DNA of 64,000 nt from a marine group bacterium Sva0996 bin134 (lineage in GTDB: Bacteria > Actinomycetota > Acidimicrobiia > Acidimicrobiales > Bin134), in contig MPNQ01000002.1 in assembly GCA_002239105.1 (NCBI GenBank), positions 124,001-188,000 on the forward strand, read 5' to 3'. Positions 1 to 64,000 of this stretch are shown in pieces. Below the pieces are notes generated by a model that saw only the letters and a list, made by a program, of their open reading frames with translations, was not told the DNA's origin and ran no database searches. The position numbers and the translations under genes are program-made. Every line of letters begins with the position of its first letter. The stretch's first letter is position 1.

Positions 1-989
1 TGGACGTCGCAATCGTGGAGGAGTCGGCGGCGGATGGTCTCGCCGGCACCGGCCTCGAATAACACGTTGTCGGGGACGACCACCGCGGCGGTGCCGCCGA
101 CCTTGAGCAGGCTGACAACGTGCTGGACAAAGTTGAGCTGCTTGTTCTTGGTGGTGGCCCAGAAGTCCTCGCGTTCGTAACTGTCGGAGGACGACCGGCC
201 GAAGGGGGGATTGGTGAGGACCATGTCGAAGCGCTCGCCGGGGTCGTCGCGTAGGGCGTCGTCTACGTTGATGGGAGAATCGGACTCAGGGCTCTCTATC
301 CCGTGGAGCAGTAGGTTCATGGCGCAGAGTCGAGCGGGCAGGTCTGCGATCTCCCAGCCGGTGAAAGCTCCTGACCGCAAGTGGGCGGCCTGGTCGGGAG
401 TCAAGTGGGGGAACCGCTCGACGATGAACTGATAGGCACCTAGGAAGAAGCCCCCGGTCCCGCAAGCTGGGTCGCAGATGCGGTGGCCGGGCTCGGGCTG
501 CATCACATCGACGATTGCCGAGATCAGGGGTCGAGGGGTGAAGTATTGCCCGGCTCCTTTGGCGCCCTCCTGGGCGGTCTTCTCGATCAAGCCCTCATAG
601 GCGTCGCCTTTGAGATCGGCGTCGTAGCTCATCCACTCGTGCTGGTCGATGAACTCCTTGATGAGCTGCTCCAGCTTGGCCGGGTTCTGGACCCGGTTGC
701 GGGCCTTGCGGAACACCACGCCGAGCATGTCATCGGCTGATCCGAGTTCCGCAAGGGTCTCGTTGTACTGGGCTTCGAGCTGCTCTCCCGACCGATTCAG
801 CAATGTCGGCCAGTCGTAGCCGATGGGAACCACCCGCTGGCCCAGCAGTTCGTACTGCTCGTCGGCCATCTTCAGGAACAGCAAGTAGGTGAGTTGCTCC
901 AGATAATCGCCATACGACAGGCCGTCGTCTCGGAGCACATCGCAGAAGTCCCACAGCTTCTGCACCATGGCCTTGGGATCAGAGGTCAT
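1..989 (-). CDS. hsdM: Type I restriction-modification system, DNA methyltransferase subunit HsdM (partial, runs off the window)
   Basis: N6-adenine methyltransferase subunit of a type I R-M complex (HsdM2S modifies, HsdR2M2S cuts). I translated it from ATG at 989, which has a GTGAGGGG Shine-Dalgarno just upstream; 329 codons are visible and the C-terminus lies beyond position 1. The N-terminal helical domain (about residues 7-130) is followed by the SAM-binding motif DPACGTGGF (173-181) and the catalytic motif NPPFG (258-262). Both catalytic motifs are intact, so the enzyme is probably active. It has the same orientation as hsdR and hsdS but is separated from hsdS by a 2.8-kb insert carrying toxin-antitoxin and unknown genes. 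Confidence 0.95.
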   Translation of the reverse strand, partial: MTSDPKAMVQKLWDFCDVLRDDGLSYGDYLEQLTYLLFLKMADEQYELLGQRVVPIGYDWPTLLNRSGEQLEAQYNETLAELGSADDMLGVVFRKARNRVQNPAKLEQLIKEFIDQHEWMSYDADLKGDAYEGLIEKTAQEGAKGAGQYFTPRPLISAIVDVMQPEPGHRICDPACGTGGFFLGAYQFIVERFPHLTPDQAAHLRSGAFTGWEIADLPARLCAMNLLLHGIESPESDSPINVDDALRDDPGERFDMVLTNPPFGRSSSDSYEREDFWATTKNKQLNFVQHVVSLLKVGGTAAVVVPDNVLFEAGAGETIRRRLLHDCDV

Positions 990-1052
990 CAGCCCCTCAC
1001 CGTGTCAGAGCGCAGCAGCCGTTTCCAACCACGTTGGGAGAGTTTCGCGATA

Positions 1053-1087
1053 GTTTCGACTGCTCTGTTTTTCAGACTTGTCGAAAC
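1053..1087. promoter_or_regulatory. Inverted repeat between divergent hsdM and phd
   Basis: Perfect 8-bp arms GTTTCGAC (1053-1060) and GTCGAAAC (1080-1087), with an inner TCTG/CAGA pairing around a T5 loop. A further GTTTCG half-site occurs at 1042-1047. It lies in the 184-bp divergent region between hsdM (start 989) and the Phd-like gene (start 1174), where an operator is expected. Which protein binds it cannot be told. Confidence 0.5.
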
Positions 1088-1158
1088 TCTGGTGAAACCG
1101 ATGGCTCCTGAGGTCGAACTTGCGCTTAGGCGAATTGGTGGCGGTGCTTTCTGTCGAT

Positions 1159-1175
1159 ATGTACGATTCGTACAT
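1159..1175 (+). promoter_or_regulatory. Palindromic operator overlapping the -10 box and start codon of the Phd-like gene
   Basis: ATGTACGA-T-TCGTACAT is a perfect 8+1+8 palindrome. Inside it, TACGAT (1162-1167) is a TANNNT -10 box six bases before the ATG at 1174, so the gene looks leaderless. Type II antitoxins usually repress their own promoter, so this is the likely Phd/RelE operator. Confidence 0.6.
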
Positions 1176-1425
1176 GAATGAGGTGGCAGTTAGCGAGGCG
1201 CGGAACCGATTGGCTGAAGTTATCGATGAGTGTCGGCGGTCGGGCGAGCCGATCTCGGTAACACGGCGTGGCCGACGAGTCGCGGTGATCTTGGACTCAG
1301 ACGCCTTCGACCGGCTTGTCGATATAGCAGACGACATCGAGGAACGCCGCGATCTCGAGGCAGCTCGGGCCGAAGACGACTATGTGCCCTGGGACGAGGT
1401 CAAGGCCGCGCTGGGACTCGGGTGA
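1174..1425 (+). CDS. Phd/YefM-family type II antitoxin
   Basis: 83-aa DNA-binding antitoxin. It begins MNEVAVSEARNRLAEVID, the usual Phd/YefM start, then has the beta strands that build the N-terminal DNA-binding dimer (SVTRRGRRVAVILD). An acidic C-terminal tail (about residues 48-83) would wrap the toxin. I chose ATG 1174 over in-frame starts further upstream because the family begins here and a TANNNT box sits 6 nt before it. Its stop overlaps the GTG start of the RelE-like toxin (GTGA), the normal antitoxin-first arrangement. Function is inferred from family and context. Confidence 0.88.
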   Translation: MNEVAVSEARNRLAEVIDECRRSGEPISVTRRGRRVAVILDSDAFDRLVDIADDIEERRDLEAARAEDDYVPWDEVKAALGLG

Positions 1426-1688
1426 GCCGTCACCGCGTCGAGATCGCCCGCCAAGCCCTCAAGTCGATTGCCCGATTGCCGCGTCGAGAACAGCAACGGG
1501 TTCGGGCGGCAGTTGATTTGCTAGCCGAAGAATCCCGGCCTCCCAGTTGCGTCGCTCTCACCGGTGAGGAGTCCGCGTACCGAGTGCGCGTTGGCGACTA
1601 CCGCATCTTGTACGAGGTCATAGACGCCCGCCTGGTGATCCAGGCGATCCGAGTAGGCCATTGCCGGGATGTCTACCAGCCCCGATGA
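1422..1688 (+). CDS. RelE/ParE-superfamily toxin
   Basis: 88-aa basic toxin, probably a ribosome-dependent mRNA interferase of the RelE type. It starts at GTG 1422, overlapping the antitoxin stop. Diagnostic parts are the N-terminal helices (ARQALKSIARLPRREQQRV), the central strand YRVRVGDYRILYEV, and the C-terminal VGHCRDVY where the family normally has GHR..VY. The conserved arginines of the active-site strands are present. It forms a two-gene operon with the Phd-like antitoxin. A ParE-like gyrase target cannot be excluded from sequence alone. Confidence 0.88.
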   Translation: MSRHRVEIARQALKSIARLPRREQQRVRAAVDLLAEESRPPSCVALTGEESAYRVRVGDYRILYEVIDARLVIQAIRVGHCRDVYQPR

Positions 1689-1732
1689 TGCCGGCCACGC
1701 CGAAGACGTGCGAAGACACGAGATTCACCGCG

Positions 1733-2137
1733 TCAGAGTTTGGAGGCAGTGCCTTGCTCATGCATCATTCGGAGTGCCGCTGCAATCTGATCAACGCTCA
1801 ATTCTCCAGTGGCAACGGCCATGACAAGGCCGTACACATCGTCGTCGGCGGCGGTGCCCACGCTGGCTTCGTTGAGTTCCAGGAAGACGGCGGTCGCCAA
1901 CCAGCCAAGCCGCTTGTTGCCATCGATGAGCGGGTGGTTGCTGACGATGGAGTGCAGGAGTGCGCCAGCCTTGCTCCAGATGTCCGGATAAGCGTCCTCG
2001 CCGAATGCCGACGCCTGTGGCCGGGCGGCTGCTGCACCCAGCAAGCCGAGTTCGCGAACCGGCGGCGGGTCGCCAAGCAAGCGACGAGCCAGCTCCACAA
2101 GATCCTCGGCATCGAGGTATTCGATGCCGGAGCTCAC
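1733..2137 (-). CDS. Doc-type toxin (Fic/Doc family, death on curing)
   Basis: 134-aa Fic-fold toxin. The loop HPLIDGNKR (residues 68-76) matches the Doc version of the Fic motif (HxFxDGNKR), with catalytic His68 and Asp72. Doc proteins phosphorylate EF-Tu and stop translation. The start is GTG 2137, overlapping the stop of the upstream antitoxin (GTGA), so the two are translationally coupled. It is encoded on the strand opposite the neighbouring Phd/RelE module, tail to tail with relE (gap 44 nt). The partner here is an RHH protein rather than a Phd. Confidence 0.9.
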   Translation of the reverse strand: MSSGIEYLDAEDLVELARRLLGDPPPVRELGLLGAAAARPQASAFGEDAYPDIWSKAGALLHSIVSNHPLIDGNKRLGWLATAVFLELNEASVGTAADDDVYGLVMAVATGELSVDQIAAALRMMHEQGTASKL

Positions 2138-2337
2138 TCGCCCAGGCGCTGCAATGCGACGGCATGGCGCTGCGTGATGAGCTCGGCGGCAGCCGCAACA
2201 CGGTCGCGGTGATCGGCCTTGGCGATGTACTCGCGTACTGCCCGTCGCGCTGCATCCTGCATCGACGTGCCTTCAAGCGCCGCTCGCTCTCGCAGAGCGT
2301 CCTGCTCTTCCTCAGTCAGCCTGAGCGTCATAGCCAT
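2134..2337 (-). CDS. Ribbon-helix-helix (CopG-like) antitoxin of the Doc module
   Basis: 67-aa protein. MTLRLTEEEQDALRERAALEGTS gives the N-terminal strand and first helix of an RHH fold, followed by a second helix and a charged C-terminal segment for toxin binding. The start is ATG 2337 (MAM...) or the second Met at 2331; a TACCAT -10 box six bases upstream favours 2337 and leaderless translation. It is coupled to the Doc gene by a GTGA overlap. It has no recognisable Phd domain, so neutralisation of Doc by this antitoxin is inferred from position only. Confidence 0.83.
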   Translation of the reverse strand: MAMTLRLTEEEQDALRERAALEGTSMQDAARRAVREYIAKADHRDRVAAAAELITQRHAVALQRLGE

Positions 2338-2343
2338 GCGGCA

Positions 2344-2363
2344 ATGGTACCAGCCTGATACCA
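2344..2363 (-). promoter_or_regulatory. -10 box and overlapping imperfect palindrome of the RHH/Doc operon
   Basis: On the minus strand TACCAT (2349-2344) lies six bases before ATG 2337. It overlaps a 19-bp imperfect palindrome (2345-2363, TGGTAtCAG-g-CTGgTACCA, one mismatched pair). This is the geometry of an autorepressed antitoxin promoter and parallels the Phd operator 1.2 kb away. Confidence 0.55.
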
Positions 2364-2465
2364 CAACCCCGGAAGTGGGTGCTGCGAATAACACCAATTC
2401 ATCAAATGAAACCGCAGAGATGAACCCAACCGATCTGAGCGGGGATGCGGATAGCTTGAACGCCG

Positions 2466-3170
2466 ATGTCCATTTCCGGTGTTTCTCTCCTGATATTCGT
2501 ATTCTTATTCCCCGGCGTCTTCTTCGGATGGGGCTTTGCCCAGTCGAGGCCACTCCACAGTGGACGGACCAGGGAGTGGCTGATTCGGTATGCCAGCATG
2601 TCGGCCGGCTGGTTGGCGGTGGGTGCTTGGCCCTTGCACTGGCTCTACGCGACCTACTGGAAGGATCTAGTCGACGGCAAGACGCTCCCTCCATCCCTCT
2701 ACATTGTGCCCGCAGCGTATTTGGCTGTCCCCGCCTTCGCGGGCTGGTGTGCTGGGCAGATCGCCCTGAAATTTCGGGGATGGGGCCGGAGGGTCGAATG
2801 GTTTGGAAAGCTCTTGGGAACAGGCGCTACCCCGTCGGCGTGGGACCACCTGTTCGATAGCAGAGAAGCTGGTTTTGTGCGGTGCCTGCTGCGTTCGGGG
2901 AGGTGGGTCGGTGGCCTATACGATGCCAGCCAGTCGGTGCCGTCATACGCGTCGGATGGAAAGGCAGAGCAGGACATCTACATTTCGTCTGCTGTCGAAT
3001 TCGACCAGGAGTCGGGGGCCGTTGTGCTGAGATCTGGAAAATATGCCTGGACCGGGGGCGGGCTTTACCTGAGGTCAGGTGACATCGAGACGCTAGACTT
3101 TGTTTCAGTTTTGCCCGAGAACCGCAACGAGAAGGATTCCGATGACCCAGAACCGACGGCCACGGTATGA
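2466..3170 (+). CDS. DUF6338-like membrane-anchored protein of unknown function
   Basis: 234 aa. An N-terminal hydrophobic segment (about 6-25, LLIFVFLFPGVFFGWGFA) is followed by a basic/aromatic stretch and a second hydrophobic segment (about 80-98). A cytoplasmic domain then has TPSAWDHLFD and GRWVGGLYDASQSVPSYAS, which recall DUF6338 proteins of actinobacteria (recognition from memory, not a search). A TAGCTT box 8 nt upstream suggests a leaderless start at ATG 2466. The end overlaps the next small gene by 29 nt, so these form an operon. No biochemical function is known to me. Confidence 0.65.
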   Translation: MSISGVSLLIFVFLFPGVFFGWGFAQSRPLHSGRTREWLIRYASMSAGWLAVGAWPLHWLYATYWKDLVDGKTLPPSLYIVPAAYLAVPAFAGWCAGQIALKFRGWGRRVEWFGKLLGTGATPSAWDHLFDSREAGFVRCLLRSGRWVGGLYDASQSVPSYASDGKAEQDIYISSAVEFDQESGAVVLRSGKYAWTGGGLYLRSGDIETLDFVSVLPENRNEKDSDDPEPTATV

Positions 3171-3303
3171 GGACCAGATTCGGCACAAGGACGGATACTC
3201 CCCTAGCGCATCAGTAGGCACCGAGAGCGTCCCCGATGGCCTGTTCCCCCCACCCGACCCGCCACGAGCAGACCCGCCAGCCACACCATCTTCTGACGAT
3301 TAG
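3142..3303 (+). CDS. Proline-rich acidic-tailed micro-protein, copy 1
   Basis: 53 aa from ATG 3142, preceded by AAGGA and overlapping the DUF6338-like gene. The N-terminal half is charged; the C-terminal half reads DGYSPSAS...VPDGLFPPPDPP and ends SSDD. The next gene encodes a protein with the same plan, so the pair are paralogues. There is no signal peptide or membrane segment. It looks like an extended adaptor peptide or a small partner of the membrane protein, but that is speculation. The paralogy, the ribosome-binding site and the operon position support a real gene. Confidence 0.65.
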   Translation: MTQNRRPRYEDQIRHKDGYSPSASVGTESVPDGLFPPPDPPRADPPATPSSDD

Positions 3304-3341
3304 CTTGCACGCCGGTAGCTAAACCACGAAGGACCAGAAAC

Positions 3342-3524
3342 ATGGCAGAGGACCAGCAGCCCAACATCGCAGCCGAAGGAAAAGACCTAAGTGTAGAAGC
3401 CGGCTATGCGCCGAAGGCCGAAATCAGCCCTGATAATGTGCCCAGCGGCATCTACTCACCCCCGCCGGAGCCGCCCCAGTCACAACCCTCAGGAGATAGC
3501 TCACCCACAAGCGCGGACGACTAG
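3342..3524 (+). CDS. Proline-rich acidic-tailed micro-protein, copy 2
   Basis: 60 aa with a good ribosome-binding site (GAAGGA, 9-10 nt before ATG 3342). It shares with copy 1 the order GY(S/A)P - VP(D/S)G(L/I)(F/Y) - PPP(D/E)PP - P-rich - DD at the C-terminus. The N-terminal parts differ, so the conserved functional part is the C-terminal 35-40 residues. It follows copy 1 after 38 nt in the same operon and is followed by the HigA-like gene after 38 nt. Function unknown. Confidence 0.68.
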   Translation: MAEDQQPNIAAEGKDLSVEAGYAPKAEISPDNVPSGIYSPPPEPPQSQPSGDSSPTSADD

Positions 3525-3562
3525 CTCGAGGCGGGCTAATGCCGATGGCTGAAGGGTAGGAA

Positions 3563-3832
3563 ATGGACGAGCTTGAACCTAGCTTCACCCCAGGAGAAAT
3601 CCTGAGTGACGAGTTGGAGGCACGCCGCTGGAGCACGGCCAGATTCGCTGAGACCCTGGGGAGAACTGTCGAGGCGACCTCGGCGATACTCGAAGATCGG
3701 ACAGAGATCTCCGTCGAGATTGCCGACGACATCGGGCAGGCACTTGGAACCGGGCCCGAACTGTGGCTGAACCTACAGGAGATCTATCGCAACCGATACA
3801 CCGACACGGACCACCGGCCAGTACCGGCCTAG
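3563..3832 (+). CDS. HigA-family XRE helix-turn-helix regulator, no HigB partner seen
   Basis: 89 aa. FTPGEILSDELEARRWSTARFAE starts the HigA/VapI-type fold, and the HTH follows (LGRTVEATSAILEDRTEISVEIADDIGQALG). It ends in ELWLNLQEIYRN, the W-x-NLQ signature of HigA antitoxins. The ribosome-binding site is GGGTAGGAA directly before ATG 3563. A HigB toxin would normally lie immediately upstream; here that place is taken by the proline-rich micro-protein. It may regulate the DUF6338/micro-protein operon, or be an orphan antitoxin. It ends 5 nt from the convergent hsdS stop. Confidence 0.82.
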   Translation: MDELEPSFTPGEILSDELEARRWSTARFAETLGRTVEATSAILEDRTEISVEIADDIGQALGTGPELWLNLQEIYRNRYTDTDHRPVPA

Positions 3833-3837
3833 GCGGG

Positions 3838-5088
3838 CTATCGAGAGGCAGCGATGCGCTCCAGCAGGGCTGAGGCTGGTTCGTCGTTGGGGTCTTGGGG
3901 CACGAGCCGGCCAGAGAAGGCGTCGGCAAGGATTGAGCGTCGCAAGGTCGCTATGTGACATTTCGCCTGGTTCAGATCAGCCTGCAGACTGTCGCCCATC
4001 TCCATGACTGTCCGCAGTTGGCCCACAACTTCTCGCTGTTCGCTCAAGGAGGGGGACGGCACTGGGAACGACTTGAGGATGGTGAGGTTGAGCGATGCGA
4101 GGTTGGTGGTCTGTTTGCCATGTGCTTCGAACCACCGCTGTCCCCATGTGTTTCCGTGCATCGAGACGAAGTACGGATCGAAGGCTTCCCCGGTCAGACG
4201 GGCCCGAAAGACATGATTCTGATGGATGCAGCCCTCAACCTGCCCCTCCCACACCCAGCCGCGTCCGAGCTTGTCACGGTCGCCACCCTCATTGAAGAGG
4301 ACGTCGCCGGGCTTGAGCTCGAGTGATAGGGCTTTCTCAGGTTTGACCCGAATAGTTGTGACATCTTCAAGATCAAGAAAGCCTCGTTGAACATTGGCTA
4401 CTCGAAGGTAAGGGACTTCGACATAGTCAGGGTTACCCTGATTCTTCGAGTCCTTGGTGATGCCGCCCTTCACCTCGGCAATTTGACCCAGAGTCGTCCA
4501 AGGCCAATCTGGTCGATCGAATAGGCCCTGAAATGATGAGCGTCGGAACGCTTCAAGTTTTTGCTGGGCAGCTTCCACAGCGATGTGAACAGCATCAAGG
4601 TGGGAGAAGTGTTCTTCGATGGCAGCAACAATCCGCTTCTGCTCACGCGTGGGGGGCAGCGGAATTTCATGTTCCTGCATTTGTCTCCACTTAAGGCGCG
4701 GGCGGTCACCAGTGCTCTCATGCAGAGCGAATTGACAGAACGAAGGACTTAGGAGCAGGTACTGCAAGTACCGCGGCAGCATGGCGTCTGATCTTGGCAA
4801 CACAATCAGCTCTGCTGACCCGAGTGCTACGCAATCAACAAGTGCGACTTTGTTCAGATAGGGCCGCAACCTCGCATACGCTACGTCTTCCGGATACAGC
4901 TCAACTGACTGTGAGCGATAGTCGCTCGACCTTTCCCAACCGATCACTGTCCCGCGATCACTTGCAATGTTGTCGAGGCTCAAGTAGGGACGATCATCTT
5001 CCGAAGCCGGAATCACCTTCCCAGCTCGAGGAAGACAAATCTGGCCGAGTTGAACCCGCTCCCAACTGGAAGGCAACTCTCCTGTCAC
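3838..5088 (-). CDS. hsdS: Type I restriction-modification specificity subunit HsdS
   Basis: 416-aa specificity subunit with two target-recognition domains (about residues 5-135 and 195-350). Each is followed by a conserved helical spacer: PLPPTREQKRIVAAIEEHFSHLD... and PSPSLSEQREVVGQLRTV.... It recognises a bipartite DNA site and positions HsdM and HsdR. The GTG start at 5088 overlaps the hsdR stop (GTGA), so the two are translationally coupled. The recognition site cannot be read from sequence. It is full length. Confidence 0.95.
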   Translation of the reverse strand: MTGELPSSWERVQLGQICLPRAGKVIPASEDDRPYLSLDNIASDRGTVIGWERSSDYRSQSVELYPEDVAYARLRPYLNKVALVDCVALGSAELIVLPRSDAMLPRYLQYLLLSPSFCQFALHESTGDRPRLKWRQMQEHEIPLPPTREQKRIVAAIEEHFSHLDAVHIAVEAAQQKLEAFRRSSFQGLFDRPDWPWTTLGQIAEVKGGITKDSKNQGNPDYVEVPYLRVANVQRGFLDLEDVTTIRVKPEKALSLELKPGDVLFNEGGDRDKLGRGWVWEGQVEGCIHQNHVFRARLTGEAFDPYFVSMHGNTWGQRWFEAHGKQTTNLASLNLTILKSFPVPSPSLSEQREVVGQLRTVMEMGDSLQADLNQAKCHIATLRRSILADAFSGRLVPQDPNDEPASALLERIAASR

Positions 5089-7913
5089 GCTGCAAGAACT
5101 TCGGTCAGCTCATCCAGCAACTGGTTCAACTCGCTCCCAAAGAGTTGGCGGGCCTTGCCTAGTCCGCCGCGGTCGCTGAACGGTGGGGACTGGAGGTCGG
5201 CGGGGGTGATGCTGAGGCTGGATGCGATGCGGGCTTTGATGAGGTCGAGGTAGGCGAGTTGGTCGGTGGTGAACTTGGTGCCGGTGGCGTGCTGTTGGTT
5301 TAGCCAGATCTCGAAGCGCTCGTTTACTAGGTCGGGATAAGCCACAAGCTCGTCGGCGTTGCCGAGGGCGTAACGGACCAGGCTCACGAGGTCTGTGTGC
5401 ACCCGGTGGCCTGAGCCTCGGACTTTGGACTTGTCGAGGGTTTCGTAGGCTTGCCAGAGGATGTCGGGGGTCCAGCGATGGGGTGGACGGCCGATGGCGT
5501 TGACTAACTCCTTGATGTCGGCGTAGGTGAGGCCGCGACCGTAGGGCTGGTGGTAGAGCACTTCTAGCGCGGTGATCTCGTCTCGATGGTCCTCGATGAA
5601 CTGCTTCCACGACTCCACTTGGCTGCGGGCTCGGGCGGCGGCGTCTACGGAGAACTCTCCGGAGATCACCCGGTCACGAGTGGCTTTGTCGATCACTTGC
5701 TCGTAGCTGCGGCGGATGTCCACCAGCTTCTGTCGTAGCTCGGAGTTGCCGGCTAAGGGCTGGATCGCCTCGGCAATCAGCCTCTGAGCAGCCACGGCCA
5801 CTTGGTCGGGGGGCGGGTCGTCGGTGCCCGTCTCGGCTGAGGCGGCTTCGTGTTGGTGGTCGGGGTCGAGGGCGTCGGTGATCTGGCGGACTAGCTCACT
5901 CAGCTCCACTCCGGCTACCGACTCCACCTCGGCTCGGTCTTCTGCGGTGATCCGGCGGTTGAGGCGAGCCAGGCGCGACGCCACTGACGAGACAGCGTTG
6001 GGGTCTTTGGAGCCGAGGCCGATTTGGTTGAGCAGCTTGTCGAAGCTCACGTGGCGCTGGCGCTCTAGGGGGACGGTGTCGTGGAGGTCGGCTTCGGTTA
6101 CGCCCACTGCATCGACGATCACAAAGCGGTCTTTGGCTTGGGCGTCGGGTGTGACGGTGCGGAGTTGGTCACTGTCGATCACCCTCACGCCTCGGCCCTT
6201 CATCTGCTCGAAGAAGTTGCGGCTTCGCACCATGCGCATGAAAACCACGCACTCGATGGGCTTGACGTCGGTGCCGGTGGCGATCATGTCCACGGTCACT
6301 GCGATGCGGGTGGGATAGTCGGTGCGAAACTTCTGGAGCAGCTGCTCGGCGCTCTCGCCCGCCTCCCCGGAGCGATAGGTGATCTTCACCGCGCCCTGGT
6401 TGCCGAGGCCGAACTCCTCCCGCACGATCTGCACGATGTCATCGGCATGGCTGTCGTCTTTGGCGAAGATCAGCGTCTTGGGGATGTTGACCAGGAAGCC
6501 GTCGTCGTCTTGCTCCCGGTCTTCGAACATCTCGGGCAGCGAATCGCGAAAGGTGCGCACAATCGTGCGGATCTGATCAGGTGCCACTACCCGGCGGTCG
6601 AGTTCGCCTGCGTCATAGGTGATGTCGGCGTCGGCCTGTTCGAGGCGGATGCTGCGGGTCTCCCGGTCGCGGAACTCGGTCACGAAGCCGGAGGGGACGG
6701 TGCCACCGGCTTCGGTGATCTCGGTGCGGATGCGGAATATGTCGAAGTCCACGTTCACTCGGTCGGCCACTGCTTGGGCGTGGCCGTACTCCATCACCAG
6801 GTTCTGGTCGAAGAAGGCGAACGTCTGGATGCCGGGGGTAGCGGTAAGGCCCACCAGGAAGGCGTCGAAGTACTCCAGCACCTGGCGCCACACACCATAG
6901 ATCGAGCGATGGCACTCGTCGATGATGATCAGGTCGTACGACTCGATGGGCACTCTGGGGTTGTAGGCCACCTCAATCGGCTGTTCGGGAGCAGTGTCGA
7001 AGCCGGATTGCTCGTCGAGGTCGTTGGGGAGCTCCTCGCCCCGCAGGATGGAGTAGAGGCGCTGGATGGTGCTGACGTGGACTTTGGCGGCGGCCTCGTT
7101 GGCCATGTCGAGCTCTGAGGAGGCGAGCCGGCGGACGTTGTACAGCTCTGTGAACTTGCGTCGGTCGCCGGGCACCTCGAAGCCTTCGAACTCTCGGACC
7201 GCCTGGCGGCCCAGGTTGGCCCGATCGACCAGGAAGAGGATGCGGTTGGCTCGAGCGTGGCGCAACAGTCGGTAGCTGGTATTGACGGCGGTGAACGTCT
7301 TGCCCGACCCGGTGGCCATCTGGATCAGCGCCTTGGTGCGGTTCGCTATGAAAGACGCTTCCAGGTTACGGATGGCCTCGGCTTGGGCTGGCCATAGACC
7401 GGGCGGTTCGACCCCCAGATCGGGCAGCTCGCTGAATCCGTTGCGCAGGGTGGCGTTACCGTCGAACTCCTTGTAGTTGTTCCGCCAGTGGGCAAGCGTC
7501 TCAGGGCGGTGGAAGGCGAACACCCGCCGGGATGTGGGCAATAGATCGAGCCCGCTGGTAAAGCGAGTCTCGGTGCCGGTGGCCTCGTAGCCGAACGGCA
7601 AAGCGCCATCGACGAGGAAGGCCGGCAATTCACCGGGATAGGCGGCCTGGTACTTGCGGGTCTGGGGCTCCACGCCAGTCAGCGTGGTGCCCACCTTCTT
7701 AGCCTCAATCACCCCTACCGCTTGTGAGTCGACGTACAGCACGTAGTCGGCCGGTCCAGCCTCAGTGGGCACCTCCCTCACCGCCACTCCCCTGGCGGCG
7801 GCCACCGCAGCGTGCTGGTAGTCCTGCACCTCCCAGCCACACTCCGCCAATTGCAAGTCGATCGCCTCGCGGGCACGCGCCTCAGGGGTTAGGTAGTCAG
7901 AAGAAGCGGTCAT
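5085..7913 (-). CDS. hsdR: Type I restriction endonuclease, motor/nuclease subunit HsdR
   Basis: 942-aa subunit that translocates DNA and cleaves it. The N-terminal nuclease domain has the D...E-x-K pattern (Asp56, Glu70, Lys72 in VIEAKK). The SF2 helicase has Walker A ATGSGKT (200-206) and DECH (332-335), then motif VI region FEQMKGRGVR. The C-terminal part resembles the EcoEI R-subunit domain. All motifs are intact and the length is normal. It heads the hsdR-hsdS operon; hsdM is not directly adjacent. Confidence 0.96.
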   Translation of the reverse strand: MTASSDYLTPEARAREAIDLQLAECGWEVQDYQHAAVAAARGVAVREVPTEAGPADYVLYVDSQAVGVIEAKKVGTTLTGVEPQTRKYQAAYPGELPAFLVDGALPFGYEATGTETRFTSGLDLLPTSRRVFAFHRPETLAHWRNNYKEFDGNATLRNGFSELPDLGVEPPGLWPAQAEAIRNLEASFIANRTKALIQMATGSGKTFTAVNTSYRLLRHARANRILFLVDRANLGRQAVREFEGFEVPGDRRKFTELYNVRRLASSELDMANEAAAKVHVSTIQRLYSILRGEELPNDLDEQSGFDTAPEQPIEVAYNPRVPIESYDLIIIDECHRSIYGVWRQVLEYFDAFLVGLTATPGIQTFAFFDQNLVMEYGHAQAVADRVNVDFDIFRIRTEITEAGGTVPSGFVTEFRDRETRSIRLEQADADITYDAGELDRRVVAPDQIRTIVRTFRDSLPEMFEDREQDDDGFLVNIPKTLIFAKDDSHADDIVQIVREEFGLGNQGAVKITYRSGEAGESAEQLLQKFRTDYPTRIAVTVDMIATGTDVKPIECVVFMRMVRSRNFFEQMKGRGVRVIDSDQLRTVTPDAQAKDRFVIVDAVGVTEADLHDTVPLERQRHVSFDKLLNQIGLGSKDPNAVSSVASRLARLNRRITAEDRAEVESVAGVELSELVRQITDALDPDHQHEAASAETGTDDPPPDQVAVAAQRLIAEAIQPLAGNSELRQKLVDIRRSYEQVIDKATRDRVISGEFSVDAAARARSQVESWKQFIEDHRDEITALEVLYHQPYGRGLTYADIKELVNAIGRPPHRWTPDILWQAYETLDKSKVRGSGHRVHTDLVSLVRYALGNADELVAYPDLVNERFEIWLNQQHATGTKFTTDQLAYLDLIKARIASSLSITPADLQSPPFSDRGGLGKARQLFGSELNQLLDELTEVLAA

Positions 7914-8038
7914 CCGCCGTTATGACTATCAGCCCAGGGGTCTGGGCACTGACTGTTGTGCCAATGGGTAGTCATGGTGACGGGCAAGTGTAGATGAGTC
8001 TGGACAAGCTGTCACAGGTGGTGGGTATAGTTCATTTC

Positions 8039-9232
8039 ATGGCTGATGAGGCTTTGACCAGGGATTTTGAGGTCATCTTGGAGGTGCCGGAGAAGGACCC
8101 GACGGAGATGTCGGGGGCCGAGCGGCGGGCTGCATTGGTTTCGGTGGGGCGGGTTGAGGCGCAGTTGGCCGGATGGAAGTCTCGTCTGATCAGAGCAGAG
8201 CGGGAGCAACACGGCCAGGAAGCCGCCGAGCGCGTCTTGCGTGATGGACTCCAATCCTCTCGGCGGGAAGCCTCACGGGATGTGGAGACCTCGACTCAAT
8301 TGGCAGAGCTGCCGACAACCTCGGCGGCGCTGGAGTCGGGGTTGATCCCTCCAGCCCATGCTCGATTGATTGCTCGTGCGGCTTCGGAAGGCCCGATTGA
8401 TGAGGCTCTACTGACGGAAGCCGCCCAGCGGGAGCCCTTTGACAAGTTCGCCAAGACAGTTCGGCGAAATCAACAGGAGATGGCCGAGGACGACGGCCAG
8501 TCGATCTTTGACCACCAGCGGGAGAAGCGCTCGGCTAAGGCATTTCTCAGCCGTGAGACCGGGATGTTTGTGTTGACAGGCGAGTTCGACCCCATGACCG
8601 GCGCTCGTATCGACACGGTACTGGCAGCCAAAGAACGCGAGTTGTGGAATGCGGAAGATCCCAAGGAGCGGCGAACACCACAGCAGCGGGTGGCCGACGC
8701 GCTGGCCGAGCTGATCCTTGAGCCCGGCAAGGGCAAGGCCAAAGGCACAGCTTTGATGGTGGTGGCCGACTATGACGTGATCAACCAAGAGCTGGTCAAC
8801 GCCCGTCTCGCCGACGGCACCCCGATCCCCACGGCCGAGCTGATCCGTCTGGCCTGTGACGCCGATCTCCTGCCGGGCGTGTTCCGTGCCGCTACCCAGG
8901 AGATGAACCTCGGACGCAAGCGGCGCACGGCTTCTGACCTTCAGCGGGCCGCTTTGATCTACCGAGACAAGGAGTGCATCGGCTGTGGAGCCAGCGCCCA
9001 CCGATGCTTTGCCCACCACGTCCGATTCTGGAAGAACGGCGGGCCGACCGACATGCCCAACTTGGTGCTGGTGTGCAATAGATGCCACCACAACATTCAT
9101 GACGAGCACTGGGATGTCACCCAAGATCCCGCCTCTAAGCGCTTCAACGTCGATCCTCCGCCTGACCCTTTCCCCGACACCGGAGTCGACTCATACCGAC
9201 CGTCCCAGTGCAACCCGGTTCTTCTCAACTGA
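8039..9232 (+). CDS. DUF222 / 13E12-repeat HNH endonuclease family protein
   Basis: About 397 aa. The N-terminal DUF222 helical region (to about residue 290) is followed by an HNH nuclease module: CIGCG, then HHVRFWKNGGPTDMPNLVLVC, then RCHHNIHD. This supplies two Cys pairs and the catalytic histidines. Such genes are multicopy in actinobacteria and often considered mobile; their role is unclear. I prefer ATG 8039 because TATAGT (8026-8031) lies seven bases before it; ATG 7994 is an in-frame alternative giving 412 aa. It is transcribed away from hsdR across a short divergent promoter region. Confidence 0.88.
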   Translation: MADEALTRDFEVILEVPEKDPTEMSGAERRAALVSVGRVEAQLAGWKSRLIRAEREQHGQEAAERVLRDGLQSSRREASRDVETSTQLAELPTTSAALESGLIPPAHARLIARAASEGPIDEALLTEAAQREPFDKFAKTVRRNQQEMAEDDGQSIFDHQREKRSAKAFLSRETGMFVLTGEFDPMTGARIDTVLAAKERELWNAEDPKERRTPQQRVADALAELILEPGKGKAKGTALMVVADYDVINQELVNARLADGTPIPTAELIRLACDADLLPGVFRAATQEMNLGRKRRTASDLQRAALIYRDKECIGCGASAHRCFAHHVRFWKNGGPTDMPNLVLVCNRCHHNIHDEHWDVTQDPASKRFNVDPPPDPFPDTGVDSYRPSQCNPVLLN

Positions 9233-9407
9233 GGAACCAATTACAGGGCATTCCGGCAATGCCCGCGGCCTGACTCGCAAGGTCGAGACAAATGGCAGGA
9301 AGATCAGCCACCGCAAGACCGGACTTCGCACCTTGAAAACTGAATAGTTGAACCAGATGCCCACGCTCGTATGGTTCATGCATGTACCAAACCCAAGGAG
9401 CGCTGCC

Positions 9408-9863
9408 ATGCTGACTGCGGGGGTTGACCATGTTGCCACCATCACAAAGGACTCGGATCGGCTTCAGCGGTTCTATGTGGAGAGCTTTGGGGCCACCATT
9501 GAGTTTGACGGGCCGGAGTTTCCGGGTGGGCCGCGGATGTCGATTATCAACATTGGGCCGGACTGCGAGTTGAATGTGTTCGAGATCGAGGGGAATACCG
9601 AGGCCGACCATCAGACGCCGATGTATGGGCGGGGGCGGATCGACCACATTGGATTCTTGGCGGCCAGTCTGGAGGAGTTCTCGGAGATCAGGGAGCGGTT
9701 GATGGCGGCTGGGGCGACCGACGGCATCGTCACCGTGTTCGGGCGCAAGATCAGCATGTTCTTTCGGGATCCTGACCGGATGGAGTGCGAGGTGCTGGTG
9801 GCCAATCCCGATTTCGACCCCGAAGACGTGATCTTCGGGGTGCCTTCACCCCGGTTCCAGTAG
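9408..9863 (+). CDS. VOC-superfamily (glyoxalase/bleomycin-resistance fold) protein
   Basis: 151 aa with two beta-alpha-beta-beta-beta modules. The first begins GVDHVATITKDSDRLQRFYVESFGA; the second begins GRIDHIGFLAASLEEFSEIRERL and ends MFFRDPDRMECEVLV. The metal-ligand positions (His in VDHV, Glu in ELNVFE, His in DHIGF, Glu in MECEV) are plausible, so it may be a metal-dependent lyase, isomerase or dioxygenase, but the substrate cannot be predicted. Start ATG 9408 follows AAGGAG; ATG 9348 would add 20 residues that do not look like the family. Confidence 0.85.
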   Translation: MLTAGVDHVATITKDSDRLQRFYVESFGATIEFDGPEFPGGPRMSIINIGPDCELNVFEIEGNTEADHQTPMYGRGRIDHIGFLAASLEEFSEIRERLMAAGATDGIVTVFGRKISMFFRDPDRMECEVLVANPDFDPEDVIFGVPSPRFQ

Positions 9864-9898
9864 GGGCGGGTCAAACCCCGGCTGTTGGGAACTGTCCG

Positions 9899-11431
9899 CT
9901 AGGTGGCGCGTCGACGTCGCACCGTCACGAGTGCGGCGGCCACCGCAGCTGCTGCCGCCACTCCCACGCCGACGAAGATTCCGGTGTTGCCCCCTCCGCC
10001 GCCATTGCCGCCGGAACTGGCTGCCGCGGCGATGGTCTCGGTTGGCGCGGCAGTAGGGGCTCGAGTCGCAGGCGGGGTTGGGGCGGCCGTCGAGACCGGG
10101 GTCGGAATCGGAGTCGGGGCGGCCGTTGGCGCCGGCGTTGGGGCCGTGGTCGGGGCGGCCGTTGGGGTAGTGACGACGGTTGGAGCCGCGGTCGGGGTTG
10201 GCTCTGGTTCGGGCACGATGCCGCGGAAGGGGCCAGTCACCTCATAGGTGACACCGGTAGATTTCCCCTTGATTTCAGATTCGGGGAGAACGTCTTCCGC
10301 ATTGTTGAGGGCCGGACCGCGCTGGCTGGAGAAGTAGAGGCGATCGCGCCGGGGGTTGAAGACTGGTCCGGTGATCTCTGACGTGTCCTGGTCCACGATG
10401 CGAAGGAACGGCGCAACTTCGCCCTCGGGGGAGATGATGACGATCTCCATATTGCCGCCGTCTTCAGCCACATACACGTCGCCGCTACCTGCGTCCACAG
10501 TGAGGTTGTCGACTCCCGAGAGGATTGCGGTGCCTTCGGACACCTTGGCCGGGTCGGCCTCGTAGATCCGGCTGTAGGTCTGATCGGCGGTGTTGATGGC
10601 GTGGATAACGTTGTCGAACTTGGTCGACCAGAACACGACGTCATTGTGGTACCAAATTCCCTCGCCGCCCAAGAATGCCGTCGCCTCTCCCGGCAGCTGT
10701 TTACGGGCGAGCGTCTCGGTTGCCGAGGGGTCGGGCACTTCGATCCAGCTGACCGTCTGGTCTTCCTCGATGCGGGCCGCCTCGAGCAGGCCCTCGCTCA
10801 AATCGGGGTACTTGGCCGGAGTAAACCGGTAGAAGAGCCCGTCGAACTGGTCCTCGGTCATGTACACCTGCTGGCGGTCGGAGTCGACCGCGGCCGCTTC
10901 GTGGGTGAAGATCCCCATCGCCGGACGCGACACCGACGGAGTGGCACCGGTCGGGTCGCACTCCCATATCACCCCGTAGCCGGAGAAGTCCTCCTCGCCC
11001 GATAGGAAGGTGCCCCACGGGGTCGGTCCGCCGCCGCAATTGGAATTGCTGCCCTCCAGCAATTGGTAGGAATCAATGATTTCGCCTTCAGGGCCGTAGT
11101 GAATGGCTGAGACACCGGCAAACCCGGGGCGGAACACCTCGCTGTTGACCGTGTGGTACCAGCCGCCTGCGCCGTCGTCGAAAACAGCCGCCCCGTCGGG
11201 ATAGACGCGCCATCTGTAGTCGCTGTCCCCCACAGGCTCGCCCGCTATCGCCACAATCCGGGAAGTGAATCCAGGGGGCAAGATGATGCCATTCCCGTCA
11301 GGCTCGATGCCATCGAGGCTGCCGTAGGGTCCGGGGCCGGGCTGTGCACCGACCGCACTGCCCACCAAGGGCACGGCGACAGTGCCGCCAGCAGCGACAA
11401 TGGCACCACGCAAGAAGCTGCGTCTATCCAT
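9899..11431 (-). CDS. Tat-exported DUF839/PhoX-like protein with Pro-Thr-rich stalk and C-terminal membrane anchor
   Basis: 510 aa. The N-terminus is a Tat signal (RRSFLRG, then a hydrophobic stretch to GSAVGAQ). The mature part is a DUF839/PhoX-like beta-propeller (GGGPTPWGTFLSGEED, MGIFTHEAAAVD, GVDNLTVDAGSGDVYVAEDGGNMEIVII), a fold found in calcium-dependent alkaline phosphatases. From about residue 405 there is a Pro/Thr/Ala stalk, a Gly run, a hydrophobic helix and RRRRAT, a surface-display arrangement. The start ATG 11431 has TATGGT six bases upstream. Phosphatase activity is uncertain. Confidence 0.85.
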   Translation of the reverse strand: MDRRSFLRGAIVAAGGTVAVPLVGSAVGAQPGPGPYGSLDGIEPDGNGIILPPGFTSRIVAIAGEPVGDSDYRWRVYPDGAAVFDDGAGGWYHTVNSEVFRPGFAGVSAIHYGPEGEIIDSYQLLEGSNSNCGGGPTPWGTFLSGEEDFSGYGVIWECDPTGATPSVSRPAMGIFTHEAAAVDSDRQQVYMTEDQFDGLFYRFTPAKYPDLSEGLLEAARIEEDQTVSWIEVPDPSATETLARKQLPGEATAFLGGEGIWYHNDVVFWSTKFDNVIHAINTADQTYSRIYEADPAKVSEGTAILSGVDNLTVDAGSGDVYVAEDGGNMEIVIISPEGEVAPFLRIVDQDTSEITGPVFNPRRDRLYFSSQRGPALNNAEDVLPESEIKGKSTGVTYEVTGPFRGIVPEPEPTPTAAPTVVTTPTAAPTTAPTPAPTAAPTPIPTPVSTAAPTPPATRAPTAAPTETIAAAASSGGNGGGGGNTGIFVGVGVAAAAAVAAALVTVRRRRAT

Positions 11432-11493
11432 GGGCTTACCATAGCCATTTGGCTTGATGGGTACCCGTGGACGTGGTGGTGCCTGAGCCCGCC

Positions 11494-14352
<2,859 letters not shown>

Positions 14353-14432
14353 GCAGTGAACTTATCGGCCCGCGCTGACAATTGAGACAGGAGAAATGGA
14401 AAGAGTCGGAGAAAAGGGACCTGATTAGCCCT

Positions 14433-16412
14433 ATGCCCTACCCCAACGTGTTCCAACCGCTGGACATCGGCGGGTGCACATTGCCTAACCGGATCGTGCG
14501 AACCGCCCACAGCACCGGCGCGGTCGGCGAAGACCTGATCGCTTACCACGAGGCCCGGGCCAAGGGGGGCGCAGCGCTGACCATCCTCCAGATCGCCGGC
14601 GTCCACCCCACATCGCCCACCGACATCCCCGTGTTCACCGACCGGGTGCTCCCGTTCTACGAGGAGATGGCGGCCCGCTTGCACGCTGCTGGCGGCAAGG
14701 TCTTCCAGCAGCTTTGGCACGGGGGCGCGGCCATCGAGCAGCGGTCGCTCACCAACTACCAGCAGCCCCTGGCCCCGAGCCCCATCCCCAGCCCAATGGT
14801 GGGCGATGTCCCACAGGTACTAACCACCTCCATGATCGACGAGCTAGTGGAGGCGTTCGCGGTGGCCGCCCGGCGCTGTGAGCAGGGCGGGCTTGACGGG
14901 GTGGAACTCCACGGGGCCCACGGTTACTTGATCGGCCAGTTTCTGTCCCCTGCCACCAATCTGCGAGATGACGACTACGGGGGCAGCCTGGAAAACCGCA
15001 CCCGCTTCTTGCGGGAGATCCTGGCCGCCATCCGGTCCGAGACCAGCCCAGGCTTCCCGGTCGGCCTCCGCATCTCCGCTGACGACCAGATCGAGGGCGG
15101 GGTCGACCCCGAAGAGGCCGCGGCCATCGCCAAACTGGTGGAGCCCGATCTCGACTTCCTGGACGTGTCGCTGTCGTCGTACTGGCGCTTCCACCGGCTG
15201 CTGTCCACGCTCGACGAGGGTCTCGGCTACGAGGTGCCCACCAGCGAGGTGGTCACCACAGCGGTGGAGGTGCCCACCATCGTCACCGGACGCATCACCA
15301 CCCTCGACCATGCCGAGCACCTGATCCAAAGCGGCGTGGCCGATCTGGTGTCCATCGTGCGGGGCATGATCGCCGATCCCGAGCTGGTGGCCAAGGCCCG
15401 CGACGGCCGGGAAGGCGAGATCCGGCCGTGCATCGGCACTTCGGTGGGCTGCGTGGCCCGGTTCATGGTGGCCGGCAAGATGCGCTGCGTGGTCAACACC
15501 GCTGCCGGCCAGGAGACAAAGGTGCCGTTCGAGCCGAACGACCGAGTGGCCGAGCCCAAGCGAGTGCTGGTGGCCGGGGGTGGACCCGCCGGCCTAGAGG
15601 CAGCCCGCACCGCGGCATTGCGAGGCCACGAGGTGGTGCTCTACGAGATGACGGGCGAACTAGGCGGTCAGGTGCGGATGGCGGCCTCAGCCCCGCCCCG
15701 GTCCGACGTGGGAGCGATCACTGCCTTTCTGACTGACGAGCTCGACCGACTGGGAGTGACCGTGCGGCTTCGCTCCCCCGTCGATCCCGATGTGGTGGCC
15801 GAGGAGAGGCCCGACGAGCTGATCATCGCCACCGGCACCACTCCCCGTCGGGGCTTTCAGATCTCCGCGCCGTCGAAGCCGATCCCCGGCGCCGATCTGC
15901 CCCACGTTTACACCAGCTGGGAAGTGCTGGGCTTCGGCGGCCGGGCCTCCATTGGCCGAAAGGCCGTGGTTTACGACGACACCGGCACGTTCGAGGCCAT
16001 CTCGGTGTGCGACGCGCTAATGGCCGCGGGCGCTGAGGTTTCATTCCTCAGCCGCCACGAGCAACTGGGGGCGACGATCCTGTATCCGGCGGCCACCGTG
16101 GAGGCCAGCCGGGAGCGGCTGTTCAGCGGACCGTGCTCATTTACCCCCGCGGTCGCGCTCCGGGAGATCACCCCGGAGGCAGTGGTGACCCGCGACCTGG
16201 GCACCTACACCGAGCGGAGTTTCGACGCCGACACCGTGGTGATCGTGAGCTACCACGACTGCAACAACGAGCTGGCCAATTACCTACGCGCCGAGATGTC
16301 CGATCAATCTGGGGCCCCGCCATTCAACATGCACCTAGTGGGCGACGTGAACGGTACCAACAGCATCATGGCCGCCATCCACGCCGGCGCCCGGGTCGGC
16401 CGGGATATCTGA
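14433..16412 (+). CDS. NADH:flavin oxidoreductase, 2,4-dienoyl-CoA reductase/trimethylamine dehydrogenase type
   Basis: 659 aa. An old-yellow-enzyme TIM barrel (about 1-325, with HGAHGYLIGQFLSP and GGSLENRTRFLREIL) is fused to an FAD/NAD(P) disulfide-reductase-like half (VLVAGGGPAGLEAARTAALRGH near 380). The family normally has a 4Fe-4S cluster with Cys at CxxCxxxC...C. Here the order is Cys333, Thr336, Cys340, Cys352, so the second ligand is replaced by threonine. The substrate is unknown; enoyl-CoA or enone reduction is likely. ATG 14433 begins the conserved part (MPYPNVFQPL). It is divergent from uvrA. Confidence 0.9.
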   Translation: MPYPNVFQPLDIGGCTLPNRIVRTAHSTGAVGEDLIAYHEARAKGGAALTILQIAGVHPTSPTDIPVFTDRVLPFYEEMAARLHAAGGKVFQQLWHGGAAIEQRSLTNYQQPLAPSPIPSPMVGDVPQVLTTSMIDELVEAFAVAARRCEQGGLDGVELHGAHGYLIGQFLSPATNLRDDDYGGSLENRTRFLREILAAIRSETSPGFPVGLRISADDQIEGGVDPEEAAAIAKLVEPDLDFLDVSLSSYWRFHRLLSTLDEGLGYEVPTSEVVTTAVEVPTIVTGRITTLDHAEHLIQSGVADLVSIVRGMIADPELVAKARDGREGEIRPCIGTSVGCVARFMVAGKMRCVVNTAAGQETKVPFEPNDRVAEPKRVLVAGGGPAGLEAARTAALRGHEVVLYEMTGELGGQVRMAASAPPRSDVGAITAFLTDELDRLGVTVRLRSPVDPDVVAEERPDELIIATGTTPRRGFQISAPSKPIPGADLPHVYTSWEVLGFGGRASIGRKAVVYDDTGTFEAISVCDALMAAGAEVSFLSRHEQLGATILYPAATVEASRERLFSGPCSFTPAVALREITPEAVVTRDLGTYTERSFDADTVVIVSYHDCNNELANYLRAEMSDQSGAPPFNMHLVGDVNGTNSIMAAIHAGARVGRDI

Positions 16413-16418
16413 GGAACC

Positions 16419-18458
16419 TCAGGCCATAGCCCGCAGATCGCGCTGCAAATCCTTGATCTCGTCCCGTAAGCGGGCGGCGTATTCGAACTTCAAGTCGATG
16501 GCGGCCTCGTTCATTTCCTCGGTAAGGGTGTGGATGAGGCGCTCGATTCCCCCCGAGTCCAGGTCGATTACCTCGGCGCTGCGTCGGGACCGGTCCATTG
16601 TGCGGGAACGCTGAGCGCTGCCGGGGATGGGCGCTCCGTCTTCGGCGGGGCGCAGTTCGGCCAGGATGTCGCTGACCGCCTTGCGAATGGTCTGGGGGTT
16701 GATGCCGTGATGTTCGTTGAAGGCCTGCTGCAACCCCCGCCGCCGATGGGTCTCCGAGATAGCCCTCTTCATGGAGTCGGTCACCATGTCGGCGTACATA
16801 ACGACTTGGCCGTCCACGTTGCGGGCCGCCCGGCCGATGGTCTGGATTAGCGAGGTCTCGCTGCGCAGGAACCCCTCTTTGTCGGCGTCGAGGATGGCCA
16901 CCAGCGACACCTCGGGAAGGTCGAGGCCCTCCCGCAGCAGGTTGATGCCCACCAGCACGTCGAATTCCCCGAGCCGCAGGTCGCGCAAGATCTCAATCCG
17001 CTCGATCGTGTCCACTTCGCTGTGCAGGTAGCGGACCAGCACCCCCAACTCCAGCAGGTACTCGGTGAGGTCCTCGGCCATCTTCTTGGTGAGCGTGGTA
17101 ACCAGCACCCTCTGCTCCTGATCGATGCGGCCCTCGATGAGCTTCATCAAGTCGTCGATCTGTCCCTTGGTGGGGCGCACCTGCACTTCGGGGTCCACCA
17201 GCCCGGTGGGGCGCACGATCTGCTCCACCACTTGATCGGACACGCTGAGCTCGTAGTCGCTGGGCGTGGCCGACAAGAACACCACCTGGCCCACCCGCTC
17301 CATGACCTCCTCGAACCGCAGCGGGCGGTTGTCGGCCGCTGAGGGGAGCCGGAAGCCGTGGTCCACCAGGGTCAGCTTGCGGCTCCGGTCGCCCTCGAAT
17401 TGGCCGTGCAGCTGGGGCACGGCCACATGGGACTCATCGATCACGGTTACGAAGTCGTCGGGGAAGTAGTCCAAGAGCGTGAAGGGCCGCTCGCCCGGAG
17501 CCCGGCCGTCGATGTGGCGGGAGTAGTTCTCGATGCCGTTGCAGAAGCCGATCTCCTGCATCATCTCCAGGTCATAGGTGGTTCGCATCCGCAGCCGCTG
17601 GGCCTCCAGCAACTTCCCCTCCTTGTCGAAGTAGGCCAGCCGCTCCTGGAGCTCGGCCTCAATGCCCTCAATGGCCCGTCGCATCCGCTCCTCGCCGGCC
17701 ACATAGTGGGTGGCCGGGAACACCACCACCTCGCTCAGGGTGTTGAGCCGCTCACCGGTCACCGGGTCGACGGTGGTGATCTGCTCCACCTCGTCGCCGA
17801 AGAGTTGGATGCGCACCACATATTCCTCGTAGGCCGGGTGGACCTCGATGACGTCGCCCCGCACACGGAACCGGCCCCGCACCAGGTTGGCGTCGTTGCG
17901 TTCATATTGCATGTCCACCAGACGCCGCAGCAGGTCACGCTGGTCGTAGCTCTGGCCCACTCTGGAGATGCACAGGAGGTTCTCGTACTCCTCGGGCGCA
18001 CCCAACCCGTAGATGCACGACACCGACGCCACCACGATCACGTCGCGGCGGGTGAGCAGGGCTTCGGTGGTGGAGTGGCGCAGCCGGTCGATCTCGTCAT
18101 TTACCGACGAGTCCTTCTCGATGTAGGTGTCGGAGGTCGGCATATATGCCTCGGGCTGGTAGTAGTCGTAGTACGACACGAAGTACTCCACCCGATTGTC
18201 GGGAAAGAACTCCCTCATCTCGTTGGCCAACTGGGCGGCCAGCGACTTGTTGGGGGCCAGTACCAGCGTGGGCCGCTGTACCTGCTCGATAGTCCAGGCC
18301 ACCGTGGCGCTCTTGCCCGACCCGGTGATGCCCAGCAAGGTCTGAACCCGCTCCCCCCGCCTCAATCCCTCGGAAAGAGCGGCGATTGCCTTGGGCTGGT
18401 CTCCCGCCGGCTCGAATGACGACACCATCCGAAAGGCTGAGTCCCCCAATCTGTTCAC
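16419..18458 (-). CDS. uvrB: Excinuclease ABC subunit B
   Basis: 679-aa helicase-like subunit that verifies damage and loads UvrC. Walker [10 protein letters not shown] is near 44; the beta-hairpin region [10 protein letters not shown] and the helicase motifs ([13 protein letters not shown]) are intact; a C-terminal UVR motif binds UvrC ([31 protein letters not shown]). I chose GTG 18458 because TAGCAT lies seven bases before it and the conserved [14 protein letters not shown] starts soon after. A start at 18494 would overlap that promoter. Neighbour uvrA is on the same strand but separately transcribed. Confidence 0.96.
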
Positions 18459-18513
18459 CGCCGCGATGCTACCGGTCCCTTTCGAACCACCCACCCCTTG
18501 GGACGTTGCAATC

Positions 18514-18816
18514 TCAGCGTTTGTCCAGGGCGAGAGCTGCCTCCGGCAGCCACTGTTCGGCGAATTCCCCAGCGGTTAGAGAGCCCAAGTCCTGAAAGAG
18601 AAACCCTCCTTCCGACCACTTGAATTCACCGAGCGTCTCTCCCGTGGCGACCAGGCGAACCACGAGCTTTTGGCTCGACGGGGACGGCCCAAAACCCCAG
18701 GTCACAAAGCCAACGATCAGGGACCCAATCACTCGAAGAGCGTTCTTCAACTTGGGAACCCGAACGGGATCGATTCGAAAGACCGAACCAGCAGGCCGTT
18801 CAGGGTCGAATGCCAC
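18514..18816 (-). CDS. Small hypothetical protein
   Basis: 100 aa, unrecognised. A basic N-terminal part is followed by a hydrophobic stretch (about residues 27-43, [17 protein letters not shown]), then a segment like a small beta-rich domain ([29 protein letters not shown]). It ends in an acidic/aromatic helix. Start GTG 18816 is preceded after six bases by TATGGT, the same leaderless arrangement as neighbouring real genes, which is the main reason to accept it. It lies between rpsA and uvrB, where mycobacteria carry coaE; it is not a CoaE. Confidence 0.6.
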
Positions 18817-18878
18817 GGACTCACCATAACCAAGCGATTACCCAGTAATCAGGCCCTTAATCAATTCCTCATAATTCC

Positions 18879-18995
18879 GTGGGAGCATGGGCGGCTGTGA
18901 CGGGGACAGAAGAACCGGTCGTGGTGTTGGTGGAGGATGATCCCAACATCGCCAGCCTGGTGGACATGTATCTGCGCCAAGACGGCTGCGGTGAT
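18879..18995 (+). pseudogene. Truncated N-terminus of a response-regulator receiver domain
   Basis: From GTG 18879 (or GTG 18897) the frame reads EEPVVVLVEDDPNIASLVDMYLRQDG, a textbook first strand, acidic pocket (EDD) and first helix of a CheY-like receiver. After about residue 38 the similarity stops, and the frame runs into the reverse complement of the rpsA 3' end. The phospho-acceptor Asp, the Thr/Ser and Lys regions and any output domain are missing. It is probably the relic of a gene truncated by a deletion or rearrangement; an assembly join is the alternative. Confidence 0.6.
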
Positions 18996-19013
18996 GTTGG
19001 GCCGTCGAGAGGG

Positions 19014-20615
19014 CTAGGCCTGCTCGACGGGCTCTTCGACTTCCTCTTCGAGGATCGGGGCAGCGTCATCGGTGGCCTCCATTTCGGGGGCGGGAGCAAC
19101 CGCTTCGGCGGCCTCCATTTCGGGGGCGGGAGCAACCGCCTCGCCACCCTCCATTTCGGGGGCGGGAGCAACCGCCTCGCCACCCTCCATTTCGGGGGCG
19201 GGAGCAACCGCCTCGCCACCCTCCATTTCGGGGGCGGGAGCAACCGCCTCGCCACCCTCCATTTCGGGAGCAGGGGTGATTACCTCGCCGGTTTCGGAGT
19301 AGTACTGGGCCCAGGCCTGGTCCTCATCGGCGGCCACTTCCTCGTCCACGGCGCCGATGTAGTTGCCCTCGGCATCGTAGGCGTGCTCGCCGAAGTGCTC
19401 CTGGAACTCGGCAGCCACCACGCCGCCCTCGGCCGCCTGCTTGATGGAAAGGCTGATGCGGCGCCGGTTGATGTCCAGGTCGATGATCTTCACCCACAGC
19501 TCTTCGCCGGGGGTGACCACCTGCTCGGGCAGGTCGATGTGGTGGGAGGAGATCTCCGATATGTGGACCAAACCCTCGATGCTCTCGCCCACCTGGACGA
19601 ACGCCCCGAACGGCACCAGCTTGGTGACCCGGCCGTACACCAGCTCGCCCACCTGGTGGCTGGAGGCGAACTCCTGCCAGGGATCCTGCTGGGTGGCCTT
19701 CAGCGACAGGCTGATGCGCTCCCGGTCGAGGTCCACTTCCAGGACCTGGATCTCGATCTCATCGCCCACCTGCACTACTGCGCTGGGGTGGTCGACGTGC
19801 TTCCACGACAGCTCGGACACGTGCACCAGACCGTCCATGCCGCCCAAGTCCACGAACGCCCCGAAGTTCACTACCGAGGAGACGACTCCGGTACGCCGCT
19901 CGCCCGGCTTGAGATTGTCGAGGAACGCTTCGCGCTGCTCCTTCTCGGTCTCCTCCAGCCAAGCTCGGCGGGACAACACCACATTGTTGCGGTTCTTGTC
20001 CAGCTCGATGATCTTGGCCTCCAGCGTCTGGCCGATATAGGGCTGGAGGTCGCGAACCCGTCGCAGTTCCACCAGCGAGGCGGGCAAGAAGCCCCGCAAG
20101 CCGATGTCGAGAATCAGGCCGCCTTTGACCACTTCGATCACCGGGCCCGTAACCGTGCCCTCCTTCTCCTTGACATCCTCGATATTGCCCCAGGCCCTTT
20201 CATATTGGGCCCGCTTCTTGGACAAGATGAGATGGCCGTCTTTGTCCTCTTTCTGAAGGACAAGCGCCTCGACCTCCTCGCCCAGGGTGACGATCTCGCC
20301 GGGATCGGTCACGTTGCGGATAGACAGCTCCCGGGAAGGGATGATCCCCTCTGACTTGTAGCCGATGTCCAACAGCACCTCGTCGCGGTCGACCTTGACC
20401 ACCTTGCCGGTAACCATCTGGCCGTCTTCCACCTGAACCATGGTGGCGGTGTAGGCGTCATCCAAGAACTGGTCTTCGATGTCTTGATCGGTGATCTGAC
20501 GGGGGATGTAGTTGCCCTCAGCATCAAAAGTCCCCACCCCGTCATGGGAATCGAGCACAGCCGTCGCGGCTGGCGGGGCGGGTGGGGCGGGTGGGGCGGT
20601 AGCGGAGTCGGACAC
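19014..20615 (-). CDS. rpsA: 30S ribosomal protein S1
   Basis: 533 aa with four S1 RNA-binding domains (starting near 45, 130, 215 and 305; for example VDRDEVLLDIGYKSEG and VVNFGAFVDLGGMDGLVHVSE). It binds mRNA on the small ribosomal subunit. It is longer than usual because of an acidic C-terminal tail with tandem 12-residue repeats (EMEGGEAVAPAP). Start GTG 20615. It lies 113 bp downstream of polA on the same strand, matching mycobacterial synteny. It ends beside the truncated receiver-domain fragment. Confidence 0.95.
   Translation of the reverse strand: MSDSATAPPAPPAPPAATAVLDSHDGVGTFDAEGNYIPRQITDQDIEDQFLDDAYTATMVQVEDGQMVTGKVVKVDRDEVLLDIGYKSEGIIPSRELSIRNVTDPGEIVTLGEEVEALVLQKEDKDGHLILSKKRAQYERAWGNIEDVKEKEGTVTGPVIEVVKGGLILDIGLRGFLPASLVELRRVRDLQPYIGQTLEAKIIELDKNRNNVVLSRRAWLEETEKEQREAFLDNLKPGERRTGVVSSVVNFGAFVDLGGMDGLVHVSELSWKHVDHPSAVVQVGDEIEIQVLEVDLDRERISLSLKATQQDPWQEFASSHQVGELVYGRVTKLVPFGAFVQVGESIEGLVHISEISSHHIDLPEQVVTPGEELWVKIIDLDINRRRISLSIKQAAEGGVVAAEFQEHFGEHAYDAEGNYIGAVDEEVAADEDQAWAQYYSETGEVITPAPEMEGGEAVAPAPEMEGGEAVAPAPEMEGGEAVAPAPEMEGGEAVAPAPEMEAAEAVAPAPEMEATDDAAPILEEEVEEPVEQA
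19079..19276 (-). repeat. 36-bp tandem repeats in the 3' end of rpsA
   Basis: The plus-strand phrase CCATTTCGGG recurs at 19079, 19115, 19151, 19187, 19223 and 19259, exactly every 36 bp. In the protein this is EMEGGEAVAPAP, near-perfect in the middle copies and diverged at both ends (EMEATDDAAP at the C-terminal side). It is an in-frame minisatellite, likely variable in copy number between strains. Confidence 0.95.
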
Positions 20616-20728
20616 GTTGGATTGAGCCTCACGGGAGGAGATGGATAAGACAATGGGCGCGGCGCAGCAGCCTGAACCGGCCGAATGATGGTAACAGCCC
20701 CCGCCGGGGTGGGCTACTTTCCGCCGGC

Positions 20729-23455
20729 CTACTTCGCGTCGGCCCAGGTTCGCCCCGAGGAAAGGTGCACCTCAAGGGGAACCCTCAGCCGGCAGGCCCC
20801 GGCCATGGTCTCCACCGTGAGCTTGGCCGCGGCTTCGTGCTCGCCTTCGGGAACATCCAGGATCACCTCGTCGTGCACCTGGAGGATGATCCGGCTGTCT
20901 AGCCCCTGGTCTTCCAACGCGTGGTCGAGCCGGACCAGCGCCACCTTGAAGATGTCGGCAGCCAGCCCCTGGATACCGGCGTTCATCGCCTGGCGCTCGG
21001 CCGCCTGGCGAAGTCGGAAATTAGAGGAGCTGATCTCGGGGATCCGGCGCCTCCGACCGAACAGGGTCTCGGTGTAGCCCCGGGCCCGGGCCTCGGCCAC
21101 CGTCCGGTCCATGTAGTCCTTGAGTGCGGGGAACGCCTCGAAGTAGGCGTCGAGAATCACCGCAGCCTCTCCGGTTGGGACATTGAGCCGCTGTCCCAGA
21201 CCGTAGGCCTCCATGCCATAGGCCAACCCGTAGGACACCATCTTGGCGGTGGACCGCTCCTCGATGCCCACCGCGGCCGGATCGATGTTGAATACCTGGG
21301 AGGCGACTGAGGTATGGATGTCCTGGCCGGACTCGAATGCCTGGATCAGCCCGGGATCTTCAGCCAAGTGGGCGATGCAGCGCAGCTCGATCTGGTTGTA
21401 GTCGGCCACCAGCAACTCACAGCCTTCGGCGGCCACGAACACCTGGCGGAACACCCGCCCAGTTTCGGTGCGCACGGGGATGTTGTGCAGGTTGGGGGCA
21501 TCGGAGCTGAGCCTTCCGGTACGGGCCACCGTCTGGTTGAAGGTGGCCCGGATCCGGTCGTCGGGCTCGATCGCCACCGCGGCCACCAGACCTTCGCCGT
21601 AGGTGGAGCGCAGCTTCTCCACCTCCCGGTAGTCCAGCAGGGCGTCGACCACCGGGTGCTCGCCCCGCAGCTTCTCCAGAGTGGCGGCGTTGGTGCTGTA
21701 GGCCCCGCCCGGTGTCTTCTTCTGGGGAGTGAGCCCCAGCTTGTCGAACAAGAGCTCGCTGATCTGCTTGGAGGAGTTCACGTTGAAACTCCCCTCGCCG
21801 GCTGCCTCGATCACCAACGCCCGCAGCCGCTCGGCGTCGGAGGCCAGTTGGTCTCGCAGGCGGGTCAGGTCTTCGACGTCAACCCCGATGCCCACATGCT
21901 CCATACGGGCCAGAACCCGAACCAGGGGCACTTCCATGTCGTCGTTGAGGTCCCGCAGACCCTGGGCGTCCAGGGCCTCCAGCAGGGGCGAGGCCACATG
22001 GGAAACGGCCAGGGCGTGGAGGCCGGCCTGCATTGAAGGCGCCATCGGATCAGCGGAATCGTCGCCGAACAGCCGGCCCTCGCCGAGCTGATCCACTCCC
22101 GGCAACTCCATCGAGGTATGGGTTCTCAGAAGGTCTTCCATCTCGAAACGCCCGCTGGCCGGGTCCAGCAGATAGGCCGCAATCCTGGTGTCCAAGGCCA
22201 GTCCAGCGGCATCGATCCCCCGCGACAGCAGCCACAAAACAAGCGGCTTGGCATCGTGGGCGATGAATGGCGTGCTCGGGCCGAAGAATTCGGCCAGAGC
22301 GCCATTTGCCGACGAGTCCAGCATCGACTCCAGCAATTCGGCCGACATCCACGCCGCTTTGCCGGCCTCGCGGTCGACAACCAGGGCCAAGCCCACCAGC
22401 CGACGGCGATGGGGCTGGCGCGAATCGAGCGGGTCGCCCCATCCCGCGGCCAACGCGACCGGGTCGCTACTGGCGGCCAGACCTTTCAGCAGGTCGGACG
22501 CGGCCTCCGCAGTCGACACCGTCTCAACCGCCGCTTCCAACAGTCCCGCGCCCTCATCGCCGCCGTCGAAATCAACATTCAGCACATCGGCTACAAAATC
22601 GCCGAACCTCCGGAACTCCAAGAAGTCGAACAGCTCCTTAACCTCGGCGACGTCCGGCTGGCCAAAGCCCAGATCACCAACACTCACATCGAGGGGGACG
22701 TCTCGAACCAGCTCCATCAACTCAAGGTTCAGCTTCACCCGCTCTTTGGCCGCGCCGAGGTTCTCCTGAAGTTTGGGCGTCTGGTCTTCCAAGTGCTGAT
22801 AGAGCTCTTCGATGCTCCCGTAGGCGTTGATCAGCTTGGCTGCGGTCTTCTCCCCCACCCCGTCCACGCCGGGCAGGTTGTCGGACGGGTCGCCCCGCAG
22901 CGCGGCGTAGGCCACGTAATCGGCCGGCCTCACTCCGGTGCGCTCCTCGATACCGGCCTCGTCGTACAGGGCGTAGTCGGACACGCCTCTCTTGTTGTAG
23001 AGCACCCGGATATGAGGGTCTTCCACCAACTGGTAGGCGTCCCGGTCGCCGGTAACCACGATCACGTTGTCGCCCTGGTCGCGGGCTTGGGTGGCCAAGG
23101 TGGCGATCACGTCGTCGGCCTCCACCCCGGCGTGCTCCACGGAGTTGATGTGAAGGGTTTCCACCAGTTGGCGCACCAGCCCCATCTGCTGGCGCAGCGT
23201 GTCGGGGGTCTCGCGGCGGTTGGCCTTGTAGCTGGAGATCCGCTCGTGGCGGAAGGTCGGCTCGGGTCGGTCGAAGGCCACTGCCACCCGGTCGGGACGG
23301 TGATCCCGCAACAAGGTCAAGAACATCATGGTGAACCCGTACACCGCGTTGGTCACCTGCCCGCTGGCGGTGATCATGTCTTCGGGCAGGGCGAAGAAGG
23401 CCCGGTAGGCCAAGGAGTTGCCGTCCACCAGCATCACGGTGCCCGATTCAGCCAT
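20729..23455 (-). CDS. polA: DNA polymerase I
   Basis: 908 aa. A 5' nuclease domain (1-290, with DxDD-type motifs such as GVEADDVIA) is followed by a 3'-5' exonuclease-like domain and a family A polymerase. Motif A is VADYNQIELRCIAHL, motif B is TAKMVSYGLAYGMEAYG, motif C is LQVHDEVIL; all are intact. The exonuclease-like domain lacks the first DxE (it reads AAGWGD) and the Asp after the HNxK-type motif (AHDAKPLVL), so proofreading is probably lost, as in mycobacterial PolA. Its start overlaps the stop of the upstream ANTAR regulator by 8 nt. Confidence 0.97.
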   Translation of the reverse strand: MAESGTVMLVDGNSLAYRAFFALPEDMITASGQVTNAVYGFTMMFLTLLRDHRPDRVAVAFDRPEPTFRHERISSYKANRRETPDTLRQQMGLVRQLVETLHINSVEHAGVEADDVIATLATQARDQGDNVIVVTGDRDAYQLVEDPHIRVLYNKRGVSDYALYDEAGIEERTGVRPADYVAYAALRGDPSDNLPGVDGVGEKTAAKLINAYGSIEELYQHLEDQTPKLQENLGAAKERVKLNLELMELVRDVPLDVSVGDLGFGQPDVAEVKELFDFLEFRRFGDFVADVLNVDFDGGDEGAGLLEAAVETVSTAEAASDLLKGLAASSDPVALAAGWGDPLDSRQPHRRRLVGLALVVDREAGKAAWMSAELLESMLDSSANGALAEFFGPSTPFIAHDAKPLVLWLLSRGIDAAGLALDTRIAAYLLDPASGRFEMEDLLRTHTSMELPGVDQLGEGRLFGDDSADPMAPSMQAGLHALAVSHVASPLLEALDAQGLRDLNDDMEVPLVRVLARMEHVGIGVDVEDLTRLRDQLASDAERLRALVIEAAGEGSFNVNSSKQISELLFDKLGLTPQKKTPGGAYSTNAATLEKLRGEHPVVDALLDYREVEKLRSTYGEGLVAAVAIEPDDRIRATFNQTVARTGRLSSDAPNLHNIPVRTETGRVFRQVFVAAEGCELLVADYNQIELRCIAHLAEDPGLIQAFESGQDIHTSVASQVFNIDPAAVGIEERSTAKMVSYGLAYGMEAYGLGQRLNVPTGEAAVILDAYFEAFPALKDYMDRTVAEARARGYTETLFGRRRRIPEISSSNFRLRQAAERQAMNAGIQGLAADIFKVALVRLDHALEDQGLDSRIILQVHDEVILDVPEGEHEAAAKLTVETMAGACRLRVPLEVHLSSGRTWADAK

Positions 23456-24098
23456 CGACCCTGTCCCCGCCTAGCGCCCTCAACTGATCGACGCTCATCT
23501 CGACAATGGCTGCGGCCACCTCGGCCATAGAGCGGCGCTCGCCCATGGCCTGGTGCTGGATATGGCTGTAGGCATCGGCCTCCGACATCGAGCTCACGTC
23601 CATGAGGCGCCCCTTGGCCCGGTCGATTGCCTTGCGGGCTTCCAGCCGGGCCTCGGCCCGCTCAACCTGGTGATTGAGAGCCACCAGCTCCCGGAAGCGC
23701 ACCAAGGCCACCTCCACCGCGGGTACCAGCTCGGCCCGCTCGAACGGCTTGACCAAATAGGCCAGCGCACCGGCGTCGGCGGCCCGGGCGATCAGATCTC
23801 GCTGGCTGAACGCGGTCAACAACAACACCGCGCACAGCCTCTCGTCGCGAATCTGGCCGGCGGCGGTGATGCCGTCGGTCCCCGGCATCTTCACATCCAA
23901 TATGGCGACGTCGGGGCGTTTTTCCCTCACCAGATCCAGCACTTGGTCGCCCCTGCTGGTCTCCCCCACCACGAGGTAGCCCTCCTCCTCCAGGGTCTCC
24001 CGCAAATCCAAGCGGATGATGGCCTCGTCCTCGGCCAGCACAATGCGAACCGGGTCTTTTGAACCTGGGGAATCGGGCTGGGCCGTCGCTTCAGACAT
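23448..24098 (-). CDS. Response regulator with C-terminal ANTAR RNA-binding domain (PdtaR/Rv1626-like)
   Basis: 216 aa. The receiver domain (from about residue 18, VRIVLAEDEAIIRLDL) has phospho-acceptor Asp in VAILDVKMPGTDG, Thr in LLLTAFS and Lys in YLVKPFE. A coiled linker (LNHQVERAEARLEAR) leads to the ANTAR domain (AIDRAKGRLMDVSSMSEADAYSHIQHQAMGERRSMAEVAAAI). ANTAR proteins act as antiterminators by binding paired hairpins. Start ATG 24098 was chosen over upstream frames because the receiver begins here. It overlaps both the upstream coiled-coil gene (8 nt) and polA (8 nt). Confidence 0.93.
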   Translation of the reverse strand: MSEATAQPDSPGSKDPVRIVLAEDEAIIRLDLRETLEEEGYLVVGETSRGDQVLDLVREKRPDVAILDVKMPGTDGITAAGQIRDERLCAVLLLTAFSQRDLIARAADAGALAYLVKPFERAELVPAVEVALVRFRELVALNHQVERAEARLEARKAIDRAKGRLMDVSSMSEADAYSHIQHQAMGERRSMAEVAAAIVEMSVDQLRALGGDRVDG

Positions 24099-24381
24099 CG
24101 GAGTAGAACCTGTCGAGCAGGTCGTCCTGTTGCTGCTCCAGGCTGCGGATCTTCTCCCGCAGCCGGGTCCGGTGCCGGACCATGATCTCCGCTTGGCGGG
24201 CGGCGTCGCGATGCTGGCGTTCAGAACCAGGAGTTTCCGAGACCAGCGCCCGCAGTCGGGCATCGTCGGCCAGATCCTCGAAATGCAGAGACTGCTCCTC
24301 GGCCACCTCAAGATCGGCTCTCAGCCGCTTCAGGCGGTCGGCCAATTCAGCCAATTGACGCTCCACCCTGTTTTGAGCCAC
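24091..24381 (-). CDS. Small coiled-coil protein upstream of the ANTAR regulator
   Basis: 96 aa, almost entirely predicted helix with heptads (RQLAELADRLKRLRADLEVAEEQ... and HRTRLREKIRSLEQQQDDLLDRF). No known family. Start GTG 24381 has TAGCAT six bases upstream and no Shine-Dalgarno. The stop overlaps the ANTAR regulator start by 8 nt, so the two are co-translated with polA downstream. A partner or regulator role for the response regulator is possible but not shown. Confidence 0.75.
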   Translation of the reverse strand: MAQNRVERQLAELADRLKRLRADLEVAEEQSLHFEDLADDARLRALVSETPGSERQHRDAARQAEIMVRHRTRLREKIRSLEQQQDDLLDRFYSDV

Positions 24382-24522
24382 GAGCCGATGCTATTACCCC
24401 CTGCCTCTGTGAATACGTTCAAGGCTCTGCTCAGCCAACTCGACTACCCAAGGGCGGTGAAACCCCGGCTAGCACTAGATTCTTCACGGTTGAGCCGACA
24501 CGACGACACAAGGAGTGCCCCG

Positions 24523-25629
24523 GTGAGCGATGAGATCCGAGACAATGCGGTCAACGGGAAGGCATGGGCCGACTTCTGCGACAACCTGAAGGAATCCGGT
24601 CAGATCATTATCGACAACAGCACCGACGACCTCGATCGGCTCGAGGGCTTCCGCTATTTGAGCCGCCTCACACGAGGAGAGCTCGGTCGCCTGGAGAACC
24701 AAGGCTCCGCCTATCCACAAATCTTGCCGATACCCCACAATCTGAAGATCGGCTGCGACAACCCCGACGCCCTCTACCAGAGTGTCACCATCAGCGGAGC
24801 TTTCGACTACCGCATCCGCGGGCCGCGGGGCACGGTCAACTATCTGAGCCTGAACGCGTTCTCGGGCGGCTTTGCGGTGGGGTCGGCCCCGCCCGACCGG
24901 CAAGGGGCTCTGGCGTTCAACGATCCCCAACCCGGCGAACAGGTCGACGTGATCGCCAGCGTCAACGAGCCCGATCATCTTGAGCCCGGGCAGCGGTGGC
25001 TCCGGATGGCCCCCGAGACCAATCAGATCGCCATCCGCAACTTCTACCTCGACCGCACCGCCGAGCGGCCTTCCGAACTTCAGATCGAGTGCCTCAACGG
25101 TCCCGACGAACTACCGCCTCCGCTGAGCGCGCAGCGCCTGACGAACGGCCTCGCCCGGGCCGCGCTGGGGGTGCACGGCATCGCCCGGCGATTCGTCGAC
25201 TGGCTGGACATGTTCCAGGAGCGGCCCAACACGCTCGAGTTCCTTCCCAAGCGGGATGGTCCCGGCGGATGGGGCGACCCCACCCAGCTGTTCCGCCACG
25301 GCTACTGGACGCTCGAGCCCGGCCAGGCGCTGGTGATCGACGTGCCGCCCATCGACGCGTACTACTGGAATTTCCAGCTCAACAACATCTGGGAGGAGTC
25401 GCTCGACTACGACTGGCTCCAGGTGACCGTCAACAAGCACACCGCGGTGTACGAGCCCGACGGGACGGCCCGCATCATCGTGGCCGACGACGACCCCGGA
25501 TTCGCCAACTGGATCGACACCGCATTCCGCCGCCACGGCACCTTTGGCCTGCGCTACAACCAAGTGGTCGAGGACATCCCACCGACGCTCCGGGTTATGG
25601 ACGCAGTCGATCTGCCCAGCCTGCGCTAG
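24523..25629 (+). CDS. DUF1214-domain protein
   Basis: 368 aa, cytoplasmic (no signal peptide). The C-terminal half has the DUF1214-like pattern (YWTLEPGQALVIDVPPIDAYYWNFQLNNIWEESLDY and DPGFANWIDTAFRRHGTFGLRY). The N-terminal part begins GKAWADFCDNLKESG. The start is GTG 24523 after AAGGAG. DUF1214/1254 proteins are widespread and uncharacterised; actinobacterial copies often lie near lipid or steroid genes, which is not seen here. It is a stand-alone gene, convergent with the metallophosphoesterase. Confidence 0.8.
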   Translation: MSDEIRDNAVNGKAWADFCDNLKESGQIIIDNSTDDLDRLEGFRYLSRLTRGELGRLENQGSAYPQILPIPHNLKIGCDNPDALYQSVTISGAFDYRIRGPRGTVNYLSLNAFSGGFAVGSAPPDRQGALAFNDPQPGEQVDVIASVNEPDHLEPGQRWLRMAPETNQIAIRNFYLDRTAERPSELQIECLNGPDELPPPLSAQRLTNGLARAALGVHGIARRFVDWLDMFQERPNTLEFLPKRDGPGGWGDPTQLFRHGYWTLEPGQALVIDVPPIDAYYWNFQLNNIWEESLDYDWLQVTVNKHTAVYEPDGTARIIVADDDPGFANWIDTAFRRHGTFGLRYNQVVEDIPPTLRVMDAVDLPSLR

Positions 25630-25699
25630 AGCGAAAGAGCGGCGACCAGTTCATCGCCTCGCTCGGTAGTGATGGTGAGCTTGCGGTCGTGGATTCGGG

Positions 25700-26803
25700 C
25701 TATTCGTCAACTACCAGATCGATTATTCCAATGGACGGGCGGACACCGAATCGGACTTGGGGGGCGTTGCCGCGTTCTCGACCCACGCCGGTGGACACAT
25801 AGACCGGCGTTCCATGGAGTTCGTGCAGTCCACCGGCGGCGACATGGCGGGGCACGCTTGATGCGGTGATGGGAGGGCCGAAGAACGGGATCGAGACCTG
25901 CCCGCCGTGGGTGTGGCCAGACACGAGCAGATCCACAGTTGTTCCGTTGAGCAGCTCGACCGCGTCCGGCTCGTGAGCGAGCAGTATCCGCACCCCGGCG
26001 AGTTCGCTGCCCGCGAGCCGTTCGACAACCTGTCGCGCCGCAGGCTCATAGTCGCGGCCATTTAGCGACACTCCGGCAAGATGGATGGCTGCGCCATTGA
26101 TCTCAAACGTGTCGATCTCGTTGTCGAGCACCCTGGCACCGGTTCCATCGGTTATCCGCCAGAGGTCGGAGACAGTGTCGGAATGGCCGTTCACCAGATA
26201 GACGACGGGCACTGTGTCAACCAGTCGCTGAACGAGGCGTGTAAATTCCGGGGCCCGCTCATCGAACTGACCAGTTTCGATCTGATGCAAGTCCCCCGGG
26301 AACACGACAATGTCGGGCTCCAAGGAGATCAGGCGGTCTATCGCCTCATTCTCATAGCTGCCGATGGAGGTGGTCTGAAGATCGGCGATCACACCGATGC
26401 GGATGCCCTCACCGATGCCGTCGACGGCTAGCTGCACCGCATCCGTCCTCAGCCAAAACGGCTCGATGTGAGTGGCATAGACGCCGGCAGGGATCGCTGC
26501 GAACGAGACGAAACAGAGGGCGGTGATGATCAGGGGGCACGGGCGACCAAACGCCAACACGATCGCCCCGGCCAACGGAATACCGACCACCAGAACCAGA
26601 TATACGACATGGACGACCATGAAGTGGTCTAGTCCGGTGAAAACCAGCGCGACTGCCGTCAAGACCATGGTGCAGCCGATGCCGACGCCCGCCGCGCCCA
26701 GCACGATCCAGCCGGTTCCAACCCCTCGGTGAATCCAATAAACCGAAGCCGCACCCATGGCCACCCCGGCCACGATGCCGGCGGCTATCACGTAATAGTT
26801 CAC
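25700..26803 (-). CDS. Membrane-anchored calcineurin-like metallophosphoesterase with altered metal site
   Basis: 367 aa. Four hydrophobic helices (about 3-22, 30-55, 62-85, 90-110) anchor a metallophosphoesterase domain. Family motifs are visible but changed: the first D-x-H is Asp141-x-Gln143 (VIADLQ), the second is GDLH (170-173), GNH(D/E) reads NGHSD (205-209), and SGHTHGGQ is intact. Starts GTG 26803 after GAGGA. The YkuE/YaeI-like membrane phosphoesterases are the closest type I can name. The altered ligands may change the metal or substrate, or weaken activity. Confidence 0.85.
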   Translation of the reverse strand: MNYYVIAAGIVAGVAMGAASVYWIHRGVGTGWIVLGAAGVGIGCTMVLTAVALVFTGLDHFMVVHVVYLVLVVGIPLAGAIVLAFGRPCPLIITALCFVSFAAIPAGVYATHIEPFWLRTDAVQLAVDGIGEGIRIGVIADLQTTSIGSYENEAIDRLISLEPDIVVFPGDLHQIETGQFDERAPEFTRLVQRLVDTVPVVYLVNGHSDTVSDLWRITDGTGARVLDNEIDTFEINGAAIHLAGVSLNGRDYEPAARQVVERLAGSELAGVRILLAHEPDAVELLNGTTVDLLVSGHTHGGQVSIPFFGPPITASSVPRHVAAGGLHELHGTPVYVSTGVGRERGNAPQVRFGVRPSIGIIDLVVDE

Positions 26804-26967
26804 TTGTTGTGGTCCTCAGAAGACTTGGTTGCGCCCCCCTGGGAACCACCCGCGACCAGGATCATATGACCCAGTGGCGTGAATTACTGGTCGGGTCCTC
26901 CGCTGCGGCTCGGACACGATGAATTGGCCCTATTGTCGGAAAAAGGTGCTGGAACTACCCTCAAGAC

Positions 26968-27813
26968 ATGAGTCCAGAACCTGGCCGCGACGTTCTGGGA
27001 ATCTCAGGAGCAGACACACCGTCTGCTGAGCCGCGCCAAACGATCAAGAAAAAGGACTACGAGCGAGAACTGGCCCGCCTTCAGGAGGAGTTGGTGCGGT
27101 TGCAGCGCTGGATCCGCCACAAGGGCCTCAAGGTGGTGGTGATCTTTGAGGGGCGCGACGCGGCCGGCAAGGGAGGGGTGATCAAGCGGATCGCCGAGCG
27201 AACGAATCCCCGGGTGGTGCGGGTGGTGGCGCTGGGAACGCCCAGCGACCGGGAGAAGACCCAGTGGTGGTTCCAGCGCTACGTGGCCGAACTGCCTGCC
27301 GCCGGGGAGATGATCCTGTTCGATCGCAGTTGGTACAACCGGGGGGTGGTGGAGCCGGTGATGGGGTTCTGCACCGAGGAGGAGTACCGCGAGTTCCTGC
27401 GGTCGTGCCCGGAATTCGAGCGCATGCTGGTGCGGTCGGGGATCATTTTGATCAAGTACTGGTTCTCGGTGAGCGACGAGGAACAAGAGCGCCGCTTCCA
27501 CAACCGGATCAATGATCCCATGAGGCGCTGGAAGCTCTCGCCCATAGACATCGAGGGCCGCACCCGGTGGGTGGAGTTCTCCAAGGCAAAGGACACGCTG
27601 TTCGCCCACACCGACATCAAGCAGGCCCCGTGGTACGTGGTGAATGCCGACTCAAAGAAGGCAGCCCGGCTGAACTGCATTGCGCACCTCCTGTCGATGA
27701 TCCCCTACGAAGAGGTGCCCTGGGAGGAAGTCGAGCTCCCCGAGCGCCAAGACAGAACCGGCTACGTGCGCCCGCCCCTGACAGACCAGACTTTCGTCCC
27801 CGAGATCTACTGA
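26968..27813 (+). CDS. ppk2: Polyphosphate kinase 2
   Basis: 281 aa. PPK2 enzymes transfer phosphate between polyphosphate and nucleotides. Walker A is GRDAAGKGG (62-70) and Walker B is FDRSWYNR (about 117-124); the lid region DPMRRWKLSPIDIEGRTRW is typical of the one-domain class. Class I (ADP to ATP or GDP to GTP) is likely but not certain. TACCCT lies six bases before ATG 26968, a leaderless start. The gene ends 7 nt inside the convergent carboxylesterase gene. Confidence 0.95.
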   Translation: MSPEPGRDVLGISGADTPSAEPRQTIKKKDYERELARLQEELVRLQRWIRHKGLKVVVIFEGRDAAGKGGVIKRIAERTNPRVVRVVALGTPSDREKTQWWFQRYVAELPAAGEMILFDRSWYNRGVVEPVMGFCTEEEYREFLRSCPEFERMLVRSGIILIKYWFSVSDEEQERRFHNRINDPMRRWKLSPIDIEGRTRWVEFSKAKDTLFAHTDIKQAPWYVVNADSKKAARLNCIAHLLSMIPYEEVPWEEVELPERQDRTGYVRPPLTDQTFVPEIY

Positions 27814-29366
27814 GCAGCGCCTCCGCCGCTTGGCCGCCACATAGACCGCTCCCATTGAAGTGGATCGGTGGCCACGGTCGGAGTGCCGTCCAGGATCATC
27901 GTCATCCGCTGGTCGAGCTCGTAGCGGGGCCAGTGGCCGAGTTCGGTTGTTGATGGGTCGCCGCTGCGGGCAAAGGCCGCCCAGGCGGATCGCATTCCTC
28001 GGCCCAGAGTCTCGGCGGCGCCATCGGCGCCTATGAACTCCCGCCAGCCGCCTACGTCGAAGCTGTCGAACACGAAGGGCAGGTCGATGGCGTGGAATGC
28101 CCCCTTGTCCGGGTCGGCCTGTGAGCACCACCGGAAGTCATACACATAGGTGCGGGTCCCAGCCCCGGCTCGCGAGTCGGCGATTCTCTGCATCGGCTCT
28201 CGCATGGAGACGTCGGTGTTGATGGCCGTCAGGATGTCGGCATCAGAGCACCAGATAGTGCCCTCGGCCGCTTGGCGATACTCCCCCACCACAGTTTCAA
28301 CATCACTCGCCGAGGGCTGAGCGCCGGTTCGCTCGGCGATGTAGCGGCTCACCGTGCCGAGCAGGATCTTCTCGGAGTCCTGATCGGGCAAGTCCTGATG
28401 GAACAGGCGCAGCTCATGGGCAGTTGCCCCGATGATCATGTCGATGTCGATCGCCGTGCCCGTTCGGAGCAGCTCCGACGGGGTGGCCGGAACGAGCGAC
28501 CCGTCGACCACGGGGTGAAACGGCATCGGACCCACATTGGCGAACATGGCCATCACCGTCGGCCCCTGCGCAGACACCACCGTGCCCGGCTCCAGATGCC
28601 GCAGTCCTGCGACGTCGCCCACACCGGCATTTTCCATAAAGGCACTGGCCACCGTGGTAGCCATGTCGGGCGACTGTGTCATATCCACCCCGGGGCTCTG
28701 CATGATGGCCCGTCGCAGCACCGATGCGATGCCCGGACTGCCGAGAAGATGCAGGATCGACCCGGCTCCGGCCGACTCGCCGAAAGCAGTCAGCGTCGCC
28801 GGATCGCCTCCAAAACGCTCGGCGTTGGCCGCCACCCATTTGAGGCCGAGCCGGATGTCATGAAGACCGCAGTTCGCAGTGGTGCCCTCGCCACCCGGTA
28901 CCCGGCGCAGGTCCATGAATCCCAGCGCCCCTACCCGGTAGTTCACCGACGCCACCACCGCCTGCTGCTCGGCCGCCAACCTCGCCCCGTTGTAGAGCAG
29001 GAACGAGCCTCCACCCGTCAGAAACGCCCCGCCGTAAATCCACACCAACACCGGCAAATCAGCACCTTCTCCCACCGGCATCCACATATTGAGCGTCAAG
29101 CAGTCCTCCGACACTGCGCTCGCATCCGCCCCCGGAATCAAACCTGTAAATGGCCCATCGACCGACTGAATAGGATCTGGCCCAAACGCAGTGGAATCCA
29201 GCACACCACTCCACTGATCCGCAGTCTCGGGAGCACAGAACCTCCGCTCCCCCACCGGCGGCTTCCCATACGGAATCCCCAAGAACTGCCGCACCGGCCC
29301 GTAAGGCGTTTCGACAATTGTCCCCCGGACTGGCCCGTGGGTGGTCTCGACAACATCGCTGATCAC
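27807..29366 (-). CDS. Type B carboxylesterase (alpha/beta hydrolase)
   Basis: 519 aa. It has the family hallmarks: G-x-L-G-type N-terminus (TPYGPVRQFLGIPYGKPPVGERRF), EDCLTLNMW, and the nucleophile elbow GESAGAGS. A likely acid is in GATAHELRLF and the catalytic His in KGAFHAIDLPFVF. There is no signal peptide, so it is intracellular. The GTG start overlaps the stop of the permease gene (GTGA), so the two are one operon. The substrate is unknown; co-transcription with an NCS2 permease suggests hydrolysis of an imported compound, which is inference. Confidence 0.9.
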   Translation of the reverse strand: MISDVVETTHGPVRGTIVETPYGPVRQFLGIPYGKPPVGERRFCAPETADQWSGVLDSTAFGPDPIQSVDGPFTGLIPGADASAVSEDCLTLNMWMPVGEGADLPVLVWIYGGAFLTGGGSFLLYNGARLAAEQQAVVASVNYRVGALGFMDLRRVPGGEGTTANCGLHDIRLGLKWVAANAERFGGDPATLTAFGESAGAGSILHLLGSPGIASVLRRAIMQSPGVDMTQSPDMATTVASAFMENAGVGDVAGLRHLEPGTVVSAQGPTVMAMFANVGPMPFHPVVDGSLVPATPSELLRTGTAIDIDMIIGATAHELRLFHQDLPDQDSEKILLGTVSRYIAERTGAQPSASDVETVVGEYRQAAEGTIWCSDADILTAINTDVSMREPMQRIADSRAGAGTRTYVYDFRWCSQADPDKGAFHAIDLPFVFDSFDVGGWREFIGADGAAETLGRGMRSAWAAFARSGDPSTTELGHWPRYELDQRMTMILDGTPTVATDPLQWERSMWRPSGGGAAQ

Positions 29367-31141
29367 GTGGGCTGCTCCTCGGTCGAGTCGCTGGCGGGGT
29401 TGACGTGGACGGTGACGATCTCTAGTTCGTGGTACTGCTGGTGGAGCACTGAAGTGGCGTAGTGCTGGAGCAGCCGCAGTGAGACGTCACGCTCGACGGG
29501 CCGGTCGGCGGTGGGCTCGTCGAGCACGGCTAGCCGGTCCTCGATGTTCTCCCCTCGGGCCGCAGCCACGAACTCCAGCACGGCCCGGCCGTCCTGCTTG
29601 CTGGCCGTGACCCGCAGCGCGCGGTCGGTGGGGGCGTCACCGGTCTGTTCGGCGTCGACCAGAGTGGCCAGGGTCTCCTCGGCCACCGCGTCGAGCCTCT
29701 GCGACATCGAACCTGCCCAGCCATGGCGGGTTGCGAAGGCGTTGAGGAACTCCTGGATGCGGGGTAGCTCCGTCAATGCCAGGTTGGTGCGCAGCCGGTG
29801 GCGGCGGGATTGGGAGGCCTCAGTGAACAGGGTCAACACGATGGCCACGAGACCCCCCGAGGTCATGCCGTTCTCCAAGAAGCCGCCGGCGAATCCCTCC
29901 AGGTATTCCGGGAAGATCAGGTTGTTCTGGAATCCGACCCCGAGCCAGAAAGCAACGCCCGCGATCAGACCCTTGCGGTAGTCCGAGGCCTCTTCGGAGA
30001 CGATCCTCATGCCCACCACGAACAACAACGCGATCAAAACGGTGATATAGGCCGCCACCACCGCGTCGGGGATGGCGAGCACCAGCGCCAAGAACTTGGG
30101 CAAGAACGCGAACACGATGAATATGGCGCCGATGGCGACACCCACGCGGCGAGCCGCGACCCCGGTCAGCTCGGTGATTGAGACGCTGGTGGAGTAGGTG
30201 GTGTTGGGCACCGTGCCGGCCAGCCCCGACAGCAGATTGCCGGTTCCGTCGGCGGCAACCGCTCCCTGCACCACGCGGTAGTCCACGGCTCTCGGCTTAC
30301 GCCACGACACGCGCTGGATGGCCACCGAATCCCCGATGGTCTCCACCGCCCCGATGATGGTGACCAGCACGAACGCGGGCAACAGGCTCCAAAACGCCGA
30401 ACCGAACGACAATTCGAAGCCGGGCCAACCGGTGTCGGGCACACCGACCCAGGCGGCGTCGGACACCTTGTCGAAGTCGTAGAGCCCAAAGGCGGCGGCT
30501 GTGACCGAGCCGGCCACCACGCCGATTATCGGCGCCCACAGGCGCAGGCCGCCGGAAGACTTCAGCGCGATCACGATCACCACCAGAATGGTGACCAGGG
30601 TGCTAATCGGCGCGCTCCATTTGGATTCGCCTTCCGGCGAGGCATTCACCATGTCGAAGATGAGCGGCATCACGGTTACCGCAATGAGCATCAGCACGGT
30701 GCCAGCCACCACGGGCGTGACCAGTCGCCTGAACAGCGAGAGCCTGGCGGCCAGCAAGAACTGGAACAGCGACGAAGCCACCACCAGCACGGCCAGCAGG
30801 CCGGGGCCTCCCTCCACCAACGCCGTCACGCACACGGCGATGAACGCGCCCGAAGTCCCCATGAGCAGCACGTATCCGGCGCCGATACGCCCAAACCTCA
30901 CCGCCTGGAGGATTGTGCTGACACCGCTGACCACTGCCGCCGCGAACACCGCCCAAGTCAGATACGAGTCACTTTCGCCCGCAGCTCGAATGACGATCGC
31001 CGGCGTGAGCACAATGCCCGCGATGGCCAGAACCGCGAACTGGAGGCCCATTCCCACCGTCAGCGCCGCCGGCGGCTTGTCGTCAGGCTCGAACCGGATG
31101 TGGCGCTGCTCCGCTGGGTCGCCCTGTTTCATGGCACCCAT
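29363..31141 (-). CDS. NCS2-family purine/pyrimidine permease with C-terminal regulatory-like domain
   Basis: 592 aa (589 if the second Met is used). About twelve to fourteen membrane segments span residues 25-440, with the NCS2 pattern including GSAFWSLLPAFVLVTIIGAVETIGDSVAIQ and GNLLSGLAGTVPNTTYSTS. The last 145 residues are soluble (ALTELPRIQEFLNAFATRHGW...RLDAVAEETLATLV...). They resemble a degenerate anti-sigma/GHKL ATPase (RsbW-like) domain without a clear N-box Asn. Xanthine, uric acid or uracil transport is likely. The gene starts 10 bp from the left end of the tRNA-Leu element, so its native promoter may have been replaced. Confidence 0.88.
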   Translation of the reverse strand: MGAMKQGDPAEQRHIRFEPDDKPPAALTVGMGLQFAVLAIAGIVLTPAIVIRAAGESDSYLTWAVFAAAVVSGVSTILQAVRFGRIGAGYVLLMGTSGAFIAVCVTALVEGGPGLLAVLVVASSLFQFLLAARLSLFRRLVTPVVAGTVLMLIAVTVMPLIFDMVNASPEGESKWSAPISTLVTILVVIVIALKSSGGLRLWAPIIGVVAGSVTAAAFGLYDFDKVSDAAWVGVPDTGWPGFELSFGSAFWSLLPAFVLVTIIGAVETIGDSVAIQRVSWRKPRAVDYRVVQGAVAADGTGNLLSGLAGTVPNTTYSTSVSITELTGVAARRVGVAIGAIFIVFAFLPKFLALVLAIPDAVVAAYITVLIALLFVVGMRIVSEEASDYRKGLIAGVAFWLGVGFQNNLIFPEYLEGFAGGFLENGMTSGGLVAIVLTLFTEASQSRRHRLRTNLALTELPRIQEFLNAFATRHGWAGSMSQRLDAVAEETLATLVDAEQTGDAPTDRALRVTASKQDGRAVLEFVAAARGENIEDRLAVLDEPTADRPVERDVSLRLLQHYATSVLHQQYHELEIVTVHVNPASDSTEEQPT

Positions 31142-31150
31142 GCTTGCACA

Positions 31151-31162
31151 GTGCCCGGGGAG
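31151..31162 (+). repeat. Left attachment-site core, copy of the tRNA-Leu 3' end
   Basis: GTGCCCGGGGAG, identical and in the same orientation as 38259-38270, which is the 3' end of tRNA-Leu. It lies 152 bp upstream of the integrase start. A 12-bp match this close to the integrase is unlikely by chance, though GC-rich tRNA ends make short matches less surprising. Confidence 0.55.
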
Positions 31163-31313
31163 AAGATATTGGTGGCCGTCCAGGCGTTACCGAGGGCTCC
31201 CATAAGGTCCCGAATATGGGGTTTGACCTGGGAGTTCGTTGATTTCCGAGATATCAGGCGGTACCGTCGGTTCTGAGGGCTTCTACGGCAAAAAGTGATA
31301 CCGGAGGTGGTAC

Positions 31314-32477
31314 ATGGTTGATAGGAAGCCGATGAGTGCAGCGTTCGTCCGCAACGTCAGCCGTCCTGGTCGCTACGGCGATGGTCGGGGCGGATATGGG
31401 CTCAGTCTACTGGTGCGCAATACCGCGAACGGGCGGGTGTCGAAGACGTGGTCCCAACGGGTGCGAATCAACGGGAAGGTCACCAATATCGGGCTGGGCA
31501 AGTACCCGCTCGTGACACTGGCCGAAGCGCGGCAGGCCGCGTTCGAGAACCGGCGGGCCATCGCCAAGGGCAATGACCCCCGCGGCGGCAGCACCCCGAC
31601 GTTCGCCGAGGCCGCCGAGAAGGTCATCGAGGTGTACGCCGAGGGATGGAAGGACACCGGCCGAACGGCCTCGAAGTGGCGCTCGCAGTTCCAGCGGTAT
31701 GTCTATCCCCATCTCGGCGACAAACCCGTGGACAAGATGACGTCCGCCGACGTGCTGGCCGCTCTGGTGCCGATCTGGCACACCAAGGCCGAGATCGCCT
31801 GCAAGTCCCGCCAACGCATCTCCGCGGTCATGCGATGGGCCATCGCCGAGGGCCACCGAACCGACAACCCCGCAGGCGACGCCATCGCAGGAGCGCTCCC
31901 CAAGCAGAACGGTCGGACCAGCCACTACCGCGCCCTGCCCCACGACCAGGTGGCCGGCGCCATCGCGGTTATCCAGCACACCGAAGCCTGGCCGGCAACC
32001 AAGCTCGCCTTCGAGTTCTTGGTGTTGACCGCGACCCGCTCGGGCGAGGTCCGCTACGCCACCTGGGCCGAGATCGACTGGGAGACCGCGACATGGGAGA
32101 TCCCCGCCGAGCGGACTAAGGCCTCCAGGCCCCACCGAGTGCCCCTGTGCGAACGCGCTGTTGAGATTCTCGACGAGGCCCTCGACTTCGCCGATGCCAC
32201 CGGACTGATATTCCCGAGTATGAGCGGCAAGACGCTGAGCAGCGGCACCATCGGCAAGCTCCTGAAGGACTCGGGGATAAGCGCAGTCGCCCATGGCTTC
32301 CGGTCGTCGTTCCGCATGTGGGCCGCAGAGTGCACCAACATCCCACGCGAAGTCGCCGAACTAGCCCTAGGCCACGTCAACAAGGACCGTGTCGAAGCCG
32401 CCTACCAGCGCTCCGACCTCTTCGGCAAACGCCGAGAGCTCATGCACCAATGGGCCGAGTACCTAAACAAGATATGA
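31314..32477 (+). CDS. int: Tyrosine recombinase integrase (P4-like)
   Basis: 387 aa. The N-terminal arm-binding domain (GYGLSLLVRN...GKVTNIGLGKYPLVTLAEARQ, DUF4102-like) is followed by a core-binding domain (about 95-200) and a catalytic domain. Catalytic residues: Arg near 241 (TATRSGEVR), H-x-x-R near 327 (HGFR), His near 353 (LGHV) and the nucleophile Tyr near 363 (AAYQRSD). All are present, so it should be active. The ribosome-binding site GGAGGT precedes ATG 31314. It probably catalyses integration at tRNA-Leu. Confidence 0.95.
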   Translation: MVDRKPMSAAFVRNVSRPGRYGDGRGGYGLSLLVRNTANGRVSKTWSQRVRINGKVTNIGLGKYPLVTLAEARQAAFENRRAIAKGNDPRGGSTPTFAEAAEKVIEVYAEGWKDTGRTASKWRSQFQRYVYPHLGDKPVDKMTSADVLAALVPIWHTKAEIACKSRQRISAVMRWAIAEGHRTDNPAGDAIAGALPKQNGRTSHYRALPHDQVAGAIAVIQHTEAWPATKLAFEFLVLTATRSGEVRYATWAEIDWETATWEIPAERTKASRPHRVPLCERAVEILDEALDFADATGLIFPSMSGKTLSSGTIGKLLKDSGISAVAHGFRSSFRMWAAECTNIPREVAELALGHVNKDRVEAAYQRSDLFGKRRELMHQWAEYLNKI

Positions 32478-32517
32478 CCTAACCCCCCAGCATCGGGCGC
32501 TCAATGACGCGACAGCC

Positions 32518-33282
32518 TTATGCCTGCCGCCGACTAACACATGCGGGGCACTGACACCTCTTGAAGTAGGCGCTGTCATGGATTAGCCCATGCATCCGAC
32601 CGTTGTCCACATCGAATTGAGACCAAAGCCGCCGCACGTAGCGCTCGTCCCTCCTTCCTCTTGGCTTTGAGTAATACCTGTACAAGGCATACGCGACCAG
32701 ATCTGCTGCCTGGAGAGCTCTAGACGCTCGGGAATCGGCGAACATTGGGACATCAGCAAGATTTCTCAGAGGCCCAAGTGAGCTACTGGCGACTCGCCAC
32801 TGATTCGTCCAGCTTTGGAGGGTTCCTTCGACGCTGCTGCGGTCATGGACAATGAGCCCGGTCTGCTGCTGGCCGCCACGGCTCGCACGGCTCACGAAGT
32901 CATCGAATTTCTTGATCAGGAGTTCATACGCTCGAAGCCTCTGGTGTCCAGAGTCTCGTTCCATTACAGCGCCAATGAGCCGCCATGGCAGGTTGTGATT
33001 GACGGAGCTGAAGCCAGCCAGGGCGCCGTAGGCACCGTTGAGAATTCGATGCCGGTCGGGCTTGTCAACATTTTTCCACTGCTTGGTGCCGCGCCGAAGC
33101 TCAGTGGCATGAAGCTCATAGATGGTGTGGTCCTGGCCTAGCGGATGGAGCTTCCGGAACAGGAACGAGTCAAGGCGCTGCTGGAGATGCCATGCGTCCA
33201 ATTCGTGGATGATGATCCCTCCCACCACGAACACAGGACTTCCACCGTGTGTTCCAGACTCGTCAACGAAACACAGATACAC
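32518..33282 (-). CDS. DUF3800-domain protein
   Basis: 254 aa. YLCFVDESGTHGG is the N-terminal signature of DUF3800, an RNase H-like fold with an acidic D-E pair. Other parts include GQDHTIYELHATEL, TGLIVHDRSSVEGTL and the conserved ASRALQAADLVAYALYRYY near the C-terminus. It ends in CQCPAC, a possible metal knuckle. DUF3800 proteins are common in mobile elements and defence islands and are presumed nucleases. The start is GTG 33282 after GGAGGG. It is convergent with the integrase. Confidence 0.88.
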   Translation of the reverse strand: MYLCFVDESGTHGGSPVFVVGGIIIHELDAWHLQQRLDSFLFRKLHPLGQDHTIYELHATELRRGTKQWKNVDKPDRHRILNGAYGALAGFSSVNHNLPWRLIGAVMERDSGHQRLRAYELLIKKFDDFVSRASRGGQQQTGLIVHDRSSVEGTLQSWTNQWRVASSSLGPLRNLADVPMFADSRASRALQAADLVAYALYRYYSKPRGRRDERYVRRLWSQFDVDNGRMHGLIHDSAYFKRCQCPACVSRRQA

Positions 33283-33300
33283 CAGTCCCTCCTACGCGTC

Positions 33301-33325
33301 CGTGCCCCGCCAGAGGCGGGGCACG
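33301..33325 (-). promoter_or_regulatory. Strong hairpin in the leader of the DUF3800 gene
   Basis: Perfect 11-bp arms CGTGCCCCGCC and GGCGGGGCACG around a 3-nt loop. It lies 18 nt upstream of the GTG and just before the GGAGGG site. There is no T-run on either side, so it is not a classical terminator. It could act as a leader regulator or RNA stabiliser. Confidence 0.6.
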
Positions 33326-33460
33326 TTCTGCTTTGTCGGCAGAGGAGCAAGCTCACGGAACCGAATAAGTGCGGTCCTCTCCGCCAAGAGCATTTTACAC
33401 TCGAATGTGCATACAAGCCACCTATTCAATCGGCGTCGAAAAACTCCGAGGCAGGCCCGC

Positions 33461-33853
33461 TCATCGGGCTGAGAGCAGATCGGCCTCGAAGAACACGCCG
33501 TGCACCTTGCAAACCGGCGGCGCCTGAGACACCACCCACCGCCCCCAATCAGAGTCAGCCGGACGCCCAGACATCGTCACCGGAGAATCCAAGCGCTTCG
33601 ACCAAACCCACTCCGGGAGGCCAATCCCATCGCGCTCGCACAAACCATGCACGACTGCGGCCACCAACGCCAGATCACCAGGTGTGCCACCCAGGGGAAC
33701 CGCCCCGCCACACAGCATCTCCGCCCTCCGCTGCGGCTGGTCATTCCAGTCCATGATGAACTGCACCACCGGCCGGAACCGCCCATGGCGGAACTGCGGA
33801 TCACACATGGCCTCGGGAAGGTCCCGCACCGTCAACACCGAACGCATCCCCAC
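33461..33853 (-). CDS. Hypothetical protein of the tRNA-Leu element
   Basis: 130 aa, unrecognised. It is Trp-rich and globular, with FRPVVQFIMDWNDQPQRRAEML, then DLALVAAVVHGLCERDGIGLPEWVW, and a C-terminal PPVCKVHGVFFEADLL. The plan recalls uncharacterised actinobacterial proteins that end in an R/H-G-(I/V)-F-x-x-x-D-L segment, but I cannot name the family. The start GTG 33853 has TAGGAT six bases upstream, again leaderless; ATG 33847 is an alternative. It is transcribed toward DUF3800, 178 bp away. Confidence 0.65.
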   Translation of the reverse strand: MGMRSVLTVRDLPEAMCDPQFRHGRFRPVVQFIMDWNDQPQRRAEMLCGGAVPLGGTPGDLALVAAVVHGLCERDGIGLPEWVWSKRLDSPVTMSGRPADSDWGRWVVSQAPPVCKVHGVFFEADLLSAR

Positions 33854-34440
33854 GCATCCATCCTACCCCCCGCCAAGAAACTGAACATCTCCGCGTTTCA
33901 CGCAGGAGGTGGCATGCCCCGACAGCGGGACGACAACACGAAAAGCCCGAGGCGCTTGGTGTCCAAATGGTTCCGTCACAGCCCCCATCGTGCACTAACC
34001 GACCGGTCGGAACCGGTCGCAACCAGTCTCTAAAACGGTCGCAGAGCGCAAAAACCGGTCGCTAATACCCCTCAAAGCGGTCGCGGACCACCAAGACCCC
34101 CGACAAGTCCTGCCACCGCGCCCTGAACAACTACGACCCGCACTCACCAGCCGAGGCCCGTAGTCCTGCGGCCCGTGGCACCCCCAGCAAATGGCACGCC
34201 CAGCCAAGTACTCCGACAAGATCCGACACAGTCCAGAAGCCGAACAAGGTCACTGTCAGAAACCGAACAGCCGGATCACGATCAAACTCACTCCAACCCG
34301 AGCCCAGATGAGTCAACCAGCCGACACCTGAACCTCACCGGGTGTTGCGCAGGCGGGCCTGTCAGGAATTTTGTGTATCGGGTGTGATCTGAGGGTCCGC
34401 GCCGAGAACTAGCTGCACATCATCACCGGCACCCCCGCCG
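33854..34440. other. Non-coding stretch of the tRNA-Leu element
   Basis: No convincing gene: the short frames lack ribosome-binding sites or family features. It contains the CGGTCGC repeat array (34004-34084). At 34357-34388 there is a sequence (CTGTCAGGAATTTTGTGTATCG) that resembles an insertion-sequence terminus, recalled from IS256-type ends and unverified. The stretch separates the hypothetical gene at 33461 from the decayed IS3 fragment. Confidence 0.6.
34004..34084. repeat. Array of CGGTCGC direct repeats at 20-22 bp spacing
   Basis: CGGTCGC occurs at 34014, 34036, 34056 and 34078, each preceded by a purine-rich triplet (consensus RAAVCGGTCGC). A variant CGGTCGG lies at 34004. Spacings of 22, 20 and 22 bp equal two helical turns, so a protein could bind all sites on one DNA face. 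It resembles an iteron or multi-operator array. Confidence 0.75.
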
Positions 34441-34457
34441 CCGACCCCGAGACCGCC

Positions 34458-34640
34458 CCGACGCAAACGCACCAGCTCAGATCGCTCCTCAGTCGTCAGA
34501 CCTGGTCTCTCGCACCGGTCGATGCGGGCCAGGCGGACCCAGTTCCCCAGACTCGTCGCCCCGATGCCCAAATCGTGGGCCTCGCCGATCCGGATCGCAT
34601 ATTGCTCGACCGGGACGACATGGCGCAGGACCACCCTGAG
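34458..34640 (-). pseudogene. Fragment of an IS3-family transposase OrfA
   Basis: The minus strand encodes LGIGATSLGNWVRLARID followed by RCERPGLTTEERSELVRLRR, a clear match to the OrfA helix-turn-helix and linker of IS3 elements. The upstream HTH part is shortened, and the leucine-zipper part after LRR is missing (it runs into unrelated Gly-rich residues). No OrfB follows. It is a decayed insertion-sequence remnant. Confidence 0.7.
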
Positions 34641-34699
34641 CTGATCGTCGCCCACGTCCACGCCGCAAGCGTAGATGAGCAATTGTTGCCACCGCCCGC

Positions 34700-35172
34700 T
34701 CAGTCCTCGCCGTCTTCCCACGGCGGCGGCGCGATCCACCCCTGCTGCACGGCGAGGGCGATGCCCTGCACCTGGTTGGCCGCGCCGAGGCGCTCCCACA
34801 TCTTCTCGATACGACGGTACATGCCCCGCGTCGAGGTCTTGTTGCGCTCAGCGAGCTCATCGACCGGCTCCTGAACGGCCACAGAGATGATCCACTCCAG
34901 CTCCTGGGCCGTCGGCACCACCCGCACATACGACTGGCAGCCAAATCGGCTGCCCTGGCCGCATCCCCCAGCCGCTCAACTCCTCGAGAGTCCAGCAGCT
35001 CGGCGAAGAGCTCATATCGCAAAACCGACGGAGGCGCCGACCCAACCTCAGCGGCCCCCGCCCCAAAAGCAATCTCCACGACCTCCCCCAAGGCCTCCGA
35101 CGTTGAGCGCAGGAACTCAGCAACAATCCCCCGATCGACTGCGACCCCCTCTTCCGGCACTTCGCCATCCAT
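34700..35172 (-). pseudogene. Frameshifted LuxR-type regulator remnant
   Basis: One frame starting at ATG 35172 (MDGEVPEEGVAVDRG...LRYELFAELLDSRGVERLGDAARAADLAASR) loses sense near 34940. Another frame then picks up: VVPTAQELEWI, ELAERNKTSTRGMYRRIEKMW, LGAANQVQGIALAVQQGW, ending at 34700. The second part looks like a LuxR-type DNA-binding HTH. The two halves are joined only if a frameshift is assumed, so the gene is probably broken. Its original N-terminus may extend toward 35450. Confidence 0.55.
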
Positions 35173-35450
35173 CAACCCCGCGCAATATCCGCTCGCATCG
35201 GCAACTCCCCGCAGATACTCAGGACGCAGCGTCTGCGCGTAGATCGAACAGGCACGCCGCTGAAACCCGAGCCCCAAAGGCTTCCGAAACCTCCGGGCCC
35301 ATGCCCCAAGCGGTGAGCCTCCGCAACGCACCCCGCGAAATGGGCAATCCTCACCGCAAACGAGCCGACCGAACCCCACGGCACCCGGCTCAACTCCACC
35401 GCGCCATCCGAACAACACGCTGCCTTTACACCCTGACCCCAACCATGTCA
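35173..35450. other. No recognisable gene
   Basis: Several frames are open on both strands, but none has a family signature, a ribosome-binding site or a clear codon pattern. On the minus strand it may be the eroded 5' part of the LuxR-type remnant. Confidence 0.4.
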
Positions 35451-35490
35451 AGTGTCAAAACATGACAAGAACTCGTCATGTTTTGACACT
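35451..35490. promoter_or_regulatory. Perfect 16-bp inverted repeat (40-nt palindromic element)
   Basis: Arms AGTGTCAAAACATGAC (35451-35466) and GTCATGTTTTGACACT (35475-35490) are perfect complements around an 8-nt loop. Each arm also holds a smaller TGTCA-N5-TGACA dyad. It lies 109 bp upstream of the secreted-protein gene at 35600. The arms are not GC-rich and no T-run is part of them, so a double operator or a mobile-element end is likelier than a terminator. Confidence 0.75.
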
Positions 35491-35599
35491 GTTTTCGCTC
35501 ACATACGAGCCCCATTCTCTGTACCTTCTATCAAAGCCGATGTGGTTAGGGATCCTGCCAGCAGGGTTCCGCCGAACAGTCAGAACACAGGAGGAAGAT

Positions 35600-36052
35600 A
35601 TGAGAATCCGCTACCACTTCCGACAAGCCAGAGCAAAAGCCATTGCCGTTGTCGCTCTTTGCCTGATTGCCGCGATGCTGACTCCCGCGGCTTCTGCGGA
35701 ACCCGCTATAGACGGAGCGTCCAGCTGCGGCAGCTTCGGAAGCTCAACCGATGGCGCTGGCGGCGGTCCCGCCCCAACAGAACCGCTCGACGACAGCACT
35801 GGTCCAACGAATGGAGCTGTGGAACAGGTCGCAGAGAACACAGCCTGCGATGACTCCGCACTGGAAATCTTGGACGAGCTCACAGAGCTGCTGGACCAAT
35901 CCGACAGCGACGCTCCGGCCATCGTTGAGGGCAGGCTGGAATCTGACTGTAGCGTGGCCTTCATACTCGAAGGCACCCACAAACAAGTCGGCACCGTCGG
36001 AATGACAGGCCTCCAGATCAACGAGAACTCCCGCTATAAACTCGTGTCATAA
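35600..36052 (+). CDS. Small secreted acidic protein of unknown function
   Basis: 150 aa with a classical Sec signal peptide: basic n-region MRIRYHFRQARAKA, hydrophobic IAVVALCLIAAML, cleavage likely after ASA. The mature part is about 115 aa, Ser/Gly/acidic-rich, with three cysteines (SSCGSF, NTACDD, ESDCSV). The strong ribosome-binding site AGGAGG precedes ATG 35600. It is the first gene of a low-GC trio, preceded by the 40-nt palindrome. No known family. Confidence 0.75.
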   Translation: MRIRYHFRQARAKAIAVVALCLIAAMLTPAASAEPAIDGASSCGSFGSSTDGAGGGPAPTEPLDDSTGPTNGAVEQVAENTACDDSALEILDELTELLDQSDSDAPAIVEGRLESDCSVAFILEGTHKQVGTVGMTGLQINENSRYKLVS

Positions 36053-36119
36053 TTGGATCTCAAGACATCAGAAAAGGTCGGAACCAAATACACTATTGTA
36101 GTCGCAAGGAGAAATGAAC

Positions 36120-37034
36120 ATGAGAAGCAAATGGCAACACAAAGGCAATACACTCATTAGTCAAAAACAGAAGACAGCACATGGACACTCATCTGGACGA
36201 AGCCTTACAACGATGGTTGTATTGTTCGTCCTGGTTGCAACCATTGTAACTTCTCCTCAGACATCGGCCGATCCATCCTGGGATGATCCACCCACTGGAA
36301 CAGCTGAAGGAAGTGGTCTCCAAGAGTGTATAGCTACTGCTAAGCAGGAACGTCCTGAGGCTTGGGTCTGCATGGGTGGTGTACTTACATCTACACATAC
36401 AGATGATTCTGGCCAAACCACTACAACCACACGGCTTGTCGAGTTCGATGTTCTCCAAACCACTGTCCCCTCTCAAGTAAATGGCCAATCTGGTACCGCT
36501 CAGTCGTCGGGAGACTTCTACGACACATGGTGCGAAAATGCGTCGGTATGTGGTCGCCAGATTTCATCCTATATTGCTGAAGTAAAGGGTAATGGTGCTT
36601 ATGGCAATCTCCGCGGCGCGATAGGCGGATTTGACTATATCGTACGACAAAATTTCAACGGCCAGTACCCACGATGGAGAAGTATAATCGATTGGGACTG
36701 GGGGCCTACTGTCTATCCAAATGAATTCTATACACAATGCAAGAGACACGTACGTCGTGCCCCTGATCCAAGTTGTGGAACTGAGACGGCATATTTTCTT
36801 CACATAAACTCAAGAAATCCGAGAAGATGGTGGCCATCACCGACTGGATATGATTACTTGAGCCAACGACTTACCAGTTCGTCCAAGTACCATGACGATT
36901 TGTGGGGATCATTCCGGGCAGAGGGCTACAACACTACCTGGCATGTAGCTACCATTCATACGGGCAGGTGGAGACATTGTGACAGCCATCTAGGCTGTAG
37001 GTATTACCAAGTTCCATGGACAAGCAACCCCTGA
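36120..37034 (+). CDS. Secreted Trp/Cys-rich protein of unknown function
   Basis: 304 aa. A long basic n-region leads to a hydrophobic core (TMVVLFVLVATIVTS) and a likely signal cleavage near TSA-DP. The mature protein has about nine Cys and many Trp (YDTWCENASVCGRQ, AYGNLRGAIGGFDYIVRQNFNGQ, DWDWGPTVYPNEFYTQCKR). It recalls secreted proteins of streptomycetes, from memory only. ATG 36120 gives the best spacing to AAGGAG; ATG 36114 is too close. Codon use is clearly more AT-rich than the core genes. It overlaps the next gene by 19 bp. Confidence 0.75.
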   Translation: MRSKWQHKGNTLISQKQKTAHGHSSGRSLTTMVVLFVLVATIVTSPQTSADPSWDDPPTGTAEGSGLQECIATAKQERPEAWVCMGGVLTSTHTDDSGQTTTTTRLVEFDVLQTTVPSQVNGQSGTAQSSGDFYDTWCENASVCGRQISSYIAEVKGNGAYGNLRGAIGGFDYIVRQNFNGQYPRWRSIIDWDWGPTVYPNEFYTQCKRHVRRAPDPSCGTETAYFLHINSRNPRRWWPSPTGYDYLSQRLTSSSKYHDDLWGSFRAEGYNTTWHVATIHTGRWRHCDSHLGCRYYQVPWTSNP

Positions 37035-37513
37035 TTCCTGGAGTCCAAGTGGTTGAGCATAATTGGGGAATCAATGATCCTCCAGCCGATGACCACGCCC
37101 ATCCTGGGATGTTCAAGGAGCCAGAAGCTCCGATGTGGGTTTTCTTGCCAGCAATTTGGCCTTCCGACAGGCGTATCTGGACACCAGTTGGGTCATACCA
37201 GACAATGACATACTGTTACTACCCTGCCGCTGATAGGTCAGACACGCATAAGCGCACGAGAACACAAGAAGAACAAACAGAAATTGACAACGACATCGAT
37301 GCACTGCTCGCTGAGGTGGGCATTACGCCCCGACCAAGAGGGCGCGTTCATTACTTGGAGATGCCAACAGGGATCTTCGACCTTAAAGAAATCCTTGAGT
37401 CGATTACTGCTCGGGCACACGAGGAAGGAGTGGAGCCACGCTGCCATAAAGCGTTCGTTCTAGTTGCTATACAAGTGATTGAAGAGTGTTTCCGCTCCAC
37501 CGAGATGGGCTGA
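37016..37513 (+). CDS. Hypothetical cytoplasmic protein overlapping the secreted-protein gene
   Basis: 165 aa, no signal peptide, slightly acidic. It starts MDKQPLIPGVQVVEHNWGIND, has an aromatic middle (MWVFLPAIWPSDRRIWTPVGSYQTMTYCYYP), a charged helix (RTRTQEEQTEIDNDIDALLAEVG) and a C-terminal helical part. The start lies 19 bp inside the preceding gene in another frame and lacks a strong ribosome-binding site, which suggests translational coupling. No family recognised. An immunity or partner role to the secreted protein is conceivable only from the arrangement. Confidence 0.6.
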   Translation: MDKQPLIPGVQVVEHNWGINDPPADDHAHPGMFKEPEAPMWVFLPAIWPSDRRIWTPVGSYQTMTYCYYPAADRSDTHKRTRTQEEQTEIDNDIDALLAEVGITPRPRGRVHYLEMPTGIFDLKEILESITARAHEEGVEPRCHKAFVLVAIQVIEECFRSTEMG

Positions 37514-37607
37514 TCTCTTAGATGTAGAGCCCAGGGGTGTGGTCGGAGAGTGCGCAGAGGGGGTCTGTCAGCCTTAGAGGGATAGAGCGTGTCCGATCAA
37601 GCGCTGG

Positions 37608-38210
37608 TCACAGCTCTATGTCGATGCCGCTCGCCGGGGTGTGTTCGGTGGTTTCGAGTTCGGGTGTTTGGCGTATGTGGTCGGGGAGCATTCGAGTTCG
37701 GTCGTGGAGGGCTTGGAGTGTCTCGGCGGCGGCGCAGAATAGGGGGGCTTCGGTGTCGGTTGCGCGGTAGCGGCGGGTGGTGATGGCGATGAGGGTGATC
37801 TCGGCTGTCTTGGCTCCGATGGGTTCTGCGGTGGCGGTTGCTGTGCCGTCGGCTCGGGCGGCTAGGCGGTTGCCGTTGGGCAGGGTGGTCAGTTCCACGT
37901 GGTTGTCGGATTGTGCCGCGTCTAGCCGTTTGGGGTCGCCGAGGCGGCCGATTGACGCCGCCGCGGACAGGAGAGCGTCGAGGGTCTCCCCGTCAGCGCG
38001 GTAGCGCCGTTTGGCAGCGGTGGTCAGGCTGATTTCGACGGTCCTTTGGCCGACACGCCGCCAAGCGGCTGTGGGCGGCGCGTCGGCTCCGAGGGCGGGG
38101 GTTGTCGCGGCGGCGTGTTTTCTTGTCGGCTTGTCGGGCTGGCGGGGTGCGCTGTTGGCGATGAGAGCTACCAAGCTGAAGTCATGTTGATAGTGATAAC
38201 GAACATCCAT
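37608..38210 (-). CDS. Hypothetical protein with two copies of a short beta-rich unit
   Basis: 200 aa. Two segments align: GQRTVEISLTTAAKRRYRAD followed by ALLSAAASI, and GAKTAEITLIAITTRRYRAT followed by CAAAETLQAL, about 80 residues apart. The shared pattern is G-x-(R/K)T-x-EI(S/T)L-x3-T-x-RRYRA, then an Ala-rich helix. The N-terminal 50 residues are Pro/Ala-rich and probably disordered. ATG 38210 is the likely start, without a Shine-Dalgarno. It is the last gene before tRNA-Leu and is high-GC, unlike the neighbouring trio. Function unknown. Confidence 0.6.
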   Translation of the reverse strand: MDVRYHYQHDFSLVALIANSAPRQPDKPTRKHAAATTPALGADAPPTAAWRRVGQRTVEISLTTAAKRRYRADGETLDALLSAAASIGRLGDPKRLDAAQSDNHVELTTLPNGNRLAARADGTATATAEPIGAKTAEITLIAITTRRYRATDTEAPLFCAAAETLQALHDRTRMLPDHIRQTPELETTEHTPASGIDIEL

Positions 38211-38258
38211 CAACTAGTTATTTAAGCAGGTCATATGGCCTACAATGGATTCAATAGG

Positions 38259-38270
38259 GTGCCCGGGGAG
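38259..38270 (+). repeat. Right attachment-site core within the tRNA-Leu 3' end
   Basis: GTGCCCGGGGAG, identical to 31151-31162. It covers the last 11 bases of tRNA-Leu plus one flanking base. Together the two copies would delimit a 7.1-kb element carrying the integrase. Confidence 0.55.
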
Positions 38271-38343
38271 GGACTCGAACCCTCACTCCCTTGCGGGAAC
38301 CGGATTTTGAGTCCGGCGCGTCTACCAATTCCACCACCCGGGC
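38260..38343 (-). tRNA. tRNA-Leu, anticodon CAA
   Basis: On the minus strand the gene has a GCCCGGG/CCCGGGC acceptor stem, D-arm TGGTAGACGC, anticodon loop CTCAAAA on stem CCGGA/TCCGG, and a long class II variable arm. The T-arm is GGGTTCGAGTCCC. The anticodon CAA reads UUG leucine. CCA is not encoded (ACCC follows). It is the likely insertion target of the integrase. Confidence 0.96.
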
Positions 38344-38478
38344 AGGTGGCCAGCGCGTTGGCTGGGGAAGGGGCAGTTTACCGAGCGCAGACCCCGCAAG
38401 GCTCGCCGGATACCCTCCTGGAGCCACTCTCCCGTAGAGTGTTGAAACCCCACTGTCGTCTGAGAGGTCTGACACCTG

Positions 38479-39654
38479 ATGATCTGCTTCACCTATCCCG
38501 GCCAGGGATCCCAAAAGGCCGGCATGGGTTCGGCCTGGGTAGATCACCCCTCGTGGGAGCTGGTGGCCGAGGCCTCTGAGGCAGCGGGACGCGACGTGGG
38601 CCGGCTGTTGCTGGACGCCGATGACGACGAACTGCGCCACACCCGCAATTCCCAGCTCTCCACCTTCATGGTGTCGATGATTGCGCTGGATGCGGTTACC
38701 CGGGTGGGTATCGAGACCGCGGGCCACGCCGGCCATAGCCTGGGCGAATACTCCGCTTTGGTGGCGGCTGGTGTGGTGGATTTCGTCGACGGAGTTCGCC
38801 TGGTGACCGAGCGGGGCGAGGCCATGCAGGTGGCCGCCGAAGAGCAGGACGGCACCATGGCCGCCATCTTGGGCTTGGACGACGACTTGGCCGAGCAGGC
38901 CTGCCAGCAGGCCGACGGCGAGGTTTGGGTGGCCAACTACAACGCCCCCGGACAGGTGGTGATCGCCGGGTCCCCCTCGATGGTGGACGCGGCTGGCGCC
39001 ATCGCCAAAGAACTTGGCGCCAAGAAGGTCATGCCCCTACCGGTAGGCGGCGCTTTCCACACGCCGTTCATGTCGTCGGCCCGAGACCGGCTCGCCAAGG
39101 CGGTGGACAAGACCGAGTTCCGGGTTCCCGACCACCCGGTGTACGCCAATGTGGATGCCACCGCCCATACCGGCGCCGACACCTGGGCCGACCTGCTGAG
39201 CACACAGCTGACCAGCCCGGTGCGGTGGCGCCAGTCGGTTCACAACATGTGCGATGCCGGGTACACCACGTTCGTGGAGCTGGGACCGGGCGCGGTGCTC
39301 ACCGGCACGGTGAAGCGAACCGCCAAGGAATGCCAGCCGCTCAAAGTAAACGCCCCTGCCGACATCGACTCGGTATTGGAGGCCCTAGCCGGGCCGCCGG
39401 TGGCTGCGGCCGGCCCGCTGGAGGGCGAGGCCCTGTTCGCCACCGAGAGGCTGGTGGTGAGCCCCGGCGCCGGCGTTTTCCAACCCACCGACGACCAACT
39501 ACTGGGCACCGGAGTACCCGCCGGGCAGCTCTTGGGGTATGTGGGCGACACCGAGGTCCGCACCCCCTGGGCCGGCGTGATCATGGGATTTCTGGCCGTG
39601 GACGGCGAGCGGGTCACCGCCAGCCAGCCCATTGCCTGGCTGCGGACGAGCTAG
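38479..39654 (+). CDS. fabD: Malonyl-CoA:ACP transacylase with C-terminal lipoyl/biotinyl-like domain
   Basis: 391 aa. It loads malonyl groups onto ACP for type II fatty-acid synthesis. The active-site serine is in GHSLGEYS (Ser87) and the histidine in GGAFHTP (His194); the N-terminus YPGQGSQ is standard. FabD is normally about 310 aa. The extra ~75 residues (VVSPGAGVFQP...GQLLGYVGDTEVRTPWAGVIMGFLAVDGERVTASQPIAWL) have the repeating strand pattern of a biotinyl/lipoyl domain, but with no modifiable Lys in the hairpin. It is the first gene of the fab operon. Confidence 0.93.
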   Translation: MICFTYPGQGSQKAGMGSAWVDHPSWELVAEASEAAGRDVGRLLLDADDDELRHTRNSQLSTFMVSMIALDAVTRVGIETAGHAGHSLGEYSALVAAGVVDFVDGVRLVTERGEAMQVAAEEQDGTMAAILGLDDDLAEQACQQADGEVWVANYNAPGQVVIAGSPSMVDAAGAIAKELGAKKVMPLPVGGAFHTPFMSSARDRLAKAVDKTEFRVPDHPVYANVDATAHTGADTWADLLSTQLTSPVRWRQSVHNMCDAGYTTFVELGPGAVLTGTVKRTAKECQPLKVNAPADIDSVLEALAGPPVAAAGPLEGEALFATERLVVSPGAGVFQPTDDQLLGTGVPAGQLLGYVGDTEVRTPWAGVIMGFLAVDGERVTASQPIAWLRTS

Positions 39655-39666
39655 GAGCACACGCTG

Positions 39667-40599
39667 ATGACGAGAGCGGCCATCACAGGCCTGGGCACTG
39701 CGGCCGGCCACAAGGTGGTCACCAACCACGACTTGGCCCAAACCCTCGATACCAGCGACGAGTGGATCGTGGAGCGGACCGGAATCCACGAGCGCCGGAT
39801 AGGGGGCAGCTGCCTGGAACTGGGCACCCAAGCGGCCCGGATTGCCATGAAGGAAGCCGAGATAGACGCCACCGACCTCGACCTGATCATCTGCTCCACC
39901 TGCACGCCCGACCAGGTGTTCCCCGCGGTGTCAAACCGCATCCAAAATGAGCTGGGGGCATCCTGCGGGGCGTTCGACCTCAACGCCGCCTGCTCGGGTT
40001 TCACTTACGGCGTCTCGCTGGCCCAAGCCCAGATCAACGCCGGGATGGGACGGGTGCTAGTGGTGGGCGTGGACACGCTAAGCCGGTTCACCGACTGGGA
40101 CGACCGCTCCACTGCCATCTTGTTCGGAGACGGCGCCGGTGCGGTGGTTATGGAGCCCACCAGCCGCGACGACCGGGGAGTGCTCAGCACGTACATGGGC
40201 TCAGAGGGCCGCTTCGCCGACCTTTTGACGTGCGACTTCAGCGACCTCTTCATTCGCATGGACGGCAAAGAGGTATTTCGCCAAGCAGTACGGGTCATGG
40301 TCTCAGCCAGCCAGCGGGTGCTGGCCGACGCCGGTCTGGAGGCGTCGGATGTGGCCGCGGTGGTCCCCCACCAAGCCAATTTCCGGATAATCGAGAGCGC
40401 CATGAAACGCCTGGGCATCCCCCTGGAGAAGGCGGCCACTGTGCTTGAGGTCACCGGCAATACGTCTTCCGCGTCCATCCCCCTGGCCATGGACTCCGCC
40501 GTCTCCAAGGGCAATATCCAAGACGGTGATCTGGTGCTGCTGGTGGGCTTCGGAGCGGGCATGAGTGTGGCCGCCGCGCTGCTACGCTGGGGCCAGTGA
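39667..40599 (+). CDS. fabH: Beta-ketoacyl-ACP synthase III
   Basis: 310 aa initiating condensing enzyme (acyl-CoA plus malonyl-ACP). The catalytic triad is visible: Cys109 in NAACSGF, His in VPHQANFRI (about 238) and Asn in VTGNTSSASIP (about 268). The start is ATG 39667 with GGAGC upstream, 12 nt after fabD. Its stop overlaps the GTG start of fabG (GTGA). Length and motifs are normal. It sets starter-unit choice and so may determine branched or straight chains. Confidence 0.95.
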   Translation: MTRAAITGLGTAAGHKVVTNHDLAQTLDTSDEWIVERTGIHERRIGGSCLELGTQAARIAMKEAEIDATDLDLIICSTCTPDQVFPAVSNRIQNELGASCGAFDLNAACSGFTYGVSLAQAQINAGMGRVLVVGVDTLSRFTDWDDRSTAILFGDGAGAVVMEPTSRDDRGVLSTYMGSEGRFADLLTCDFSDLFIRMDGKEVFRQAVRVMVSASQRVLADAGLEASDVAAVVPHQANFRIIESAMKRLGIPLEKAATVLEVTGNTSSASIPLAMDSAVSKGNIQDGDLVLLVGFGAGMSVAAALLRWGQ

Positions 40600-41318
40600 G
40601 CACATCCAGGGTTGTCCTGGTGACCGGAGGGAACCGGGGCATCGGACTGGCGACAGCAACCGAGCTCGCCCAAAACGGCCACCGGGTGGCCGTGACCTAC
40701 CGAAGCGAGCCTCCTTCGACAAACGGTCAGGTGGATTTGCTGGGCGTTAGCTGCGATGTGACCGACGAAAGCCAGATCGACGCCGCCTTCGCCGAGGTCG
40801 AAGAGCACCTTGGGCCGGTAGAGGTGTTGGTATCCAACGCCGGCATCAACCGGGACAAGCTGCTGATGCGCATGAGCGAAACCGACTTCACCGACGTGAT
40901 CGACGCCAACTTGACCGCGGGATACCGAGTGGCCAAGCGGGCCACCAAGTCGATGATGCGCAACCGCTGGGGGCGCATCGTGTTCGTGTCCTCGGTGGTA
41001 GGCACCATGGGACAGGCCGGCCAAGCCAACTACGCCGCCTCCAAAGCCGGGCTGGTCGGCCTCGGCCGATCACTGGCCAAAGAGCTGGCCAGCCGGAACA
41101 TCACCGTCAACGTGGTAGCACCCGGCCCAGTGGGCACCGACATGCTCAACGAATTGGACGAGGAGCGCCGCTCGGCCATCATTGAAGCCGTGCCGCTCGG
41201 GCGATTGGGTGACCCCTCCGAAGTGGCCGCCACAATCTCATTCCTGGCCTCCGATGCCGCCGGATATGTCACCGGAGCGGTGATTCCGGTAGACGGTGGT
41301 TTGGGCATGGGAGGATGA
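40596..41318 (+). CDS. fabG: 3-oxoacyl-ACP reductase
   Basis: 240-aa short-chain dehydrogenase that reduces 3-ketoacyl-ACP with NADPH. Cofactor motif TGGNRGIG near residue 10, NAG near 80, catalytic Ser (FVSSVVG) and Y-x-x-x-K (YAASK) are all present, as is the PG motif (VAPGPVGTDM). The GTG start overlaps the fabH stop by 4 nt, so the two are coupled. Acyl carrier protein follows in the same operon. Confidence 0.94.
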   Translation: MSTSRVVLVTGGNRGIGLATATELAQNGHRVAVTYRSEPPSTNGQVDLLGVSCDVTDESQIDAAFAEVEEHLGPVEVLVSNAGINRDKLLMRMSETDFTDVIDANLTAGYRVAKRATKSMMRNRWGRIVFVSSVVGTMGQAGQANYAASKAGLVGLGRSLAKELASRNITVNVVAPGPVGTDMLNELDEERRSAIIEAVPLGRLGDPSEVAATISFLASDAAGYVTGAVIPVDGGLGMGG

Positions 41319-41385
41319 TTGCCCGAAAATCACTCGATCGAACCCATCCATGGACTTCAAGTCCCCGATTAGGAGAAGAACCAGC

Positions 41386-41625
41386 GTGAGCGACGACAAC
41401 TTCACCCGTTTCCAGAAATGCACTGTGGAGGTGCTGGCGGTGGAGGCCGACCAGGTCACCGCAGAGGCCAGCTTCGCCGACGACCTGGACTCGGACAGCC
41501 TCGACTTGGTCGAGTTGGTAATGGCGCTCGAAGAGGAGTTCGACGTCACCATCGACGAAGAAGAACTAGAGGGCATCGAGACCGTGGGCCAAGCCTTCGA
41601 CTTGGTGACCGTCAAACTGGGATGA
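41386..41625 (+). CDS. acpP: Acyl carrier protein
   Basis: 79 aa, acidic, four-helix ACP. The phosphopantetheine serine is in DSDSLDLVEL near residue 41. GTG 41386 was chosen because AGGAG lies 10 nt before it and the product then has the usual ACP length; upstream in-frame starts would add 30 residues of non-ACP sequence. It lies between fabG and fabF, as in many fab clusters. Confidence 0.94.
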   Translation: MSDDNFTRFQKCTVEVLAVEADQVTAEASFADDLDSDSLDLVELVMALEEEFDVTIDEEELEGIETVGQAFDLVTVKLG

Positions 41626-41680
41626 CCTCACAGCCATCTGATCAGACCAATATCGACCCCTGGTCGAGGAGCGCAAGCGC

Positions 41681-42862
41681 ATGAGTGCCCCGCGCCGCGT
41701 CGCGGTCACCGGTTTGGGCGTCTTGGCCTGGCCCGGCATCGGACGGGACGACTTCTGGCAGGGCCTGCTGGAAACCCCCGCCGAGGGCCGGCGGGTGATG
41801 GACCATTTCGACCCCCTCCCCCACTTCGACAGCCCCAAAGATGCCCGCCGAAGCGACCGATTCGCCCAAATGGCCCTGGCGGCCGCCGCCGAGGCGCTGG
41901 AGCAGTCGGGCGAACTCAGCGCCGACCCCGACCGGATAGGCGTGTGGGTGGGAACGGGCGTGGGCGGCCTTCGGACACTGGAGGATCAGATCCAAGTCCG
42001 CATCGAGCGGGGCGAGCGCCGGGTATCGCCCTTCCTGGTGCCGATGCTGATGGCCAACGCCGCGTCGGCGGCCATCTCCATGCGCTACGGATTCTCCGGG
42101 CCGTGCGAGAACACTGTTACTGCCTGCGCCGCGGGCACCCAGTCAATCGCCAACGCGGCCATGCTGATCCGCGCCAATCGCTGCGACGCTGTCATCACCG
42201 GCGGAAGCGAGGCCTCCAACTCCATCACCGGCGAGGCCACATTCAAGAACATGACCGCGGTCTCCACTTGCCACATCAGCCGACCGTTCGACTTGGAGCG
42301 CGACGGGTTCATCCAAGCAGAGGGCGCGGCAATATTGGTGCTGGAGGAACTGGAAGCCGCCCGGAGCCGGGGAGCGGCCATTTTGGGCGAGATCTTGGGC
42401 GGGGCCAGCACGGCCGACGCCTACCACATCACCGCCCCCTCACCAGGAGGAGCAGGAGCGGTGCGGTGCATGGAACTGGCTTTGGCCGATGCCGGGCTGG
42501 AGCCCGGAGACATCGTCCACATCAACGCCCATGGCACCTCCACCCCGCTGAACGACGCTGCCGAGGCCGAGGCCATCCAGAAGGTGTTCGGTGCTCCGGG
42601 GCCCTTGGTCACCTCGACCAAGGGGGTGACCGGTCACGCGCTGGGCGCCGCAGGGGCCATAGAAGCAGCAGCCGTGCTGTTGGCCATGAAGAACGGGCTG
42701 ATCCCGCCCACCTACGGGTATGAGACTCCCGATCCCGACATGGCCCCCATCCAAATCGTGGCCGGAGAACCGGCCTCGTGGACTCCGGGGCCGTCGCTGT
42801 CCAACTCCTTCGGCTTCGGCGGGCACAACGGGACCATCGTCATCGGTCCCCCGCCTGAATAG
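41681..42862 (+). CDS. fabF: Beta-ketoacyl-ACP synthase II
   Basis: 393-aa elongating condensing enzyme. The Cys-His-His active site is visible: Cys in TACAAGTQS (about 148), His in NAHGTSTPLND (about 283) and His in GVTGHALGAAG (about 318). The C-terminal SNSFGFGGHNG is the family signature. Start ATG 41681 follows GAGGAGCG. It is the last gene of the fabD-fabH-fabG-acpP-fabF operon. The enoyl reductase (fabI/fabK) is not in the window. Confidence 0.95.
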   Translation: MSAPRRVAVTGLGVLAWPGIGRDDFWQGLLETPAEGRRVMDHFDPLPHFDSPKDARRSDRFAQMALAAAAEALEQSGELSADPDRIGVWVGTGVGGLRTLEDQIQVRIERGERRVSPFLVPMLMANAASAAISMRYGFSGPCENTVTACAAGTQSIANAAMLIRANRCDAVITGGSEASNSITGEATFKNMTAVSTCHISRPFDLERDGFIQAEGAAILVLEELEAARSRGAAILGEILGGASTADAYHITAPSPGGAGAVRCMELALADAGLEPGDIVHINAHGTSTPLNDAAEAEAIQKVFGAPGPLVTSTKGVTGHALGAAGAIEAAAVLLAMKNGLIPPTYGYETPDPDMAPIQIVAGEPASWTPGPSLSNSFGFGGHNGTIVIGPPPE

Positions 42863-42886
42863 CCGGCAACCGACAGCTGGCGTCGA

Positions 42887-43309
42887 TCAATTGGCGTCGA
42901 CCACCACGAACAGCAGTTCGCACTGGCAGGCCAGCTCGCCGTTCACCGATGCCTTGCCCGCACCCCGTCCCCCTCGGGCCGACAGCCGGGTCATCTCCAC
43001 TTCTAGGTCCAAGCGATCGCCGGGGCTGACCTGGCGGCGGAAGCGGGCCCCGTCCAAGCCGCCGAACAGGGGCAGCTTGCTGGCAAACCGGTTGTCGTTG
43101 AGCACGATATAGGCCCCGAGTTGGGCGATGGCCTCGGCCATCAACACTCCGGGAAGTGTGGGCCGACCGGGGAAGTGCCCGGCGAAGAACGGCTCGTCTC
43201 CGGTTAGCTGCCAGAAGCCCTCGGCCCGCTCCCCAGCCACCATTGAGGTGACCTCGTCCAAGAACAGGAACGGAGGGCGGTGCGGGAGAACTTCGGCCGG
43301 AGGCCTCAT
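42887..43309 (-). CDS. fabZ: 3-hydroxyacyl-ACP dehydratase
   Basis: 140-aa hot-dog-fold dehydratase. The catalytic His45 is in GHFPGRPTLPGV and Glu59 in LMAEAIAQ; the N-terminus LPHRPPFLFLDEV is typical of FabZ. It completes the fatty-acid cycle with the convergent fab operon, whose last gene ends 24 nt away. It lies downstream of the peroxiredoxin gene on the same strand (17 nt gap), so the two may be co-transcribed. Confidence 0.92.
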   Translation of the reverse strand: MRPPAEVLPHRPPFLFLDEVTSMVAGERAEGFWQLTGDEPFFAGHFPGRPTLPGVLMAEAIAQLGAYIVLNDNRFASKLPLFGGLDGARFRRQVSPGDRLDLEVEMTRLSARGGRGAGKASVNGELACQCELLFVVVDAN

Positions 43310-43326
43310 CAGGCTGTGCCGATCCG

Positions 43327-43794
43327 CTACTCCGCGATCAAAACCGCGGCCAGCTTCTCGGGGGTGTTCTTGGGGCTGACTTTGTAGAAAGTGTGCTCAA
43401 TGCGCCCGTCCTCCCCCACCACGAAGGCCGAGCGGACCACGCCCATATAGCTCTTGCCGTACATTTTCTTCTCTCGCCACACGCCGTAGGCCTCAGCGGC
43501 CTCATGGTCAGAATCAGATAGCAGGGCGTAACCGAGATCACACTTCTCGTCGAACCGCTTCTGGCGGTCGGGCTTGTCTCCGCTGATGCCCACTGCGGCC
43601 ACGTCATCCAGTTCTAAGGCGATGTCACGCACGCCTATCGCCTGGGTGGTTCAACCGGGCGTGAGCGCCTTCGGATAGAAGAAGATCACCAGCTTCTGAC
43701 CGACGAAATCGCCCAGCGACACCTCATTGCCGTTTTGATCCGACAGGGTGAACGCCGGCGCAGGATCGCCGGGAGATAAGAGCCAATCAGCCAT
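43327..43794 (-). CDS. bcp: Bcp/PrxQ peroxiredoxin with in-frame TGA at the peroxidatic cysteine: candidate selenoprotein
   Basis: 155 codons from ATG 43794 to TAG 43327. The frame reads MADWLLSPGDPAPAFTLSDQ, continues through KLVIFFYPKALTPG, meets TGA at codon 48 (43651-43653), and goes on as TTQAIGVRDIALELDDVAAVG to the end. Peroxiredoxins of this type have TPGC here, and the Cys attacks peroxide, so TGA replaces exactly the catalytic residue. Everything else is family-like (GISGDKP, LLSDSD, RSAFVV). The usual near resolving Cys is Ile here; another Cys lies in FDEKCDLG. A SECIS-like hairpin follows. The alternative is a nonsense mutation or base-call error in an ordinary bcp. Confidence 0.75.
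43617..43653 (-). promoter_or_regulatory. SECIS-like hairpin directly after the in-frame TGA
   Basis: After the TGA and 7 nt, AGGCGAT (43643-43637) pairs with ATCGCCT (43623-43617), a perfect 7-bp stem. The 13-nt loop begins AGGC, placing Gs near the loop start, about 16 nt after the TGA. Bacterial SECIS elements are stem-loops just 3' of UGA with a G-containing apical loop, so spacing and form fit. Function is inferred. Confidence 0.55.
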
Positions 43795-43811
43795 GGACTG
43801 ACCTTAGTGGA

Positions 43812-44090
43812 TCAGGTCCCTTTGACAGCCGCCTTCAGCCGGGCCCCGGCGCTGACTTTGCAGCCCTTGGCGGCCGCGATCTCGATGGTCTCGCCGGTAC
43901 GGGGGTTGCGACCGGTGCGGGCTCCCCGCGAAGTCTGCTCGAATGACACGAAGCCGGTGATCGCCACCTTCTCGCCCATGATCACCTGCTCGGTGACCGT
44001 CTTCTCCAGGCTATTGAGAACTGCCTCAACTGAGCTCTTGCTCTCGCCGGTGCGCTCGCTGATGGCGCTGACCAACTCTGACTTATTCAT
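43812..44090 (-). CDS. hup: HU-family DNA-binding protein
   Basis: 92-aa nucleoid protein. MNKSELVSAISERTGESKSSVEAVLNSL is the helical dimer core; GFVSFEQTSRGARTGRNPRTGETIEI is the strand and DNA-binding arm with the conserved RxxRNPxTG. There is no Lys/Ala-rich C-terminal tail, unlike mycobacterial HupB, so it is the short HU form. The ribosome-binding site AGGAGG precedes ATG 44090. A dyad lies 19 nt upstream. Confidence 0.94.
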   Translation of the reverse strand: MNKSELVSAISERTGESKSSVEAVLNSLEKTVTEQVIMGEKVAITGFVSFEQTSRGARTGRNPRTGETIEIAAAKGCKVSAGARLKAAVKGT

Positions 44091-44108
44091 GGATTCCTCC
44101 TGCTTTGT

Positions 44109-44128
44109 GAATTACGAGAGTGTAATTC
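44109..44128 (-). promoter_or_regulatory. Dyad upstream of the HU gene
   Basis: GAATTA and TAATTC arms separated by 8 nt, 19-38 nt before the HU start. The local sequence is unusually AT-rich, with a TTGACT hexamer further upstream (44161-44156). It is a possible operator or promoter element; which one is not clear. Confidence 0.35.
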
Positions 44129-44203
44129 AGATGGCTTCAAACACAAAGTTCCAAGAGTCAAGCAGCCCACATGGGAAAAGTGCCAAGTTCGAGCCAGGAA
44201 AGC

Positions 44204-44989
44204 TCAGCCTCTATCTAGAGTTCGGCGGAACTGCCCAATCAGCTTCCCGACAGCAGCGGGGCCATCCTCGTCAAGCATCCGGCGCACCACTGCCGACCCC
44301 ACCACTGCTCCGTCGGCCACCCGGCAGACCTCTTCAGCCTGCTCCGGTGTGCCGACCCCCACGCCCACCAGCACGGGCACATCGGTTATCTGCTTGAGCC
44401 TTTCGGCCATCAGTACCGCGGATGACGCCAACTCGTCTCGCACCCCGGTCACCCCAAGTAGACCCACCCCGTAGACGAATCCCCGGGTCCGGCCGCAGAT
44501 CCGTCCCAGCCGCTCGTCGGAGGCGGTGGGCGCGGCCAACAGCACGGTCTCCACCCCGGCGGCGTCGGCCGCCTCGGTCCACGGCCCGGCTTCCTCCAGG
44601 GGTAGATCGGGCAGGATGGCCGCAGCCACGCCTTGGCTGGCCAAGACGGAGGCAAAGCGCTCCAGCCCGAACCTGAAGGCGATGTTGTAGTAGGTCATCA
44701 CTACCAACGGCACACCGATGTCGAGTCGCCCCAGCGCGTCCAGAACGCCCAGGGGTGTGATCCCGGCGGCCAGTGCCCGGTCGTTGGCCTCCTGGATGAC
44801 CGGTCCGTCGATCACCGGATCGGAAAATGGGATGCCCACCTCAATGGCATCGGCCCCGGCATCGGCGGCCGCAGCCAGCGCTGCCTGCCAGTCGCCCAGG
44901 CCCCCAGTGAGGTAGGGAACCAGGGCCTTGCCGCCCTGGGAGCGGCGGGCCCGCAGCACAGCTTCTAGAGGGCCGGGGTCAGCGCTCAC
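44204..44989 (-). CDS. trpA: Tryptophan synthase alpha subunit
   Basis: 261 aa. It cleaves indole-3-glycerol phosphate to indole, which passes to the beta subunit. Catalytic Glu50 and Asp61 are in [17 protein letters not shown]; the phosphate-binding region [11 protein letters not shown] and GAVVGSAVV are intact. Its start overlaps the trpB stop, the usual coupling of the alpha2-beta2 complex. It is last in the trp gene run; trpC, trpD and trpG are not in the window. Confidence 0.96.
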
Positions 44990-46176
44990 TCAGTCGACCC
45001 GTCATTCCCGAAGGACTCGCGCTCCACCTCTAGTCGGTCCATCATCTGGTCGACGTCTTTGTCGCCCCGACCGCTGAGGTTCAACAGTACCGACTGGCCG
45101 GCCAGCTCCTCGCGGGCCCGCGACACCCAGGCCAGGGCATGGGCAGGTTCAAGCGCGGGAATGATCCCCTCGGTGCGCGATAGCAGCTCGAAGGCGGCCA
45201 CCACCTCGTCATCGGTGACCGACTCGTAGCGGGCCCGGCCGATAGCGGCCAGATGGGAGTGCTCCGGGCCGATTCCGGGATAATCGAGGCCAGCGGAGAT
45301 CGACTCAGCCTCCAGCACTTGGCCGTGCTCGTCTTGCATCAAAAATGACTTGGAACCGTGGACCACTCCGGGCACGCCCCGGCCGATGGCCGCCCCGCCG
45401 GCCGGTTCCACCCCCACCAGCGCGGCGTCGCCGTCGACAAAGCCGCTGAAGATGCCTATGGCGTTGCTGCCACCGCCCACACAGGCGGTGACCACATCGG
45501 GATCGGTCCCCAGTAGGTGCTGGCACTGCTCGCGGGCCTCGTCGCCAATCACGCGGTGCATTTCCCGCACCATCCAAGGGTAGGGATGGGGGCCCATAAC
45601 CGAGCCCAGGCAGTAGTGGGACGACTCCACGGTGGCCACCCAGTCGCGCATGGCCTCGTTGATGGCATCTTTCAGCGTGCGGCTGCCGGACACCGCCGAC
45701 CGGACCTCCGCCCCCAGAAGCTGCATCCGAAAGACGTTGAGAGCTTGGCGCTCTATGTCCACCTCGCCCATGTACACAACGCACTCCAGGCCCAACAGCG
45801 CCGCCGCGGTGGCGGTGGCCACGCCGTGCTGCCCGGCACCGGTCTCGGCCACTAGCCGGGTCTTTCCCATGCGAACGGCCAACAGGGCCTGTCCCAACAC
45901 GTTGTTGATCTTGTGGGAGCCGGTGTGGTTGAGGTCCTCACGCTTCAAAAGCAAGCGCAGCCCCAACTCCCCCGACAGGCGATGGCACTCGGTGAGCGGC
46001 GACGGGCGGCCGGCGTAGTCGGCCAACAGCCGGTTCAACTCGCCACGGAAGTCCTTATCGGCCCAGGCAGTGCGGAAGGCCGCCTCCAGCTCCTCGCAGG
46101 CCGGCACCAGGGGCTCGGGGACGAATCGACCTCCGAACTCCCCGAACCGCCCGCCAACGGGCTCGGCCATGGTCAC
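44986..46176 (-). CDS. trpB: Tryptophan synthase beta subunit
   Basis: 396-aa PLP enzyme condensing indole with serine. The PLP lysine is in [13 protein letters not shown], the glycine-rich phosphate site is GGGSNAIG, and [12 protein letters not shown] and [13 protein letters not shown] are conserved. It overlaps trpF upstream and trpA downstream by 4 nt each, giving a coupled trpF-trpB-trpA unit. It belongs to the TrpB1 class, which pairs with TrpA. Confidence 0.96.
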
Positions 46177-46850
46177 CGCAGGTCCTCCCCCCGCCAGTCA
46201 TATGGGGCACCTTCATCCGGACCCTCTTCGACGGGCTCAGAATGGGCCGGTTGGGCCCCTCGGGCGGCGTTTATGAAGGCCCGCAACCTAGCCGGATCCT
46301 TGCGGCCCGGAGACATCTCGACCCCGGTGGCCACATCCACCCCCCAGGGTCGGACTTTGGCGATGGCCATGGCCACGTTCTCAGGGGTCAGGCCACCGGC
46401 CATAAGCAGCCGGATGCCGCCCGGCGCCCCCTCGGCCAGAGACCAGTCGAACACCTGGCCTGACCCGGGAGTATCGGAGTCCACCATCACAATGTCGGCA
46501 CCGTATCGGTCGGCCACCGAAAGAGCCGGGCTGCCGCCGGGGAAGGCCTTGATCACCGCGGGCACGCTCTCTCGAATCAGGCGTGTGTCCTGCATACTCT
46601 CCCGGCCGGACAGCTGGGCGGCCTTGAGGCCGCAGCGGTTGACAACCTCGATCACCCGGCTGGGGGCTTCGTCTCGGAACACCCCCACGGTGAGGACGTC
46701 TGGTGGGAGGCGGCGAACAATGTCCTCCACACGAGGCGGCGCAATCTGACGGGACGACGGGGCCATGATGAAGCCCAACGCATCGGCGCCCAAAGCGGTG
46801 GCCAACAGGGCATCGTCGGCAGTGGTGATCCCGCAGATCTTGATGAACAC
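46173..46850 (-). CDS. trpF: Phosphoribosylanthranilate isomerase
   Basis: 225-aa TIM-barrel isomerase of tryptophan synthesis. [14 protein letters not shown] carries the catalytic Cys; the matching Asp is in [26 protein letters not shown] is the phosphate-binding loop. I chose GTG 46850 because TAGTTT lies eight bases before it, as for hisD; a TTG start at 46859 is possible. A dedicated TrpF is notable in an actinobacterium, where PriA often does both isomerisations. The C-terminal tail (about 25 residues) is longer than usual and acidic. Confidence 0.93.
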
Positions 46851-46901
46851 TGCTTCCAAAACTACCGGCTCAATTCCTCAATAGATGGGTTCTGAGCCCG
46901 A

Positions 46902-47753
46902 TCAGCGGGGGACGGCTGATGCCTGGGCCAAGCAGCCGGCCACGCTCACCTCGGCGGGCATCTCCACGGAGCGCTTGATGTAACCCAGGGCCACGGTGGA
47001 TTCGGTGGCCGCATCCCAGGCTGCGCCGGTGACGGTGCCGACATCAACGCCCTCAGCGCTGGTGATCTGGTCACCGCCGGACACCTCTGCCCGACCTTGC
47101 AAGGACAGCAACCTCAGGTACCGGGGGGCGTTGCTGCCCCGGGAGTCCATGCGGGCAACCAACTCCTGGCCGGTGAAGCACCCCTTGGTGAAGCTCACCG
47201 TGAAGGGCACAACCTCGGCCTCGGCGGGGATAGTGCGGTCGTCGATGTCGATCCCCATGCGCGGGAATCCGGCCCTGATGCGGTGGGCTTCCAGAGCTTC
47301 GGCGTCGATTCTGGGCATGTCGTCGGGAACTGCGGGGGCGGGGCCGAGCACATCGACCCCTCCGGTGGGTAACGGGCCGACGATCTCCCCGGAAACGGCT
47401 GCTTCGGCCGCTCCCGGCCCGCGTACGGCGATGCAGTGCCAGTCGAGCGGCTCCAAGGTCACATCGGTGCGCAGCATAAAGCGCTTCAGCCGGGCGACGA
47501 CCTGCTCCAGCGGGCCGTCGGTGTCCAAGATGAACTGATCGCCGGCCTTCCGGGTGACCCGCACCAACGCGTCGATGCGCCCCTGGGGCTGAAGGATGAG
47601 CGACCAGGCCGACTGGCCTTCGGCCAGCGCCGCCACATCCTGGCTGAGCTGACCCTGCAAGAAGTCCTCGGCGTCGGGACCGGCCACTGCCAGAACACCC
47701 CGCCCGACGGGGCAGGCCCCGACCGTTGTCGACAGGTCGACAACGCTGCTCAT
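46902..47753 (-). CDS. YgfZ/GcvT-family folate-binding protein
   Basis: 283 aa. The conserved K-G-C-F-x-G-Q-E (KGCFTGQELVARMDSRG) marks the YgfZ family, tetrahydrofolate-dependent proteins that help maintain or repair Fe-S enzymes. The N-terminal part VAGPDAEDFLQGQLSQDVAAL fits the GcvT-like fold. The start ATG 47753 has GGAGCAGC before it. It lies between trpE and trpF on the same strand, without overlap; the position is not functionally obvious. Confidence 0.88.
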   Translation of the reverse strand: MSSVVDLSTTVGACPVGRGVLAVAGPDAEDFLQGQLSQDVAALAEGQSAWSLILQPQGRIDALVRVTRKAGDQFILDTDGPLEQVVARLKRFMLRTDVTLEPLDWHCIAVRGPGAAEAAVSGEIVGPLPTGGVDVLGPAPAVPDDMPRIDAEALEAHRIRAGFPRMGIDIDDRTIPAEAEVVPFTVSFTKGCFTGQELVARMDSRGSNAPRYLRLLSLQGRAEVSGGDQITSAEGVDVGTVTGAAWDAATESTVALGYIKRSVEMPAEVSVAGCLAQASAVPR

Positions 47754-47777
47754 GCTGCTCCGATCATGCCAAATTGA

Positions 47778-49289
47778 TCATGATCGTCGGCTCCGGCTCA
47801 TCCGCCGGGCGGCGGGCACGGCCAGCAACAGGGCTCGGGCCTTGTTGCGACACTCCAGGTCTTCTTGTTCAGGAATGCTGTCGGCCACTATGCCGGCCCC
47901 GGCCTGCACCGAGGCCCGTCCCCCCTGGATAACCATGGTGCGGATGGCAATGGCGGTGTCGATGTTCCCCGAAAAGTCCAGGTAGCCCACAACACCGGCG
48001 TAGGGGCCCCGCTTCACCGGCTCCAAGTTGTCGATTATCTCCATGGCCCGCACCTTCGGCGCTCCCGACACCGTCCCTGCGGGAAGGGTGGCTCGCAGCA
48101 CGTCCACCGGGGTGCGCCCGGGCGCCAGATCGCCCGACACCTGCGAGGTCAGGTGCATGACGTGGCTATAGCGCTCCAGGGTCATCATCTCGTCCACCGT
48201 CTCGGTGCCGAAGGTCACCACCCGGCCCACGTCGTTTCGGGCCAAGTCCAGCAGCATGATGTGCTCGGCGATCTCTTTGGGGTGCTCGGACAGCTCGGCG
48301 GCCATGCGGCGCTCCTCGGCGTCGGTGCGGCCCCGGCGGCGGGTGCCGGCGATGGGGCGGGAGATGACCCGCCCGTCGAGAAGCTGCACCATCGGCTCAG
48401 GCGAGCACCCCACCAGCGAGACCTCGGGCAGACGCACGAAGTACATGTAGGGGCTGGGGTTGACCTGGCGCAGCGAGCGGTACACGTCGAACGGTTCGGC
48501 CTCCAGGTCGAAGTCATAGCGTTGGGCCAGCACCACCTGGAAGATGTCCCCGGCGAGGATGTGCTCTTTGGCGGCCTCCACCGCGTCGCAGAAGCTCCGC
48601 GACCCCATACTGGACACCACCTCGGGCAGCTCATCGCCCTCTTCGGGGGGCTCCAGCAGCGGCTCGGCCACCGGACGGGCTCCATCGGCGGCCAGCTGCT
48701 CGAGGGCGGCCAGCGCTCGGTCGTAGGCGTCATCGACATCGGCCGATGAGGCATCGGGGGGGATGATCACGTTCTCGATCAGCGCGACCCGCTGGCGCCA
48801 ATGGTCGAATACGGCCAGTTCCCCGATCACCGACATAACGGCATCGGGCAGATCCTGGTCGTCGTCGGGCACGTTGGGCAGGTGCTCCACTTCCCTCACT
48901 ACATCGTAGCCGAGATAGCCCATCAGACCGCCATGCAGCGGGGGCAATTCATCGATTTGCGGGGAGCGCCACTGCGACAAGATGTGCTCTACTGCGGCCA
49001 GAATCCCCTGGTCGAGCGGGGTTCCTTCGGGAAACTCACCGGTGGCAGCCACATGGCGACCGCGGGCCACCAGGGTGCCCAAAGGGCGGCGCCCGATGAA
49101 AGAGAATCGGCTCCAGCGCTCGCCGTGCTCCACCGACTCGAGCAGGAAGCCGGGCTCGCGGCCCACGGTGCGGACAAAGGCCGCCACCGGAGTGGTGAGG
49201 TCGGCCACCAACTCCCGCCACACCGGGACCACCGTCCACTCGGCGGCCAGTCGGTGGAACTCGCGGCGATCGGGGTAGATCACAGACAT
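47778..49289 (-). CDS. trpE: Anthranilate synthase component I
   Basis: 503 aa. It makes anthranilate from chorismate with the TrpG amidotransferase. The N-terminal Trp-binding region has the LLES-type feedback element (PGFLLESVEHGERWSRFSFIG). The chorismate-binding half carries FQVVLAQRYD, SPEPMVQLLDGRVISRPIAGTRRRG, HIMLLDLARNDVGRV and GTVSGAPKVRAMEII. ATG 49289 begins the family-like sequence (MSVIYPDRREFHRLA). hisI ends 10 nt upstream, as in other actinobacterial his-trp clusters. trpG is not seen here. Confidence 0.95.
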   Translation of the reverse strand: MSVIYPDRREFHRLAAEWTVVPVWRELVADLTTPVAAFVRTVGREPGFLLESVEHGERWSRFSFIGRRPLGTLVARGRHVAATGEFPEGTPLDQGILAAVEHILSQWRSPQIDELPPLHGGLMGYLGYDVVREVEHLPNVPDDDQDLPDAVMSVIGELAVFDHWRQRVALIENVIIPPDASSADVDDAYDRALAALEQLAADGARPVAEPLLEPPEEGDELPEVVSSMGSRSFCDAVEAAKEHILAGDIFQVVLAQRYDFDLEAEPFDVYRSLRQVNPSPYMYFVRLPEVSLVGCSPEPMVQLLDGRVISRPIAGTRRRGRTDAEERRMAAELSEHPKEIAEHIMLLDLARNDVGRVVTFGTETVDEMMTLERYSHVMHLTSQVSGDLAPGRTPVDVLRATLPAGTVSGAPKVRAMEIIDNLEPVKRGPYAGVVGYLDFSGNIDTAIAIRTMVIQGGRASVQAGAGIVADSIPEQEDLECRNKARALLLAVPAARRMSRSRRS

Positions 49290-49299
49290 GCTGGTCGGA

Positions 49300-49674
49300 T
49301 CACAGCGACGGCGGGGGAACCGGCTCTTCAAACGACCGGAAGAAGCAGGAGTACTCCCCGGTGTGGCACGCCCCCCGGCCTTCCTGCTCCACGATGAGCA
49401 GCAGGGTGTCACCATCGCAGTCGTAGAACGCCTCCCGGAGGTACTGGCGGTCGCCGGAGGTCTCCCCCTTGCACCAATACTCCTGCCGCGACCGGCTCCA
49501 GAACCAGGTGCGGCCGGTCTCCAGCGTGCGCTCCAGCGACTCCCGGTTCATCCACGCCATCATCAGCACGCGCCCCCCCTCGTGCTCTTGAACAATGGCG
49601 GGTACCAGCCCGTCGTTGAACGCCACCTCGTCCAGCGCTCCGGGGGCAGCTTCTATAGGCGTCGTTGCCGGCAT
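49300..49674 (-). CDS. hisI: Phosphoribosyl-AMP cyclohydrolase
   Basis: 124 aa. It opens the purine ring of PR-AMP in histidine synthesis. Conserved metal-site residues are in [24 protein letters not shown] and [29 protein letters not shown] is typical. It is the stand-alone HisI, with no HisE fused. ATG 49674 has TACGAT six bases upstream, so it is leaderless and has its own promoter, separate from hisD-hisF. It is followed by trpE. Confidence 0.94.
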
Positions 49675-49747
49675 GGCCCCATCGTAGGATCAGCGCCCGG
49701 CCCAAATAGAGCCATTTGGCGGCAACCCTCCCCATGCGGGGGCAGGG

Positions 49748-50104
49748 TCAGAGATACAGACCGGTGCTGCCCTCGTCGAGGCGGGGGGCGGCCACCGCGT
49801 GGATGTCCCGCTCGCGCAAGATCAGGTAGTCGGCGCCTCGCACCTCCACCTCGTAGCGGTCTTCAGGGTTGAACAGCACCTGGTCGCCGGATTCAACGGT
49901 GCGGACGTTGGGACCCACCGCAATGGCCTCAGCCCAGGCCAAGCGCTTGCCCACCTGGGCAGTGGCCGGGATGAGAATGCCTCCGGTGGACCGCCGCTCC
50001 CCCTCAGGGGCGTCAAGCTGCACCAAGATGCGGTCGTTGAGCATCTTGATGGGGAGTTTGTCCTCGGGCGCGACCTGATTCGCGCTTTTTGCTGCCTTGG
50101 CCAT
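49748..50104 (-). CDS. GroES-like co-chaperonin
   Basis: 118 aa. The GroES beta-barrel is visible: IKMLNDRILVQLDAPEGERRSTGGILIP, then AIAVGPN, SGDQVLFNPEDRYEVEVRGADYLILRERDIHAV. It is longer than standard GroES because of a 20-residue N-terminal extension and a C-terminal tail. The mobile-loop position (APEGERRSTGGILIP) is close to the canonical form. No groEL is adjacent, so it may be a second or specialised co-chaperonin. It is divergent from the hydrolase gene with 27 bp between starts. Confidence 0.88.
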   Translation of the reverse strand: MAKAAKSANQVAPEDKLPIKMLNDRILVQLDAPEGERRSTGGILIPATAQVGKRLAWAEAIAVGPNVRTVESGDQVLFNPEDRYEVEVRGADYLILRERDIHAVAAPRLDEGSTGLYL

Positions 50105-50131
50105 GGGGTGACAACGCTACCGTGCAGTTTG

Positions 50132-50773
50132 ATGACAGACGACTTCGGACCGACCCGGACAACGCTGACGACTGACGACGGATTCGAGCTCGAAGCCGAG
50201 CAGGCGGTGCCCTCCCAACCTCGGGCTCGGGTAGTGATCGCCCACCCCCACCCCCAGCACGGGGGCAACATGCACTCTCTGGTGGTCTCGACGCTGTTCA
50301 ACCACCTGATGGGATCAGACTGCGCGGTGTTGCGGTTCAACTTCCGTGGCGTGGGACGCTCAGGGGGCGAGCACGACTTCGGCGAGGGCGAGCAGCTCGA
50401 CGTGCGGGCCGCGGTGGATGCCATGGCATCGTCCGGCGAGAGCCAGAGTCCGCTGGTGTTGGCCGGTTGGTCGTTCGGCGCCGATCTGGCTCTGACCTGC
50501 GATGCCCCTGAGCTGGCCGGATGGTTCCTGGTCGCCCCGCCATTGCGGGTGCTGGGCGCCGACCGGTTCAAGGCCGCATCCGATTCGCGCCCCAAATGGC
50601 TGGCCGTGCCCGAACGCGACCAGTTCAATCCTCCCGATCAGGCCCAGTCTACGATTGCCGACTGGACCAACTCCGAGATCCACCCCATCGGCGGCGCCGA
50701 TCACTTCCTAGTCGGCCGCACCGACAAGCTCAACGCCCTCGTCGACACCTTCCTGGCCGACCTGCCCAATTGA
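50132..50773 (+). CDS. Alpha/beta hydrolase
   Basis: 213 aa. Features of small dienelactone-hydrolase or YpfH-like hydrolases: [12 protein letters not shown] near residue 38 (oxyanion side), [12 protein letters not shown], nucleophile elbow GWSFGAD (Ser near 117), and a likely catalytic His in GGADHFLVG. Start ATG 50132 has TACCGT eight bases upstream, overlapping the groES promoter region on the other strand. The substrate is unknown. It interrupts the minus-strand his cluster between hisF and groES. Confidence 0.88.
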
Positions 50774-50779
50774 TCGGGC

Positions 50780-51568
50780 TCAGGCGTCGGCGGGGCGGAT
50801 GGGGATGCCGGCGGCGGCCATGTGGGACTTGGCCTCGGCCACGGTGTGCTCGCCGAAGTGGAAGATGGAGGCGGCCAGCACGGCGTCGGCCCGACCCTCG
50901 ACCACTCCCTCCACAAGGTGGTCGAGTGTGCCCACTCCCCCGCTGGCGATCACCGGGACATTTGTCACCTCGACCACCGCACGGGTCAGCTCCAGGTCGA
51001 ATCCGTCGCGGGTGCCGTCGCGGTCCATGGAGGTGAGGAGGATCTCACCCGCGCCCAGCTCAGTCACCCTGATGGCGTAGGCGATGGCATCGATCCCAGC
51101 GGGGGTGCGGCCACCATGGGTGAATATCTCGAATGGGAAAGAGCCGCCATTGGTGCGACGGGCATCAATGGAGGCCACCGCGCACTGGCTGCCAAACTCG
51201 TCGGCGATCTCAGCCACCAACTCGGGGCGGTTCACCGCGGCGGTGTTCACCGAGACCTTGTCGGCCCCAGCCCGCAAGAGACGGCGGGCGTCGTCCACGG
51301 TTCGGATGCCCCCGCCGATGGTGAATGGGATGAACACCTCCTCAGCGGTGCGGTGTACCAGTTCCAAGGTGGTCTCCCGCCGGTCGGACGACGCGGTGAT
51401 GTCCAAGAACACCACCTCATCGGCGCCTTGCTGGTCATAGCGGGCGGCCAACTCCACTGGGTCGCCGGCATCGGTCAGGTCCACGAAGTTGACCCCTTTG
51501 ACCACCCGGCCGGCATCGACGTCCAGGCAGGGGATGACTCGGGCATTGCTGGGCACGGTGGCGTTCAT
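50780..51568 (-). CDS. hisF: Imidazole glycerol phosphate synthase, cyclase subunit
   Basis: 262-aa TIM barrel that makes IGP and AICAR from PRFAR with ammonia from HisH. The catalytic Asp residues are in [16 protein letters not shown] (near 16) and in the central VASIDAR strand (near 136). Phosphate loops (GGGIRT, ASGGVGT) are intact. It overlaps hisA by 4 nt. It is last of the hisD-C-B-H-A-F run. Confidence 0.96.
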
Positions 51569-52290
51569 CGGCCCAGCGTCTCCAAGGCCTGTTCCACGGT
51601 GAAGCGATCCTCGTAGAGCGCCCGACCCACGATCACCCCGGCCAGGCGCCTCTGGTCGTGCCCGATACCGGCCAGTGAGGTCAGGTCGTCCAGCTCCGCT
51701 ACCCCGCCCGAGGCGATCACCGCCAGCCCGGTGGCGGACAGGACGGCAGCCAGACCGGCAGTGTCGGGCCCGCTCATGGTTCCGTCCCGGCTGATCTCGG
51801 TAACCACCACCGCTTCAGCACCTGAAGACTCGAATTGGGCGGCCAGCCCCAGCAAGTCTCCGCCACCACCTTTCTCCCAGCCGTGAGTGGCTACCTCCCG
51901 GCCCCTAGCGTCCAACCCCACCGCCACCGGCTGGCGGGCCGCCACTTTCTCCACCAGTGCGGGGTTCTCCACGGCGGCGGTGCCGATCACCACTCGGGCC
52001 ACTCCGGCGTCGGCCAAGGCGGCGGCCGCGTCCAGGCTGCGGACCCCGCCGCCGGTCTGCACCGGAACATCCACCGCGGCTGCGATGGCGGCTATCACTG
52101 CCAAGTTGGCCGCCTCGCCGGTGCGGGCCGCGTCCAAGTCCACCACGTGCAGCCACGTTGCCCCGGCGTCGGCAAACTGCTGGGCTTGACCTACCGGGTC
52201 GTCGCTGTAGGCGGTCTCGGCGTCGTATGACCCCTGGTACAGACGCACACAACGCCCATCCCGCAGATCTATGGCCGGATAGAGCTGCAT
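51565..52290 (-). CDS. hisA: ProFAR isomerase
   Basis: 241-aa TIM-barrel isomerase. Asp in [17 protein letters not shown] (near 8) and the second catalytic Asp in [13 protein letters not shown] are present; GGGVRS and ASGGVAE bind phosphate. In many actinobacteria this gene is the bifunctional PriA; a separate trpF lies 5 kb away, so this copy may be a HisA only. It overlaps hisF downstream by 4 nt and abuts hisH upstream. Confidence 0.94.
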
Positions 52291-52291
52291 C

Positions 52292-52918
52292 TCACGCCCC
52301 CACCGCTGCGGTTCGGGCCTGGTTCACGAAATTCTCCAACAAACGCAGGCCGGGACGGGCCGATTTCTCGGGGTGGAACTGCGTGGCCCACACGTTGCCG
52401 GCGGCCACCACCCCGGCCACCGGTCCGCCGTAATCGCAGACCGCGACCACGTTGTCGGCCATCGGCGCAGCGTAGGAGTGGACGAAGTACACCCAGGCGC
52501 CGTCCAGGCCCTCCAACATGGGACCGGGGGTTCTCACCTCCAAGCGATTCCACTGCATCTGGGGTCGTTTCACGTTGCCGGGCAGCAGCGCCACGGTACC
52601 GGGGAGAATTCCCAGGCCGGAGGTGCCCGGCGCTTCCTCGGAGCGCTCATAGAGAAGCTGTAAGCCGATGCAGATACCCAAGAACGGCCGGCCGTCAGCG
52701 GCGGCGGCGCGGGCTTGCTTGTCGAGCCCAGTGTCGCAGAGCGCGGCCATGCAGGGCCCGAACGCTCCCACGCCGGGCAGCACCACCCCGGCCGCGCCCG
52801 CTATCAAACCAGCATCGGCGGTCAACCGGGCGTCGGCCCCCATGCGCTCCAGGCTCTTCTGGGCCGAGCGGAGGTTGCCGATGCCGTAATCCAACACCGC
52901 AATAAGGGGCCTGGTCAC
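52292..52918 (-). CDS. hisH: Imidazole glycerol phosphate synthase, glutaminase subunit
   Basis: 208-aa class I amidotransferase supplying ammonia to HisF. The catalytic Cys is in LGICIGLQLLYE, and His/Glu in TQFHPEKS; the N-terminus IAVLDYGIGNLRS is typical. GTG 52918 with TTGGGGAAA upstream fits best; a TTG at 52930 would add four residues. It lies between hisB and hisA on the same strand. Confidence 0.95.
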   Translation of the reverse strand: MTRPLIAVLDYGIGNLRSAQKSLERMGADARLTADAGLIAGAAGVVLPGVGAFGPCMAALCDTGLDKQARAAAADGRPFLGICIGLQLLYERSEEAPGTSGLGILPGTVALLPGNVKRPQMQWNRLEVRTPGPMLEGLDGAWVYFVHSYAAPMADNVVAVCDYGGPVAGVVAAGNVWATQFHPEKSARPGLRLLENFVNQARTAAVGA

Positions 52919-52948
52919 AGATTTCCCCAACTCAAAGTGAGACGCGGG

Positions 52949-53548
52949 TCACAGAACCCCTTTGGTGGAGGGGATGCCAGTGCCCTCTACCCGCACGGCG
53001 TCGCGCAGCGCCCGGGCCACCGCCTTGAAGCTGGCCTCGATGATGTGGTGGGTGTTCCGGCCTCGCACCAGTGTGATGTGCAGGGTCAATGCGGCCGAGG
53101 TGGCGAACGCCCGCCAGAACTCCTCGCAGAGCTGGGGGTCGAACGGCGGGTCGCCCAGGATCTTCTGACCAGGAGGGCTCACGTCGTAGTGCAGGAACGG
53201 CCGGCCCGACAGGTCGACCACCGCCTCCACCATGGCCTCGTCCAACGGGACCGAGATCGACGCGAACCGGCGCACTCCGGCCTTGTCGCCCAACGCCTCT
53301 GCGAAGCACGAGCCCAGCAGGATGCCCACGTCTTCCACAGTGTGGTGGGCGTCGATCTCCAGATCGCCGGTGGCCTCCACCTTCAATTCGAAGCCGCCGT
53401 GGCGGCCGAGCTGGCTCAGCATGTGGTCGAAGAACGGCAGGCCGGTGGCCGCGTTGCCGTTGCCGTCGCCATCGATGTCGATGGAAATGTCGATGGTGGT
53501 CTCGGCGGTGCTCCGAGATGCGGTGGCGGTACGAGATGTGTTTGTCAT
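52949..53548 (-). CDS. hisB: Imidazoleglycerol-phosphate dehydratase
   Basis: 199-aa dehydratase. Manganese-binding motifs are intact: FFDHMLSQLGRHG, DAHHTVEDVGI and NTHHIIEASFKAVARAL. It is the single-function enzyme, with no phosphatase domain; histidinol-phosphatase must be encoded elsewhere. The start overlaps the hisC stop (4 nt). The N-terminal 15 residues are Thr/Ser-rich and variable. Confidence 0.95.
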   Translation of the reverse strand: MTNTSRTATASRSTAETTIDISIDIDGDGNGNAATGLPFFDHMLSQLGRHGGFELKVEATGDLEIDAHHTVEDVGILLGSCFAEALGDKAGVRRFASISVPLDEAMVEAVVDLSGRPFLHYDVSPPGQKILGDPPFDPQLCEEFWRAFATSAALTLHITLVRGRNTHHIIEASFKAVARALRDAVRVEGTGIPSTKGVL

Positions 53549-54624
53549 GTCAGCACCTCGCTCAAGGCAGACAAAAACGCGTCGTTCTCAGCCGGGGATC
53601 CCACGGTGACCCGAAGACAACCGGCGAGCCGAGGCCAAGAAGAACAGTTTCGCACGAGCACCGACCGATCCACGAGACCCTGCCAGACGGAGTCGCCGTC
53701 GCCGGAATCAGGGCGAAGCAACATGAAGTTGGCTCCCGAGGGCCAGTGGCAAACCGGGAGTTGGTCGAGCGCCGCGGCAATCCGCTCTCGCTCGGCCACC
53801 AGCACGGCCACCCGGTCGTTCATCTCGTCCTCGTAGTCCAGCGCCAAGCGACCGGCAACCTGCTTAAACGAGTCCAAGTGATAGGGCAGCGTCACCTTGT
53901 CCAGCTCGGCCACTACCCACGAAGGGGCGACGAGATACCCGAGTCGGGCCGCAGCCATCGACCACGTCTTGGAGTAGGTGCGAGCCACGGCCAGCGGACT
54001 GCTCTCGTCGATCAGATCCACCGCAGTGTGGGGGTCGAACTGGCCGTAGGCCTCGTCCATCAGCAATATGCCGGGCAGAGCTGACACGTCGGCCAGCAGC
54101 CTCTCAACCAATTCCGGGGGCTCCACCATGCCGGTGGGGTTGTTGGGCGAGCACAGGAAGGTGACGGCCGGTCGGTGCTCGGCCACCATGGCCGAGGCAT
54201 AGTCGGCGTCTAGCGAGAAATCGTCGTTCCGCTCGCCGGTGACCACTTCGGTGGCGGCCAGTCGGGAGATGTGGGAGTGGAGGGCGTAGGTGGGCTCAAA
54301 AGCCAGCGCGGAGCGGCCCGGCCCGCCAAAGGCCAGCATCAGACACTGAAGCACCTCGTTGGAGCCGTTGGCCGCAAACACCTGCTCGGGGGCCACTCGT
54401 TCGTGTTTGGCCAGCGCGGCCCGCAGCTCGTGCGCCCCCCGGTCGGGATAGCGGTGCCAGTCGATGTCGGCCAAGGCGACCCGCAGGGCCTCCGCCCAGC
54501 CTTCAGGCGGCGGAACCGGTGACTCGTTGGTGTTGAGCCGCACAGCCACGTCGAGTTGCGGGGAGTGGTAGCCGGACATCATGGCCACGTTCTGTCTCAC
54601 CGGCAGGCGGTCGGGGCTACTCAT
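53545..54624 (-). CDS. hisC: Histidinol-phosphate aminotransferase
   Basis: 359-aa PLP aminotransferase, fold type I. LNTNESPVPPPEGW is the N-terminal substrate region; FAANGSNEVLQCLMLAF, CSPNNPTGM, MDEAYGQF and the PLP lysine in ARTYSKTWSMAAARLGYL are present. ATG 54624 (MSSPDRLPVRQNVA) was chosen because AGAGAGGT lies just upstream; it overlaps hisD by 8 nt. An upstream start at 54654 would lie deeper in hisD. Confidence 0.94.
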   Translation of the reverse strand: MSSPDRLPVRQNVAMMSGYHSPQLDVAVRLNTNESPVPPPEGWAEALRVALADIDWHRYPDRGAHELRAALAKHERVAPEQVFAANGSNEVLQCLMLAFGGPGRSALAFEPTYALHSHISRLAATEVVTGERNDDFSLDADYASAMVAEHRPAVTFLCSPNNPTGMVEPPELVERLLADVSALPGILLMDEAYGQFDPHTAVDLIDESSPLAVARTYSKTWSMAAARLGYLVAPSWVVAELDKVTLPYHLDSFKQVAGRLALDYEDEMNDRVAVLVAERERIAAALDQLPVCHWPSGANFMLLRPDSGDGDSVWQGLVDRSVLVRNCSSWPRLAGCLRVTVGSPAENDAFLSALSEVLT

Positions 54625-55927
54625 TCTCTGTACCTCTCTGGACGTTCTCGTCAATGCCGCGCCGGCGTACCGACTGGGCGTGGGCTTCCAAGCCTTCGGC
54701 GTCGGCGATGGCGGCTACATGAGGACCTGCCGCGGCCAGGCCCTCGGGCGCCACCGAGATCTCGTGCATGGGCTTGACGAAGTCCCGCACGCCTAGCGCG
54801 CCAGCGAAGCGGGCAGTTCCGTTAGTGGGAAGCACATGCGAAGGGCCAGCCACATAGTCACCGATGGACGCTGGCGCTAGCGGGCCGCGGAAGATGGCCC
54901 CGGCGTTGCGCACTCGGTCGATTACTGCCTCCGGCACCTCCGTCATCACTTGCAGGTGCTCGGGGGCAATGAAGTTGACCACCTCGGCCGCAGCCTCGGG
55001 GCTGTCAACCAAAACGATGTGGCCGCTGCGGCTGAAGGTGGCCGCGATGTCATCGCGTCGAGCAGCCGCCGAAAGCAGATCGACCACTGCATTTTCCACC
55101 GCGTCGGCGGCATCGGGATCCCAAGTGATGAGCCAGGCCAGGCCGTCGGGGCCGTGCTCGGCCTGCACAATGAGGTCGATAGCGGCATAATCGGCCGGGA
55201 TGGTGGCATCGGCCACCACAACCACTTCCGACGGTCCGGCGAATGCCGCCGGTACTCCGACGGCCCCGGCCACCAGCTGTTTGGCAATGGCCACGTACAC
55301 GTTGCCTGGCCCCACGATCACGTCCACCGCCCCAATCGACTCGGTGCCGTAGGCCATGGCGGCAATAGCCTGCGCACCGCCCACCGCGTACACCTCGTCG
55401 ACCCTGGCAATGGCGGCCGCGGCCAGCGTCACATCGGCCACTCGGCCGTCAGGGCCGGGGGGAACGCACAGCACCACCTGGTCCACTCCGGCGGCCCGAG
55501 CCGGCAGCGCGGTCATCAGCACCGTGGAGGGATAGGCGGCCCGGCCCCCGGGCACATAACAGCCAGCCCGACTCACCGGCTGGTCCCAGCTGCGGATAGT
55601 GATGCCCTGGCGGTTGTGGGACTGCTCACTAGTAGCTTGCCCTCGGTGGAACTCGGCAACGGAGTGAGCCGCTGCTTCCAGAGCAGCCCGCAGCGCGGTT
55701 TCAATGCGGTCTCGGGCCGCGGCGACCTCGGTTGGAGGAACCCGCCAACTTGAGGGCACCTCACCGTCGAATTGCTTGGTGTAGCGGGCTAGCGCGGCGT
55801 CACCTTCGGATCGCACCGCCTCAGTGATTTCGCGGACCGCGGCCACAGAGCCCTCAGAAACAGGCTCAGGCCGGGGCAAGCGAGCAGCAATGTCGCTTAC
55901 GCCCCGCAAGTCCACACGGTCAAGCAC
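54617..55927 (-). CDS. hisD: Histidinol dehydrogenase
   Basis: 436-aa zinc enzyme for the last two oxidation steps to histidine. YVPGGRAAYPSTVLM, VGGAQAIAAMAYGT, VGPGNVYVAIAKQLV, GPSEVVVVADATIPADYAAIDLIVQAEHGPDG (zinc ligands Gln/His) and NFIAPEHLQVM are all present. I prefer GTG 55927 because TAGTTT lies eight bases upstream, the same element as at trpF; a TTG at 55936 is in frame. It is the first gene of the hisD-C-B-H-A-F operon. Confidence 0.95.
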   Translation of the reverse strand: MLDRVDLRGVSDIAARLPRPEPVSEGSVAAVREITEAVRSEGDAALARYTKQFDGEVPSSWRVPPTEVAAARDRIETALRAALEAAAHSVAEFHRGQATSEQSHNRQGITIRSWDQPVSRAGCYVPGGRAAYPSTVLMTALPARAAGVDQVVLCVPPGPDGRVADVTLAAAAIARVDEVYAVGGAQAIAAMAYGTESIGAVDVIVGPGNVYVAIAKQLVAGAVGVPAAFAGPSEVVVVADATIPADYAAIDLIVQAEHGPDGLAWLITWDPDAADAVENAVVDLLSAAARRDDIAATFSRSGHIVLVDSPEAAAEVVNFIAPEHLQVMTEVPEAVIDRVRNAGAIFRGPLAPASIGDYVAGPSHVLPTNGTARFAGALGVRDFVKPMHEISVAPEGLAAAGPHVAAIADAEGLEAHAQSVRRRGIDENVQRGTENE

Positions 55928-56016
55928 GACCCCCAAAACTACAAGCCCAAGCGACCTACCAACGAAGGGTTTGCCCAGAGAACCCGTCCCGCTGGATTTG
56001 CGATAGAACCTTGGCC

Positions 56017-56220
56017 GTGGATGACCGATCGATAGCGGCGGATGGGGCGGAGCTCAGTTCGCTGAGCAGTGTGGTTCGAGATCTCATCGAGCGAGTGTCG
56101 GACGTGGCCCGTCGATATGAGGGCACGGCCCGAGAGGACGTGTCGTTCGAGCTATATGAGGTGGAGCGAGGCCTGCGGGGAGCCACCCGCCGCCTCGACC
56201 GTCTCACCCGCAGTCTGTAA
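56017..56220 (+). CDS. Small hypothetical helical protein
   Basis: 67 aa, mostly helical and charged (SSVVRDLIERVSDVARRYEGTAREDVSFELYEVERGLRGATRRLDRLTRSL). It looks like a small coiled-coil or dimerising protein found beside his genes in actinobacteria, but I cannot name a family. The start is GTG 56017 (or TTG 56011); there is no clear ribosome-binding site. It is divergent from hisD and 44 nt upstream of the LLM oxidoreductase, so the two may form an operon. Confidence 0.6.
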   Translation: MDDRSIAADGAELSSLSSVVRDLIERVSDVARRYEGTAREDVSFELYEVERGLRGATRRLDRLTRSL

Positions 56221-56264
56221 ATCTGCAAACCTACGCATATCCATCGATCTCACCGGGAGAAGAA

Positions 56265-57242
56265 ATGTTCAATCTGCGCTTCGATCTGCGGACCCCTCCA
56301 TTCACCGAGGTGACCCATGGCGATCAGTACCGCGCCATGCTGGAAATGGTGAAGTGGGCTGACAGCCGGGGTTTTGCCGGGGCCATCACCAGCGAGCACC
56401 ACGGAGCTGAGGACGGGTTCATGTCGGCGCCGCTGGCCATCTCGGCGGCCATCTTGGGGTCGACCGACAACATGATGTGCACGCTGTCGGCCCTGTTGGT
56501 GCCCTATCACGATCCCCTCCGGCTGGCCGAGGACATCGCCGCCATCGACTTGATGGCGCCGGGCCGGTTCATCATCATCGCCGGGCTGGGTTACCGGGAG
56601 TTCGAGTTCGAGATGTTCGGCAAGGACCGCACCCGCCGGGGCCGCGACACCGAAGAGGCCATCAAGGTCATGCAGCAGGCCTGGACCGGGGAGCCATTCG
56701 AATACGAGGGCCGCACCGCATGGATAACCCCCAAGCCGGTGACCCAGCCCCACCCCATCCTCATGGTGGGCGGTTCGGTGCCCGCGTCGGCCAAGCGGGC
56801 CGCCCGGCTGAGGCTTCCCTACATGCCGCCCATCGGCGACCAGGAGCTGGTGGACCTGTACTACGCCGAAGCCGCCGAGATCGGATTCGAGGGGGCGTTC
56901 GCCATGGCTCCGGACGGTCCGGGGCTGGTGCTGGTGACCGAGGATCCCGATGCGCTATGGGCCAAGATCGGCCCCAACATGTTGTACGACGCCGCGGCCT
57001 ACGCCAGCTGGCAATATCCCGATCAGCGCTCCGGCTGGCATGTGGACGCCGACGATGTGGCCGACCTCAAGGCCTCCGGCCAATTCGAGGTGCTCACGCC
57101 CGACCAATGCGTTGAGCTGGTTCGCACCAAGGGGGCGGCCACGCTGCATCCATTGTGCGGCGGCATCGACCCCGCCATCGGCTGGGAGACGTTGGAGCTG
57201 GTGGTCGACAAGGTCATGCCCGCCCTCGCCGAGGGGGCATAA
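56265..57242 (+). CDS. LLM-class flavin/F420-dependent oxidoreductase
   Basis: 325-aa luciferase-like monooxygenase-fold protein. It begins MFNLRFDLRTPPF; the cofactor-binding part includes TSEHHGAEDGFM, LLVPYHDPLRLAEDIAAIDLMAPGRFIIIAGLGYREFEFEMFG and HPILMVGGSVPASAKRAARL. The start ATG 56265 follows GGGAGAAG. Members use FMN or F420 and act on many substrates; F420 use is likely in an actinobacterium but not shown. Its partner and substrate are not evident. Confidence 0.9.
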   Translation: MFNLRFDLRTPPFTEVTHGDQYRAMLEMVKWADSRGFAGAITSEHHGAEDGFMSAPLAISAAILGSTDNMMCTLSALLVPYHDPLRLAEDIAAIDLMAPGRFIIIAGLGYREFEFEMFGKDRTRRGRDTEEAIKVMQQAWTGEPFEYEGRTAWITPKPVTQPHPILMVGGSVPASAKRAARLRLPYMPPIGDQELVDLYYAEAAEIGFEGAFAMAPDGPGLVLVTEDPDALWAKIGPNMLYDAAAYASWQYPDQRSGWHVDADDVADLKASGQFEVLTPDQCVELVRTKGAATLHPLCGGIDPAIGWETLELVVDKVMPALAEGA

Positions 57243-57261
57243 CCCCAAAGGCTGGTCGGCG

Positions 57262-58290
57262 CTAACTGGCCAGATCGTCGATTACCGCCCGGCCAACGTA
57301 CTTGCCGGACTGGAGCTCCTCGAAGATGTCGTCGAGCTCCGACAGAGCACCGGTGCGCCCGACGTGCGTGGTGACCTGCCCGGCGGCCGCCATGTCGACC
57401 AGCTCGCGCATGTCCTGCACGGTGCCGACTGCGGAGTAGATGAGGGTGGCATCCCTCATAAAAAACTCGAACGGGTTCAACTCGATGTTGCCCTCGCTGG
57501 TCGGGGGGAGCCCTACAGCCACGAACAACCCCTTGGGCCGCAGCAGCCTGAAACCGAGGGTGAAGCCGGCCATGGCCGCGGAGAAAACGATGCTGGCATC
57601 CACCCCGCCGATCTCTGCTTGCACGGCCTCTATGGCGTCGTCGGCGCTCACCACCATGTCGGCCCCGAGCGACTCGACAAACCCGAGCCGATCGGCGCCG
57701 ATATCGACGCCCACAACTTTGTAGCCCAGCGCTTTGGCGATCTGGACGGCGTAGTGGCCCAGACCGCCCGCAGCGCCGATGATCGCCACCCAGCGGCCGG
57801 GGGCCACCTGATGGCGGAACAGCTTCTTCACCGCCCCGTAGGCAGTAAGCCCCCCGCAGGCCAGCGCGGCCTCCTCGTCGCCCACCGATTCGGGCAATAC
57901 CACCAGCGACTTGGCCCACACGCAGAACTGCTCGGCAAAAGTGCCCATGATCCCCTGGGTTTGCGGGCAGTGCCGGGGCTCTCCCCGCAGGCAGAACTCG
58001 CACGCCCCGCACCAGAAACCGCCACCGGTGCCCCCTAATCCGAGGATCACCCGGTCGCCAACCTGGCTGTAGCGCTCGGCCCCCGGCCCTAGGGCCTCGA
58101 CTACGCCGATAGCCTCATGGCCCAGCACCTCGATGCCAGACACCCCCGCCCAATCGCCTCGAGCCAGATGGAGGTCGGAGTGACACACTCCCGTGGAGCT
58201 AATGCGGATAAGCGCCTCCTCAAAGCCCGGCTCAGGCACCGGGACGTCCAAGATTCCCAACTCGCCGTTAACCAATCGTGCTGCCTTCAT
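57262..58290 (-). CDS. Zinc-dependent alcohol dehydrogenase (MDR family)
   Basis: 342 aa. Catalytic zinc ligands are in GVCHSDLH (Cys) and LGHEAIG (His-Glu). The structural zinc lobe is CGACEFCLRGEPRHC. The Rossmann motif is GAAGGLGHYAVQIAKALG. The start is ATG 58290 after GGAGAAG. NAD-dependent primary alcohol dehydrogenases (AdhP/AdhA type) are the closest class; the exact substrate is unknown. It is convergent with the LLM oxidoreductase, 19 nt apart. Confidence 0.93.
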   Translation of the reverse strand: MKAARLVNGELGILDVPVPEPGFEEALIRISSTGVCHSDLHLARGDWAGVSGIEVLGHEAIGVVEALGPGAERYSQVGDRVILGLGGTGGGFWCGACEFCLRGEPRHCPQTQGIMGTFAEQFCVWAKSLVVLPESVGDEEAALACGGLTAYGAVKKLFRHQVAPGRWVAIIGAAGGLGHYAVQIAKALGYKVVGVDIGADRLGFVESLGADMVVSADDAIEAVQAEIGGVDASIVFSAAMAGFTLGFRLLRPKGLFVAVGLPPTSEGNIELNPFEFFMRDATLIYSAVGTVQDMRELVDMAAAGQVTTHVGRTGALSELDDIFEELQSGKYVGRAVIDDLAS

Positions 58291-58401
58291 TGTCGATCTT
58301 CTCCCGTCTTCTTCGGTTGGGTGTGCGACACGACACCCTAGTGGCCCGGCGCTCTGCCATCACCGGCCAACTGGCCGGTGGCTTAGCATGGCTGCTCGGA
58401 C

Positions 58402-60234
58402 GTGAAGGACTGGCAATTGGTGATTGCAGGCAAACGGATTCTGGCCGTGATTGCGGTGGCGATGACCGCGGCGGCGGGGCTGGGGTTCGCCGCATCGGGC
58501 TCGGCAGTGGCCCAGACGGTGGCCGACCGGTGCTTCGAGCACCACAAATTCGGCCAAGAGCCCGTCCCCGTGGCCAAGACCACCGACGGCGCGCAAGTTC
58601 TCGCTGAGGTCCAGTGGGGATGGAACGACTCCATCGGCTGCTACCTCGTACTCGACACCCAAGCGATCAACACCCTGCGAGCCAACGCGGCTTCCCTCAC
58701 GCCCCCCGCTCCCTTCGGTGATGAGGCATCCGACCAGTGCTTCGAACGTCACGAGTTCGGCCGCGAGTCCGTCCCCGTGGCCAAGACCGCCGACGGAACA
58801 ACCGTGCTGGCTCAGGTGCAATGGGGATGGCAAGACTCCATCGGCTGTTTTCTGGTCCTCGACAACCAAGCGGTCGATGCCCTCCGCGCCGCGGCGGCCA
58901 TACCGGTGCCGACCTTTGCCGCCATCGCAGTGGGCCGAACTAGTGCGTGCGGTTTGCTATTCAACCAAACCATCCAATGCTGGGGCTCAAACAGCAACGG
59001 GCAAACCAACACCCCCGAAGGCCAATTCACCGCAGTAACCGCCGGCAGCTTCCACTCCTGCGCGCTGCACACCGACCAAACCATCCAATGCTGGGGCTTC
59101 AACAGCAACGGAGAAGCCAATCCCCCAGTCGGCAGCTTCACCGCTATCGACGCCGACAGCTCGCGCTCGTGCGGGTTGCGCACCGACCAGTCCATCAAGT
59201 GCTGGGGGTGGAACAGCTCCAGACGGGGTGGCACACCGGAAGGACCGTTCATCGACCTCGCCGTCGGCAGCGATCACACGTGCGGATTGCACACCGATGG
59301 AGCTATCGAATGCTGGGGATCGGATGGCAATGGCCAAGCAAATCCCCCTGAGGGCCGATTCACCGATATTTCCGCGGGGAGCCTGAACTCTTGTGGGCTT
59401 CGAACCGATAGGACTCTCCAGTGCTGGGGCGAAAGCGGCTCCGACCAGATCCAGGTGACGCAAGAGCGATTCCAGGCCGTCGACGCTGGACGGTGGCACA
59501 CCTGTGGAGTGCTGAACAGCCACCGCATCCAATGCTGGGGATTGAACGGCAGCGAACCGGCAAGCACCGCTCCTTGGTACTTCAACGTAGTTGTCACCGG
59601 GGGAGGACACTCATGCGGTCTGACTCCAAACCGACTCATCGAGTGCTGGGGCCAAAGCGCCAGTCAAGCAACCGATGCTCCCGACGGACGGTTCTCTGAT
59701 GTCGCCGCCGGCTATGTACACAGTTGTGGGTTGCGAACCAACCGAAGCATCGTGTGCTGGGGAAACAACGAATTTGGGCAAACCGACGCCGCAGAAGGCC
59801 GATTCGAGGCCATTGCGGCCGGGAGTTTCCATTCCTGCGGACTGCGAGAACACAACTCCATCGCTTGCTGGGGAGACAACCGTTTCGGGCAAGGAGACGC
59901 CCCTACCGGTGAATTCACAGCCGTAACTGCGGGCGACGGGCATTCTTGCGGGCTGACAACGGACAGCTCTGTGGTGTGTTGGGGACGCAACGATCACGGC
60001 CAATCTGAGGTCCCCTCCGCCCGGTTCACCGTGGTAAGCGCAGGAATTTCGCACACCTGCGGATTGAGCACCGAAGGAGTCATCGTCTGTTGGGGGGACA
60101 ACAGCAACGGTCAAACCGATGCTCCCGGAGGCCGGTTTATCGCCGTCAGCGCGGGAATGTGGCACTCATGCGGAGTGCGTATCGATCAAGCTCTCATCTG
60201 CTGGGGCAGCATGTCGGGTCTCTTCGAGTCGTAA
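58402..60234 (+). CDS. Secreted RCC1-repeat (BLIP-II-like) beta-propeller protein
   Basis: 610 aa. A signal peptide ends near SGSAVAQ (about 37). Two 53-residue repeats follow (DRCFEHHKFGQEPVPVAK... and DQCFERHEFGRESVPVAK..., both ending in SIGC-x-LVLD). From about 170 there are twelve RCC1/BLIP-II-like units of about 37 residues with the core F-x-A(I/V)-x-AG-x-x-HSCGL-(R)-x-(D/N)-x-(I)-x-CWG. Each unit has two Cys, which may form a ladder of disulfides. It is extracellular; binding to a protein or sugar target is a reasonable guess only. The start is GTG 58402. Confidence 0.88.
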   Translation: MKDWQLVIAGKRILAVIAVAMTAAAGLGFAASGSAVAQTVADRCFEHHKFGQEPVPVAKTTDGAQVLAEVQWGWNDSIGCYLVLDTQAINTLRANAASLTPPAPFGDEASDQCFERHEFGRESVPVAKTADGTTVLAQVQWGWQDSIGCFLVLDNQAVDALRAAAAIPVPTFAAIAVGRTSACGLLFNQTIQCWGSNSNGQTNTPEGQFTAVTAGSFHSCALHTDQTIQCWGFNSNGEANPPVGSFTAIDADSSRSCGLRTDQSIKCWGWNSSRRGGTPEGPFIDLAVGSDHTCGLHTDGAIECWGSDGNGQANPPEGRFTDISAGSLNSCGLRTDRTLQCWGESGSDQIQVTQERFQAVDAGRWHTCGVLNSHRIQCWGLNGSEPASTAPWYFNVVVTGGGHSCGLTPNRLIECWGQSASQATDAPDGRFSDVAAGYVHSCGLRTNRSIVCWGNNEFGQTDAAEGRFEAIAAGSFHSCGLREHNSIACWGDNRFGQGDAPTGEFTAVTAGDGHSCGLTTDSSVVCWGRNDHGQSEVPSARFTVVSAGISHTCGLSTEGVIVCWGDNSNGQTDAPGGRFIAVSAGMWHSCGVRIDQALICWGSMSGLFES

Positions 60235-60273
60235 GCAATCGGTAGGCAGGCCCGCGACACCCAATCAACCAAA

Positions 60274-60915
60274 TCAGTCTCCGGCTGAGGGGCAGAACGA
60301 GGCCAAGACGCACTCGTCACAGCGGGGGCGGCGGGCGATGCACACCCGGCGGCCATGGAGAATGAGCCGCAGGGAGAACTCGCCCCGCTCGGCCGCCGGA
60401 ACCATGGGGTTCAGCTCCGTCTCTATCTTCACCGGGTCTTTGTGCTCGGTAATGCCCAGCAATCCGGTGATGCGGGCCACGTGGGTGTCCACCGGCAGAC
60501 CCGGCAGGTCTAGGGCCACGCTGCGCACCACGTTGGCCGTTTTGCGGCCCACCCCGGGCAGGCTCACCAATTCAGACATCTTGCCGGGCACCTCGCTGTC
60601 GAAGCGCTCGACCAGACCCTGGGCCATGCCCACGATGTTTCGGGCCTTGTTGGCGAAAAAGCCGGTCGACCGGACCAGTTCCTCAACGTGCGCCAAGGGG
60701 GCGCCGGCCAGGTCTTCCGGGGTGGGATAGGCCGCGAACAGATCGGGGGTGACCATGTTCACCCGCTTGTCGGTGCACTGGGCCGACAAGATGGTGGCCA
60801 CCAGAAGCTGGAACGGGTTTTCATGGTCCAGCTCGCACACGGCCTCGGGGTATTCCTCGGCCAACAGCTCATGAGTGCGTCTGGCCCGGCCCTTGGGGGT
60901 GCGCGGCTTGCCCAT
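60274..60915 (-). CDS. nth: Endonuclease III
   Basis: 213-aa base-excision glycosylase/AP lyase for oxidised pyrimidines. The helix-hairpin-helix LPGVGRKTANVV has catalytic Lys125, VDTHV has Asp143, and the 4Fe-4S cluster cysteines are Cys192, Cys199, Cys202 and Cys208 (spacing 6-2-5). All are intact. ATG 60915 has TACCAT seven bases upstream, leaderless. It is divergent from the MshD-like gene, whose -10 box is only 35 bp away. Confidence 0.96.
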   Translation of the reverse strand: MGKPRTPKGRARRTHELLAEEYPEAVCELDHENPFQLLVATILSAQCTDKRVNMVTPDLFAAYPTPEDLAGAPLAHVEELVRSTGFFANKARNIVGMAQGLVERFDSEVPGKMSELVSLPGVGRKTANVVRSVALDLPGLPVDTHVARITGLLGITEHKDPVKIETELNPMVPAAERGEFSLRLILHGRRVCIARRPRCDECVLASFCPSAGD

Positions 60916-60975
60916 CGCCGGGATGGTAGCGGTCTGCCTCCGGTGTCTGGAGTTGGGGCCGCTACCGTGGTTTCT

Positions 60976-61674
60976 GTGACGCTGACGGTTGTCCAACCAG
61001 ACCAGGGAGAGTTTGCCTGGTCGATCACGGTGGACCCCGTCCAGCCCCGAGACGACAACGCGGCCCGCCAGATCAGGGCAGTCCTCAGCCGGGCTGAAGC
61101 CGGCGCTTCGATACAGCTGTGGATTGAGCGGGCCAGCACCGACGACGACCAGTACGCCGCAGAGCTCGGCTTTCAGCCGTACCGCGACCTGTGGCGGATG
61201 CAGCGGTCGCTGCCCACCGACCGCTCCCCCATCGCCACCCGAGCCTTTGTCCCCGTTGCCGACGACGACGAATTTCTCCGGGTCAACAATCGGGCGTTCC
61301 ACTGGCACCCGGAACAGGGGGGGCTGACCCGTCAGGACTTGGCCGACCGCATGGCCGAACCGTGGTACGACGCCGAGGGGTTCCGGCTCCACGAGCAAGG
61401 CGGGCGGCTGGCCGGCTTCTGCTGGACCAAGGTCCACCCCGACGAAACCCCGCCGGGCGGAGAGATCTACGCCATCGCGGTCGACCCCGACTTCCACGGC
61501 CAAGGCCTGGGCAAGCCGATGACCCTGGCCGGGCTCGACCACCTGGCCGACCTGGGGCTCACCGTGGGGTTCCTCTATGTGGAAGCGGACAACCTGCCGG
61601 CGGTGGCCACCTATCGCGGCCTGGGCTTCGACCACCACTCCACCAACCGGGCCTACCGACTGATCGTCGAATGA
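60976..61674 (+). CDS. MshD-like GNAT acetyltransferase (mycothiol synthase family), short form
   Basis: 232 aa. The C-terminal GNAT domain matches MshD: VNNRAFHWHPEQGGLTRQDL, EPWYDAEGFRLHEQGGRLAGFCWTKVHP, GEIYAIAVDPDFHGQGLGKPMTLAGLDHL (acetyl-CoA loop) and LYVEADNLPAVATYRGLGF. MshD acetylates Cys-GlcN-Ins to mycothiol. This protein is about 60-70 residues shorter at the N-terminus than usual, so the first GNAT domain is incomplete. TACCGT lies seven bases before GTG 60976. It is coupled to ubiE (ATGA overlap). Confidence 0.85.
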   Translation: MTLTVVQPDQGEFAWSITVDPVQPRDDNAARQIRAVLSRAEAGASIQLWIERASTDDDQYAAELGFQPYRDLWRMQRSLPTDRSPIATRAFVPVADDDEFLRVNNRAFHWHPEQGGLTRQDLADRMAEPWYDAEGFRLHEQGGRLAGFCWTKVHPDETPPGGEIYAIAVDPDFHGQGLGKPMTLAGLDHLADLGLTVGFLYVEADNLPAVATYRGLGFDHHSTNRAYRLIVE

Positions 61675-62387
61675 GCTCCAACTCCCCGCTGCCCCAAGGA
61701 CAGGACAAAGTGGCGGCGGTGCGGACGATGTTTGACGCCATCGCCCCCCGCTACGACATGATCAACCGACTGCTGACCTTCGGCATGGACTGTAGATGGC
61801 GGCGTCGGTCGGTGCGGGAGCTGGGATTGCCCGCCGGGGCCCGGGTATTCGACCTGGCTTGCGGCACCGGCGACCTGTGCCGAGACCTGGAGGCCGCCGG
61901 GTTCAGCCCGGTGGGATTCGACCTGTCGGTCGGGATGCTCCAAACGGCCCAGAAGTATCGGGCCTCGGGCAAGCTGCACGCCCCAATGGTGCTGGGCGAC
62001 GCCCTGTGCCTGCCCGTTCCCGCCGAGAGCGCAGACGGCATTACGTGTGGCTTCGCCTTGCGGAATGTGGTGAACCTGGACGGGTTGTTCGCTGAGCTGT
62101 CCCGGGTGGTGCGCCCGGGAGGGCGGGTATCGCTGCTCGAAGTGGCCGAGCCGTCCAACTTGGTATTGAGGCTCGGCCACGGCCTGTATTTCGGCAAGAT
62201 CATCCCCCTAGTTGGCGGGCTGCTGTCAGACCGGGCCGCCTATGAGTACCTCCCCAAGTCGGTGGCCTATATGCCCCCCACCGACGAGATGCTCGACCTT
62301 TTGGCCGGTCACGGGTTCGACGCGGTAAACCATGTGCTGCTCTCCGGCGGCATCGCCCAGCTGATCACCGCCACCCGAAAGCGCTAG
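61671..62387 (+). CDS. ubiE: Demethylmenaquinone/ubiquinone C-methyltransferase
   Basis: 238-aa SAM methyltransferase. MFDAIAPRYDMINRLLTFGMDCRWRR and FDLACGTGDLCRDL (motif I, about 57-70) are UbiE/MenG signatures, as are GDALCLP, CGFALRNVVN and YEYLPKSV. In an actinobacterium the product is menaquinone, so MenG is the physiological name. Start ATG 61671 overlaps the MshD-like stop. It belongs to the last small operon, followed by an acyl-CoA ligase 28 nt away. Confidence 0.95.
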   Translation: MSSNSPLPQGQDKVAAVRTMFDAIAPRYDMINRLLTFGMDCRWRRRSVRELGLPAGARVFDLACGTGDLCRDLEAAGFSPVGFDLSVGMLQTAQKYRASGKLHAPMVLGDALCLPVPAESADGITCGFALRNVVNLDGLFAELSRVVRPGGRVSLLEVAEPSNLVLRLGHGLYFGKIIPLVGGLLSDRAAYEYLPKSVAYMPPTDEMLDLLAGHGFDAVNHVLLSGGIAQLITATRKR

Positions 62388-62415
62388 TCCGCACCGGCAC
62401 ACCCAAGCCCCTTCA

Positions 62416-63963
62416 ATGTCCCTTCTGGCCCACCACATCCCCTCAGATGATCCTGACCGTTTGGCGCTGACCGATCAGCAGATCACCATGGGCTGGGCCG
62501 AGCTCGACCAGGTGATGAACCGGGGGGTCAACTTGCTGCGCTCCCTCGACCTGGGCCCGGAGCGCCGGCTGGCGGTTTTCGCCGAGAACTCGGCCGAGAC
62601 GGTTATCGCCTATGTGGCCGCCGCACTGGCCGGAGCGTCGGCTGTGCCGGTGAACTTCCACCTCACCCCCGACGAGCTGGCCTACATCCTGGAGGACTCG
62701 GCCACGGCCCTGCTGCTGGTGGGACCCGAGACCGCGGAGCGGGGCCTGCTGGCCGCCCAAGCAGTGGCGAGCACCTCCGGCGGTTCGCCAATCACCGTTA
62801 TCGGGTGGCGCTGCTCCGACCACCCCGCGATGGTCTCCTGGGAAGACCGCCTAGCCCGAACCTCCACCGAACCCCCTCCAACCGACATCCCACCGCTTCC
62901 CCACCTGTTCTACACCTCGGGAACCACCGGGCGGCCCAAAGGGGTGGAGGCACCCCCTGGCTTGTATAAGGGTGGGGCCACGGTGGCCGAATATGCCGCT
63001 TCCTGCGCCACTCCGAACGCCGCCATCGGCACTCATCTGGTGGTGGGCCCGATGTACCACGCCGGCCCGTTCGCGGCCACCCGCAACCTCTTGGGCGGCG
63101 CTTGCGTGGTAGTTATGGGCCGCTTCGACGCCGAGGCCACCCTGGCGGCCATCGACCGCTACCGAGTGCGGGGCGTGTTCATGGTGCCCACCCACTTCAG
63201 CCGGCTTCTGGCCCTGTCCGCTGAGGTGCGGAAGAGCTACCGCACCGACAGCCTGGTGTCGGTGACCCACAGCGGGGCGCCGTGCCCGGTATCGGTGAAG
63301 CGGGCCATCATCGACTGGCTCGGACCCATTGTCTACGAGGGGTACGGGTCGACCGAGGTGGGCGGCTCATGCCACATCAACTCCGAGGACTGGCTGGCCC
63401 ACCCCGGCTCGGTAGGGCGGCCGGTCCCCCCGTTCGAGGTGTTGATTGCCGACGAACAAGGCAACGAGCTTCCGCCGGGTCAAGAGGGGCGGGTGTACTT
63501 CGTCGACGGCAGCGGGCGGGGCATCCGCTATCGAAACGCCCCTGACAAGACGGCGGCCGCCCACTTGCGGCCAGGGGTGTTCACGCTGGGCGAGATCGGC
63601 TACGTAGACGATGAGGGATTCTTGTATCTGACCGACCGGTTTTCCGACATGGTGGTGTCGGGCGGGGTGAACATCTACCCGGCCGAGGCCGAGCAGGTGC
63701 TGGTGGAGCACCCCGGAGTAGCTGATGTCGCCTGCATCGGCGTCCCCGACACCGAGATGGGCGAGCAACTCATGGCCTTGGTAGTGGCCACCGATCCCGA
63801 CCAGCCGCCGTTAGAGGCCGAGGTAATCGCCTTTTGCCGCGACCGCATCGCCCACTACAAGTGTCCCCGGTCGGTGGAGTTCATCAGCGAAGAGAATCTG
63901 GGCCGCACCGCCATGGGCAAGATCAACAAGCAAGCCCTACGCGCCCCCTATTGGAAGGGCTAA
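62416..63963 (+). CDS. Acyl-CoA synthetase / AMP-dependent ligase
   Basis: 515-aa ANL-superfamily enzyme. The AMP-binding P-loop FYTSGTTGRPKGVEAPP is near 165-181, YGSTEVGG near 313, the hinge region DRFSDMVVSGGVNIYPAEAEQVL near 410, and the C-terminal catalytic Lys in GKINKQALR. It activates a carboxylic acid to an acyl-CoA; whether it prefers a fatty or another acid is not clear. It follows ubiE by 28 nt on the same strand. Complete, ending 37 nt before the window end. Confidence 0.93.
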   Translation: MSLLAHHIPSDDPDRLALTDQQITMGWAELDQVMNRGVNLLRSLDLGPERRLAVFAENSAETVIAYVAAALAGASAVPVNFHLTPDELAYILEDSATALLLVGPETAERGLLAAQAVASTSGGSPITVIGWRCSDHPAMVSWEDRLARTSTEPPPTDIPPLPHLFYTSGTTGRPKGVEAPPGLYKGGATVAEYAASCATPNAAIGTHLVVGPMYHAGPFAATRNLLGGACVVVMGRFDAEATLAAIDRYRVRGVFMVPTHFSRLLALSAEVRKSYRTDSLVSVTHSGAPCPVSVKRAIIDWLGPIVYEGYGSTEVGGSCHINSEDWLAHPGSVGRPVPPFEVLIADEQGNELPPGQEGRVYFVDGSGRGIRYRNAPDKTAAAHLRPGVFTLGEIGYVDDEGFLYLTDRFSDMVVSGGVNIYPAEAEQVLVEHPGVADVACIGVPDTEMGEQLMALVVATDPDQPPLEAEVIAFCRDRIAHYKCPRSVEFISEENLGRTAMGKINKQALRAPYWKG

Positions 63964-64000
63964 AGGGCAAGCCCAACAGTCAAGAGCGCCCCCAGAACAA

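Follow-up and report, generated by a model that had tools for sequence, protein, structure and literature searches.

The type I restriction-modification (R-M) locus of the marine group bacterium Sva0996 bin134 (Acidimicrobiales) is interrupted by a small cassette encoding a membrane protein, two proline-rich micro-proteins, and a HigA-like regulator, raising the question of which of these genes belong together and what they might do. The locus lies in the first part of a 64,000-nucleotide stretch of contig MPNQ01000002.1, the whole of which is referred to here as the window. An earlier note on this DNA had described four genes packed on one strand between hsdS and hsdM, with a 29-nt overlap followed by 38-nt gaps, and these coordinates were reproduced.

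Organization of the Cassette

The first gene (2466..3170, + strand) encodes a 234-aa membrane protein that was modeled with AlphaFold2, as described in detail below, and that matches Pfam family PF19865 over residues 7-215 (E 3e-20; 73.1 bits, with a gathering score cut-off of 26.5), making it a member of DUF6338. Micro-protein 1 (53 aa; 3142..3303, + strand), the gene for which overlaps the DUF6338 gene by 29 nt, contains a GYSP motif (3193..3204, + strand) and a proline-rich, acidic C-terminus; after a gap of 38 nt, micro-protein 2 (60 aa; 3342..3524, + strand) contains a GYAP motif (3402..3413, + strand), and after another 38 nt follows the HigA-like gene (3563..3832, + strand). Purine-rich, Shine-Dalgarno-like stretches were found upstream of micro-protein 1, micro-protein 2, and the HigA-like gene. 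The R-M genes are on the opposite strand, with hsdS (3838..5088, − strand; PF01420) and hsdR (5085..7913, − strand; ResIII and EcoEI_R_C) on one flank of the cassette and hsdM (1..989, − strand) on the other. The 3′ part of hsdM lies beyond the start of the window and was completed from the genome contig (G000:C59:123538-124989; PADLOC MTase_I, 625 bits). The gap between hsdM and the cassette contains two toxin-antitoxin (TA)-like pairs, one of PhdYefM/ParE type (1177-1688, + strand) and one of RHH/Fic type (2340-1733, − strand).

The HigA-like protein, which scores 44.8 bits against the NCBIfam HigA model TIGR02607, just under the cut-off of 47.7, had been counted as part of the cassette, and this part of the proposal did not hold. 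In the closest relative of the cassette (locus L040, in genome G016, an Acidimicrobiia MAG), both micro-proteins come after a DUF6338 gene whose product is 63% identical, and no HigA is present. HigA homologues 82–84% identical to that of the window were found in five genomes (G006, G007, G011, G014, and G015), of which four congeners (G007, G011, G014, and G015) gave no DUF6338 match. Furthermore, as judged by eye, a HigB-like toxin frame ends directly upstream of HigA in congeneric loci L158 and L161, and a HicB-like frame lies upstream in L159 and L160; in the window, no HigB adjoins the HigA-like gene, which is preceded instead by micro-protein 2. Membership of the HigA-like gene in the cassette was ruled out by these comparisons and, since the gene is absent from L040 and has HigB-like partners in congeners, that of the window is best read, from sequence comparison, as an antitoxin gene without its toxin that adjoins the cassette, an orphan. 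Within the genus, the antitoxin seems to have been reshuffled between TA loci with HigB-like or HicB-like partners.

Distribution of the DUF6338/Micro-ORF Pair

DUF6338 genes with one to four downstream micro-ORFs were found in Actinomycetota, in Alpha-, Beta-, and Gammaproteobacteria, and in prophages. Of 61 DUF6338 loci, 53 have an ORF with the micro-protein motif beginning inside the window set downstream of the gene, as compared with 30 of 1,687 control windows, the 61 loci including related prophages that are not independent and the motif having been picked after inspection of the data. For the Acidimicrobiia-type and plasmid groups alone, the motif ORF was present in 18/25 loci. Among DUF6338 genes that are of the window's type and come from its own genus and order, the majority have a micro-ORF at their end. 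Inspection by eye of 17 DUF6338 loci, drawn from annotated plasmids, one phage-plasmid, and E. coli genomes, revealed one to three micro-ORFs in 16 of them, with the Gordonia locus L068 being the only one without an evident micro-ORF. About 10 of the 22 micro-genes in these loci are omitted from the annotation tables (by our own count, the plasmid tables being incomplete).

The gammaproteobacterial DUF6338 alignment retrieved 50 loci from IMG/VR viral contigs, and GYxP ORFs, one to four in tandem, were located downstream in 47 of the 49 loci scanned. One of the two exceptions (L110) lies at a contig edge; in the other (L101), the ORF was missed by the scan, although a micro-protein query does match that contig (L143). 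In the reverse direction, two micro-protein alignments, both gammaproteobacterial, retrieved 15 and 16 viral loci, with DUF6338 located upstream in all 31; of these loci, 28 are on contigs already known via DUF6338, and the other three (L149, L152, and L153) have a DUF6338 gene directly upstream, as identified by profile. Searching all plasmids with an E. coli micro-protein gave one weak match (E 0.7), which is the micro-protein behind the DUF6338 gene of Sphingomonas ERG5. No matches were obtained when genome contigs were scanned with a single DUF6338 protein as the query, or viral contigs with the Acidimicrobiia alignment. Overall, DUF6338 and micro-ORF genes co-occur in a fixed order across phyla. 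Both the co-occurrence elsewhere that the earlier note had set as a test and its suggestion that the membrane protein and micro-proteins form a conserved unit are thereby borne out.

In a tree of 43 DUF6338 proteins, L011, L014, L015, L016, and L020 form one clade (support 100/96) apart from the micro-protein-bearing proteins. Since no micro-protein was found for this clade in the places examined, DUF6338 can occur without one. The DUF6338 proteins of L010, L014, and L068, for which no micro-protein is clear, themselves have a C-terminal tail rich in Pro and Gly (one ends in AKPPPA, for example), and this tail is perhaps a fused equivalent of the micro-protein. Separately, a locus labeled Cryomorphaceae (Bacteroidota; L049) contains an actinobacterial-looking DUF6338 gene and micro-protein, possibly on a mis-binned contig.

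Coding Capacity and Relatedness of the Micro-ORFs

An alignment of the two micro-proteins of the window spans the C-terminal two thirds of each, and its local score was reached by none of 20,000 composition-preserving shuffles; their relationship thus extends beyond composition, in agreement with the paralogy proposed earlier. Micro-protein 1 and its L040 counterpart (4681-4845), from a congeneric genome, share 74% identity, with a dN/dS of 0.08, indicating that these are not chance frames; the counterpart of micro-protein 2 is 42% identical. The dN/dS values of micro-ORF pairs were 0.08, 0.12, 0.22, 0.10, and 0.08, as calculated for pairs with unsaturated synonymous sites, the remaining pairs being saturated and giving no ratio. 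Purifying selection acts on the micro-ORFs, which are coding. The control windows, the occurrence of micro-ORFs in AT-rich hosts (Acinetobacter and a Klebsiella phage), and the dN/dS values rule out chance frames in GC-rich DNA as their source. Independent evidence for translation of such ORFs is provided by Pseudomonas stutzeri, in which mass spectrometry and direct sequencing detected three proline-rich small proteins encoded in one predicted operon with DUF6338 (PMC10433244).

The micro-protein motif consists of G-[YWFH]-x-P repeats, usually with a proline-rich C-terminus (APPPKKP in proteobacteria); the rough gammaproteobacterial consensus is DGYQP..KGYQP...NGYQP...APPPKKP, with up to three copies of GYxP. 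Sequence similarity between phyla is weak, and the unity of the micro-proteins across phyla rests on position and motif. Neither micro-protein of the window belongs to a family in Pfam, NCBIfam, or PHROGs, nor do the other members, for which a single, irrelevant NCBIfam match (E 0.08) was returned; PADLOC 2.0, at E 1, likewise gave no family for DUF6338, either micro-protein, or HigA. In an Acidimicrobiia subgroup (L041-L044), the micro-proteins carry GGYYP and a non-proline C-terminus (TTEELMKELRS or similar), and are followed by a possible second frame with GGYAP.

Predicted Structures

The AlphaFold2 model of the window's DUF6338 protein, computed as a monomer from 30 sequences, has a mean pLDDT of 82.7 and a pTM of 0.60. 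Three transmembrane (TM) helices are predicted at residues 3-27, 35-69, and 77-107 (2472..2786, + strand), followed by a short helix (residues 125-131) and by strands (residues 136-214). The loop between the first and second TM helices and the stretch after the third are rich in Arg and Lys, as read from the sequence, and under the positive-inside rule these charges suggest that the C-terminus is cytosolic.

Residues 119-217 (2820..3116, + strand) of the predicted model were compared with solved chains. Foldseek gave a best E of 7.7e-3, and VIA-align gave Z values up to 7.6 with 77 of the 78 residues of an Sm chain aligned, a Z under 8 being one that may reflect merely a common arrangement; the fold matches listed are Sm/LSm chains, all belonging to structures of spliceosomes or of Sm/LSm proteins. 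The model of a gammaproteobacterial DUF6338 protein again matched Sm/LSm, with Z up to 8.7 and all 73 of 73 residues of 1i5l covered. Since the two subfamilies agree and the whole Sm domain is covered, an Sm/LSm-like fold, with an N-terminal helix and a barrel, is accepted for the predicted C-terminal domain. A profile search of PDB sequences with DUF6338 returned no Sm chain at E 10. The first idea, an SH3-type barrel binding proline motifs, was dropped, the fold matches being Sm/LSm. A fold search of BFVD returned two uncharacterized Siphoviridae proteins with E below 0.001. In a model of the L098 read-through, in which DUF6338 and micro-protein are joined, the micro-protein part had a pLDDT of about 42, rising to about 61 in the last residues, which is compatible with a disordered-looking chain.

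Genomic Neighborhoods

The neighbors searched with PADLOC and Pfam were those whose annotation looked promising, without a random-gene background for comparison. In L048, HmaA (1,443 bits), DUF6338, micro-protein, and HmaB (1,098 bits) genes follow one another on a single strand, and in L047 the DUF6338/micro-protein pair is followed by HmaC. The same arrangement is found for the second DUF6338 copy of the present genome (L155; HmaC, 1,003 bits), and the third copy (L156), of type B, is preceded on the same strand by HmaB and HmaC; each of the three DUF6338 genes in the genome therefore lies by defense genes. Elsewhere, DUF6338 adjoins a CBASS cyclase (5.8e-125) and 2TM effector (L064), is followed, after the micro-protein, by ThsB-like TIR and caspase genes (L058), or lies near caspase and TIR genes (L067) or an E2-E1-JAB fusion (L059). 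Type I R-M neighbors were found in the window, in L068 (S and R), and in L040 (M). Thus, the earlier placing of the unit in a defense locus stands and extends to several unrelated systems. The cassette is not confined to R-M loci; an R-M-specific accessory is ruled out by the Hma, CBASS, TIR-caspase, E1-E2-JAB, and other contexts.

The pair was also found in mobile elements. Its neighbors in E. coli GF131 are a tRNA and phage genes for CII, a repressor, and an integrase; the ECONIH2 copy is part of an integrase-bearing island. No defense complex was recognized near many of the prophage and plasmid cargo copies, of which L055 and L071 are examples. Mobile-element cargo is in any case enriched in defense genes.

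Two further arrangements were observed. In L156 (4902-6343, − strand), the type B DUF6338 gene has no micro-protein and is followed by a gene whose 252-aa product weakly matches nucleoside deoxyribosyltransferase, the two possibly being another effector pair. On a Streptomyces plasmid (L057, 4291-7959), a CHAT-domain protein is encoded after DUF6338 and its micro-protein.

Possible Functions

DUF6338 and its micro-protein look like a real, widespread, and uncharacterized two-part module. Its occurrence both beside unrelated systems and as cargo of prophages favors viewing the pair as an add-on that is self-contained. The chances are about even that this is a conserved, defense-associated two-component module in which DUF6338 serves as a membrane effector or entry block and the micro-proteins as ligands of its Sm-like domain. 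In the mechanism proposed, the Sm-like domain would face the cytosol and be bound by the micro-proteins as multivalent ligands, which would cluster it or keep it inactive; an infection sensed by the module itself or by the neighboring defense system would alter the state of the DUF6338/micro-protein pair; and DUF6338 would then act at the membrane, as a growth-arresting or permeabilizing effector or by blocking phage entry. Binding to the Sm-like domain is the most economical role for the micro-proteins, given the positive-inside pattern, the cytosolic look, the repeated motif, and the tight linkage, and the micro-proteins probably bind this predicted domain and cluster or restrain it. A partner present in excess would fit the P. 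stutzeri data, in which the small proteins gave 44-114 PSMs and the DUF6338 protein no peptide (PMC10433244). A more specific picture is offered tentatively: membrane-anchored Sm-like rings or pores, clustered or plugged by disordered tandem GYxP micro-proteins, would constitute a portable add-on repeatedly acquired by unrelated anti-phage systems and prophages.

The reading preferred here is a membrane effector or entry block that responds to infection, with two serious rivals. The first, possible if rather improbable, is that DUF6338 merely serves as a membrane dock and is not itself an effector, with the micro-proteins as multivalent linkers bringing the neighboring defense complex to the membrane, the site of phage-DNA entry. 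Such an adaptor would account for one pair being found beside systems as unrelated as R-M, Hma, CBASS, and TIR-caspase, and for up to three GYxP copies per micro-protein, but not readily for the cargo copies lacking a recognized complex nearby or for a motif that is unchanged whatever the neighbor. The second, unlikely, is superinfection exclusion, in which the pair would be lysogenic-conversion cargo, the membrane protein blocking DNA injection or a receptor and the micro-proteins aiding folding or regulation. The 50 loci from viral contigs and the settings in GF131 and ECONIH2 are in keeping with exclusion, whereas chromosomal and plasmid copies inside same-strand multi-gene defense operons (L048, L064, and L058) are unlike typical exclusion genes.

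A strict TA system, with DUF6338 as membrane toxin, the micro-proteins as antitoxins, and the HigA-like gene as regulator of the operon, is doubtful. The tight, overlapping gene order favors it, as do the P. stutzeri data, in which the small proteins were well detected and the DUF6338 protein was not (PMC10433244); however, membrane fractions were not analyzed in that study (PMC10433244), so little can be read into the missing DUF6338 protein. In addition, conservation of the pair does not extend to HigA, and a toxin followed by several tandem antitoxins would be an unusual order. Export of the micro-proteins as antimicrobial or signaling peptides with the help of DUF6338, in line with their high proline content and the antimicrobial role considered possible for proline-rich small proteins in P. 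stutzeri (PMC10433244), is very improbable, as no signal peptide, leader, or double-glycine motif was obvious by eye, the window copies have acidic ends, and the module adjoins defense genes.

Significance and Comparison With Known Systems

The preferred reading, a membrane effector or entry block with micro-protein ligands, joins an orphan domain and tiny genes, often unannotated or deemed species-specific and de novo, into one defined module, with a simple rule for its recognition: GYxP micro-ORFs directly behind DUF6338. The predicted structures suggest a mechanism based on a membrane-bound Sm-like domain and a peptide ligand, and to our knowledge no such mechanism is known in bacterial immunity. 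Since it recurs by genes of Hma, CBASS, TIR-caspase, E1-E2-JAB, and type I R-M systems, the module can be tested as a general defense accessory. The novelty lies in the parts and their architecture; should the function be antitoxin-like, the module would fall within an established theme.

The C-terminal domain of DUF6338 resembles Sm/LSm proteins (SmAP, Sm, and Lsm) in its predicted fold, and differs from them in its fusion to three TM helices. Sm proteins carry the RNA-binding signatures Asp-x-x-Met-Asn and Arg-Gly, and these residues were not evident by eye in the DUF6338 alignments. MscS-type channels, which assemble as rings of seven, consist of three TM helices, an Sm-like middle domain, and a C-terminal α/β domain. 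They would have in common with DUF6338 the succession of three TM helices and a (here predicted) Sm-like domain; however, DUF6338 lacks the C-terminal α/β domain, and no MscS chain was among the fold matches listed. Pfam assigns no function to PF19865, and neither the Sm-like domain nor a general partnership with micro-proteins has been noted in the literature found; beyond PMC10433244, the literature within reach, which left out most subscription papers and preprints, held nothing on the module.

The P. stutzeri operon shares with the present module a DUF6338 gene and several short proline-rich proteins (PMC10433244), the likeness resting on proline content and operon position. Its authors reported the small proteins only in that species and suggested de novo genes, on the criterion of 60% coverage and 40% identity in tBLASTn (PMC10433244); sequences as short and fast-changing as these would often fall below such thresholds. 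In contrast, the pairing described here extends across phyla by position and motif, and is accompanied by a fold prediction and a defense context. Finally, nuclease-protease pairs have been recurrently acquired by immune systems (PMC12799240). The proteins are different, the DUF6338 module having neither nuclease nor protease, but the two cases are alike in that a gene pair has been recruited by several unrelated immune systems.
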